IMG/VR virus record: IMGVR_UViG_3300048918_000196 | Span: 1 to 34,496 of that record | Strand: one strand, 5' to 3' | DNA length: 34,496 nucleotides | Source: a virus | Part shown: positions 1-34,496 of the stretch, piece after piece | Position numbering within the stretch: the first letter of the stretch is position 1 | Layout of the letters: the number at the start of each line of letters is the position of its first letter | Position numbers and translations under genes: made by a program | Notes under the pieces: generated by a model | The model's database searches: none | What the model saw: the letters and a program-made list of their open reading frames with translations, nothing else | Told to the model about the DNA's origin: nothing

Positions 1-460
1 TTTCGTCCAACCCAATCCACTCGGGCAGAACGGGTTTGTAGGCGTCGTCTTTGACCTCGATGTATTCGTTAGCCACGTTTCGCACTGTCTTCTCATCGCA
101 TCCAAGGTGCTCAGAAACGCGCTGGAACGTGTCACGCAGGCTCTGCTGCTGGATGTACGTCAGACATCGCTCCGTCATCCTACGAGCAGCATCGATGCCT
201 CCCAACGGTTGCAGGAACGTGCCACCACAGTCTCGGCACTTGTAGCGCCGGACCTTGACCAACAGCCTGGCTGGGCGTCCCCACATGGGACAATCGAGGT
301 AGGTCGTGTTCGTGGTGCCGTGCTTGTACAGATTGCCGACCACCCCGCACTTCAGGCAGAAGTCTGGGTCGACAGTGTATTCAGCATGCAGTTCATGGCC
401 GAGGTCGTCCTGGCGCCTTTCGATGAGGCGCCAGTTCGGCAGGTCAAGGGTTTCGCTCAT
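1..460 (-). CDS. ISL3-type transposase-like protein, N-terminal part (runs off window)
   Basis: The visible 153 residues begin with a Zn-ribbon (CLKCG near residue 36, then CRDCGG near 77) followed by a helical HTH-like stretch and the start of a segment reading PEWIGLDE. This is the order in ISL3-family transposases (IS204/IS1001/IS1165 type): zinc finger, HTH, then a DDE domain whose first Asp lies in a GIDE-like motif. The ATG at 460 lies 6 bp after the stop of the preceding gene and the frame is closed just upstream, so it is read as part of the phage operon. No terminal inverted repeat is visible upstream. It is either an inserted transposase using phage transcription or a domesticated DNA-binding protein. 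The catalytic residues lie outside the window. Confidence 0.75.
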   Translation of the reverse strand, partial: MSETLDLPNWRLIERRQDDLGHELHAEYTVDPDFCLKCGVVGNLYKHGTTNTTYLDCPMWGRPARLLVKVRRYKCRDCGGTFLQPLGGIDAARRMTERCLTYIQQQSLRDTFQRVSEHLGCDEKTVRNVANEYIEVKDDAYKPVLPEWIGLDE

Positions 461-466
461 CCGGCA

Positions 467-1219
467 TCATACAAAGCACATGCCACTATCGCAATGCCCA
501 AAGAGGACGCCGTTTTGGTCGGACAGGTCAGCGTCCTCGAGAGGAATGCAGTCCGGATGGAGAAATGCATGCGGGTCTCGACGCCGAATCTCGCGGTCGA
601 ATCTGATGGCCTGGCCCCAGTCGGACGGCTTATTCTCCTTGATGTCCCGCCATTCCTCCTGGGTATGGTTCGGACAGTTCCAGCACGAACTTCTCGGTGG
701 GTCGGGCCAGCCCATGCGCTTCACCAGCGCCTGACAGTTGCCCCGATTCATGCCCCGCTCAATGAGTGGATGCCTGTACCCCCACTTGGCTCCGCTAGCC
801 TTCATGCGGTGCTTCTCGTCTGAGCTGATGCCAACCCAGATGTCTGCCGCCGTGCAGCCCTGTGCCGTTGCCCAGCGACGTACAACACGGGTTTTCCACT
901 CGTTGGAGCAGTAGGTTGGCAGCTTGCCAATCTCGCCGCTCTGGTCGGTAAATACGGGCATAAGCAGCGTCTCCCCATCAGCACCCCCATAGAGGTCAAC
1001 TGTTGCGAAATCGCTCTTTTTCACCCGGTGCAGGACGAAGCCGACCTTGGCCAGCTCTGGGGTTATGACCTCGTCCATATATTCCCAGGTCGTAGACTGC
1101 TCACGCTCGGTATCGACGATTACCGCAAGGTCAGGGCGAAGCTCGCCCAGCACGATAAGGGCCGCAATGGCAGCAGACTGCATACCACCACCAGACGACC
1201 AAATCTGTGTGCGGCCCAT
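467..1219 (-). CDS. PAPS-reductase-like PP-loop protein
   Basis: A 250-residue protein with a PP-loop at residues 8-15 (SSGGGMQS), the form seen in phage PAPS-reductase-like proteins (S-x-G-x-G-V/M-Q-S), not the SGGKDS form of ordinary N-type ATP pyrophosphatases. Further marks are CSNEWKTR near residue 104 and a Cys pair in SCWNCPNH near residue 178, matching the second half of this family. Such proteins bind ATP and activate or reduce a substrate by adenylation; the phage substrate is not known, and nucleotide or DNA modification is a guess. The start follows the previous stop directly (TAAATG), so translation is probably coupled. It could equally be a sulfur-transfer enzyme. Confidence 0.75.
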   Translation of the reverse strand: MGRTQIWSSGGGMQSAAIAALIVLGELRPDLAVIVDTEREQSTTWEYMDEVITPELAKVGFVLHRVKKSDFATVDLYGGADGETLLMPVFTDQSGEIGKLPTYCSNEWKTRVVRRWATAQGCTAADIWVGISSDEKHRMKASGAKWGYRHPLIERGMNRGNCQALVKRMGWPDPPRSSCWNCPNHTQEEWRDIKENKPSDWGQAIRFDREIRRRDPHAFLHPDCIPLEDADLSDQNGVLFGHCDSGMCFV

Positions 1220-1615
1220 TTACTGGGTCCCTCCATCCAGCTGGCCGCAATGAGGGCAATAGGGGGAATCGTCTGGCTCCGCAGGGACTTCAGCATCCGC
1301 CCGTTTCGTGACCCACTCGGTGGTGTGGGGCATCATGAGTAGAGCCGAGTGCTGGAAGGTCGAATCAAGCAACTTACCCATGAGGTCACGCGCCCGAGCA
1401 TACAAATCGTCCGATGCACTTGGGAAGCGCGGGTAGTTGACCAGGCCAACCACAAACCCGACTTCCTCACCGCCCGTGTAGATGAACGTCGTAGGCTCAA
1501 TGGTTACACAAAGGCCCTGACGCATGCACTCCTGTCGTATGACGTGTTTTGCCACTTCGATTGGACCACTCATGTAAATACGGGCCCAGTATGTATCCGC
1601 CGAAATCAGTTTCAT
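1220..1615 (-). CDS. Hypothetical phage protein, 131 aa
   Basis: I do not recognise a family. The product begins MKLISADTYWARIYMSGPIE and ends with a short Cys motif (CPHCG), suggesting a C-terminal metal-binding knuckle. The ATG at 1615 is preferred over an upstream GTG-type extension because it has AAAGGGTGG in front of it and overlaps the stop of the upstream gene in an ATGA arrangement. Its own stop abuts the start of the PP-loop gene, so the two are probably translated together; co-occurrence is the only hint to function. Confidence 0.7.
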   Translation of the reverse strand: MKLISADTYWARIYMSGPIEVAKHVIRQECMRQGLCVTIEPTTFIYTGGEEVGFVVGLVNYPRFPSASDDLYARARDLMGKLLDSTFQHSALLMMPHTTEWVTKRADAEVPAEPDDSPYCPHCGQLDGGTQ

Positions 1616-1851
1616 CGCCCACCCTTTCCACAAAATAATCCGGAATTAGAGTATACGACTAACTGGGAAATTCCACAAACTAATCCGGAGAGCCGTTTTT
1701 TCGAACTGGCTTTCAAGGCGTTGAAGCGGTGAGCCAACGAATTCCACTCATCGACGAGCCGGTTATATTTCTGGATCTGCGCGCGCAGTCGCCCTTCGGC
1801 GTATTCAGCGCGCGCCTCGGCCTCCTTGAAACGTGAGCGCGTCACGAACAT
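1612..1851 (-). CDS. Small coiled-coil-like phage protein, 79 aa
   Basis: The first 50 residues (MFVTRSRFKEAEARAEYAEG onward) are charged and helical with heptad-like spacing, followed by a more hydrophobic tail containing the stretch LVCGISQLVVYS. The ATG at 1851 has AAAGGG about 8 nt upstream; the open frame extends further but has no ATG or GTG with a better site. It overlaps the next gene by 4 bp. Function unknown; small coiled-coil proteins of this kind are common in phage early operons. Confidence 0.6.
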   Translation of the reverse strand: MFVTRSRFKEAEARAEYAEGRLRAQIQKYNRLVDEWNSLAHRFNALKASSKKRLSGLVCGISQLVVYSNSGLFCGKGGR

Positions 1852-1900
1852 GGCAGCAGCCCTTTCTGTTTGAGGATCGAACGTGTCTGGTGCATCGTGA

Positions 1901-2149
1901 TCATTGACCGCCCTCCTGCTTCTGGCGCTGCATCTGGACGTACTGCCGGCGCTTTGCCAGATTCGCCCGATCAAGGCGGAAGCTCACGCAGGTTTCGCAA
2001 TCCCACCCTACGTGCACGGATAGGTGGCCGTGATCGTGGCGCGCGAGGCAACGGCCCATGCCGAGGGCGACGTATTCAGGCGCGGCCTGCTTTACGCTGT
2101 ACTCGTCGCACATGGCGCAGATTTGGTCATGGTTACGAATGGCGCTCAT
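1901..2149 (-). CDS. Small Cys-rich protein, 82 aa
   Basis: The protein has two Cys pairs (CAMC near residue 11 and CETC near residue 51) and a conserved-looking His-rich middle (RHDHGHLSVH), so a small zinc-binding fold is likely. The ATG at 2149 overlaps the methyltransferase stop (ATGA), which fixes the start and implies translational coupling. I do not recognise the family. Confidence 0.65.
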   Translation of the reverse strand: MSAIRNHDQICAMCDEYSVKQAAPEYVALGMGRCLARHDHGHLSVHVGWDCETCVSFRLDRANLAKRRQYVQMQRQKQEGGQ

Positions 2150-3060
2150 GCAGCCTCCAGCATCGCCGTGATGACGTCGCGTGCGGCCGGCGGCGCCACA
2201 GCGTTACCCAGCATATGTACGGCGTCCCGGTGCGCGGCCGGCAAAATGTAGTCGACCGGGAAGCCCATCGCGGCCCGGCATTCCTGCGCCGAGAACATGC
2301 GCATGCGATCTCCGTCAATGATCGCGTGGCGGTCACGGGTGGTGATGGTGCCGACGGGGCGCGCAATCGATCGTCCGCCTTTTTCGGCGCCGTAGTAGCT
2401 GCTGATGAAACGGTCGCCGTGCGCGGCGCGGCCGGCGGCAATGCGCGCGAGCGTGTTCGCAGCGCGGCCCGGCTTCTCGATCGGCTGCCAGCTCCCGGCG
2501 CCGAAATCGATGAAGCTGCTGGCCGGCACGTGCGGTCGCTTCGGCAGATCGATCATGAGCGGGTGTTTGGCTCGAACGCCCACGATGAACAAGCGCTCGC
2601 GGTGCTGCGGTGCGCCGTGGTCTGCGGCGTCGACGATCATCGGAGTCAGCGCATAGCCCAGCGCATCCATGGCGGCGCACCATGCCGGATACAGCGTCCA
2701 GCGCGTGAACTCCGGCACGTTCTCAATCACTGCAAACGCTGGCCGGTGGTGCTCGGCGGCCGACACGACAGCCCAAGCCGTAGACCGGCTGGCGTCGTGC
2801 TGCGGATTGCCGTTGGCCTTGCCGCGCGCCCTGCTGTGGCCTTGGCAGCACGGCGACGCCATCAGGATGTCGTGCGCTGGCACGTCCTGCCAGTTCGTTT
2901 GGTGCAGATCCTGGCATGCGTGCGCCGCGCCCGGATGATTCTGTGAGTGGATAGCGACAGCTGCCGGCCAGTGGTTCGCTGCCCACACGACGTCGACGCC
3001 GGCCATCTTTGCACCGGTGCTGAATCCGCCGGCTCCGGCGAAAAGGTCGATTGCTTTCAT
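2146..3060 (-). CDS. DNA (cytosine-5) methyltransferase
   Basis: A 304-residue protein with the ordered motifs of C5-MTases: motif I DLFAGAGGFSTG (5-16), motif IV SPCCQGHS (69-76) with catalytic Cys72, motif VI ENV (113-115), motif VIII QHRER (152-156) and motif X GNAV (285-288). The usual second Pro of the PPCQ motif is Cys71 here. It transfers a methyl group from SAM to cytosine C5 in the phage DNA, most likely to avoid host restriction; the recognition site cannot be read from sequence. No matching endonuclease is nearby, so it is a solitary methyltransferase. Confidence 0.95.
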   Translation of the reverse strand: MKAIDLFAGAGGFSTGAKMAGVDVVWAANHWPAAVAIHSQNHPGAAHACQDLHQTNWQDVPAHDILMASPCCQGHSRARGKANGNPQHDASRSTAWAVVSAAEHHRPAFAVIENVPEFTRWTLYPAWCAAMDALGYALTPMIVDAADHGAPQHRERLFIVGVRAKHPLMIDLPKRPHVPASSFIDFGAGSWQPIEKPGRAANTLARIAAGRAAHGDRFISSYYGAEKGGRSIARPVGTITTRDRHAIIDGDRMRMFSAQECRAAMGFPVDYILPAAHRDAVHMLGNAVAPPAARDVITAMLEAA

Positions 3061-3062
3061 AA

Positions 3063-3719
3063 TCAGATCCCCAGCGCGCCAAAAATGCCGTTCGGGCGCT
3101 TCTTTGCCATATCGACGAGATGGCGTGCGCGACGCTTGCGCAAGATGCGCTCGTACTTCTCCGGGTTCGCCTTCTCCTTTGCGTATCGCTGCGCACGGGT
3201 CTCACGCGGCTTAGGAGCGTCTTCCCCGCAGCCAATATGATAGATCGGAGCAAGGTCGCCGCGATGACCCGGGTGACGCCAGCCGATGATGCGGACGTTG
3301 ACGTTGCCCGCCTTCCGAAGAAGCTGCACGTAGTGTTGCGCGCGACCACGGGTGACGCACAGTTTCTCGGCTAATTCGCGCGAGGTGTGCCCGGCCTTAA
3401 GTAGCTCCTTGACTTGCTCGACCCGCTCAGCGACGGTCCGCACCGGCGATGGGCGGCGGTTCGGGACATACTCCGCGTCCGTCTTCTGTCCAACCGCCCA
3501 TACCGGCGCCGGCCTGCCGGTGCGCTTCTCGTAGGTGGTGATGTGGATGCGGTCCGCCTTGTGCATGCGGCGCATGTAGATCTCGGCGTTGCACCGGCTC
3601 ATGGCGAGCAATGCGGCCAGCGTCGTCACCGTCTTTGGTCCGGACTTCAGGCACTCGATGATGCGCTGCTCTTGACGCTCGCCGCGCTCCTTCTGGTAGT
3701 CTGGGGCTCGCTTCTTCAT
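3063..3719 (-). CDS. Tandem winged-helix DNA-binding protein
   Basis: Two similar halves can be seen in 218 residues. Residues about 15-75 hold an HTH-like segment (VTTLAALLAMSRCNAEIYMR) and a wing ending in PAPVWAVG. Residues about 95-165 hold a second one (SRELAEKLCVTRGRAQHYVQ) with a wing ending in APIYHIG. The C-terminus is strongly basic (KRRARHLVDMAKKRP). The repeat suggests intragenic duplication and binding to a two-part DNA site. It is probably a phage regulator acting between the replication genes and the distal end of the operon; its target is unknown. Confidence 0.75.
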   Translation of the reverse strand: MKKRAPDYQKERGERQEQRIIECLKSGPKTVTTLAALLAMSRCNAEIYMRRMHKADRIHITTYEKRTGRPAPVWAVGQKTDAEYVPNRRPSPVRTVAERVEQVKELLKAGHTSRELAEKLCVTRGRAQHYVQLLRKAGNVNVRIIGWRHPGHRGDLAPIYHIGCGEDAPKPRETRAQRYAKEKANPEKYERILRKRRARHLVDMAKKRPNGIFGALGI

Positions 3720-3729
3720 TGGTCCTCCG

Positions 3730-4155
3730 TCAGTTAACCATCATTGCCTGTGCGCGGGCATACGCCCTACTCAGCACGCCAACCTCAACCGTCGGCAGCG
3801 ACCGCACATACCACGCCAGCGCGGAGCGGATCGCCTGGTACTCCGTCGTGGTCAGGTCGAGTAGCTTCGTTTCACGCAGCCCGGCCTTCACGAGCAGGCT
3901 GTAGGCGCTGTGCACGATGTCGTAGAAGCGCTTCGATTGCGTCTGCACGGCGATGCTGGCCGCGGCAAGCAAGGTGATAGCCAGCGAGTTGTAGCCGGCG
4001 TGCGGGCAGGCGCCGCGCTTGGCTGCGTCGAGGTAGATCAAGGTCGGCAGCACAAGTTCGTCTGCCTCTTCCTTGCCGACGCGCTGCTTTCCGATTAGGC
4101 GCGCCATGGGGACGATGACGTCGCGGCTGGTGATGCCTCGGTTCTTGGTGCTCAT
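3730..4155 (-). CDS. Hypothetical phage protein, 141 aa
   Basis: Mostly helical, with a run of small hydrophobic residues in the middle (SLAITLLAAASIAV, near residue 54) and no clear motif. The ATG at 4155 follows GAGGGAGAGGGC and overlaps the stop of the upstream gene (ATGA); the open frame upstream of it lies inside the neighbouring gene. It resembles conserved phage proteins of unknown role found near methyltransferases, but I cannot name a family. Confidence 0.65.
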   Translation of the reverse strand: MSTKNRGITSRDVIVPMARLIGKQRVGKEEADELVLPTLIYLDAAKRGACPHAGYNSLAITLLAAASIAVQTQSKRFYDIVHSAYSLLVKAGLRETKLLDLTTTEYQAIRSALAWYVRSLPTVEVGVLSRAYARAQAMMVN

Positions 4156-4496
4156 GCCCTCTCCCTCACCTGATTCCGCAACATTTCCCTGATGGCCCGA
4201 TCCAGCTTCACGTCCATTGGCATCCATCCGACCGATTCCCATCGGACGACCTCGTCGATGTCGCGGGGCGGTGGGCGCTTGGGGCGAAGATGGAAAATCC
4301 TCACAGGATCTTCATGACCTGATGCCCAACGAACCATGTGATAGGCACATATGCCATAGGACTCGCCGGTATTGCGCGAACGCAGGTGCGAATACTGCAG
4401 AGGCGAAATGATTTCGCACTCCATCCCATTCAGTTGCACATCGATGCTGAACCCTTGACCGATGCAGATTTGGCCGACCTTAAATTGCTTGCTCAT
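4152..4496 (-). CDS. Hypothetical phage protein, 114 aa
   Basis: It starts MSKQFKVGQICIGQGF, a beta-rich beginning typical of small phage proteins with an SH3-like or barrel fold. It has a proline- and arginine-rich middle (LRPKRPPPRDIDEVVRW). The ATG at 4496 was chosen because it overlaps the previous stop in ATGA form. Function unknown; position in the operon is the only context. Confidence 0.65.
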   Translation of the reverse strand: MSKQFKVGQICIGQGFSIDVQLNGMECEIISPLQYSHLRSRNTGESYGICAYHMVRWASGHEDPVRIFHLRPKRPPPRDIDEVVRWESVGWMPMDVKLDRAIREMLRNQVRERA

Positions 4497-5029
4497 GCCG
4501 CGCTCCACGCAGCTTGCGCTGCCCGCCGCTTGTCCGATTCAGTCGCGTCGACTGGAAGGCGCACGACGACCGAACGCGGCGTGTACGGGAACGTGATGAA
4601 CTGGCGGCTGGTGAGGCGCTCGCCGTTCGGCTTTTCAAAGATCACGGCCTCGCTGTCGTACGCCTGCCCGTCGCCACCTTTGAACACGTGCGAGCAGCGC
4701 TTGTTCAGCCACAGCGGGCGGCCAGAGAGTTCCGTTACGTCGTCCCATTCGCCATCATCGCCAGTCAGCGGTCCGATCGGCTGAAAGCGCGCGAGCATGT
4801 CGAACAGTTGCAAAGCGGCCGATGCATCCGTGCCGCGCCGGCCCTGTAACGAGTAGACTCGGACCATGTCGAGCACACCCTGCGCCATCCACTCGTTCGC
4901 CTCGTCGCCGTCGAAGTAGCCGGCCGCGCGCAGTTCGCGTTCCGCGTACGCCTCAAGGTTGCCGTCGAAGTCGCACAGGATGCGCCATGCCAGGCTGATG
5001 CGCTGCTTCAGTTCTCGGAATAGTTTCAT
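4493..5029 (-). CDS. Hypothetical phage protein, 178 aa
   Basis: The N-terminal third is helical and acidic (NLEAYAERELRAAGYFDGD); the C-terminal part is mixed, with TFPYTPRSVVVRLP. I recognise no domain. It begins the four-gene block down to 3730, whose members overlap or nearly touch, and lies 48 bp after the acyl carrier protein gene. No transmembrane segment or signal is visible. Confidence 0.65.
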   Translation of the reverse strand: MKLFRELKQRISLAWRILCDFDGNLEAYAERELRAAGYFDGDEANEWMAQGVLDMVRVYSLQGRRGTDASAALQLFDMLARFQPIGPLTGDDGEWDDVTELSGRPLWLNKRCSHVFKGGDGQAYDSEAVIFEKPNGERLTSRQFITFPYTPRSVVVRLPVDATESDKRRAAQAAWSAA

Positions 5030-5077
5030 CAGGATCCCCTTGTCGTTGTTATGCGCCCGGGTCCACCGGGCATCCGG

Positions 5078-5326
5078 TCAATGTTCGGCCGCAAGCTCGC
5101 GCGTGATGAAGTCGATAGCCTGCTGGACGGTCTTGACCTGCTCCGCCTTCTCGTCGTCGATCTCGATAGCGAATTCATCCTCCATCGCCATCACGAGCTC
5201 GATTTCGTCGAGACTGTCGGCATTGAGGTCGTCGACGAATTTCATATCAGGCTGCAGTGCGTCGGCGTTGACGGCGAGTTGCATGGCGATGATGTTCTTG
5301 ACGCGTTCTTCGATGTGATTGCTCAT
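5078..5326 (-). CDS. Acyl carrier protein
   Basis: An 82-residue acidic protein carrying the ACP signature [19 protein letters not shown], with Ser38 in the DSL motif as the attachment point for 4'-phosphopantetheine. Length, the four-helix pattern and the N-terminal [12 protein letters not shown] match bacterial AcpP. The host phosphopantetheinyl transferase would be needed for activation. ACPs carry acyl chains for fatty-acid, lipid A and lipoate synthesis and also bind regulators. No fatty-acid synthase, ketosynthase or acyltransferase gene is in the window, so it must act with host enzymes or as a decoy. It lies in the replication operon between two unknown genes. Confidence 0.93.
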
Positions 5327-5363
5327 CCTGTTTTCCTCTTTGAGTGCTGTGGCTGGTTTGCGG

Positions 5364-5678
5364 TCAGTTCAAATCGCCACCACAGCGCTTGCAGACGCCG
5401 TGGGTGGTCGCGCATGCGGAGCACAGGATGTCCGTCGCCGTGCTCGAATACATCTGCGGTTCGCCACAACTGCCACACGGCTGCTCGGTGAACACCTGAC
5501 CGGCCATGCGGGGAAAGTAGTGACATGCCTTACAAAGCTGCTGCTCGACACGACTCGCCTTCTCAGGGTCGGATTTGAGCTTTTCCGCAAGGTCGAGCGT
5601 GTGCTTGATCCGCTGCTTGGCCATGTAGGTGGCATGCTCCCGCGATGCCTTGTCGAATACCTTTTCTCTTCGTTGCAT
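5364..5678 (-). CDS. Zinc-ribbon-like Cys-rich protein, 104 aa
   Basis: The first half is charged and helical ([20 protein letters not shown]). The C-terminal 55 residues contain four CxxC pairs (CKAC, CGSC, CSAC, CKRC), enough for two zinc sites, so a double zinc ribbon is likely. The ATG at 5678 has GGGAGAGCGGG in front of it and was preferred to an upstream in-frame start lying in the neighbouring gene. Such ribbons usually bind nucleic acid or protein; no specific role can be given. Confidence 0.65.
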
Positions 5679-5719
5679 CCCGCTCTCCCTGTTGTCGTTG
5701 TGCTGCGGTCGGTGTGGCG

Positions 5720-6175
5720 TTAAAAGTCGCTGCCGGTCGACGACGATCCGCTGTCGTAGCTGCTCGAGCACGAATGGTCATGGCTGCCGTGGCTGTGCGA
5801 TGGGTAATCGCTGCTCGAGTGCGACGAATGGCCGCTCGACGTGTCGCAGTGGCTGTGCGCCGTATGCCGAGGCTCGTCAGTCGTCGGCCAAATGCTGACC
5901 TGGTTGATCGGGTTCAGCGGCGACAGGTGGTTGATCGGGCTGAGCGGGTCGGTGTAGACGTTATTCGGGTTCAGGACAACACTCAGCGATGCCTTGCGCG
6001 GCGCCGCAGCGGCTCGGAAAGCCTGCGCCTTGCTGATGGCCTCCGCAGCTGCACGCTGGCGTTTATTCGCCGCCTCGATGCTTTCCTTGACGCGGTCCAT
6101 ACGCTCAGTGTGTTCCGCGCGCTCCTTTGCTTCCCTGGCTGCGCGGCGTTTTGCAAAAATGTCGAAAGGCCACAT
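5720..6175 (-). CDS. Protein with charged N-terminus and His/Ser-rich tail, 151 aa
   Basis: Residues 1-60 form a charged helix (MWPFDIFAKRRAAREAKERA onward). Residues 65-95 hold a repeated Asn/Pro pattern (DPLSPINHLSPLNPINQ). The last 50 residues are low complexity, with nine His, many Ser and two Cys, as in SHSHGSHDHSCSSS. The tail is probably disordered and could bind divalent metals; this is inference. It lies 65 bp after dnaB. I do not recognise the family. Confidence 0.6.
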   Translation of the reverse strand: MWPFDIFAKRRAAREAKERAEHTERMDRVKESIEAANKRQRAAAEAISKAQAFRAAAAPRKASLSVVLNPNNVYTDPLSPINHLSPLNPINQVSIWPTTDEPRHTAHSHCDTSSGHSSHSSSDYPSHSHGSHDHSCSSSYDSGSSSTGSDF

Positions 6176-6240
6176 GCTCTACTCCCTTGTTTTGGTGGTG
6201 CGGTTATGCGCGTGTGCGCGAAATGGTCTAGTACTTCGTG

Positions 6241-7593
6241 TCACAGAAATTTCGATAGCCCGCTGCCGGTCTTACGCCTGTCCTCCGGTGCCCTCTGCAC
6301 CCATCTGGCGCAGTTCTCGAATCGGGTGTACTCGCCCAGGTACGTGAGAGCGATGGTCCCCGGCTCGCCTTGGCGCACCTTCGGGAAGTTGACTTCGCAA
6401 AGGCCCTTGTCTTGTGAGTCAGGGTTGTATCGCTCGTCCCGGTACGGGAACATGATTACGTCGGCGTCCTGCTCGATTGCACCGGAGTCGCGCAGGTCGG
6501 ACATCAACGGGCGCTTGTTTGGACGCTCCTCGACCTTCCTGTTCAACTGCGACAGAAGGAAGATGCCGATCTCAAGCTCCATCGCAAGCGACTTCAGGCC
6601 GCGCGTAATGCCTTCGATCTGCGTGTTGCGGTTGTCACCCTCGCCTTCCATGAGCTGCAGGTAGTCGATCATCAGAATGTCCAGGCCGCGCTTACGCTTG
6701 ATGCCCTTGGCCTTCATGCGAACGTCCAGCAGCCTCATGCCGCCCTGGTGGTGCAGGTACAACTTGAGTTCATTGATGCGGATAGTTGCGTGCGTCAGGT
6801 TCGCCCAGTCCTGCTCTTCCATGCGCTGCGGTTCCATGATTCGATCCAGCGGGACTCGACCAATGGACGCTAGATTGCGGTCATGAAGCTCCGAGCGCCG
6901 CATCTCCATCGACAGAAACAGAACCGAGTAGTCGACGGCCATGTTGGTCGCGATGTTCATCGCCAATGCGGTTTTTCCCATCGACGGGCGGCCCGCCAGA
7001 ACGATCAGGTTCCCGCCCCTTACGCCGCCATTCAGTTTCTTATCGATGTCGTCAAAGCCGGTGGGCATGGCCTTCGTGCCGCCCTCGTACCGGCTCTCGA
7101 TCTCCGTGATGTGCGCGACCATATCGTCGCCGGCGCGCACCGGCTCGTCCGAGACGCGGGACTCGGCCAACTTCTCCAGGCGGGAACCTGCGGAGTCGAG
7201 CAGTTGAGCCGCGTCCGCTGGCGAATTCGCAGCTTCCTCCGCGACGTCCTTCCCGAGGGACATCAGCCCGCGCTTGACCGCCTTGTCGCGTACGATCGCG
7301 GCGTAGCGCCCGATGGCGGCCGACGACGGCGTGTTCTGTGCCATCTGGTTGAGGTACTTGCCCGGTTCGTTGATCTTCCCGTCGAGTGCTACCATCAGCG
7401 AGATGACGTCGCAGGAGCGGCCGGCGTTCAGTTGCTTGATCAACTCGGCAAAGATGACCTGATGGTCACCAAGGTAGAAGTGCTCGGCGCGCAGGTCGCC
7501 CATACGGTCGATGGCGTCGTTGTCGCGCAACAATGCGCCGATGACGCTTTGCTCCGCCTCGATGCTGTGCGGTGGGGGTTTGATGTCGTTCAT
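6241..7593 (-). CDS. dnaB: Replicative DNA helicase, DnaB family
   Basis: A 450-residue protein with a full DnaB layout: N-terminal helical domain (PHSIEAEQSVIGALL), linker, and RecA-like motor with Walker A GRPSMGKT (201-208), Walker B LDILMIDYLQL (304-314), SQLNR (348-352) and DLRDSGAIEQDADVI (366-380). It unwinds the fork 5'-3' as a hexamer in phage DNA replication. The start overlaps the methyltransferase stop (ATGA). The O-like initiator is two genes upstream, and no separate helicase loader is visible, so the phage helicase probably assembles with its own initiator and does not recruit host DnaB through a lambda P-like loader. Confidence 0.96.
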   Translation of the reverse strand: MNDIKPPPHSIEAEQSVIGALLRDNDAIDRMGDLRAEHFYLGDHQVIFAELIKQLNAGRSCDVISLMVALDGKINEPGKYLNQMAQNTPSSAAIGRYAAIVRDKAVKRGLMSLGKDVAEEAANSPADAAQLLDSAGSRLEKLAESRVSDEPVRAGDDMVAHITEIESRYEGGTKAMPTGFDDIDKKLNGGVRGGNLIVLAGRPSMGKTALAMNIATNMAVDYSVLFLSMEMRRSELHDRNLASIGRVPLDRIMEPQRMEEQDWANLTHATIRINELKLYLHHQGGMRLLDVRMKAKGIKRKRGLDILMIDYLQLMEGEGDNRNTQIEGITRGLKSLAMELEIGIFLLSQLNRKVEERPNKRPLMSDLRDSGAIEQDADVIMFPYRDERYNPDSQDKGLCEVNFPKVRQGEPGTIALTYLGEYTRFENCARWVQRAPEDRRKTGSGLSKFL

Positions 7594-8267
7594 GCTGCCT
7601 CCCCGAACAGGCCGGCCTGCTCTGGCTGGACTGGTTCAGCCGCGAACAGCTGCCCTTGCGCGTACGCTTGCTCGATCCTTCGGCATGCCGCGTCAAAGTA
7701 CTTCTTCTCCCGCTCGATGCCGACAAAGCCTTTGCCAGCCATCGCCGCCGCCACGCCGGTTGTACCGCTGCCCATGAACGGATCGCAGATACGCTTTGCC
7801 TTCGGCAGAAAGGAGAGGCACCATCGCATGAGGTCCAATGGCTTCTGCGTCGGATGGTCGCGCTGCCATCCGTTCACTGGATGCATGAAGTGCTTGGAAT
7901 TCATGTCGATGTTCGTCCAGCAAAGCTCGACGCTGGCCATGGTTGCGACACCATTGGTCTTCACCCAAATGAGCCACCCACGAGATGCGGGTACCGGGTA
8001 GTAGTTGCCGCCCCACAGCATCTTGATCGGGGCAACGCGGTCTAGCGCTTCAAGCAACCCCGGTACCGGCTCGGCGTCCCACTCGCCCAAGGTCTTCATA
8101 CCGCCCTCGCCAGTGGAAAAGCGCTTAGTCCCGCCCGTCATTTTGTCGCCCAAGCCGTACGGCGGATCGCTGACAATGGCGCAGGCCTGGTCGACCAAGG
8201 GCAGAAGTTCCGTGCAATCGCCTCGATACAACGTCGCGTCGCCAATGATGACTTTTTCAAAGCTCAT
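7590..8267 (-). CDS. DNA N4-cytosine or N6-adenine methyltransferase (beta order)
   Basis: A 225-residue enzyme with motif IV DPPYG (34-38) before the SAM-binding motif I DPFMGSGTT (162-170) and the HPTQKP motif (138-143). The order IV to I is that of beta-class amino methyltransferases. DPPY fits either N6-adenine or N4-cytosine methylation. The ATG at 8267 has GGAGG six bases upstream and overlaps the initiator stop; the upstream frame extension lies inside the initiator gene. It lies between the two replication genes, so phage DNA would be methylated while it is copied, probably against host restriction. Confidence 0.93.
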   Translation of the reverse strand: MSFEKVIIGDATLYRGDCTELLPLVDQACAIVSDPPYGLGDKMTGGTKRFSTGEGGMKTLGEWDAEPVPGLLEALDRVAPIKMLWGGNYYPVPASRGWLIWVKTNGVATMASVELCWTNIDMNSKHFMHPVNGWQRDHPTQKPLDLMRWCLSFLPKAKRICDPFMGSGTTGVAAAMAGKGFVGIEREKKYFDAACRRIEQAYAQGQLFAAEPVQPEQAGLFGEAA

Positions 8268-9070
8268 GCTGCCTCCGCTACGGTTTGGGCCTGCTTGCCA
8301 AGGGTGGTCAGGAAGTACTCGCCGTCGGCGTTGATCGCCCACAGCTTCAGGTAGTTTTTCTCGACGTAGTTCCGGAACGTCTTCGGCCAGTCGACCTGCA
8401 GTTTTCGCTCGCTCACGCCGCCCGGCAGGCACTGGCGGCAGAACTCAGCCCAAGCGAGGGCAACGTAGTCTTCGGGGAGCTTGGCGGTGCGAACGTAGTT
8501 CCATAGCGGCTCATAGTCGCGAACCGGACGAAGGCCTTTCGCCTTGCAGTCATCAAGGAAGGTCTTCAGCGAGACACCCGGGTCTTTCCGCTTTTTCCCT
8601 TCGATCACGGATAGCCCCCCGACGGGGGGTTTGGGGGGTTCTTTTAGTTCTTCTCTATTCTTCTCTTCTCTAGGTAACGCTCCGCTAACGGAGTCAGCGT
8701 TACCTTCAGCGTTAGTCGAGGCGTTAGTTTTGTGCTTCGCGACACGTTTCGCGGTCAGAGCGCGCTCCTTTGCGGTCTTCCCGTTGTGACGATCGAAGTT
8801 AGGCAGGCTGACACCGCGCTCGTTCGACACCAACCAGCCGACATTGCACATCGCTTGCGCGAATCCGGTAACGCCGATGATCGAATCGAGTAACGCCAAG
8901 GTAACGCCGTCAGCGTTACCTCCAACGGTCTGCTGATCGAACCAACGCCACACCTTGAGCAGCTTCCCGACCGTCAGGTCAGGGTCAGTCCATCCCATCG
9001 CCGCGGTGATGGAGAACACTTCCCGCTTCTCGGGCGTGCTCGCCTCGAATTTGATCCATTCGCCGGCCAC
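8264..9070 (-). CDS. O-like replication initiator protein
   Basis: A 268-residue protein. The N-terminal 110 residues look like the winged-helix region of phage replication proteins (EWIKFEASTPEKREVF at the start, VGWLVSNERGVSLPNFDRHN near 78-97). A low-complexity linker rich in Asn, Glu and Pro follows (110-155), then a C-terminal domain (about 160-255) that would meet the helicase. The start is GTG at 9070, with GAGGAG seven bases upstream. The linker and an N-terminal stretch are encoded by the repeated TCAGCGTTA/GGTAACGC elements described separately, as in lambda O where the origin lies inside the gene. Assignment as initiator rests on this architecture and on the dnaB neighbour. Confidence 0.75.
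   Translation of the reverse strand: MAGEWIKFEASTPEKREVFSITAAMGWTDPDLTVGKLLKVWRWFDQQTVGGNADGVTLALLDSIIGVTGFAQAMCNVGWLVSNERGVSLPNFDRHNGKTAKERALTAKRVAKHKTNASTNAEGNADSVSGALPREEKNREELKEPPKPPVGGLSVIEGKKRKDPGVSLKTFLDDCKAKGLRPVRDYEPLWNYVRTAKLPEDYVALAWAEFCRQCLPGGVSERKLQVDWPKTFRNYVEKNYLKLWAINADGEYFLTTLGKQAQTVAEAA
8615..8638. repeat. C6 and double G6 tract
   Basis: Within the initiator linker there is a run of six C (8615-8620), then six G (8624-8629) and six G again (8633-8638). The C6 run can pair with either G6 run, giving two alternative short hairpins. The tract encodes the Pro-Pro/Gly-Gly part of the linker and lies beside the purine-rich stretch of the candidate origin. Confidence 0.5.
8673..8920. 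repeat. Iteron-like repeats inside the initiator gene, candidate replication origin
   Basis: GGTAACGC or its complement occurs exactly five times, at 8673-8680, 8697-8704, 8867-8874, 8900-8907 and 8913-8920. Near copies lie at 8685-8690, 8709-8715, 8721-8727 and 8889-8897. Two 20-bp units, 8685-8704 and 8901-8920, agree at 17 of 20 positions. On the coding strand the cluster at 8673-8727 is followed by a purine-rich tract (8641-8672). Clustered repeats plus an easily opened tract inside the initiator gene is the layout of lambda ori. Origin function is inferred. Confidence 0.55.
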
Positions 9071-9071
9071 G

Positions 9072-9290
9072 TCAGTTCTCCTCGTCCCGCACGATCATGT
9101 CCGCCTTGCGCACCATTTCGACCCGGCGGTCGGCAATCTGCGCCTCGTTCAGTCGCGCGCACTCGCGCTGTGCCAGTTCTGCAGACGTCGCGCAGCCGGC
9201 CAGGGTGAACACTTGCGGGGCGCCCGGCGTCGGGTAGCCGACGAGGTAATGACCGCTCTCGGTCGGGCCTTTGACTTCGTAGGTCAGCAT
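9072..9290 (-). CDS. Hypothetical phage protein, 72 aa
   Basis: It starts MLTYEVKGPTESGHYLVGYP and ends in a charged helix (ECARLNEAQIADRRVEMV). The ATG at 9290 overlaps the upstream stop (ATGCTGA), and the next gene's GTG follows its TGA at once. No domain recognised; it seems a conserved small member of the replication operon. Confidence 0.65.
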   Translation of the reverse strand: MLTYEVKGPTESGHYLVGYPTPGAPQVFTLAGCATSAELAQRECARLNEAQIADRRVEMVRKADMIVRDEEN

Positions 9291-9577
9291 GATTCGCTCT
9301 CGGCGTTCTTCAGCAAATCCATCTGCCGCGGATCGCTCTTGTCGATGACGTAGATGACGGACCAGCCTTCCGGTGCGGCCTCGTCGCAATCCACCTGGCC
9401 GGCTTCGACGGCGAGCGCGGATGCTTGGCGGCATACAGCGCTGCGCTGGCCAATAAACAGACATCCTTGGCAGTCGGCGTACACAGGCGCCCTGACGGCC
9501 TTGAAACGGATCGTGGTGGGGTCGATGGGCTCGGCGGTATCGCCGGTCCAATTCGGGCTGAGGATGTTCGTCGTCAT
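9284..9577 (-). CDS. Hypothetical phage protein, 97 aa
   Basis: An acidic protein starting MTTNILSPNWTGDTAEPIDP with several Cys (CQGC near residue 33, then a third and fourth further on), possibly a metal site. The ATG at 9577 overlaps the nuclease stop (ATGCCATGA region), so coupling is likely. Function unknown. Confidence 0.65.
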   Translation of the reverse strand: MTTNILSPNWTGDTAEPIDPTTIRFKAVRAPVYADCQGCLFIGQRSAVCRQASALAVEAGQVDCDEAAPEGWSVIYVIDKSDPRQMDLLKNAESESC

Positions 9578-10029
9578 GGCATGAGCCCCATTGCGCGCAG
9601 GATGACGTGCGTACGGTCGCGCGCGTAATCGAATAGGCGCTGCAGGTCGTCCATCGACATGCCGGCCGGCCGCGGCGCGCGGCCGTCGAGAATGTCGTGG
9701 CACGAACTGCAACCAAAACAGGCAGCGTGGTCCGGAGCCTTCAGGCCCATGCCCTTGCCGTCAGCGAGACGGTTGGAGTGACAGAGAACGGTCGTGGTGG
9801 AGTCGCCGTTGCACACCCCGAGAATCTGCAGTTGGCAGTCCTGGCCCCGCGCGGCGCGGCGGATAGGGGTCATCTTCGGGCCGCGCGATTTGAGGCCGGC
9901 CGGCTTCTTGGTGACGTGTCCCTTCGAGTGGTCCATTCGCAGGAAGCCGCTGCGCTTCACTGGCGTCTTGCGCGCCAGCGGTGTCTTCTGCTTCAGCGTG
10001 GAGAAGCGTTTCAGTCCGAGGTCACTCAT
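9574..10029 (-). CDS. YbcO-type (DUF1364) HNH-like nuclease
   Basis: Residues 58-120 match the YbcO/DUF1364 pattern: RAARGQDCQLQILGVC (Cys65, Cys73), VLCHSNRL (His84), then FGCSSCHDILDGR (Cys107, Cys110, His111). The family is found in lambdoid nin regions (YbcO of DLP12) and is a small metal-binding nuclease thought to act in recombination. This copy has an extra basic N-terminal segment of about 55 residues. The ATG overlaps the stop of a 25-codon gene upstream. Confidence 0.85.
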   Translation of the reverse strand: MSDLGLKRFSTLKQKTPLARKTPVKRSGFLRMDHSKGHVTKKPAGLKSRGPKMTPIRRAARGQDCQLQILGVCNGDSTTTVLCHSNRLADGKGMGLKAPDHAACFGCSSCHDILDGRAPRPAGMSMDDLQRLFDYARDRTHVILRAMGLMP

Positions 10030-10103
10030 GGCATGCCCCGCACCGGAACGATACGGCGATGCGCTTGCGTGAAGCGCTCGAAGTGGTCAGGTCGGTGATG
10101 CAT
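10026..10103 (-). CDS. 25-residue leader peptide of the nuclease gene
   Basis: An ATG at 10103 is preceded by a strong TAGGAGG site six bases away, and the frame runs 25 codons (starting MHHRPDHFERFTQAHRRIVP) to a TGA that overlaps the nuclease ATG. The nuclease gene itself has no comparable ribosome-binding site. The peptide is basic and His/Arg-rich. It may serve only to couple translation; real expression is inferred from the site and overlap. Confidence 0.5.
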   Translation of the reverse strand: MHHRPDHFERFTQAHRRIVPVRGMP

Positions 10104-10161
10104 GGTGCCTCCTACGGGCGTTAGGGGATGGCGCCACAGCCGCGGCGCCATCGGTGCTCGA

Positions 10162-10470
10162 TCAAACGATTGCGGGTTCTGCTGCGATGCGGCCGAAGAA
10201 GTGCGCCAGCACGTCCCAAGCCGCCGGGATCGTTGTGTCGTGCTTCGTCGTGATGAAGTAGCTGCGACGCGGGGACCGTCTTACGCCAGCCTGTGGACGG
10301 AGCATCTTCCACCTGATGACGCCTTCGTCCGTCAGGACCGACAGGATCTTCAAGACCTGACGGTTCGACAGGCCGACTGCCTCCTGAATCTGTCCGGCCG
10401 TGATGCCTTGGCTCGTCCTGATCATTTGCAGCACTTCGTCCCGGCTGTCGGAACGGCTTTCGTTCGTCAT
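10162..10470 (-). CDS. Winged-helix DNA-binding protein, 102 aa
   Basis: Residues 10-70 form a winged helix: DEVLQMIRTSQGITAGQIQE, then LSNRQVLKILSVLTDEGVIR as recognition region, and a wing ending RSYFIT. The family is the MarR/IclR-like type used by many small phage regulators. It lies in the early lytic operon behind the Cro-like gene and could regulate later genes. The start overlaps the upstream stop. Confidence 0.75.
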   Translation of the reverse strand: MTNESRSDSRDEVLQMIRTSQGITAGQIQEAVGLSNRQVLKILSVLTDEGVIRWKMLRPQAGVRRSPRRSYFITTKHDTTIPAAWDVLAHFFGRIAAEPAIV

Positions 10471-10658
10471 GGCTTGCCTCCAGTGAGGTGATCAACAGCG
10501 GCGCGCAGATTGCACTTTGCTTCCCTGTGCTTGCGGTTGGCGGCGTTCTTCTCGCCTTCCGAAGCGCCCATCGCGGATTTCTCCGTCTCTCGCCACGCGA
10601 TCGCGCAGTGGATGACTCGTTGTTCAGGTGTCGACATAGTTGGCGTCTCCGGTTCCAT
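10467..10658 (-). CDS. Hypothetical phage protein, 63 aa
   Basis: A small charged helical protein with an RETEKSAMGA stretch and a C-terminal CNLRAAVDHLTGG. Two ATGs are possible: 10658 (AGGGG four bases before) and 10637 (GGAGA nine bases before). A GTG further up at 10721 would place a stable hairpin (10687-10706) inside the gene and looks less likely. Function unknown. Confidence 0.55.
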   Translation of the reverse strand: MEPETPTMSTPEQRVIHCAIAWRETEKSAMGASEGEKNAANRKHREAKCNLRAAVDHLTGGKP

Positions 10659-10686
10659 AGATCCCCTGGTGCATTTGGACTTGTTG

Positions 10687-10706
10687 GGCCCGCGCGATGG
10701 CGGGCC
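10687..10706. other. Hairpin upstream of the 63-aa gene
   Basis: GGCCCGC (10687-10693) and GCGGGCC (10700-10706) form a perfect 7-bp stem with a 6-nt loop. No T run follows on either strand, so it is not an evident terminator. It lies in the leader of the 63-aa gene and may affect its translation. Confidence 0.45.
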
Positions 10707-10720
10707 ATCTTGTTTTGTCA

Positions 10721-10747
10721 CTCGCCTGTTCTCGCCTGTTCTCGCTT
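10721..10747. repeat. 10-bp tandem repeat
   Basis: CTCGCCTGTT occurs at 10721-10730 and 10731-10740, followed by a partial third copy (CTCGCTT, 10741-10747). The repeat lies between the ribbon-helix-helix gene and the next gene and is one helical turn long. It may be a protein-binding site or a slippage product. Confidence 0.5.
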
Positions 10748-10788
10748 ACGAAAATTCCCGGCGATCCGTCCATGTGTAGGTAGCGTCG

Positions 10789-11046
10789 TCAAACCCGTAA
10801 TCGCACCGGAGCGACGCCGAAATTCACCCGGGAGTTAGCACTCGGTATGGCCATCTTCTGGCCACTGATTGCCCATTTACCCTGGCTTTCGGCTTTAGTA
10901 GACTGACGCTGTCTGACCCACTCCATCGACAACTCGCGCAGGAGCTCGCTATGTGAGACGTCTGCATCAGTGCACTCTTCATCCAGCGCCACGAACTGGT
11001 CGACGCTGAACAAAGCCTTTACAACTACGTTCTTCCTGCTCTTCAT
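10789..11046 (-). CDS. Ribbon-helix-helix-like regulator, 85 aa
   Basis: Residues 5-45 fit the RHH pattern: a short strand (NVVVKALFS), helix (VDQFVALDEECTDA), turn and helix (VSHSELLRELSMEWVRQ). The C-terminal 40 residues are unlike RHH proteins and contain MAIPSANSRVNFG. The ATG at 11046 has AGGAG seven bases upstream. Directly in front of the gene lie four evenly spaced TGCTAC elements. RHH proteins bind such direct repeats, so autoregulation is a reasonable inference. Confidence 0.65.
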   Translation of the reverse strand: MKSRKNVVVKALFSVDQFVALDEECTDADVSHSELLRELSMEWVRQRQSTKAESQGKWAISGQKMAIPSANSRVNFGVAPVRLRV

Positions 11047-11065
11047 CACTACTCCTATCAAGCGG

Positions 11066-11130
11066 TGCTACAAGGATTGGTGACTGCTACTGCCTGGCGT
11101 TGCTGCTACTGTTTTTGTGAACCGTGCTAC
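11066..11130. repeat. Four TGCTAC direct repeats spaced 19-21 bp
   Basis: TGCTAC lies at 11066-11071, 11085-11090, 11104-11109 and 11125-11130, i.e. steps of 19, 19 and 21 bp, about two helical turns. All are in the same orientation, in the 141-bp gap between the Cro-like gene and the RHH-like gene. The most likely role is an operator array for the RHH-like protein. Confidence 0.6.
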
Positions 11131-11187
11131 ACGACTTCAGGGATTGCTTTAAAAAAGCTGAGTCAACGACTACTCTGGTATATGGAG

Positions 11188-11436
11188 TTACGACGCGCGG
11201 CGACCGTGCTGCTTGGGCGCCGGCCTGATCTCCGGCCAGATGTCCATCCAGTCGTCGCGCAGGTCACGGCGCGTCACGGCGCCGTCGGTGTACTTCTCGA
11301 TGAGCACACAGCGGGCGGGCGAGATCGCGGCATCCCCTGTTGCCATTTGCGAAAGGTAAGAAAGTGAGACTTCAAGTTGAGCAGCCAGGCGGGTCGACGA
11401 ACCGCGCTCTGCATTTAGGTAATCACGAAGCTTCAT
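11188..11436 (-). CDS. Cro/YdaS-like HTH regulator
   Basis: An 82-residue protein beginning MKLRDYLNAERGSSTRLAAQ with an HTH at about 12-40 (LAAQLEVSLSYLSQMATGD) and ISPARCVLIEKYTDGAVTRR following, as in YdaS-like Cro proteins. It is the first gene of the leftward lytic operon and diverges from the repressor gene. Its promoter (11476-11504) carries operator O1. It should oppose the repressor at the shared operators and favour lytic growth; this role follows from position and family. Confidence 0.88.
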   Translation of the reverse strand: MKLRDYLNAERGSSTRLAAQLEVSLSYLSQMATGDAAISPARCVLIEKYTDGAVTRRDLRDDWMDIWPEIRPAPKQHGRRAS

Positions 11437-11466
11437 GTGGTCTCTCGGTGAGTGAAAACTTAACTG

Positions 11467-11484
11467 GTTTAGTGCACTCTAAAC
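11467..11484. promoter_or_regulatory. Operator O1
   Basis: GTTTAG and CTAAAC are arranged as a perfect inverted repeat with a 6-bp spacer (GTTTAGTGCACTCTAAAC). The same 18-bp architecture is found at 11515-11532 and 14335-14352. It overlaps the -10 of the leftward promoter. Confidence 0.7.
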
Positions 11485-11504
11485 CGAAAGACGCGATAAG
11501 TCAA
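11476..11504 (-). promoter_or_regulatory. Leftward early promoter (PR-like)
   Basis: On the minus strand TTGACT (11499-11504) and TAGAGT (11476-11481) are separated by exactly 17 bp, and the start codon of the Cro-like gene lies 40 bp downstream of the -10. Operator O1 covers the -10 hexamer, so repressor binding would block polymerase. Confidence 0.65.
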
Positions 11505-11508
11505 GAAT

Positions 11509-11537
11509 TTGCTTGTTTAGCGAATGCTAATCAAAAT
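11509..11537 (+). promoter_or_regulatory. Possible repressor promoter (PRM-like)
   Basis: TTGCTT (11509-11514) and CAAAAT (11532-11537) are 17 bp apart. Transcription starting 7 nt after the -10 would begin at the repressor ATG (11544), which has no normal ribosome-binding site. A leaderless message, as for lambda cI from PRM, would fit. The -10 is weak, so this is tentative. Confidence 0.4.
11515..11532. promoter_or_regulatory. Operator O2
   Basis: GTTTAGCGAATGCTAATC: the left half matches O1 exactly and the right half in five of six positions (the mismatch is the fifth base, A in O1 and T here). It lies between the presumed -35 and -10 of the repressor promoter and upstream of the leftward -35, so it can serve both control and autoregulation. 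Confidence 0.6.
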
Positions 11538-11543
11538 ACTAGG

Positions 11544-11924
11544 ATGCAAATACAAGACATCCGACGCGCGAAGCTACGCGAGTGGTTCTCCGCGCGATCC
11601 ATCCCGCCCAAAGAGAAGAGTTACATCTCCCAGCTCCTCAAGGATGGCAATCCCTTTGGTGAGCGCGCGGCCCGGCGCCTTGAGCAGACGTACGGGATGG
11701 GTGAGATGTTCCTGGATACCGTCGTTGTGCCCGATGACCAGCCGGTAGCCCCGCACAGCATGACTCGCATTCCCCACTCTGCACCGGGCCCGGACACTCT
11801 CCTACAGGCCATTCGTCTGCTTGAGTTATTTCACGGAACTGACGAGCGTGGGCGGGCTGACTTGCTGCGCCTGGCCGAGACCTTGTGCCGGCCCGACCAG
11901 CAAGTTCGAGGCAACGAGAACTAA
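11544..11924 (+). CDS. Short CI-like phage repressor without peptidase domain
   Basis: A 126-residue protein. The N-terminal half (IRRAKLREWFSARSIPPKEK, then YISQLLKDGNPFGERAARRL) is the HTH type of phage repressors. The C-terminal half is helical (TLLQAIRLLELFHGTDERGR) and has no S24/LexA Ser-Lys peptidase region, which a CI of 200-240 residues would have. It should bind the three GTTTAG-N6-CTAAAC operators and maintain lysogeny. Without the peptidase domain, induction cannot occur by RecA-stimulated self-cleavage, so an antirepressor or other route is expected. It lies divergent from the Cro-like gene, with only AGG directly before the ATG. Confidence 0.8.
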   Translation: MQIQDIRRAKLREWFSARSIPPKEKSYISQLLKDGNPFGERAARRLEQTYGMGEMFLDTVVVPDDQPVAPHSMTRIPHSAPGPDTLLQAIRLLELFHGTDERGRADLLRLAETLCRPDQQVRGNEN

Positions 11925-12059
11925 TCGCTTCGATTTGCGCGCACGCGCCTTTTTTGGGTGCGCCTGGGCAAGGCCCTCAGCCATTCGCAATGCCTCGTCC
12001 TGAGCGCGGTCGTCCATCGAGGCAAAAGCTGCGTTCCATCGTTCGATCTTGTTGGTCAT
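11826..12059 (-). CDS. Small phage protein overlapping the repressor 3' end, 77 aa
   Basis: It begins MTNKIERWNAAFASMDDRAQ and continues with ALRMAEGLAQAHPKKARARK, a pattern I associate with short conserved phage proteins. The basic middle is followed by a less regular tail. The last 33 codons lie antisense to the repressor gene, which is unusual. The N-terminal half, outside the overlap, looks like a real protein; the tail could be an extension after loss of an earlier stop. Expression is uncertain. Confidence 0.45.
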   Translation of the reverse strand: MTNKIERWNAAFASMDDRAQDEALRMAEGLAQAHPKKARARKSKRLVLVASNLLVGPAQGLGQAQQVSPPTLVSSVK

Positions 12060-12295
12060 GATGTCTCTTGTACTGATGGCAACAGGAAATTAATGCTATA
12101 GAAATCCAAACGCCGCAAAGATGAAAGAAGAAAGGGTTTCCCACTTTTGCTTTCGCTTTTGACGTCCAAAAAGTACGTGTTCCATATAGAAACTATACTC
12201 AAAAGCAAAACGCTTCTGGTTCTTTGCATCGCATTCTGGTGGCATATGTGCCACCAAAAACAACACTTTCTTTTCCGCTCGCGCAAAATCGCGCG

Positions 12296-12511
12296 ATGGA
12301 AATTTCCAAAGACCAAGAATTAATAAAGAAGACCCTTCGTCTTCCTCGCGCACTGAATGACGAAATCCAGGCTGCGGCGGATGCTCGTGGCGTATCTCTC
12401 AATGCGGAAATCGTCGCGAGACTGCAGTCATCATTCAGGGCGGATGAGCTTGCCAGGCTGAGCAACGAAGTTGCGGAGATGAAGGCGTTGATTCGCCAGC
12501 TTCTCGCATAG
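12296..12511 (+). CDS. Arc-family ribbon-helix-helix DNA-binding protein
   Basis: A 71-residue protein with the Arc pattern: strand KKTLRLPRALNDEIQ, helix AAADARGVSLNAEIVARLQS, then a short coiled-coil tail (LARLSNEVAEMKALIRQLL). P22 Arc has the same layout and controls the antirepressor. The start at 12296 has no clear Shine-Dalgarno but is preceded by a small CGCG hairpin. The upstream gene-free 236 bp are AT-rich and contain TATACT at 12194-12199. It may control the lipoprotein gene downstream or an antirepressor elsewhere. Confidence 0.85.
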   Translation: MEISKDQELIKKTLRLPRALNDEIQAAADARGVSLNAEIVARLQSSFRADELARLSNEVAEMKALIRQLLA

Positions 12512-12832
12512 CTCTGGCGGCCCTTCCGCGGCACACGCAATTAGATGTTCTTGGCGTCATATCGAAAGGTGCGCCGGACACACTGGCGCCGCTCCTCCTA
12601 GGGCTTCTCGGCTCAAACTACTGTATGGATGAACAGTAGTGTATAGTATTCTAAACCGGAGCGCCACACTGAAATATCGCGCAGGCAACCAGTGTTGACC
12701 TAGGGCGTGCAACAAAATTCACGTTTGTTGGAGTCATGCCACTTTTGCAATCTTTCTAATGTTTCCTTGCTGCGCCAGGGAGTAGTATTGATGAGCGAAC
12801 GGCACGCGCCGATGCCGTCAAGGGAGACAGAT
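12512..12832. promoter_or_regulatory. Gene-free leader of the lipoprotein gene with operator-like repeats
   Basis: I see no convincing gene in these 321 bp. A perfect inverted repeat ACTACTGT-N8-ACAGTAGT lies at 12617-12640. It is followed directly by TATAGT (12642-12647), a good -10, though no clear -35 is visible. A degenerate repressor operator (GTGTAT-N6-CTAAAC, 12639-12656) overlaps that -10. The arrangement suggests that the lipoprotein gene has its own regulated promoter, with the Arc-like protein or the repressor as candidate binder. Confidence 0.45.
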
Positions 12833-13462
12833 ATGAAAAGTCTGGCAATGGCAGGGCTGGCTGTATGCTTCGTTTCCGGATGCGCGACAACCACCGACTA
12901 CACCCCACCAGGCCGCGTGGCCGTGACCAATTCCATCAAGGTGGAGAGGCCGTTCGATGCTGTTTGGGACCAGATGGTCAAGGAGCTGAGTGGAGATTTT
13001 TTCGTGATAAATAACATCGACAAAAACTCACGAATTATCAACATATCCTTTTCGAGTAATCACCCCTCTGACTACGTGGATTGCGGGCGTACTGCACACG
13101 AATCTAATAGCCTTTTTAACGGTGGCATTACTCAATACAACACCGCAGATTCAGCCACGGTTCGCGCAAATGACGCGATTGGCCGTAGCTACACCTTCAA
13201 AAGGACAACTCGGCTTGAAGGACGGACCAACATCTACGTTGCTCCAGAAGGGGATGGGACAAGTGTAATCGTCAATACGAAGTATGTCCTGGGTATCAAT
13301 GGCGTCATGACCGCCTACGACGGAAGCCAAGTTGGTCAGAAGTCGAAGACTATCGACTTCTCTACGAAAACGCCGGCACTCCCTACAGACGGCGAAGCTG
13401 GCTGCGCCTCCAAAGGCGTGATTGAAGGAAAGATACTGTCTTTCGTAAGCCTGCAAAAATAA
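12833..13462 (+). CDS. Secreted lipoprotein, candidate lysogenic conversion factor
   Basis: A 209-residue protein with a short signal peptide (MKSLAMAGLAVCFVSGC) and lipobox VSGC, so Cys17 would be lipidated. Ala at +2 predicts the outer membrane. The mature part is soluble and beta-rich with Cys residues in YVDCGRTAHE and EAGCASKG. The ATG at 12833 has GGGAG about eight bases upstream. It lies between repressor and the rightward operon, where lambda has rexAB, and its base composition is more AT-rich than the surrounding genes. A role in superinfection exclusion or surface change is inferred from position only. Confidence 0.8.
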   Translation: MKSLAMAGLAVCFVSGCATTTDYTPPGRVAVTNSIKVERPFDAVWDQMVKELSGDFFVINNIDKNSRIINISFSSNHPSDYVDCGRTAHESNSLFNGGITQYNTADSATVRANDAIGRSYTFKRTTRLEGRTNIYVAPEGDGTSVIVNTKYVLGINGVMTAYDGSQVGQKSKTIDFSTKTPALPTDGEAGCASKGVIEGKILSFVSLQK

Positions 13463-13696
13463 TCCCCGCTCGTGGCGGGGATCGGAATCCGGAGGCATCC
13501 GGAACGCGGCCGGCGGGTCGCGAAAGGTGAAGCGTGCGAGCCCCGTCAGGATAGTCGGGGCAGACCACGCCGAGCCGGACCGCATGGAAGGCGTGATGCT
13601 ATCCATGCGGTTGCCAACGCTGTGACGACAGCACCGGCACGTGCCATGGAAGGGCACGTTAAACATACTACGGGCTAATCGCTCGTGCGCACGAGC
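13462..13696 (+). ncRNA. Chain of six hairpins, candidate structured RNA or leader
   Basis: Six perfect stems follow one another: 13462-13482 (8 bp, loop 5), 13540-13561 (6 bp), 13579-13611 (9 bp), 13619-13632 (5 bp, tetraloop GACG), 13639-13659 (7 bp) and 13681-13696 (GCTCGTGCGCACGAGC, a 16-bp palindrome). There is no T run after the first hairpin. No gene covers the interval, and it ends 17 bp before a small hydrophobic ORF. It may be an independent RNA or the 5' leader of that ORF. The strand is assumed from the neighbouring genes. Confidence 0.45.
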
Positions 13697-13713
13697 TTTC
13701 ACCGGGACCATCC

Positions 13714-13824
13714 ATGAAAGCGAATGCTACTGCAAGGCAGGTGGGCTGGCTTATTGCCGTGGCCAAGGTAATTGGAGCGATCACCCAATTACTGCGGACC
13801 CTCCACGACATAGGCAAGCTGTGA
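13714..13824 (+). CDS. Small amphipathic peptide, 36 aa
   Basis: The frame encodes 36 residues starting MKANATARQVGWLIAVAKVI and continuing GAITQLLRTLHDIGKL: one hydrophobic or amphipathic helix with basic ends. Size and pattern resemble type I toxins such as TisB or LdrD, though I cannot claim homology. A GGGA site precedes the ATG at a short distance. The upstream hairpin chain could control its translation. It may also be a small inner-membrane accessory protein. Confidence 0.4.
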   Translation: MKANATARQVGWLIAVAKVIGAITQLLRTLHDIGKL

Positions 13825-13832
13825 CCTGAGCT

Positions 13833-13860
13833 TGGCGGGTCGGTTCGCGCCGGCCCGCCA
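13833..13860 (+). other. Strong hairpin after the 36-aa ORF
   Basis: TGGCGGGTCGG (13833-13843) pairs with CCGGCCCGCCA (13850-13860) over 11 bp with one G-T pair and a TTCGCG loop. No T run follows directly. It may protect the 3' end of the message or be part of the structured RNA region. Confidence 0.5.
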
Positions 13861-13901
13861 CTGCTGACTCTACACCCTATCCCATCGGTTTACAACAGGG
13901 C

Positions 13902-13919
13902 GCCCTAAGCGGGCTTTTT
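13902..13919 (+). terminator. Rho-independent terminator
   Basis: GCCC (13902-13905), a 5-nt loop and GGGC (13911-13914) are followed by TTTTT (13915-13919). It faces plus-strand transcripts from the immunity region and lies just before the convergent gene at 13921. The stem is short, but GC-rich. Confidence 0.55.
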
Positions 13920-13920
13920 C

Positions 13921-14157
13921 TTAGTTCAGGCCACGGTAGCGGCCGACGACCTCGCGCGCTAGTGCGATCTGATGATGATCGATCTCGTCGTGCTTGCCGT
14001 CGACGCGGCCATTGCGCCAGCCATGCCAGAACGAACGACTACGATCACTCCCCGGCTCGGCGGCGCCTCCGAAACCAGCGCGGTAACCCGCCACCATCTC
14101 ATCCTCATCCAGTAGGTTCAACTCGTCTTTTGTGCGCACTGGCGCAAACTCACTCAT
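13921..14157 (-). CDS. Rmf/CrpP-like small protein, 78 aa
   Basis: The central part (EMVAGYRAGFGG, then SRSFWHGWRNGRVDG) resembles ribosome modulation factor, in which a GYxAGxxG motif and a WLGGWREA-like motif follow each other at similar distance. Rmf dimerises idle 70S ribosomes into 100S particles. Here an acidic N-terminus (KDELNLLDEDEM) precedes the match. It is the only minus-strand gene between the repressor and the rightward promoter. The similarity is by pattern only, so the functional call is weak. Confidence 0.55.
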   Translation of the reverse strand: MSEFAPVRTKDELNLLDEDEMVAGYRAGFGGAAEPGSDRSRSFWHGWRNGRVDGKHDEIDHHQIALAREVVGRYRGLN

Positions 14158-14324
14158 CGCATCCTCCGCTAACGCCCTGACGCCGGGCCGGCGCGCCCGA
14201 GGTGTTCGGGTAGCTGCATCTTAATGCAACAGGGCGACTACCACCCTCCATACTGCGCACAACGCGGCTTTTTTACGTCCGTTGCATTCCACTCAAAATT
14301 TTATCTAAACTGTTTATATTTCGC

Positions 14325-14353
14325 TTGACGTTGAGTTTAGCGTGCACTAAACT
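14325..14353 (+). promoter_or_regulatory. Rightward early promoter (PL-like) with operator O3
   Basis: TTGACG (14325-14330) and TAAACT (14348-14353) are 17 bp apart, and the first gene of the long plus-strand operon starts at 14396. The operator GTTTAGCGTGCACTAAAC (14335-14352) lies in the spacer and over the -10, so repressor would shut off this operon too. It is 2.8 kb from the other two operators. Confidence 0.7.
14335..14352. promoter_or_regulatory. Operator O3
   Basis: GTTTAG-N6-CTAAAC with perfect half sites, identical in architecture to O1 at 11467-11484. A further half site CTAAAC lies at 14305-14310. Confidence 0.7.
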
Positions 14354-14395
14354 GGGTTCACTGATTCAGCACTTGCAACCAACCGGGAGCCAGCC

Positions 14396-14560
14396 ATGAA
14401 ATACGCACACATCTTCATCATGCCGGGCAAGAAGGCCCGCCTGGTCATCACCAACACGCCGGCGCTGTGCGAAGGCGTGGTTTCGGACAAGGTCTACGAC
14501 AGCAAGGCCGATGCGAAGCAGGCTGCGAAAGCGGCCGGCGCCAAGGCCTGGAACTTCTAA
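14396..14560 (+). CDS. Small basic phage protein, 54 aa
   Basis: First gene of the rightward operon. It begins MKYAHIFIMPGKKARLVITN and ends with a Lys/Ala-rich tail (SKADAKQAAKAAGAKAWNF). GGGAG lies eight bases before the ATG. By position it could correspond to the antiterminator or an early host-takeover protein, but no motif supports this. The leader (GAGCCAGCCATGA) is repeated in front of the next gene. Confidence 0.6.
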   Translation: MKYAHIFIMPGKKARLVITNTPALCEGVVSDKVYDSKADAKQAAKAAGAKAWNF

Positions 14561-14576
14561 CCCACTGGAGCCAGCC

Positions 14577-14768
14577 ATGACCACCTCGATGAAGATGATC
14601 AAAGTGCAGTACCACTTCGGCCGCGCAATGGCACGCCCGGCTGTTCCGCTGATGCGCGCAACCGGCTTCCGCTTCTCGAAGGCCTGGCGCGGTAACCCGA
14701 TCATCAACCACGTGGAAGCGAACCTGATGGCTGATGGTTTCGACGTCCCGGCGATCAAGTTCAACTAA
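14577..14768 (+). CDS. Small basic phage protein, 63 aa
   Basis: The product starts MTTSMKMIKVQYHFGRAMAR and contains FRFSKAWRGNP; it is basic in the first two thirds. The ATG has the same GGAGCCAGCC leader as the preceding gene, 16 bp after its stop. Function unknown; an Arg-rich small early protein in this position could be an RNA-binding antiterminator, which is only a suggestion. Confidence 0.6.
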   Translation: MTTSMKMIKVQYHFGRAMARPAVPLMRATGFRFSKAWRGNPIINHVEANLMADGFDVPAIKFN

Positions 14769-14771
14769 GCC

Positions 14772-14900
14772 ATGAAGACGCTCGCTTACGCCATGTTGTT
14801 TGTCCTGACCCTGGTCGGCGCAACGGTCCTTGGCCGGTTTCTTTTCGATGCGCTCGATCACGCTGTACATGCAGTTTCTTTGGTCCTGAACGTCAACTAA
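14772..14900 (+). CDS. Small membrane protein, 42 aa
   Basis: Forty-two residues with one transmembrane helix (LAYAMLFVLTLVGATVLGRF) near the N-terminus and a short tail ending LDHAVHAVSLVLNVN. It starts three bases after the previous stop, without a clear ribosome-binding site of its own. Tiny single-span proteins are common in early phage operons and often target host membrane functions; nothing specific can be said. Confidence 0.5.
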   Translation: MKTLAYAMLFVLTLVGATVLGRFLFDALDHAVHAVSLVLNVN

Positions 14901-14911
14901 GGGAGTCGATC

Positions 14912-15055
14912 ATGAAGCCGAGCAAAGAGGAAGTCCGGGTCTGGATGCAGCAACGCCAAGCGGCTCAAACTCCGCCGCAAACGCCGGCGGAAGTGCGCAG
15001 GGCATTGGGTTGGCACCTGACCGTCCCGGCCAAGAACACCAACTGTGATCGCTGA
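14912..15055 (+). CDS. Small phage protein, 47 aa
   Basis: Starts MKPSKEEVRVWMQQRQAAQT, then PPQTPAEVRRALGW. GGGAG precedes the ATG. The first half looks helical and charged and recalls short phage proteins beginning with a KPTxEEVRxWLxxR-type motif. Function unknown. Confidence 0.55.
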   Translation: MKPSKEEVRVWMQQRQAAQTPPQTPAEVRRALGWHLTVPAKNTNCDR

Positions 15056-15063
15056 GGTTCGTC

Positions 15064-15303
15064 ATGAACGCTACACGCCCCGGCGACATCGCGCTGCGCA
15101 TCTTGATCGACAACCTGCGCATTGCCAGACATCCGGCCAGTGAATACGACCGAATTTATAACCGCGGCTACGTGGATGCAATCGCACTCTGTCTGCGTCC
15201 CGACCCTGCCCTGCTGGAGGAAGCGCGCGCTGAAGTCGACGCGCTCCGATTGGACAAGCCGCTCAAGCCGTACCAGCACAGGGGCATTGAGCAGTCGCAC
15301 TGA
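15064..15303 (+). CDS. Hypothetical phage protein, 79 aa
   Basis: A helical protein with DIALRILIDNLRIARHPA near the start and a YVDAIALCLRPD segment in the middle. GAGG lies a few bases before the ATG. A 147-bp gap without a gene follows before the HNH endonuclease. No family recognised. Confidence 0.6.
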   Translation: MNATRPGDIALRILIDNLRIARHPASEYDRIYNRGYVDAIALCLRPDPALLEEARAEVDALRLDKPLKPYQHRGIEQSH

Positions 15304-15450
15304 TTTCACGGCATACCGCAGCTGGTCGTCGGTAACGCCAGCAGCCATGTGCGTATGGGAAGTCCCGGTTCCCCTCGATCTCCACGAGGTTTTTGGGACG
15401 CGCGGCATGGATGGCGGATCGGAAAGACGATCATTTTTCTTGGGGTGGCA

Positions 15451-15927
15451 ATGGAAGAATTTTTCAAGCACGTTGCATTTAGGGATTCTGGCTGCTGGGA
15501 GTGGACTGCCGGTACGTGTGCGAACGGACGATATGGATACGTAACCGGAAAGCCAGGGTTTCGAGGTTTCATAGCCGCGCACCGCATGGCCTATCAGATG
15601 TTCAACGGCGTACTTAATGCTGGCGAAGTGGTCTGCCATCGGTGCGACAACGGAATTTGTGTGAATCCTGCTCATCTATTTGCTGGGACGCTGAAGGATA
15701 ACTTCGACGACATGGTAGCGAAGGGGAGAAGCGGCAGCGTGTTTCAAAAAGGGATTAGCCAGGCCGGCGAGAACAATGCACATGCAAAGCTCACAAGGCA
15801 GAAGGTATTGGAGATTAGGTCGTACCACGCGAAGCAGAAGTGCACGTACAGAGAACTAGCCAAGATATTTGGGTTGTGCAGCAAGTCGTACGCATGGGCC
15901 ATCGTTGTTGGGCACGTCTGGAAGTAG
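15451..15927 (+). CDS. HNH homing-type endonuclease, 158 aa
   Basis: Contains the HNH core of phage free-standing endonucleases: CWEWTAG near the start, FIAAHRMAYQMFNG, VCHRCDNGICVNPAHLFAG and KDNFDDMVAKGR. The C-terminal part (KLTRQKVLEIRSYHAKQK, then YRELAKIFGL) is an HTH that would recognise DNA. The ATG at 15451 has GGGGTGG close upstream. Codon use is more AT-rich than in the neighbours, which suggests recent insertion between small operon genes. Confidence 0.88.
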   Translation: MEEFFKHVAFRDSGCWEWTAGTCANGRYGYVTGKPGFRGFIAAHRMAYQMFNGVLNAGEVVCHRCDNGICVNPAHLFAGTLKDNFDDMVAKGRSGSVFQKGISQAGENNAHAKLTRQKVLEIRSYHAKQKCTYRELAKIFGLCSKSYAWAIVVGHVWK

Positions 15928-16055
15928 ATCAAGTGCAGTCCTTCGATATGGATAGGAGCGCAGAAATGTGACAGCCAAACGCACGCCAGCACTTTCGAAC
16001 ACCCCGCGCCCGCTACTGCGGGCAGTTACCGCCCGGAAGGGCATGGAGATACCAG

Positions 16056-16529
16056 ATGAGCAACATGAATCGCACGCCGATGCCACTTGGAGGTGATAAG
16101 CCCTTCGAGCGTGCAGATAGCACCGTCTACCAGCTGATGCACCACGGCTGGATCAAAGGCGTCGAGCAGTTCCGCAATCGGATCTGGTTCAACGTCAATG
16201 TGGACCGTGAAAGCGGAATCAGCCGCGAGGAAGCCGCCGCCTTCATCGCCATCGCCTGCAACGCCTATAACGGCTTGATTGCCGGGAATGCCCAGCTGCG
16301 CGAAGACCTGTCCGACGCCCGCACCGGCTGGGAGCAGGCTACCGAGGCTGTGCGCGAGGCGGAAGCGGTGCGTGAGCAGCTGGTGGCGGCGCTGCGTAAA
16401 GCTCTCCAACTCACGGATATCGCATCCGATTGGGACCTCGACGAGGTTGAGATCGACGGTGAGATGGTCGAAACGAGCGATCTCCGCAAACAGTTCCGTG
16501 CCGCCCTTGCCGCAGCGGAGGCCGCATGA
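16056..16529 (+). CDS. Hypothetical phage protein with coiled coil, 157 aa
   Basis: The first half contains LMHHGWIKGVEQFRNRIWFN and REEAAAFIAIACNAYNGL. Residues 75-120 form a likely coiled coil (EQATEAVREAEAVREQLVAA), and the end is acidic then Ala-rich. The stop overlaps the next start (ATGA). Function unknown; similar coiled-coil accessory proteins are frequent beside recombination genes. Confidence 0.65.
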   Translation: MSNMNRTPMPLGGDKPFERADSTVYQLMHHGWIKGVEQFRNRIWFNVNVDRESGISREEAAAFIAIACNAYNGLIAGNAQLREDLSDARTGWEQATEAVREAEAVREQLVAALRKALQLTDIASDWDLDEVEIDGEMVETSDLRKQFRAALAAAEAA

Positions 16530-16771
16530 ACGCCATGAAGCAGACAGGCGGCGCCGCCTTCCCTGAATTGAAGGCGCTGTACAAGGAATCGATGTCAAGG
16601 TATTCGGCTGTTAGCGAGGGTGGGCTCACTGTACGTGACTACTTCGCGGCGAAGGTGCTGCAGGGCATTTGCGCCCATCCCGATACCTGGGGGATCGGCA
16701 CGAACGCCAAGATCGCCAGCGCGGCTTACGAGATCGCCGACGCAATGCTCGCTGTACGAGGTGCTGCATGA
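16526..16771 (+). CDS. Conserved small phage protein, 81 aa
   Basis: The protein has a GLTVRDYFAAKVLQG motif followed by AYEIADAMLAVR, a pattern shared by many small phage proteins of unknown role. It overlaps both neighbours by 4 bp, so it is translated as part of a coupled trio. Confidence 0.7.
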   Translation: MNAMKQTGGAAFPELKALYKESMSRYSAVSEGGLTVRDYFAAKVLQGICAHPDTWGIGTNAKIASAAYEIADAMLAVRGAA

Positions 16772-17115
16772 ACGCCCGCATGTCCGAAGAGGAATGGCGC
16801 GAAGCAAAGATCGGCGAGTTGAAGGAAAAGAACGCCGCCTACACGAAAGCGCTGATCGCGAAAGGCGACCCGAAGACGATCCACGACGTCGGCAATGACG
16901 TCGGCGACTACCTCGCGTTTGCTCAAGACGATCTGAACAAGCTTGTGACCGGCGCACTGACTTTCGAGCAGGTACGCGACAAGGTGATCGAAGCCGATGC
17001 TGAAGTTGCCGCGATCGAGCAGGTCGAGAAGATCGAAAAGGACCGCGAAGAACAGGCGCAGTGGGCACGTATCGAGCGCATGGCTTGGAATCGTGAGATT
17101 GGGTATCTGATCTAG
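16768..17115 (+). CDS. Hypothetical phage protein, 115 aa
   Basis: Starts MNARMSEEEWREAKIGELKE; mostly helical and acidic, with two likely coiled-coil stretches (IEQVEKIEKDREEQ). The ATG overlaps the previous stop. It is the last gene before the 516-bp hairpin-rich interval. No domain recognised. Confidence 0.6.
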   Translation: MNARMSEEEWREAKIGELKEKNAAYTKALIAKGDPKTIHDVGNDVGDYLAFAQDDLNKLVTGALTFEQVRDKVIEADAEVAAIEQVEKIEKDREEQAQWARIERMAWNREIGYLI

Positions 17116-17240
17116 CTGGACGGATCGCCGCGCACCGTATAACGCGCGGCTTGCCAAGCCCAGGTCAGAAACCGGGCGCCTACTCCGGGCACAGGAGCGC
17201 TCGAACTGCGTCAGGTTCCGCATGGCTCTCGTAAGGAGCC

Positions 17241-17338
17241 GCCACACGAAAGGCGTTGGACTAGCGGTCTAGGTCACGTATTCCCGGCGCCGGGTGACGC
17301 GAAACACAGGTTCGAATCCTGTACGCCTTTCGTGTGGC
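17241..17338 (+). ncRNA. tRNA-like element inside a 16-bp stem
   Basis: The acceptor stem AAGGCGT/ACGCCTT (17250-17256 with 17323-17329) is extended outward by nine more pairs (17241-17249 with 17330-17338), giving 16 perfect pairs. T8 and a D-arm follow (GACT/GGTC at 17259-17262 and 17272-17275, loop AGCGGTCTA with the conserved GG). The T-arm is canonical: ACAGG, loop TTCGAAT, CCTGT (17306-17322). The middle 30 nt (17276-17305) do not fold into a 5+7+5 anticodon arm but contain CCCG-GCGC-CGGG. No CCA end is encoded. It is therefore a tRNA mimic or decayed tRNA, not a normal decoding tRNA. Confidence 0.6.
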
Positions 17339-17499
17339 AGTCGCATGACCGTAGCCGCATGGCTAGTACCCATGCCCCGATATGCCCGGCACGAGTGTGC
17401 CAAGGATCGGGAGCCGCGAAAGTAGCCCGGCTTGCCACAGCCGAACCCACGCGCTGCGCGTGCTGCACCCACGACAGAAGTTCGGGGATGCGCGCAGCG

Positions 17500-17541
17500 G
17501 ACCCAGCCGGACGCCTGCTTAGGCTGGGTCGATTAGCAGGC
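17500..17541 (+). promoter_or_regulatory. Two mutually exclusive hairpins before the 126-aa gene
   Basis: GACCCAGCC (17500-17508) pairs with GGCTGGGTC (17522-17530). GCCTGCT (17513-17519) pairs with AGCAGGC (17535-17541). The second stem uses the loop of the first, so only one can form. Such switches occur in attenuators and riboswitch platforms. The start codon of the next gene is about 90 nt downstream. Confidence 0.45.
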
Positions 17542-17631
17542 CACCTGCCGCCCCGAGGGCGCGGCGCCGGACGAGAGTAACCGGCACCCTAACAACAACC
17601 GCCGGCGGCGCCGGCCAGAACGAGGAGCAGC

Positions 17632-18012
17632 ATGGACGTCACCTACATCGAGTTCCTGTACCCGGGAACCTTCTTCGCCGAGAGCGGTAGTCGGCGCGTG
17701 GAGCGACGCGAGTTGCCCGAGGCGATCCCCGGCCAGGCCACTGGCTACCGCTTCTTCACGCGCACCGAGGTCGACGTCGACGGCGAGAAGCTGGTCGGCC
17801 GGCCCAAGGATTACAGCGGCTGGACCTACTTCGGCAAGGAATACAGCGCCGAACAGGTGCAGGCCATGGCAGGGGAGCACGTCCGAATCCTCCGCGACAA
17901 CATGCGCATCAACGGTTGGACGCGCGTTGTCCAGACGGCGTACGGCCAGTGGTATCCGCTGACCGACGGTGACGTCGTGGTTCCGGATGCCGACATGGAG
18001 CGTGCGCAATGA
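17632..18012 (+). CDS. Hypothetical phage protein, 126 aa
   Basis: A mixed alpha/beta protein starting MDVTYIEFLYPGTFFAESGS with GWTYFGKEYSAEQV and QTAYGQWYPLTDGDVV later. GAGGAG lies five bases upstream of the ATG. It follows the structured interval and would be controlled by it if the competing hairpins are real. Family not recognised, though the SGRVxxRE-type opening is common in phage accessory proteins. Confidence 0.65.
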   Translation: MDVTYIEFLYPGTFFAESGSRRVERRELPEAIPGQATGYRFFTRTEVDVDGEKLVGRPKDYSGWTYFGKEYSAEQVQAMAGEHVRILRDNMRINGWTRVVQTAYGQWYPLTDGDVVVPDADMERAQ

Positions 18013-18185
18013 CCGCCTCCCGCATCGCTCGCCGCCAGGAGCAGGCCGAGCCAGCAACGCGCCGCGACGTCATCGGATCGCTGCTGTTCTGGAAGCTGGA
18101 CTTTTTTGAGGCTAACCCGCTGATCTGCTTTGCGGGCTTGGTGATGACGATTGTGCTGTCGTCGGTTCTCGAAAGGTTGCCATGA
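18009..18185 (+). CDS. Small membrane protein, 58 aa
   Basis: The start overlaps the previous stop (ATGA) and the stop overlaps the next start. The N-terminal 22 residues are charged and probably cytoplasmic; residues 36-55 (NPLICFAGLVMTIVLSSVL) form one transmembrane helix. Function unknown. Confidence 0.55.
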   Translation: MTASRIARRQEQAEPATRRDVIGSLLFWKLDFFEANPLICFAGLVMTIVLSSVLERLP

Positions 18186-18484
18186 GCATTACTAAATACA
18201 AGACGAAGTGGAGTAAGAACAGCATCGAGCGCGTGGAAGTGCTGCGCGAAACTGAGGCTTTTGTCTACGTTTCAACGGATGGTTGGACGAAGTCCGGAAA
18301 GGGTGAGCGACGCGAGGCGAAGCTCGGTGAGTTTGCCCAGTACCACAACACATGGGCTGACGCGCACGCATATTTGATGGCTGATGCTGAAAATTCAGTA
18401 ACCCATGCGCGCAATAGGCTTGAACAAGCCAAAGGACACCTAGGAAACATCAAGGGCATGAAGCCGCCAAAGGAAGCGCCGTGA
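18182..18484 (+). CDS. Hypothetical phage protein, 100 aa
   Basis: Begins MSITKYKTKWSKNSIERVEV with a beta-like half (FVYVSTDGWTKSG) and a helical second half (NTWADAHAYLMADAENSVTH). This resembles small phage proteins in which a KI..VEVxRET.. strand region precedes a W..A..YL helix. It overlaps both neighbours. No function can be given. Confidence 0.65.
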   Translation: MSITKYKTKWSKNSIERVEVLRETEAFVYVSTDGWTKSGKGERREAKLGEFAQYHNTWADAHAYLMADAENSVTHARNRLEQAKGHLGNIKGMKPPKEAP

Positions 18485-18594
18485 TCCGCCATACCGCCGC
18501 AGCCCTCGTGTTCCTGCTGGCCTTCCTGTTCATCGTGGCGGAAGTGCAGCAGTTGGATGAGATGAACGAAGTTCTTATTTGGAGCCCACAATAA
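18481..18594 (+). CDS. Small membrane protein with GTG start, 37 aa
   Basis: A GTG at 18481 overlaps the previous stop (GTGA), and the TAA shares a base with the next ATG (TAATG). The peptide has one transmembrane helix (AAALVFLLAFLFIVAEV) and a short acidic tail ending IWSPQ. The tight overlaps on both sides support a real gene. Confidence 0.5.
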   Translation: MIRHTAAALVFLLAFLFIVAEVQQLDEMNEVLIWSPQ

Positions 18595-19694
18595 TGGAAG
18601 TCCTGAACAAAGAAGAAAGCGCCGTCGCCGAGTATCGCCCGTTCTACGCGCAGTTGGTAGAACTGGAGCAGAAGAACGCCACGCTGGTGTTTGACTACGA
18701 ATCCCCGAAGGGCAACAAGGAAGCGCGCAGTCATGTCAACAGCCTGCGCCTGACTAAGGGCGCCCTGGAGCGTACCCGCAAGGCCGCGAAGGAAGAATCG
18801 TTGCGCATCGGCCGCGCCATCGATGCCGAGGCGAGGGAAATCAACGCCCGCATCGAAGCCATGATCACCGTGCACCAGACGGCAATCGACGCCATTGAGC
18901 AGCGCGAGAAGGACCGTGTGGCCGCGCTGGCAACCCGCTTGCACGAATTGGCGAATACCGGCGCCTCAGCCTGCACCGCCGCCGCACTGGCCGAAGCAAT
19001 CGCCGGCCTGGAGCCGGTCGTGATTGGTGACGACTGGCAGGAATACAAGCCGCAAGCGCTGGAGGCAAAGGATAACGCCCTGCGTGTCCTGCGCGGCCGT
19101 CATGTCGAGCGTGTCGAGCACGAAGCCCGCGAGGCCGAACTCGCCCGCCTGCGCGCCGAAGCCGCCGAACGTGAGCGTGTCGAGCGTGAAGCCGCAATTG
19201 CACGCGCCGCCGAGGAGCGCGCCCGCGCAGAAGCCGCGCGCGCCGCACAGGAAGCCGAAGCCCGCGCCGCTGCCGAGCGTGAAGCCGCCGCGCGCCGTGA
19301 ACTGGAACTGAAGCTGCAGGCTGAGCAGGCGGAGCGCCGCCGTATCGAGGCCGAGCAGCGCGCAGAACAGGAGCGGATCGAAGCCGCCGCTCGTGCGCAG
19401 CGCCAGGAACAAGAAGCCAAGGAGCGCGCCGAGCGTCAGGCTAAGGAAGCTGCCGCCGCCGCTGAACGCCAGGCCGCTGAAGCCGTACGCCGCGAGCAGG
19501 AACGCGTCGCAGCCCAGCAAGCCGCCGAAGCTGCCGAACAGGCCCGCCGCGAGCGCGACAAGAAGCACAAGGCCGCAATCAACCGTGCTGCCTTGAATGC
19601 ACTGGTCGCTGGCGGCATGACGGAAGAATCGGCCAAGGTCGCCGTGACCCTGATCGCGTCCGGCAAGGTTCCGGCAGTATCGATTGCATACTAA
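18594..19694 (+). CDS. Long coiled-coil protein of the recombination module, 366 aa
   Basis: Residues 1-150 are helical with segments such as ARSHVNSLRLTKGALERTRK. Residues 160-325 form an uninterrupted Ala/Glu/Arg coiled coil. The C-terminus (NALVAGGMTEESAKVAVTLI and IPAVSIAY-like end, here VPAVSIAY) is conserved among phage proteins found immediately before RecT. It probably assists the recombinase or exonuclease, as a structural or host-nuclease-inhibiting partner, but no activity is established from sequence. The start shares an A with the previous stop. Confidence 0.75.
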   Translation: MEVLNKEESAVAEYRPFYAQLVELEQKNATLVFDYESPKGNKEARSHVNSLRLTKGALERTRKAAKEESLRIGRAIDAEAREINARIEAMITVHQTAIDAIEQREKDRVAALATRLHELANTGASACTAAALAEAIAGLEPVVIGDDWQEYKPQALEAKDNALRVLRGRHVERVEHEAREAELARLRAEAAERERVEREAAIARAAEERARAEAARAAQEAEARAAAEREAAARRELELKLQAEQAERRRIEAEQRAEQERIEAAARAQRQEQEAKERAERQAKEAAAAAERQAAEAVRREQERVAAQQAAEAAEQARRERDKKHKAAINRAALNALVAGGMTEESAKVAVTLIASGKVPAVSIAY

Positions 19695-19706
19695 TCGGAG
19701 GGTCAA

Positions 19707-20699
19707 ATGAGCAATGCTCTCGCCATCGTCACCGGCGCCATCCAGGAAGCGCGCGACGACTTCTCGCGTGTCCTGGTCGACCGCAGTATCAGCTTTGAGC
19801 GCGAATCCGGCTTCGCGATCCAGCAACTGCAGAAGAACGAATTTACGCTGAAGGTGGCGATGCAGAATCGCCAGTCGGTGATCAATGCCGTGACGAACAT
19901 CGCCGCGATCGGCATCAGCCTGAACCCGGCGCGCAAGCAAGCGTACCTGATCCCTCGCAAGGTCAACGGGCAGATGGAAATTTGCCTTGACCTGAGCTAC
20001 ATAGGTCTGCTGGACCTCGCAGTAGCGTCCGGGTCGATATTGTGGGGCCAGGCTGAGATCGTTCGCGAGAATGATGGCTTCACGTTGAACGGCTTCGACA
20101 AGGCGCCGACGCACGTGTTCAACCCATTCGGCAAGGACCGCGGCGATATCGTCGGCGCCTATGTGGTCGTCAAGACGCACAGCGGCGACTACCTGACAAC
20201 CGCAATGTCGATCGAAGACGTGCACAACATCCGCGATCGCTCCGAAGCGTGGAAAGCCTACCTGCAGAAGAAGGTAAGCACCTGCCCTTGGTTGACGGAC
20301 GAAGGAGAAATGATCAAGAAGACCGTCATCAAGCGTGCTTACAAACTGTGGCCGAAAACGGAGCGTCTTGACGACGCGATGACGCACCTGAACCAGACGA
20401 ACGAAGAAGGCCTCGCGCAAGACCGGCCTGACGACTGGATCGACGTCGCCCCGATGATTGCCGAAGCGCTGCGCACGAAGACTGACGCCGACGCGCTGAA
20501 CTACTGGAAGGCCCACAACGGCCAACTTGCGAACCAGCCGGCCGACCACAAGAAGCTCAAGGAAGCGATCACAGCGCACCGACTGAAGCTGCGCCAGGCC
20601 GCCGAGGAAGCGAACACGATCGACGTGCAGGCTACCGAGGCACCGGCCGCGAGCGCCGAAGACATCGATTACCAACGTACCGCAGGAGAAGCAGCATGA
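19707..20699 (+). CDS. recT: RecT-family single-strand annealing protein
   Basis: A 330-residue protein with the RecT core: NEFTLKVAMQNRQSVINAVT, IAAIGISLNPARKQAYLIPR, then LDLSYIGLLDLAVASGSI and GDIVGAYVVVKTHSGD, followed by EMIKKTVIKRAYKLWP. It anneals complementary strands made by the exonuclease next door. GGAGGG lies six bases before the ATG. The C-terminus (from about 260) is helical and probably binds partner proteins or host SSB. The product would serve replication-linked recombination and genome circularisation. Confidence 0.95.
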   Translation: MSNALAIVTGAIQEARDDFSRVLVDRSISFERESGFAIQQLQKNEFTLKVAMQNRQSVINAVTNIAAIGISLNPARKQAYLIPRKVNGQMEICLDLSYIGLLDLAVASGSILWGQAEIVRENDGFTLNGFDKAPTHVFNPFGKDRGDIVGAYVVVKTHSGDYLTTAMSIEDVHNIRDRSEAWKAYLQKKVSTCPWLTDEGEMIKKTVIKRAYKLWPKTERLDDAMTHLNQTNEEGLAQDRPDDWIDVAPMIAEALRTKTDADALNYWKAHNGQLANQPADHKKLKEAITAHRLKLRQAAEEANTIDVQATEAPAASAEDIDYQRTAGEAA

Positions 20700-21373
20700 A
20701 CTTCGTCGAATGCAACCAAGGCACCGAGGCCTGGCATGCAGCCCGCTGCGGAAAAATCACAGCCTCGTGTTTCGCGGACGCCATCAGCCGCTGCCAGAAG
20801 AAGTCTGGGTCGCGCAATGTCGGCGATCCGACGGCGGTAGCAGAACGCTACGCGGCAGACCTCGCGATCGAGCGCATCAGCGGTAAGCCACACGGCGAGC
20901 CGCCCAAGGCATGGGTTCTGGAGCGCGGCCACGAGATGGAGGCGGCTGCGCGCCGCATCTACGAAGGCCGTACGGGCGCCTTCGTGACCGAGGCGGGCAT
21001 CTGCCTGACTGACGATGGAATTTTCGGCTACTCGTCCGACGGGCTCTGTGACGATGACGGCCTCATTGAGATCAAGGCACCGATCGATAGCACGAAGATC
21101 CTGGCCATGTGGGCAACTGGAGACACGTCCGAGTACGACCATCAGCTTCATGGCGGCATGTGGATCACTGGCCGCAAGTGGACGGATTTCATCATGTACG
21201 TACCTGACCTCGCCGCCGTCGGCAAAGACCTGTACGTGAAGCGCGTGTTTCGTGATGACGCCTTCATCGACGCCATGGTCGAGCGCCTTGCGTGGTTCGA
21301 CCGGCTCGTGCAATCCAACGTGGCAATCCTGCGCAGCGCAGAGGCGTCAATCTGCCTGGGAGAGGCAGCATGA
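20696..21373 (+). CDS. YqaJ-type (lambda Exo-like) exonuclease
   Basis: A 225-residue nuclease. It starts with QGTEAWHAARCGKITAS, has WVLERGHEMEAAARRIYE (about 73-90) and the catalytic SSDGLCDDDGLIEIKAP (113-129), with an Asp and the E-x-K pair for metal binding, as in lambda Exo. It degrades 5' strands of double-stranded DNA to feed RecT. The ATG overlaps the recT stop, so the two are made together. Confidence 0.93.
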   Translation: MNFVECNQGTEAWHAARCGKITASCFADAISRCQKKSGSRNVGDPTAVAERYAADLAIERISGKPHGEPPKAWVLERGHEMEAAARRIYEGRTGAFVTEAGICLTDDGIFGYSSDGLCDDDGLIEIKAPIDSTKILAMWATGDTSEYDHQLHGGMWITGRKWTDFIMYVPDLAAVGKDLYVKRVFRDDAFIDAMVERLAWFDRLVQSNVAILRSAEASICLGEAA

Positions 21374-21594
21374 CCCTCGAACACGCTAACGAACTGGTAG
21401 CCCAATTCCTGCACAACGCTGGCGCCACCGAGTATCCGCATCTGGTCGACGCGGCCGACCTGTTCGACGAAGGCCCGACCGATATCCAGATGCTCGATGC
21501 TCTGGTCGAGGCGTTCGATTTGACAGCAGTCGAGATTATCGAGCGCCTGGTGTGCATGGACTTTGCCGCGCTGCGCCGGGAAGTGATGGCATGA
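21370..21594 (+). CDS. Hypothetical phage protein, 74 aa
   Basis: An acidic helical protein starting MTLEHANELVAQFLHNAGAT, overlapping the exonuclease stop and the NinB start. Position between exonuclease and NinB suggests a role in recombination, but no motif is visible. Confidence 0.6.
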   Translation: MTLEHANELVAQFLHNAGATEYPHLVDAADLFDEGPTDIQMLDALVEAFDLTAVEIIERLVCMDFAALRREVMA

Positions 21595-22043
21595 CCGCCA
21601 AGCGCCCCTTTTTTCTGGTTCATGACCAAGCCCGCAACAACGCCGCGCGCTTCTGCATGGAGGCGCCGGCCGGCTGGATGGTTGTGTTCTCCGAGCCTGT
21701 CAAGAAGCGCATTCAGGAAGAGAAGTATCACGCCATGATCGGCGACATCGCGCGACAGGTCGAGCACATCGGCCGCAAGTGGGACGCCGACGATATGAAG
21801 CGCCTGCTGATCGACGAGTTCGCCGACGAAATGCGACTGGCCGGCACGCCGCTGCATCACGACGGGCGCGTGGTCCCGAGCTTCGACGGGCGCCGCATCG
21901 TCCAACTTGGCATCCAGTCCCGCGACTTCTATGTGAAGGAAGCCGCGGCGTTCATCGAGTTCCTGTACGCATTCGGCGCCGCGCGCGATGTGAAGTGGAG
22001 CGAGCCAGCATATGACGCAACCAACACGAAAGAGACAGCATGA
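21591..22043 (+). CDS. ninB: NinB recombination protein
   Basis: A 150-residue protein with the NinB (Orf) pattern: PFFLVHDQARNNAARFC, EEKYHAMIGDIARQVEH, DDMKRLLIDEFADEM, then SFDGRRIVQLGIQSRDFYVK and FIEFLYAFGAARDVKWSEP. NinB of lambda binds single-stranded DNA and can replace RecFOR functions in Red recombination. In lambda it lies in the nin region of the right operon; here it is joined to the exonuclease/RecT module. Confidence 0.92.
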   Translation: MTAKRPFFLVHDQARNNAARFCMEAPAGWMVVFSEPVKKRIQEEKYHAMIGDIARQVEHIGRKWDADDMKRLLIDEFADEMRLAGTPLHHDGRVVPSFDGRRIVQLGIQSRDFYVKEAAAFIEFLYAFGAARDVKWSEPAYDATNTKETA

Positions 22044-22522
22044 GCAACCAAGAATTCGAAACCACGTGCACCGCCCTTTCGAGCGCGTTTGCAGAAGCAG
22101 GCGCGAAGCTGCTGGACTATCAGCCCCTCGTCAGCACCGCTGTTGCTGATATCCCGGGAACGTCGCCTCAGAAATACGCTGTCGCCGGTACGCTGAAAGG
22201 CATTCTGTCGATGGCCGGCAAGATGATGGGCGAGGCTGGCGTTACGGGCCTTGAAGGGCTGACGCGGCATTCGATCTCTGACGGAAACTGGAATCGCACC
22301 GACTACTTCAAATGTGCCGACGTCGAGCGTCTTCTCGCCGCTCCTACTGCAGTATCTCAGTCGACCGGCGATCTGACGGAAGAGCAGATCCGAGACGCCG
22401 TTCAGGGCATTTACCTTAGCGACTTTCAGGACAATCCCGAAGGTTACGACATCGCCATCGCCCGCGCTGCGATTGCCGCCTATCTGGCAGCGCAAAAGAA
22501 GATCAATTATTCGGAGGCGTAG
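22040..22522 (+). CDS. Hypothetical phage protein, 160 aa
   Basis: Starts MSNQEFETTCTALSSAFAEA. The middle contains KGILSMAGKMMGEAGVTG, and the C-terminal segment (LTEEQIRDAVQGIYLSDFQD) is a helical module of the kind found in many phage accessory proteins. It overlaps the NinB stop. An HNH gene was apparently inserted directly after it. Confidence 0.6.
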   Translation: MSNQEFETTCTALSSAFAEAGAKLLDYQPLVSTAVADIPGTSPQKYAVAGTLKGILSMAGKMMGEAGVTGLEGLTRHSISDGNWNRTDYFKCADVERLLAAPTAVSQSTGDLTEEQIRDAVQGIYLSDFQDNPEGYDIAIARAAIAAYLAAQKKINYSEA

Positions 22523-23032
22523 ATGGCCGCTTTCACGGTAGAGGAATTGCGTGATCTATTCACTTACGACCCAGAAACAGGTCTGCTTTATATGAAGAAG
22601 TCGAAAAAGTACGGCTTCAATCATAGGAAACCTGCTGGATTCGCCAGAAGAAATGGTTACCTCGGAGTGCATGCAAATGGAAAGCAGACATTTGCTCATC
22701 GTGTCGCATGGGCAATCCATTACGGTGAGATGCCTGCTGGGTATATAGATCATATAGATCGTGACGTGAAGAATAATCGTATCAGCAACTTACGTCTGGC
22801 AACTCCGCTTGAGAATTCTTTGAACTCGAAAGGATGGGGAGCCGTGCAAGCCAAAGGAGTTTATCGGCATAAGCGAGATGGAAAGTATTACGCAAAGATT
22901 CGCGTAAAAGGGGAGACGATACATCTTGGTGTGTTTGAAACCATTGACGAGGCGGCCCACGCATACAACAAGGCGGCGATTAAGTTTCATGGCGAATTCG
23001 CTTGCATAAACCCGATTGGAACCGACAAATGA
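22523..23032 (+). CDS. HNH endonuclease with AP2 DNA-binding domain
   Basis: Residues 1-95 hold the HNH part: FTYDPETGLLYMKKSKKYG, GYLGVHANGKQTFAHRVAWA, YIDHIDRDVKNNRISNLRLA. Residues 108-158 are an AP2 domain (KGVYRHKRDGKYYAKIRVKG, then HLGVFETIDEAAHAYNKAAI). This is the usual architecture of mobile phage HNH-AP2 homing endonucleases. The gene is AT-rich compared with its neighbours, begins directly after the previous stop (GGAGGCGTAG) and overlaps the next start by 4 bp, which fits insertion between two coupled genes. Confidence 0.93.
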   Translation: MAAFTVEELRDLFTYDPETGLLYMKKSKKYGFNHRKPAGFARRNGYLGVHANGKQTFAHRVAWAIHYGEMPAGYIDHIDRDVKNNRISNLRLATPLENSLNSKGWGAVQAKGVYRHKRDGKYYAKIRVKGETIHLGVFETIDEAAHAYNKAAIKFHGEFACINPIGTDK

Positions 23033-23841
23033 CTACCACCAATGAAGCTACACGCCAACCGAAAGAGGAGCAGATGGATACCGCAGTTCTGCCGCCTGAC
23101 GTGATCGCAGCCGCCGAACCGCAGTTTCCGCCCGGGTACTGCACCGACCCGAATGGCGTGATCGTGCCGCCATTTGGAGCCCACCGGGATTACAACTTCG
23201 GCTATGAAATCGGATTCCGAGAGGCGTGGCAAATTATGAACGACGCCGTGCGCGCTCGGGATAAGGCCTGCTCCCAAGGAGTCGCACCCACTGCCCATCT
23301 GGCAAGACAGGCCCAGGCCAGCCTGCCAACCGAAATGGGCGAGATTCTGCGCAAGGCATCGAACAATCCGGGCCGCACCGCCAACGACATCAACCTGCTG
23401 ATCCGTGCAGCCGACGAGTGCGACCGCTTCTACGGCGGCATGATGAACTGGAAGGCCAACGCGCAAGGCAAGGACCGCACGATCATCGAACTGCGCGAAA
23501 AGCTCGCCGAGGTAGCTCCTGCTGGAGCACAGAACGCCACGGACCGTGATCTCGCATACCTGATCGAATACATCCCGGACGAGGCAGTGCGCAACGAGGC
23601 AAAGCGCAAGTTGGCGGCCGGCGCACAGAACGCCGAGGCAATCCGCAATCAGGCGGCATCCGAGAAATTCGTAGGCGTTGGCACCTTGGCCGTCTACGAG
23701 GACAAAGACGCGACCTTCGGCTACGCATACGACATCAGCACGAACATGGCCGGGCATAAAGAGCTGCAAAAGTTGGACGGCGCAACGCTGTTCGTTCTCC
23801 AGACTGGATCAGCTAACACCCAGGAAGGGGGCGAAGCATGA
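23029..23841 (+). CDS. Hypothetical phage protein, 270 aa
   Basis: The N-terminal part has PPFGAHRDYNFGYEIGFREAW; the middle ASNNPGRTANDINLLIRAAD and FYGGMMNWKANAQ look helical; the C-terminus is AYEDKD-like, ending in an HKELQKLDG region. Two starts are possible: 23029, overlapping the HNH stop, and 23074, which has a good AGAGGAGC site. If the HNH gene was inserted, 23074 may be the original start. Family not recognised, though the MNWKANA-type helix recalls Ea-like phage proteins. Confidence 0.6.
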   Translation: MTTTNEATRQPKEEQMDTAVLPPDVIAAAEPQFPPGYCTDPNGVIVPPFGAHRDYNFGYEIGFREAWQIMNDAVRARDKACSQGVAPTAHLARQAQASLPTEMGEILRKASNNPGRTANDINLLIRAADECDRFYGGMMNWKANAQGKDRTIIELREKLAEVAPAGAQNATDRDLAYLIEYIPDEAVRNEAKRKLAAGAQNAEAIRNQAASEKFVGVGTLAVYEDKDATFGYAYDISTNMAGHKELQKLDGATLFVLQTGSANTQEGGEA

Positions 23842-24461
23842 AAGAGCGCCCAATCCTCTTCAGCGGCCCGATGGTGCGCGCGCTGCTCGACGGCAGCAAG
23901 ACGCAGACACGGCGAATTATCAAGCCGCAACCGGACAACGATCCGAAAAAGCATCACCCTATCAAACCCTACTGCACGAGCCTGGGCCAGTGGAATTGGG
24001 TGCTTGCTGCAACAGGCCACGGATGCGGCGACCCGTTTGATTGCCCCTACGGCCAGCCCGGCGACCGCATGTGGGTGCGGGAGGCCGTTGCCGAAATCAG
24101 TTGCCGCCTCACCTACCGCGCTGACACAGACGATGGTGCGCATTGCCAGGTGAAGCGCTGGACGCCAAGCATTCACATGCCGCGCATATGGTCTCGCATC
24201 CTGCTGGAGATCACCGGCGTGCGCGTCGAGCGGCTGCAGGACATCAGCGAAGCGGATGCGCTGGCAGAAGGCATCCCGCGCGACACCGGCGTCGGCACGC
24301 AGTTCTGCCGCGCGGAGCCGCGAAACGGCTACCAACACCTGTGGGAGAGCATCAACGGCGACAGCAGCTGGGACGCCAACCCGTGGGTGTGGGTGATTGA
24401 GTTCAAGCGCGTCGACCAGTCTAGCGATGCCAGCGCAGAGAGGAGCGGCGATCATGAGTAA
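23838..24461 (+). CDS. ASCH-like phage protein
   Basis: A 207-residue protein with the features of a widespread phage family usually assigned to the ASCH/PUA-like fold: RPILFSGPMVRALLDGSKTQ followed by TRRIIKPQP, then GDRMWVREAV, HMPRIWSRILLEITGVRVER and LQDISEADALAEGI, ending WESINGDSSWDANPWVWVIE. ASCH domains are thought to bind RNA or modified nucleotides. The start overlaps the previous stop. No catalytic claim can be made. Confidence 0.8.
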   Translation: MKERPILFSGPMVRALLDGSKTQTRRIIKPQPDNDPKKHHPIKPYCTSLGQWNWVLAATGHGCGDPFDCPYGQPGDRMWVREAVAEISCRLTYRADTDDGAHCQVKRWTPSIHMPRIWSRILLEITGVRVERLQDISEADALAEGIPRDTGVGTQFCRAEPRNGYQHLWESINGDSSWDANPWVWVIEFKRVDQSSDASAERSGDHE

Positions 24462-24594
24462 AGCCTACAGGGTCTATATGCATGGTGAGTTTGTCGCTCA
24501 TGCTGAAGCGATGACGAGGGGCGAGGCGGTAACGCAGGTTGCCAACAAATACTACGACGGCAATGAATACGGCCTCATGGCTGTGGAGGGATAA
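24454..24594 (+). CDS. Small phage protein, 46 aa
   Basis: Starts MSKAYRVYMHGEFVAHAEAM and ends YYDGNEYGLMAVEG. GGAGCGGCG precedes the ATG. The gene overlaps the ASCH-like stop by 8 bp. It looks like a single beta-alpha unit; function unknown. Confidence 0.55.
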   Translation: MSKAYRVYMHGEFVAHAEAMTRGEAVTQVANKYYDGNEYGLMAVEG

Positions 24595-24598
24595 GACA

Positions 24599-24835
24599 GT
24601 GACCGCAACCCAAATCAAGGAAGTCCCGGACGGCTTTGTTCTGCTTCAGCGTCACAACGGCAAAGCCTGCTACGCGGCCTGTATGACTGGCCAATTCGCT
24701 GGCTGGCTGATGTGGAAACACCCGGACGGCCAGTGGGTGAGCAAGCGCAAGCTGGAGGCATGGGAAGTCATGCAGGTCGAGGACCAGCGCGACGACAACA
24801 TCGTTCATGAAACCAATAGCGTACGTGCCGGCTGA
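24599..24835 (+). CDS. Hypothetical phage protein with GTG start, 78 aa
   Basis: A GTG at 24599 has GGAGGG eight bases upstream (inside the end of the previous gene). The protein contains DGFVLLQRHNGKACYAACMT and WKHPDGQWVSKRKLEAWE, a beta-rich small fold. An in-frame ATG at 24539 is less likely because it lies deep in the previous gene. Confidence 0.55.
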   Translation: MTATQIKEVPDGFVLLQRHNGKACYAACMTGQFAGWLMWKHPDGQWVSKRKLEAWEVMQVEDQRDDNIVHETNSVRAG

Positions 24836-24847
24836 AAGGACAGAACC

Positions 24848-26293
24848 ATGGATAACCAGACCGCAGGCGTCGACCTGGACAAGCTGCCCCGCCTGTATCG
24901 CTTCGACCGATACCAGGGCGCGTGCAAACTGGCAGAAGGAATTGGCGTGCACGCTACCAGCATGGCCGATGCTATCGAGAAGGCGTACGAATTGGCGCGC
25001 AAAGAGCGGATGCCCGCTGACGGAATCGACCTTCAGTTCGTCAGCAATGAGCCTTGCGCCGCCGTACGCCGCTGCTCGATCTGCAAAGCATACGAGGGCG
25101 CCCGCCGCGCAGAGCCGAGCGTAGCGGCAGATCACGATGAAGCAGTTCAACTGCTGTCGGCTGTATTCGATGCATGGGAAAACGGCGACCCCTGCTACGA
25201 AGATCCTGAAACGCAGGGTGGCTATCTCGGCATGGCGTTCCGACTGGATGACGACGTGTTCAACCGCTGCTGCGCGTTGCTGAACCGTTTGAATCCGCCG
25301 CGAAACGCCGCCCTCGCATCGCCCGCAGTCAGCCAGAAAGCCGCGCCTGTAGCACCTGCTGACTGGATCAACGCCGCCGTGCGCGACGTGGCCGAACTGC
25401 CCGACCGCGATAGCCCCGATGGCCAGCCAGACATGATGCTGGTAAGCGCGGACGAACTTCGCGTCATCATCGAACGCCACGCATCGGCCACACAGCAGGC
25501 AGTCGGCCAGATGGACGGGGCGACTGTCGATGCGTACACGGTGGCACTGGCTGTGCGTGACGCCTGCCTCAAGGTGTCTGCTGACTTCCGCTTTCCGGAA
25601 GCCATGCGCGCTGCCGAAGCGCTGTTCAAGGTGCGCGGCCTGACGTCCAGCCTCAATCTAGCCGACATCATCGCTACCTGCCAACCTACCGCGCTTACCG
25701 ACCAACCCTCATCAGGCGCTATGTGCCAACCTGCGGTCACCACGGCAAGCGCGAGCATCGAGAATGAAAGCGAATTGCAGTTCAACGCAACCCGCCTGCG
25801 AAATGTTGCACGACTGGTCGGTATGGAAAGCGCCATTCCCCGAGACAACGCAACGCTCGATGGCGCGCGCGGTTCGGTACTTGGAATGATCGCCGGAAAG
25901 CTGCGCACGATCCTCGCCCAACAAGGGGCAGCACGGGTGCCAAGCCTCGATGCAATTTTGAACTGCTATTCGCCCGACGACACGGCAAGTGATTACCAAG
26001 ACAAGATCCGCGAAATCTATGCCTCCCATGCAGCGAATGCTGGCGAGGATACCGAGAAGCCATTAGCGCACGGCCATCGCGATGATTACTACCTTCTGGC
26101 AAACGCGCGCAGCTTGATTGAGAGCCCGAAGGCCGAAACCCGCAGGATGCCCAACTGGGTGCTTTCAATGCGATTGTTTGCCACCGGCAGCACCAGCGCA
26201 CACCAGATTTGCGCCGATGCCGGCATCGACCCCGATGGCTTTAAGGTAGACCGCGCAGCTATCGCCTCCAGCGCGGCACAGGAGGCGAAATGA
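24848..26293 (+). CDS. Large mosaic phage protein of unknown function, 481 aa
   Basis: Several modules joined by low-complexity linkers can be seen. An N-terminal part contains CSICKAYEGARR. It is followed by a helical part with MAFRLDDDVFNRCCALLNRL, then a segment of a type repeated in phage proteins (WINAAVRDVAELPDRDSPDG, then PDMMLVSADELRVIIERHA). A central part has VALAVRDACLKVSADFRFPE, and a C-terminal part ends in PNWVLSMRLFATGSTSAHQI. No enzyme motif is present. GAAAGGAC precedes the ATG. It is probably an accessory protein assembled from exchangeable phage segments. Confidence 0.6.
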   Translation: MDNQTAGVDLDKLPRLYRFDRYQGACKLAEGIGVHATSMADAIEKAYELARKERMPADGIDLQFVSNEPCAAVRRCSICKAYEGARRAEPSVAADHDEAVQLLSAVFDAWENGDPCYEDPETQGGYLGMAFRLDDDVFNRCCALLNRLNPPRNAALASPAVSQKAAPVAPADWINAAVRDVAELPDRDSPDGQPDMMLVSADELRVIIERHASATQQAVGQMDGATVDAYTVALAVRDACLKVSADFRFPEAMRAAEALFKVRGLTSSLNLADIIATCQPTALTDQPSSGAMCQPAVTTASASIENESELQFNATRLRNVARLVGMESAIPRDNATLDGARGSVLGMIAGKLRTILAQQGAARVPSLDAILNCYSPDDTASDYQDKIREIYASHAANAGEDTEKPLAHGHRDDYYLLANARSLIESPKAETRRMPNWVLSMRLFATGSTSAHQICADAGIDPDGFKVDRAAIASSAAQEAK

Positions 26294-26820
26294 GCATCTA
26301 TGCTTTTGAGTGCAGCGTGAAGGATGCGCCGTGGGGGCCGACCATCATCAACAGCACGACGGCAGGCAAGGCCAAGCGGCAATACCACCGCGACGTTTCC
26401 GATCCGTGGCCGGACGTAAGATTTATCGACATCCGTGTGCGTAAGGTCGGCGCCCCGCAGACGTCAGACGCTTTCATTCGCAACGCCAAGTATCGAGGCA
26501 TGCCGGATGTGAAGTGCGGCCAGCGCGTAAAGGTCAGCGGCAACTTCGGGTGGATCGTCGGGCACAACAGCAGCGCGAACTTCGACGTCCTGTTCGACAG
26601 CGGGAAATGGGCCGGCGCGACGCTAAACGTTCACCCGTCCGAAATCGCACTGGTCGAACAGGCCGCAGCCAAGGCGGCATCTCACGACACGAGGCCGCTG
26701 ACGCGCTGCGCTTCCGCCCGCGATGGCGAATGCGTGAATCTCCAATGCCCGCAGCTGCGCGACGGCGAGCCAGGGAAATCGGGCCGCCACTGCCCGCTAG
26801 ACAACTGGAACGAGGACTGA
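26290..26820 (+). CDS. Hypothetical phage protein, 176 aa
   Basis: Starts MSIYAFECSVKDAPWGPTII and includes AKRQYHRDVSDPWPDVRFID, typical of a phage family with a conserved SAxAKYxYWRxVxDxxPDxxF-type motif. The second part has CGQRVKVSGNFGWIVGHNSS, a small SH3-like barrel. A Cys-rich end (CASARDGECVNLQCPQ) could bind metal. It overlaps the previous stop. Confidence 0.65.
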   Translation: MSIYAFECSVKDAPWGPTIINSTTAGKAKRQYHRDVSDPWPDVRFIDIRVRKVGAPQTSDAFIRNAKYRGMPDVKCGQRVKVSGNFGWIVGHNSSANFDVLFDSGKWAGATLNVHPSEIALVEQAAAKAASHDTRPLTRCASARDGECVNLQCPQLRDGEPGKSGRHCPLDNWNED

Positions 26821-26823
26821 GCA

Positions 26824-27315
26824 ATGAACGAGAAGAACATGGAAGCCGAGTGCACCGCTCCTTCCGCCCCTATGGGGGAAGAACTGCCGGCGCCGAAGTA
26901 TCCGCAATTGAACGTGCTGATCGAGGGCATGCGGTCCGAGCAATGCGGCTACACCGCCGAACAGGTCAAGTCGATCGTCGCCCCGTATGCCGCCCATATC
27001 CGCCAGCTTGAGCGCGAGCTGGCAGAACGGCAGACGGCGAGCGTCGACACGCTGGAATTCCGCAAGCTGCTTCACGCGATGGGCGCGGCTACAGGCATTC
27101 CTTACCACTACAACCGACTCATTGCCTACATCGACGGTCGCACCGCTGGAACGGTGCCGGCCGATCCGTTCGCAGGCCAGCGGTTTCTGAACTGGAATCG
27201 CAGCCAGGACAAGCCGCCCGTCGCCATCGGCAAGGAACTCGGTGTAGCGCGCAAGGTGCTGGAGTTCGCTGCAGCCCCTACACCGACGAACAGTGGGAAG
27301 GAGGAAGGCAAGTGA
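26824..27315 (+). CDS. Hypothetical phage protein, 163 aa
   Basis: Helical, starting MNEKNMEAECTAPSAPMGEE, with QVKSIVAPYAAHIRQLEREL as a likely coiled-coil segment and a disordered Lys/Glu end. The stop overlaps a downstream GTG. Unknown function. Confidence 0.6.
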   Translation: MNEKNMEAECTAPSAPMGEELPAPKYPQLNVLIEGMRSEQCGYTAEQVKSIVAPYAAHIRQLERELAERQTASVDTLEFRKLLHAMGAATGIPYHYNRLIAYIDGRTAGTVPADPFAGQRFLNWNRSQDKPPVAIGKELGVARKVLEFAAAPTPTNSGKEEGK

Positions 27316-27491
27316 GACATCTAATCCCCGCACCGCAATGTCGCCAGTTGGTCGCGGAATTTTTCGGACGGACACGCGGCGGCAGGGAGCGTAATTCGAA
27401 AGTGCTCCAGGATCTGATCGAACGTGTCTATTCACAGGGCTACCAAAAAGGATTCCAAGATGCCAAAAGCGAAATACAAACAAAGGACTGA
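27312..27491 (+). CDS. Small phage protein with GTG start, 59 aa
   Basis: A GTG overlapping the previous stop (GTGA) opens 59 codons containing PAPQCRQLVAEFFGRTRGGR and a helical end (YSQGYQKGFQDAKSEIQTKD). The end overlaps the next gene by 32 bp in another frame. Position and coupling support it; no family is recognised. Confidence 0.45.
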   Translation: MRHLIPAPQCRQLVAEFFGRTRGGRERNSKVLQDLIERVYSQGYQKGFQDAKSEIQTKD

Positions 27492-27672
27492 CGGCGAAGG
27501 CTTCGAGGTGCCAGTCGGAGAGATTTACCGTATGGCCTGCTGTGATTGCGGCCTTGTTCACGACTTCGTATTCGTCAGCGCGGACGGCAAGCCAATCGGT
27601 GTCGCAGCACGACGTAACAACCGAGCTACAGCCCAGCGCCGCAGGAAGATGCGCGCCACCAAGGAGGCATGA
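27460..27672 (+). CDS. Small CxxC protein, 70 aa
   Basis: Starts MPKAKYKQRTDGEGFEVPVG with a MACCDCGLVHDFVF motif in the middle and a basic end (RRNNRATAQRRRKMRATKEA). This pattern (CCDCGLVH) is common in small phage proteins of unknown role. AAGGA lies eight bases before the ATG. Confidence 0.7.
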   Translation: MPKAKYKQRTDGEGFEVPVGEIYRMACCDCGLVHDFVFVSADGKPIGVAARRNNRATAQRRRKMRATKEA

Positions 27673-27673
27673 A

Positions 27674-27886
27674 ATGGACACGCGAGTAATCGCAATCGAA
27701 TTTGCATGGATCGACCCATGGACGGAAGAATGGTGCTGTGGCTGGCGTATGCCGTGGGATAAGCGCAAGGCAGCGCGATCGTACTACAGCCGCCAGATCA
27801 AGAATATGAAGCGCTGGGCCAAGGAGTTTTGCACTGGCCCGCGCACGCCGAAACTGAAACTGAAAATCATCCGGAGCGCGGCATGA
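27674..27886 (+). CDS. Hypothetical phage protein, 70 aa
   Basis: Trp-rich and basic: AFAW-like start (IEFAWIDPWTEEWCCGWRMP) and a helical basic end (RQIKNMKRWAKEFCTGPRTP). It starts one base after the previous stop, with AAGGAGG ten bases before the ATG. Function unknown. Confidence 0.6.
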   Translation: MDTRVIAIEFAWIDPWTEEWCCGWRMPWDKRKAARSYYSRQIKNMKRWAKEFCTGPRTPKLKLKIIRSAA

Positions 27887-28416
27887 CCGTGGACATCGAA
27901 AAGCTGAAGGCGCTGGCACTGGCGGCAACGCCCGGCCCATGGGAAGTGGATACCGTGAAATCTGAAGGCCACTATGGCACTGACGAAGACGGCGGATACG
28001 GCTTCATGGGCTACGCCATCATCGACGAGGAGGGCCGGCCGTTGATGGACAGCCTCAATCGCGACCAGAGCGAGATCCACGAGGACTACGACGGCGAGGA
28101 GCTCTACGCATGGGACGAACTGGCGAAACGCGACGCGGCATTCGTAGCTGGAGCCAACCCCGCTGCTGTGCTTGAACTGATCGCAGAGGTCGAGCGGCTG
28201 CGGGCTGACCGAGAAGCCGCCGTAAAAGAGGCGTGGCGCGCGAATGCTGAACTCTCCGCACTCAAGAGTGCGGCTCCCGCAGCTGGAACGGTGGAGAAGG
28301 ATGCGACTTATTGCGTTCTGAAGTCGATTATCGAAGATGGCTATCTGTCAGACACGAATACTGCACGGGGTCACGCCGCTATCGACGCGCACAACGCCCG
28401 GAGAGAGAAAGCATGA
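27883..28416 (+). CDS. Ead/Ea22-like protein
   Basis: The start TVDIEKLKALALAATPGPWE and the later KRDAAFVAGANPAAVLELIA with EVERLRADREAAV match the pattern of Ead/Ea22-like proteins in the early-left regions of lambdoid phages. The rest is variable, as usual for this family, and the end (CVLKSIIEDGYLSDTNTARG) is a separate module. Function unknown; non-essential accessory protein. It overlaps both neighbours. Confidence 0.75.
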   Translation: MTVDIEKLKALALAATPGPWEVDTVKSEGHYGTDEDGGYGFMGYAIIDEEGRPLMDSLNRDQSEIHEDYDGEELYAWDELAKRDAAFVAGANPAAVLELIAEVERLRADREAAVKEAWRANAELSALKSAAPAAGTVEKDATYCVLKSIIEDGYLSDTNTARGHAAIDAHNARREKA

Positions 28417-28607
28417 AAGAACGTGGTAGAGACCGCCGCAAAGGCGCGTCGTCGTATTTCAGCAGCCCGATCAACGACCGGCGCCGGCCGAACTACGAAC
28501 GGCGCGTCGGTGCTGTGCCGGCGGTGCCTGGACTGGTGCGCCCGGGTGTCGGTGAGGCTGTGCCGCCGGTCGAGCGGCGTCGGTATCTGGATAGTGGGAT
28601 GGAATAA
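28413..28607 (+). CDS. Small Arg-rich phage protein, 64 aa
   Basis: Starts MKERGRDRRKGASSYFSSPI with a second basic stretch (NDRRRPNYERRVGAVPAVPG); probably disordered and nucleic-acid binding. The ATG overlaps the previous stop. Function unknown. Confidence 0.5.
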   Translation: MKERGRDRRKGASSYFSSPINDRRRPNYERRVGAVPAVPGLVRPGVGEAVPPVERRRYLDSGME

Positions 28608-28618
28608 GGGAGGAGAGC

Positions 28619-28804
28619 ATGCAAGAGAAGAAAAATCAATCGCGTTACGTCACCCTGCGAGAGTGGGCGGCTTTGATGTTCTCGAAGATTCCTCACGAGA
28701 ACACCCTACTCCGTTGGGTGCATGATGGACGGATTCAGCCGCAACCCAAGAAGATCGGCAAGTCCTGGCAGGTAAAGCGGGACGCACAGTACGTGGCGGA
28801 CTAA
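28619..28804 (+). CDS. xis: Excisionase
   Basis: A 61-residue protein with the Xis winged-helix pattern: YVTLREWAALMFSKIPHENT, LLRWVHDGRIQPQPKKIGKS, WQV. It binds next to attP and bends DNA to direct the integrase to excision. GGGAGGAGAG precedes the ATG, and the integrase ATG follows two bases after the stop, as in lambda xis-int. Confidence 0.9.
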   Translation: MQEKKNQSRYVTLREWAALMFSKIPHENTLLRWVHDGRIQPQPKKIGKSWQVKRDAQYVAD

Positions 28805-28805
28805 G

Positions 28806-29903
28806 ATGGGGCGTCGTCGTCTTGCGAAGAATCGCGCCCTGCCGCCGAACCTGTACCAGAACCCGGCAGGGTACTACTATTACCGAAATCCCCACGAGAA
28901 GACGCAAAAAGGGCTTGGCCGGGACAAGGCGCACGCCGTACAGGAGGCGCGGTCGGCAAACGCCGCGCTGGCGACGCGCAAGCCCTCCTCTCTCGTCGAC
29001 TGGGTGATGGGCAAGACGGAATACACCCTGGAAGGCTGGCTGCCGGTGTACAAGGAACTATGGCTTGAGAAGAAGAAGCCGCGCGACAACACGATTCGCT
29101 CCTGCACGATGTACGTCAAGCGCATGGCCGAGGCGGATATCGGCAAGCGGCGCCTGCAGGATATCTCTACCGCTCACGTGGCGAGGTTTCTGGAGGACGT
29201 GGAAAAGGAAAGCGGCAAGGCGACAGCCAATGCCGTGCGGGCACGCATGAGCGACGTATTCCGCTGGGCCGAGACGCAGGGCCTGATCGAGGTCGGACGC
29301 AATCCGGTATCGGCAACCAGGGCGCCAAGGCCGCAGGTGACGCGCGAGCGCCTGTCGCTGGAGCAATTCCATTCCATCCATGCTAAGGCGCCGCGGTGGC
29401 TCCAGCGTGCCATGTATCTCGCCCTGACGACCGCGCAGCGCAGGGACGATATCGCTGGCCTGAAGTTTTCGGACTGGCGCGAGGGATATTTGCACATCAC
29501 CCAAGGCAAGAGCAACGGAACTGTAAAGCTCCGGCTGAGCGGGGAGATCCGGCTCGACAAGGTCGGCGTGTCGATCGGCGAGGCCGTGCAAGCATGCCGT
29601 GACCTCATTACGACGCAATACCTCGTGCACCACGTCGAGCACCAGGGATCGGCCAAACCGGGCGACCGGGTAACGAGCAACGGCCTGTCAAATGCCTTCC
29701 AGAATGCGAGGGAAGCGGCGGGCATCAAGGCGGCTGAGGGCCGGACCCCGCCAAGCTTCCACGAGATCCGCAGTCTATCGGAGCGGCTGTATCGGGAACA
29801 GTTCGGTGCCGCGTTCGCCCAATCGATGCTTGGTCACAAGACCGCCGCCATGACCGACAAGTATCATGATCTCAGAGGTGACTGGCAGGTTATTGCAGCC
29901 TAA
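28806..29903 (+). CDS. int: Tyrosine integrase (lambda type)
   Basis: A 365-residue recombinase. It has an N-terminal arm-binding segment (residues 1-60, with YYYYRNPHEKTQKGLGRDKA), a core-binding domain (about 75-175) and the catalytic domain with Arg212 (TTAQRRDDI), His319 and Arg322 (FHEIRSL), His344 (MLGHKTA) and nucleophile Tyr353 (DKYHD). Spacing is that of lambda Int. It lies last in the plus-strand operon, facing the AT-rich attP region. It integrates and, with Xis, excises the phage. Confidence 0.96.
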   Translation: MGRRRLAKNRALPPNLYQNPAGYYYYRNPHEKTQKGLGRDKAHAVQEARSANAALATRKPSSLVDWVMGKTEYTLEGWLPVYKELWLEKKKPRDNTIRSCTMYVKRMAEADIGKRRLQDISTAHVARFLEDVEKESGKATANAVRARMSDVFRWAETQGLIEVGRNPVSATRAPRPQVTRERLSLEQFHSIHAKAPRWLQRAMYLALTTAQRRDDIAGLKFSDWREGYLHITQGKSNGTVKLRLSGEIRLDKVGVSIGEAVQACRDLITTQYLVHHVEHQGSAKPGDRVTSNGLSNAFQNAREAAGIKAAEGRTPPSFHEIRSLSERLYREQFGAAFAQSMLGHKTAAMTDKYHDLRGDWQVIAA

Positions 29904-30134
29904 GACAGCCAAGGATTTCAGTAAAATTTTATACGAATTACTGTAAAACCCTCTGAAACCCGCATGGATGCTAGTTCGCTAGACTGGCTGTACTTAACAT
30001 TGGTGGCCGGATATTTTCTAAAATAAATCAGTAGCTTGATGCTTAATCGAGCATTATACCGTACCCACTTACCTCCACTGTATAGGCCTAATGTAAACAA
30101 TAACTTAGACCTGTATTTTAGTAGGCCAACGCGT
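29904..30134. other. Probable attP region, AT-rich, no gene
   Basis: This 231-bp interval is clearly more AT-rich than its surroundings and lies directly after int, where lambda-type phages have attP. It contains CAGTAA and TTACTG as an inverted repeat (29919-29924 and 29938-29943) around a 13-nt centre with TTTTATACGAA, close to the TTTTATACTAA of the lambda core. A second inverted repeat ATGCT-N6-AGCAT lies at 30039-30054. The crossover site cannot be fixed without the host attB. Confidence 0.55.
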
Positions 30135-30425
30135 CTAGTCTCCAGCCAGCCGTATCGACCACTCCTGCACGTACTCGGAGCCATCCGGCGCGCGCTCCGT
30201 GCCGTAGAGCAGCATGCCAGTGGCCGTCATCGTGATCAGTTGGGCGTCACGCAGTTCCGGGATGAGCGGGCGACGCTGCTGGTCGTTCGGATCGTACAGC
30301 TTTGCCTCGGTCTGGTGGCCGACGATCGCGACAGAGAGCTCCCCGCGCACGCCGGGGCTGGCGGAGATTTCGCGGTCTGCTAGGCGCCGGCCGCGCTGTC
30401 GAAGTCGTTTGACGATGCTGTACAT
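30135..30425 (-). CDS. Hypothetical phage protein, 96 aa
   Basis: Starts MYSIVKRLRQRGRRLADREI (very basic) and continues with a beta-rich part (LITMTATGMLLYGTERAPDG and EYVQEWSIRL). It is the last gene of the minus-strand late block before attP. Function unknown; it could bind DNA or the virion surface. Confidence 0.6.
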   Translation of the reverse strand: MYSIVKRLRQRGRRLADREISASPGVRGELSVAIVGHQTEAKLYDPNDQQRRPLIPELRDAQLITMTATGMLLYGTERAPDGSEYVQEWSIRLAGD

Positions 30426-30442
30426 TTAAACAGTATATCAGC

Positions 30443-31675
30443 CTACACTGTGTAGACTTCGCGCTCTTCCGGCGTAGCGACGCAGGCCTTACCAAGCCTA
30501 GCGCGCACCTCCTGGATCGGCAATACACGGCGCCCGACCTCGCCATATGTCTTGGACCGCAGCACGATCGTGATCGACTTCCGATTCCGGTATCCAGCGT
30601 CGTGTGCCCACTTGTCGAGCGCCGCCAGATGGTTGAATGACTCGACGAAGATGCCGGGATGCTCCTTCATCACCATGCCGTGGTGCACATGTCCGATGTC
30701 CACGTAATGAAATTCCGTCTCTCCGTAATCCTTCCGGTAGTCGGTCGTCATCACGTGCGCCAGTTGCTGCGGTCGGCACTTGTCCGAATGGTGCGTCATC
30801 ACCAGCGTATTACCCATGCGGTAGGCGATGAACACCGAGTCGTTGTTGAGCACATGGACTCGACCCGTGTGTCCATAGGCTACCCGAAGCAGTTCCGCCA
30901 TCCAGATATCGTTCGTGCGGCTGTGGTTGCCCTGGTTGACGATGACGTCAACGTGCCGAGCCTTCGTCAGCGCCTTTTCGACGATGAAGCGCATAACCCT
31001 GGAATAGACCTTGATCATCTTCGGGAAGCGCGTGTCGCAGTCGAGTCTATGTTTGCTGGCTTGAGTTTCGCCTTCGAAATTCTCGAAGTGAGTGGCGTCG
31101 CCGAGATCGTTGATGACCAGGCGCTCACAGGACGGCAACTCGTCGATCAGGATGCCGATCGCGGCACACAGTTCCTGCTCGGCGATCTTGAGGTCAAAGT
31201 TCTCGCCCACCTCGCTTGCATGGGCGAGCATTCCCAGATGGGCGTCCCCGATTTGGATCCACGGTATGACGTCTGACTGGAAGTCGAGCGGCGCCGGCGG
31301 CGCTTGGATTGAGCCGACATCTTCGATAAAGCCATTGATCGCCTCGCGTATGATTTCGCGCTGCCGTTCCAGATCGATCGCCGACTTGACCCACTGCCCC
31401 GTGGGATTCCCGTTCTTGTCGTAATACGTCGATACGCCTTTGACCAGAAACCCGTCTGGCACGATGTGCGTCATGTCGTGCGCCGGCGAGTAACCCTGAC
31501 GCGCCGCCGATTTTTCGACACGATCGAGCGCCGCGCAGATCGTGCCTTTGCTCACGCCCAGCGCACGTGATGCCGGCCGGATGCCACCGTGCTCTATCAC
31601 GGCATCGAGGTACAGGGCTTGCTGGGGTGTAGCGAACTGACGCAGTTGCGGGTCGTATTTGCGAGCTTCGGTCAT
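30443..31675 (-). CDS. HTH-metallophosphoesterase phage protein, 410 aa
   Basis: Residues 15-60 form an HTH (TPQQALYLDAVIEHGGIRPA, then SRALGVSKGTICAALDRVE). The rest is a calcineurin-type phosphoesterase: GDAHLG (Asp144, His146), LGDATHFE (191-198), GNHSR (249-253), MTHHSD (293-298) and GHVHHG (328-333), all five metal-site motifs. Such proteins occur in many tailed phages near packaging or lysis genes and are often labelled oxidoreductase without evidence. Probable nuclease or phosphatase. ATG at 31675 has GAGG six bases before. Confidence 0.8.
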   Translation of the reverse strand: MTEARKYDPQLRQFATPQQALYLDAVIEHGGIRPASRALGVSKGTICAALDRVEKSAARQGYSPAHDMTHIVPDGFLVKGVSTYYDKNGNPTGQWVKSAIDLERQREIIREAINGFIEDVGSIQAPPAPLDFQSDVIPWIQIGDAHLGMLAHASEVGENFDLKIAEQELCAAIGILIDELPSCERLVINDLGDATHFENFEGETQASKHRLDCDTRFPKMIKVYSRVMRFIVEKALTKARHVDVIVNQGNHSRTNDIWMAELLRVAYGHTGRVHVLNNDSVFIAYRMGNTLVMTHHSDKCRPQQLAHVMTTDYRKDYGETEFHYVDIGHVHHGMVMKEHPGIFVESFNHLAALDKWAHDAGYRNRKSITIVLRSKTYGEVGRRVLPIQEVRARLGKACVATPEEREVYTV

Positions 31676-31682
31676 GCGTACC

Positions 31683-31853
31683 TCACGAGTTGATGCGTGC
31701 CTGCACCAGGGCGAGCAATTCCGCATCGTTGGCTGTGGCGCGGATATCGTCGGCCCATATCGGCACGCACCCGCGAGTTTCGGTCTTGACGACGTAGAAA
31801 AGCGCGCCCGGCTCTAAAGCAAAGGCGCGCATTTTCCGCAGCAGTTCGTCCAT
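31683..31853 (-). CDS. Small phage protein, 56 aa
   Basis: Starts MDELLRKMRAFALEPGALFY and has a short beta part (TRGCVPIWADDIRAT). It begins two bases after the Rz stop without a good ribosome-binding site, so it probably depends on coupling. Function unknown. Confidence 0.5.
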   Translation of the reverse strand: MDELLRKMRAFALEPGALFYVVKTETRGCVPIWADDIRATANDAELLALVQARINS

Positions 31854-31855
31854 TG

Positions 31856-32368
31856 CTATTTCGAAGGCGCGTCGCCCGGCGCGTTCTTGGGCCATGCTTC
31901 GATCAGGGTGCGTTTCTCCGAATTCAGTCGCTCAGCTTCCTCTGCCACTTCTCGACGTCGTCCTGAGCACTCTTCAAGAAGCTTCCCGTAGGTACTGGTG
32001 AGCGCACGTAGGGCATCGGCGGAATAGTCGGGCACTGCGCGGTTGATCTTGGCGATGGCGTCGCGCAGGCTGCCAGTAGCAGCAGCGGAACTAGCAGCCA
32101 GGCTGCGGATAGTCTCTTCACGTTTGGCTCCTTCGGTTGTGGCAGCTTCGCGCTGGGTGCGCCACGCCTCGGTGACGGCGCGCGCGGCTTCCTTGTCCTT
32201 GGCGATCTGGCGATCCCACTCGGCGCGCACTTCCTGCCGGCCGATCTCGCGTTCGTGCTCGAGGAACTGGTGAATGCTCGCCACGACGCCAACGGCCAAG
32301 GCGCCGATCACGATGATCTCGAGCAGCAGCTTGTATCGGGATAACCCGAGCATCAGAGCGGCAATCAT
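31856..32368 (-). CDS. Rz: Rz-like inner-membrane spanin
   Basis: A 170-residue protein with an N-terminal transmembrane helix (YKLLLEIIVIGALAVGVVAS) followed by a long periplasmic coiled coil (HEREIGRQEVRAEWDRQIAK onward), the layout of i-spanins. The ATG at 32368 overlaps the stop of the 36-aa membrane protein (ATGA) and has AGGTGG upstream; a GTG at 32377 is possible. Together with nested Rz1 it would fuse inner and outer membranes at lysis. Confidence 0.85.
   Translation of the reverse strand: MIAALMLGLSRYKLLLEIIVIGALAVGVVASIHQFLEHEREIGRQEVRAEWDRQIAKDKEAARAVTEAWRTQREAATTEGAKREETIRSLAASSAAATGSLRDAIAKINRAVPDYSADALRALTSTYGKLLEECSGRRREVAEEAERLNSEKRTLIEAWPKNAPGDAPSK
31924..32121 (-). CDS. Rz1: Rz1-like outer-membrane spanin lipoprotein, nested in Rz
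   Basis: A 65-residue lipoprotein read in another frame wholly inside Rz. GTG at 32121 has AAGGAG seven bases upstream. Signal and lipobox are LLLLAAC with Cys19 as lipid site, followed by a Pro-rich mature part (CPTIPPMPYVRSPVPTG). Nested Rz/Rz1 pairs are the lambda arrangement, which supports both calls. Confidence 0.85.
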   Translation of the reverse strand: MKRLSAAWLLVPLLLLAACATPSPRSTAQCPTIPPMPYVRSPVPTGSFLKSAQDDVEKWQRKLSD

Positions 32369-32475
32369 CCGCGCCACCTGTCAGCCATCAGCGTGGCAGC
32401 GGCGTAGATGACAACGATGCCGGCAGTGATCGCACCGGCCGCCATGCCAAGGAAAAAGGCGTCACCGGTACTCAT
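32365..32475 (-). CDS. Small membrane protein of the lysis cassette, 36 aa
   Basis: The frame starts MSTGDAFFLGMAAGAITAGI with one transmembrane helix and ends LMADRWRG. It overlaps the endolysin stop and the Rz start (ATGA on both sides), so it is very likely translated. It might be a pinholin, antiholin or assembly partner; the sequence does not decide this. Confidence 0.55.
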   Translation of the reverse strand: MSTGDAFFLGMAAGAITAGIVVIYAAATLMADRWRG

Positions 32476-32960
32476 GTCAACCCTTTCAAGCACAGTTCGC
32501 GCTCGCGCTGCCGGCGCTTGGTCAGCCCCGCCACCTCACGCCCGCCTACCTTGTTCCACAGCAGCAGCGCATTACAGGCACCGACCATGTCGCCGGCGTT
32601 CGTCTTGCGCGCCATGCTGCTCGAGCAGAAGTTGGCGACGCCGATGTTGTACGCCGCGTCGACGAAGGCCACCTTCTGACCGTCCGTCAGGCGCTCCAGA
32701 TGGATGCACTTGGCGATGCCGGCCGCGTGCCGCTCAAGGTCGCGATCCAGTTGCGCGGCGCACTCCGCGGGCGTGTACTCCCTGCCCCACTGCGCGTTCT
32801 CTGTTGCACCGGTGCAGTACGTCAGGACGCCGCCGAGATCGCGATAAGTGGTCAGTTTCGTGCCCTCCTGCGCCGGCGTGAACAGCAGCAATCCAGTGGC
32901 GGCAGCAGCGCCGACGAACGCCGCCAAGCCTCGCTTGCCGATCCTATTTTCCGTTGCCAT
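32472..32960 (-). CDS. SAR-type endolysin, GH24 lysozyme
   Basis: A 162-residue lysozyme with catalytic Glu32, Asp41 and Thr47 at T4/lambdoid spacing (EGTKLTTYRDLGGVLT). The N-terminus (GLAAFVGAAAATGLLLF) is a weakly hydrophobic Gly/Ala-rich helix after basic residues, as in signal-anchor-release endolysins such as R21. It would be exported by Sec, held inactive at the membrane and released on depolarisation. Cys48/Cys49-region residues may take part in disulfide control. ATG at 32960 has GGAG upstream; it overlaps the holin gene. Confidence 0.9.
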   Translation of the reverse strand: MATENRIGKRGLAAFVGAAAATGLLLFTPAQEGTKLTTYRDLGGVLTYCTGATENAQWGREYTPAECAAQLDRDLERHAAGIAKCIHLERLTDGQKVAFVDAAYNIGVANFCSSSMARKTNAGDMVGACNALLLWNKVGGREVAGLTKRRQRERELCLKGLT

Positions 32961-33174
32961 TGGAGAGCTCCGTTTGTGCCAGCACCCGCGCGCCAGTAGC
33001 GGCGATCGATACACAGGCGGCGATGCCGGCAAATACGCCGGGCCTGATGGATTCCGGCTGCACCAGCTGCACGACCAGTTCGGCGGCACCGAAGATCGCC
33101 GCAGCGATGTTGAATTTCACCGACCACGCCTTCTTGAGGATGGCCTGCCAGTCGTCGACGAGAGAAATATTCAT
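32944..33174 (-). CDS. Holin
   Basis: A 76-residue protein with two hydrophobic segments (VKFNIAAAIFGAAELVVQLV and PGVFAGIAACVSIAATGARV), a charged N-terminus containing WQAILKKAWS and a polar tail. This is a common two-span holin pattern in phages of proteobacteria. It overlaps the endolysin start and follows the XhlA-like gene, as expected in a lysis cassette. It would open or depolarise the inner membrane. Confidence 0.8.
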   Translation of the reverse strand: MNISLVDDWQAILKKAWSVKFNIAAAIFGAAELVVQLVQPESIRPGVFAGIAACVSIAATGARVLAQTELSNGNGK

Positions 33175-33177
33175 GCC

Positions 33178-33441
33178 CTACCCCTTGAAGAAGTGCTGCA
33201 CCAACCACGTCACAAGACCGCCGACCGCCGACGCTGCGCCTCCGATGACCATCAGCGTTTTCCAGCCTCCACGCGCCTCGGAAAGAGTAAGCAGCACCTG
33301 ATCGAGCTTGACGGTCAGTTGCTGGTTACTCTCTTCGACGGCAACAAGGCCTGCGCGCAGATGCGCCACCTCCACCTCAAGGCGCGCGATGGATATCCTG
33401 GCCGTGGCAAGGGCTTCTGCTTGATTGAGTTGATCGTTCAC
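33178..33441 (-). CDS. XhlA-like membrane protein
   Basis: An 87-residue protein with a long N-terminal coiled coil (ARLEVEVAHLRAGLVAVEES-type helix) and one C-terminal transmembrane helix (TLMVIGGAASAVGGLVTWLV) with a short positive end. This is the architecture of XhlA/hemolysin-like proteins near phage holins. The start is GTG at 33441. It is the first gene after the terminator and probably helps the holin. Confidence 0.7.
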   Translation of the reverse strand: MNDQLNQAEALATARISIARLEVEVAHLRAGLVAVEESNQQLTVKLDQVLLTLSEARGGWKTLMVIGGAASAVGGLVTWLVQHFFKG

Positions 33442-33452
33442 GGTGAGCCCGT

Positions 33453-33474
33453 AAAAAAGCCCGCATGTGCGGGC
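33453..33474 (-). terminator. Rho-independent terminator between fibre gene and lysis cassette
   Basis: On the minus strand GCCCGCA and TGCGGGC (33468-33474 with 33459-33465) form a 7-bp stem, followed by TTTTTT (33458 to 33453). It ends tail transcripts, or attenuates them, before the lysis genes. Confidence 0.8.
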
Positions 33475-33532
33475 GGGTTGGGAGGAAGCGTTTGACGATC
33501 ATCGCCGGCTCGGTGAAATTCAGGTTGAATTT

Positions 33533-34384
33533 TCACATCACCATCACAACCGGCCTGCGTAATATCGTTGCGCCTGTCGGCGTTTTGAAATATACGTTTC
33601 GGCGTCGCCCCAAGAACAGCTGGAATCGGTTGTCGTGGATGGCCTTGATCTCTTGCGCCGACAAGATGCGATTCCAGAAAAGCGCAATTTCAATATTTCC
33701 ATCCCAATCACCGTTGCCAGCAGTTAAAAAGTTAGCGGTGCCGATCCTCAGGGACTGACCCGAATCGGAAGCATTCGTGCCAGAGCCGGCGCCGTTATAG
33801 GATACGCCTGCATCCTGGCCGCCTATATAAAGATTCAAGCCTGAACTTATAGGAGGAGCCCCCCACTGAACCGCCGCTGCGACTGATGTCCATGTCCGTT
33901 GCGGAAAACTTGCAACCGACTGTGCGTTCGTATTAGTGGAACTGTTCTCACGAACGAGGAGAAGCTTGCCACTTGTTACGCCAAGCGCCCACCCAATATT
34001 GTTTGAGTTTGAGTCATTCCGGCATGCGAGCGCACCGACATTGCTCGTCGTATGATCGCCATACACCCACATAAAAACTGTGCCGGGATTGCTGCTACTG
34101 GCGAAATTGACCACGTTGGCGTCAAGACCAAAATCCAGATAGCTCTCGCCGACAGATATACCGTTGAATTTGACATTAGCCCCGCCGTCCCCAATGCCGC
34201 CAGTAGGCTTCTTAGCACTGCCAGCACGTGTTCCGGCAGCACCAGTCACCAAATTACGTAGCGACCCGTCTCCTTGCGAAATACCTGCGAACTTCAAACC
34301 TTGCGTAATCGGATTTGCCCAGTTAATGCCAAGGACATTTTGTGTTTGCGACGGATGGCGCCGCAGTGGAGGAATGGCTGGCAT
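33533..34384 (-). CDS. LamG-like tail fibre or receptor-binding protein
   Basis: A 283-residue protein. The start (NVLGINWANPITQGLKFAGI) and the jelly-roll pattern match concanavalin A/LamG-like virion proteins: PGTVFMWVYGDHTTSN, TWTSVAAAVQWGAPP, LNLYIGGQDAG, IEIALFWNRILSAQEIKAIH. The final residues form a short tail (RRNVYFKTPTGATILRRPVV). These domains bind sugars on the host surface or decorate fibres. It follows the end of another tail gene by one base. Confidence 0.85.
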   Translation of the reverse strand: MPAIPPLRRHPSQTQNVLGINWANPITQGLKFAGISQGDGSLRNLVTGAAGTRAGSAKKPTGGIGDGGANVKFNGISVGESYLDFGLDANVVNFASSSNPGTVFMWVYGDHTTSNVGALACRNDSNSNNIGWALGVTSGKLLLVRENSSTNTNAQSVASFPQRTWTSVAAAVQWGAPPISSGLNLYIGGQDAGVSYNGAGSGTNASDSGQSLRIGTANFLTAGNGDWDGNIEIALFWNRILSAQEIKAIHDNRFQLFLGRRRNVYFKTPTGATILRRPVVMVM

Positions 34385-34385
34385 A

Positions 34386-34496
34386 TTACGTGGAGACTAC
34401 CGAGTCAAGAGAAACATACCAGCCAATCACGTCGACGGTTTGCCCTGACGCGGCGGTGATACCCTGGTTGCCGGATGCGCTATCGACCACAAGGCG
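34386..34496 (-). CDS. C-terminal end of a tail-associated protein (runs off window)
   Basis: The 36 visible residues (LVVDSASGNQGITAASGQTV, then DVIGWYVSL) are the end of a beta-rich protein, as at the ends of phage fibre or baseplate proteins. The stop lies one base before the fibre ATG. Nothing else can be said because the rest is outside the window. Confidence 0.6.
   Translation of the reverse strand, partial: RLVVDSASGNQGITAASGQTVDVIGWYVSLDSVVST

Follow-up and report, generated by a model that had tools for sequence, protein, structure and literature searches.

Positions 17116-17631 of the window, by which we mean the whole 34,496-nt stretch of soil-phage DNA from an IMG/VR virus record that was analyzed here, raise the question of why 516 bp are left open among tightly packed genes. 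The genes upstream (16056-16529, 16526-16771 and 16768-17115) and downstream (17632-18012, 18009-18185 and 18182-18484) each overlap by 4 bp, in agreement with the original prediction, which had noted overlaps of a few bases on both sides of this gap and had proposed that it may hold a large structured phage RNA belonging to a new class. The interval is located within a RecT/RecE/HNH gene cluster and the phage carries an integrase; the presence of an integrase together with RecT/RecE-type recombination genes suggests that this phage is probably temperate. A protein-coding function of the interval was ruled out, as stops are found in all frames and no frame is kept; across 42 relatives, stops break the three reading frames in 40, 36 and 40 units, respectively. 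A protein family spanning the interval, which had been named as a finding that would speak against an RNA, is thus not found here.

Comparison with related sequences shows, as far as sequence can, that the RNA encoded here is structured and modular and belongs to phages of Undibacterium's family, and we consider it nearly certain that the structured RNA family is genuine. The predicted layout is a small hairpin, a 15-22-bp stem that bears a tip, and a conserved core ending in a repeat of the 5' strand of the tip stem. The features of the window are as follows:

17116-17631, + strand: whole intercistronic interval, which contains the RNA (from gene calls and folding energy)
17116-17223, + strand: 5' domain, with a hairpin (17127-17133/17144-17150) and then a CTTGCC..GGTCAGAAA stretch
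17224-17240, + strand: P0 hairpin, GGCTCTCGTAAGGAGCC, immediately 5' of the tip stem
17241-17256, + strand: 5' strand of the tip stem; its outer GCCACAC is J, complementary to J'
17250-17329, + strand: tRNA-like tip (from ARAGORN, the Rfam tRNA model and arm geometry)
17323-17338, + strand: 3' strand of the tip stem; its outer GTGTGGC (17332-17338) is J', predicted to pair with either copy of J
17342-17430, + strand: conserved core, CGCATGACYGnAnCnG ... GYGAAGGTAGCCCGG
17357-17375, + strand: core hairpin P2, GCATGG-CTAGTAC-CCATGC, with a conserved loop and a covarying stem
17376-17411, + strand: core stem-loop P3, whose sequence and length differ among relatives
17434-17439, + strand: second copy of J, GCCACA, predicted to pair with J' and close the core
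17500-17540, + strand: 3' domain with a possible H-type pseudoknot (17500-17508/17522-17530 and 17514-17519/17535-17540)
17601-17627, + strand: leader hairpin GCCGGCGGCGCCGGC and ribosome-binding site of the gene at 17632; the GC-rich leader hairpin AACCGCCGGCGGCGCCGGCCAGA spans 17597-17619

Folding of the interval as RNA yielded -241.6 kcal/mol, compared to -220.6 +/- 6.4 kcal/mol for 100 dinucleotide shuffles (z = -3.27; none of the 100 was as good), and the P0 hairpin and tip alone (17224-17338) gave a folding z of -5.7. The stems that had been described as abutting at 17375/17376 were found as such: P2 ends at 17375, and CCCGAT (17376-17381) opens the stem that follows. For the possible pseudoknot in the 3' domain, two pairs are altered on both sides in one relative, L043 (read by eye). 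Another pseudoknot, 17441-17446/17480-17485 with 17452-17460/17491-17499, is possible but was set aside, as a local hairpin competes with it and L043 gives no support.

Relatives were collected from IMG/VR phage contigs (designated by L numbers) with two DNA patterns and then with the core pattern CGCATGACYGNANCNGNNNGGNTAGWACCC, which yielded 46 viral contigs representing 38 distinct cores. Among phages that share the downstream gene, a comparable gap was present in L001 (near-identical), L002, L003 and partly in L005, and was not found beside this gene in L004 and L006; the gap-bearing relatives have in common a long CCACAC...GTGTGG stem, inside which the sequence differs. The 5' domain is shared with L049 and L043, is partly found in L002, L005, L056, L072, L081, L083 and L084, and is absent elsewhere, and relatives carry a hairpin of different sequence at the P0 position. 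In whole phage records, a covariance model of the core identified one strong copy (83+ bits) in each of 29 records, including the window, and no copy in the L046 record. All second matches in whole records scored at most 18 bits, among them one in the window (31622-31689, minus strand, 18 bits) that was treated as chance.

Of 393 genomes from the family to which Undibacterium umbellatum belongs, 6 carried prophage copies (51-86 bits), and the sole match among 369 genomes from the wider class was the same U. umbellatum genome. One copy, L142, is present in the cultured strain U. umbellatum NL8W. The exact core pattern had no match across the genome contigs, and a looser pattern identified 26 loci with chance-level scores, with a true copy present elsewhere in one of these genomes. 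As cultured bacteria carry prophage copies, the family is accessible to experiments. Blast searches of GenBank phages with the interval, L002, L003, L050 and one lone core returned only short T-arm or chance stretches, such that the nucleotide search against phage genomes that had been proposed as a check found relatives in IMG/VR contigs and none in GenBank phages. The Rfam search proposed alongside it gave, for the interval, only the tRNA model above cut-off; no Rfam 15 family matched the scaffold, and the matches consisted of tRNA-type matches to the tips plus weak or distant others. The GOLLD and ROOL models had no match at the gathering score, nor at E values up to 5 in 17000-17700, in line with the earlier statement that the interval could not be matched to either, and identities with GOLLD, ROOL, Y RNA, c4 antisense RNA and M23 were rejected, with no match or chance-level scores. 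No description of such an RNA was found in the literature covered (open-access papers and a few preprints).

Evidence for conservation of structure comes mainly from P2, a 6-bp stem with the loop CUAGUAC. Its covariation was 0.583, compared to 0.158 +/- 0.024 after shuffling (0 of 500 shuffles as high); while the core search pattern partly fixed the three invariant pairs of this stem, the three variable pairs were left free, and in these 61 cells are altered on both sides. Pairing was preserved in 97.8% of cells and in at most 52% when the partner was slid by one column. A lack of compensatory changes among homologues, which had been named as grounds for dropping the RNA, is therefore not what was observed, with changes in P2 far above both the shuffled and the slid controls. 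P2 was the sole helix that RNAalifold detected among the relatives; the helix that closes the core was missed because it shifts position between sequences, and it was assessed by permutation in place of RNAalifold. For the tip stem, 34 of 38 cases scored higher than the best shuffled value, 24 (null n = 304). G-T oppositions in the stems outnumber A-C oppositions (21 vs 7; p = 0.013, with scoring neutral to both), so that the gene-sense strand is probably the one that folds. The compensatory changes, the preference of the closing helix for its own partner (see below), the absence of a conserved reading frame and the unmatched scaffold support the proposal that this large structured phage RNA represents a new class.

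Two features were overlooked in the original prediction. The tRNA-like fold rests on a stem of 16 perfect base pairs (17241-17256 with 17323-17338), whose outer strand recurs at 17434-17439, after the core. J', located between tip and core, can therefore pair either with the 5' strand of the tip stem or with the copy after the core. Across relatives, J' matched its own 3' J with a mean of 16.8, compared to 12.6 for permuted partners (0 of 20,000 permutations as high), and J' types such as GTGTGG, GTGTTGG, GATGG and GGCGTT each have a fitting partner in the same member. An exception is L022, whose downstream copy of J fails to match J'. Two relatives that lack a tip, L075 and L146, keep J', the core and the closing strand, which indicates that the scaffold includes the closing helix and that the tip adds a competing strand. 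These core-only members show, at the level of sequence comparison, that the scaffold can stand alone. In L003 (about 1501-1720) and also in L048, the tip stem and closing strand are kept with a different core between them.

The tip itself is hypervariable, with a length of about 60-185 nt. Among pairs with a core identity of at least 0.88, tip identity was below 0.6 in 40 of 43, where shuffled tips average 0.44. The clearest swap is between the window and L049, which have an identical P0, cores that are 99% identical and tips that are 53% identical. Conversely, the same tip is found on three differing cores (L055, L071 and L084); L001 and L020, L031 and L049, and L023 and L062 each share a tip on different cores; and the tip of the window is 85% identical to that of L020, with cores that are 63% identical. 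These comparisons show that the tip moves as a cassette among scaffolds that are otherwise nearly identical. Tandem units with the same plan and other cores were also observed, in L074 (6567-7294), L078 (about 1500-1860, reverse strand) and L143 (about 1250-1400); in the second unit of L074, a tRNA-like module occupies the position of the core.

The tRNA-like fold that had been noticed in the middle of the interval was also identified by ARAGORN, which called 17250-17331 as tRNA-Gly(TCC), and by the Rfam tRNA model (39.2 bits). The tip of the window has the geometry of a tRNA in its acceptor (7 bp, 17250-17256/17323-17329), D-arm (17259-17275, GACT AGCGGTCTA GGTC) and T-arm (17306-17322, ACAGGTTCGAATCCTGT), and positions 17276-17305 take the place of an ordinary anticodon arm. 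A canonical T-arm (5 bp, TTCRANY loop) sits flush on the stem in seven distinct tips (window, L020, L041, L056, L060, L072 and L080), of which six have a complete 7-bp acceptor and one, L041, has 5 of 7 pairs. The window, L020, L041 and L060 also have a D-arm of 4 bp, its loop containing GG, exactly 2 nt past the acceptor. In all seven tips, the ordinary anticodon arm is absent or substituted by other, often longer sequence; no 5-bp/7-nt arm was found at the anticodon place in the window, L020 and L060, and L041 has a hairpin with an 8-nt loop near this place. Four further tips (L002, L053, L074 and L081) carry a 5-bp hairpin with an 8-nt loop at the T-arm place, and the majority of tips have no recognizable likeness to tRNA. 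No free CCA end is encoded at the tip of the window, where the acceptor continues into the 16-bp stem; this stem buries the acceptor end in the fold of lowest energy, and in the alternative fold the 3' side of the acceptor remains paired. In L145, the core is followed directly by a tRNA-like gene that has a CCA end and an unusual anticodon loop.

An ordinary phage tRNA-Gly(TCC) gene amid unrelated hairpins would account for the scores from ARAGORN and the Rfam tRNA model, but is hardly credible: the ARAGORN gene call was rejected for the missing 5-bp/7-nt anticodon arm and for an acceptor that runs unbroken to 16 bp with no CCA end, and the tips found at this position in relatives are unrelated. 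A DNA-level element, i.e., a recombination, replication or packaging site whose inverted repeats work as DNA, fits the perfect repeats and the exchange of cassettes at short shared sequences; however, the excess of G-T over A-C shows strand asymmetry, and the precise geometry of the D-arm and T-arm, like the conserved loop flanked by covarying strands, is characteristic of RNA, making this explanation very improbable. The core could also be ribozyme-like, cutting or rejoining RNA such that the tip is released or circularized as cargo. Many unpaired bases are invariant (CGCATGAC, CTAGTAC and GTAGCCCG), although this invariance is partly a product of the search pattern, and a guide-like strand with two similar partners is what strand exchange requires, but Rfam ribozyme and intron families were unmatched and a cut site cannot be named; we regard this reading as improbable.

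The element is flanked by a stop codon and the start codon that follows, and in many members neither codon is more than 60 nt away. The core often ends 20-75 nt upstream of a start codon, which is consistent with a cis-acting leader switch in which the pairing choice of J' opens or closes something near the downstream ribosome-binding site. Riboswitches and T-box leaders likewise have mutually exclusive helices ahead of a gene, and the three-strand complementarity is real. However, the downstream ORFs fall into 34 clusters among 41 (upstream proteins, 26 clusters among 38), which argues against control of one particular gene by the element; the constant class of downstream gene that characterizes a riboswitch was thus not found, and the binding module, unlike that of riboswitches and T-boxes, is replaced wholesale between relatives, for which a cis switch has no need. 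In addition, the J strands do not contain the ribosome-binding site and the competitor strand is absent from core-only members, such that a cis switch seems unlikely. The leader hairpin in front of the gene at 17632 is present once in the window; in many related phages it precedes unrelated genes, with the RNA present or absent, and it is found in L004 and L005, which lack the core. Somewhat less unlikely, although still doubtful, is a structural or compartment-forming RNA of the GOLLD/ROOL type, in which the scaffold perhaps oligomerizes and a variable linker holds tRNA-like or other cargo. The large size, the multiple domains, the location in phages, the possible pseudoknot in the 3' domain and the tandem units in L074, L078 and L143 fit such an RNA; the Rfam models for GOLLD and ROOL are unmatched, however, the conserved core of about 90 nt is far below GOLLD/ROOL size, and wholesale exchange of tips or cassettes has, to our knowledge, not been described for GOLLD or ROOL. 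In GOLLD, the 3' part is conserved, the 5' part is variable and a tRNA is sometimes found inside the linker (PMC12286853). The present RNA resembles GOLLD and ROOL in being phage-borne, noncoding, multi-domain and without an assigned function, with GOLLD nearest in kind, but differs from both in its smaller conserved core, its cassette tip and its anticodon-less tRNA-like tips in place of tRNA genes.

We tentatively favor, with somewhat less than even confidence, a phage RNA that acts in trans, displaying to host proteins a module that is changeable and often mimics tRNA. The scaffold, comprising the P0 hairpin, the core with its CUAGUAC hairpin and the closing strand, would be a stable, recognizable holder, and the tip a displayed ligand or decoy for host RNA-binding proteins. 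Several tips would target proteins that grip the tRNA elbow, i.e., tRNA-processing or tRNA-modifying enzymes or defense nucleases that attack tRNA. If J' pairs with the 5' copy of J, the tip stem would form a closed helix of 16 bp; if it pairs with the 3' copy, the core would close and the outer 7-9 bp would open, leaving a 7-9-bp acceptor with a free 5' leader. As the opened tip would have the form of a tRNA precursor, RNase P or another protein that binds the tRNA elbow may be a candidate partner. No promoter-like site was seen near the element, and the RNA would therefore need to be excised from the operon transcript. Reasoned from shape and turnover, a decoy role in conflict with the host is plausible given how fast tip cassettes exchange, and this quick turnover would mirror an arms race or shifting targets. 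The more specific proposal of an RNA display system, with swappable tips, many of them tRNA mimics without an anticodon arm, that engage or block host or defense proteins and a strand-exchange switch that toggles between a closed and a precursor-like tip, is possible but should be considered speculative.

Other RNAs share parts of this plan. The tmRNA and the tRNA-like structures at viral 3' ends have a partial tRNA fold without a normal anticodon arm, as seen here, but the present RNA has no free CCA-type end and no tag frame, and its acceptor forms part of a long stem. The Y RNAs of bacteria (YrlA), which have also been reported in phages, are noncoding RNAs with a tRNA-like domain and hence also bear a tRNA-mimicking module; here, in contrast, the tip is variable and mostly not tRNA-like, and there is no Rfam match. 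The Ro/TROVE protein (PF05731) was absent from 27 phage records in a search that covered phage-encoded proteins and found its positive control. A constant scaffold with swapped tips is familiar in proteins, such as Rhs/CDI toxins and tail fibers, and we know of no RNA counterpart. We rate an RNA class with swappable modules as categorically new, while a cautious reader may see a variant of the large phage RNAs. If the tips mimic tRNAs in order to occupy host proteins, the family would represent a catalog of baits, which could reveal tRNA-targeting defenses or host factors that are as yet unknown.

Two further elements were observed in related phages. In the phage of L022, a match to Rfam RF02932 (Betaproteobacteria-1 RNA), just over the cut-off, is located upstream of the element on the opposite strand (L113, 2459-2589). 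A second sequence-conserved hairpin RNA of 104 nt (GTTACAAGAGAGTC...GACTCCCTTGTAAC), immediately preceded by a small hairpin of its own, was found in at least 8 phages and not in the window; its sites are L083 180-283, L068 2111-2214, L056 4211-4314 and L055 1866-1969, and it is also present in L041, L058, L062 and L082 (minus strand).
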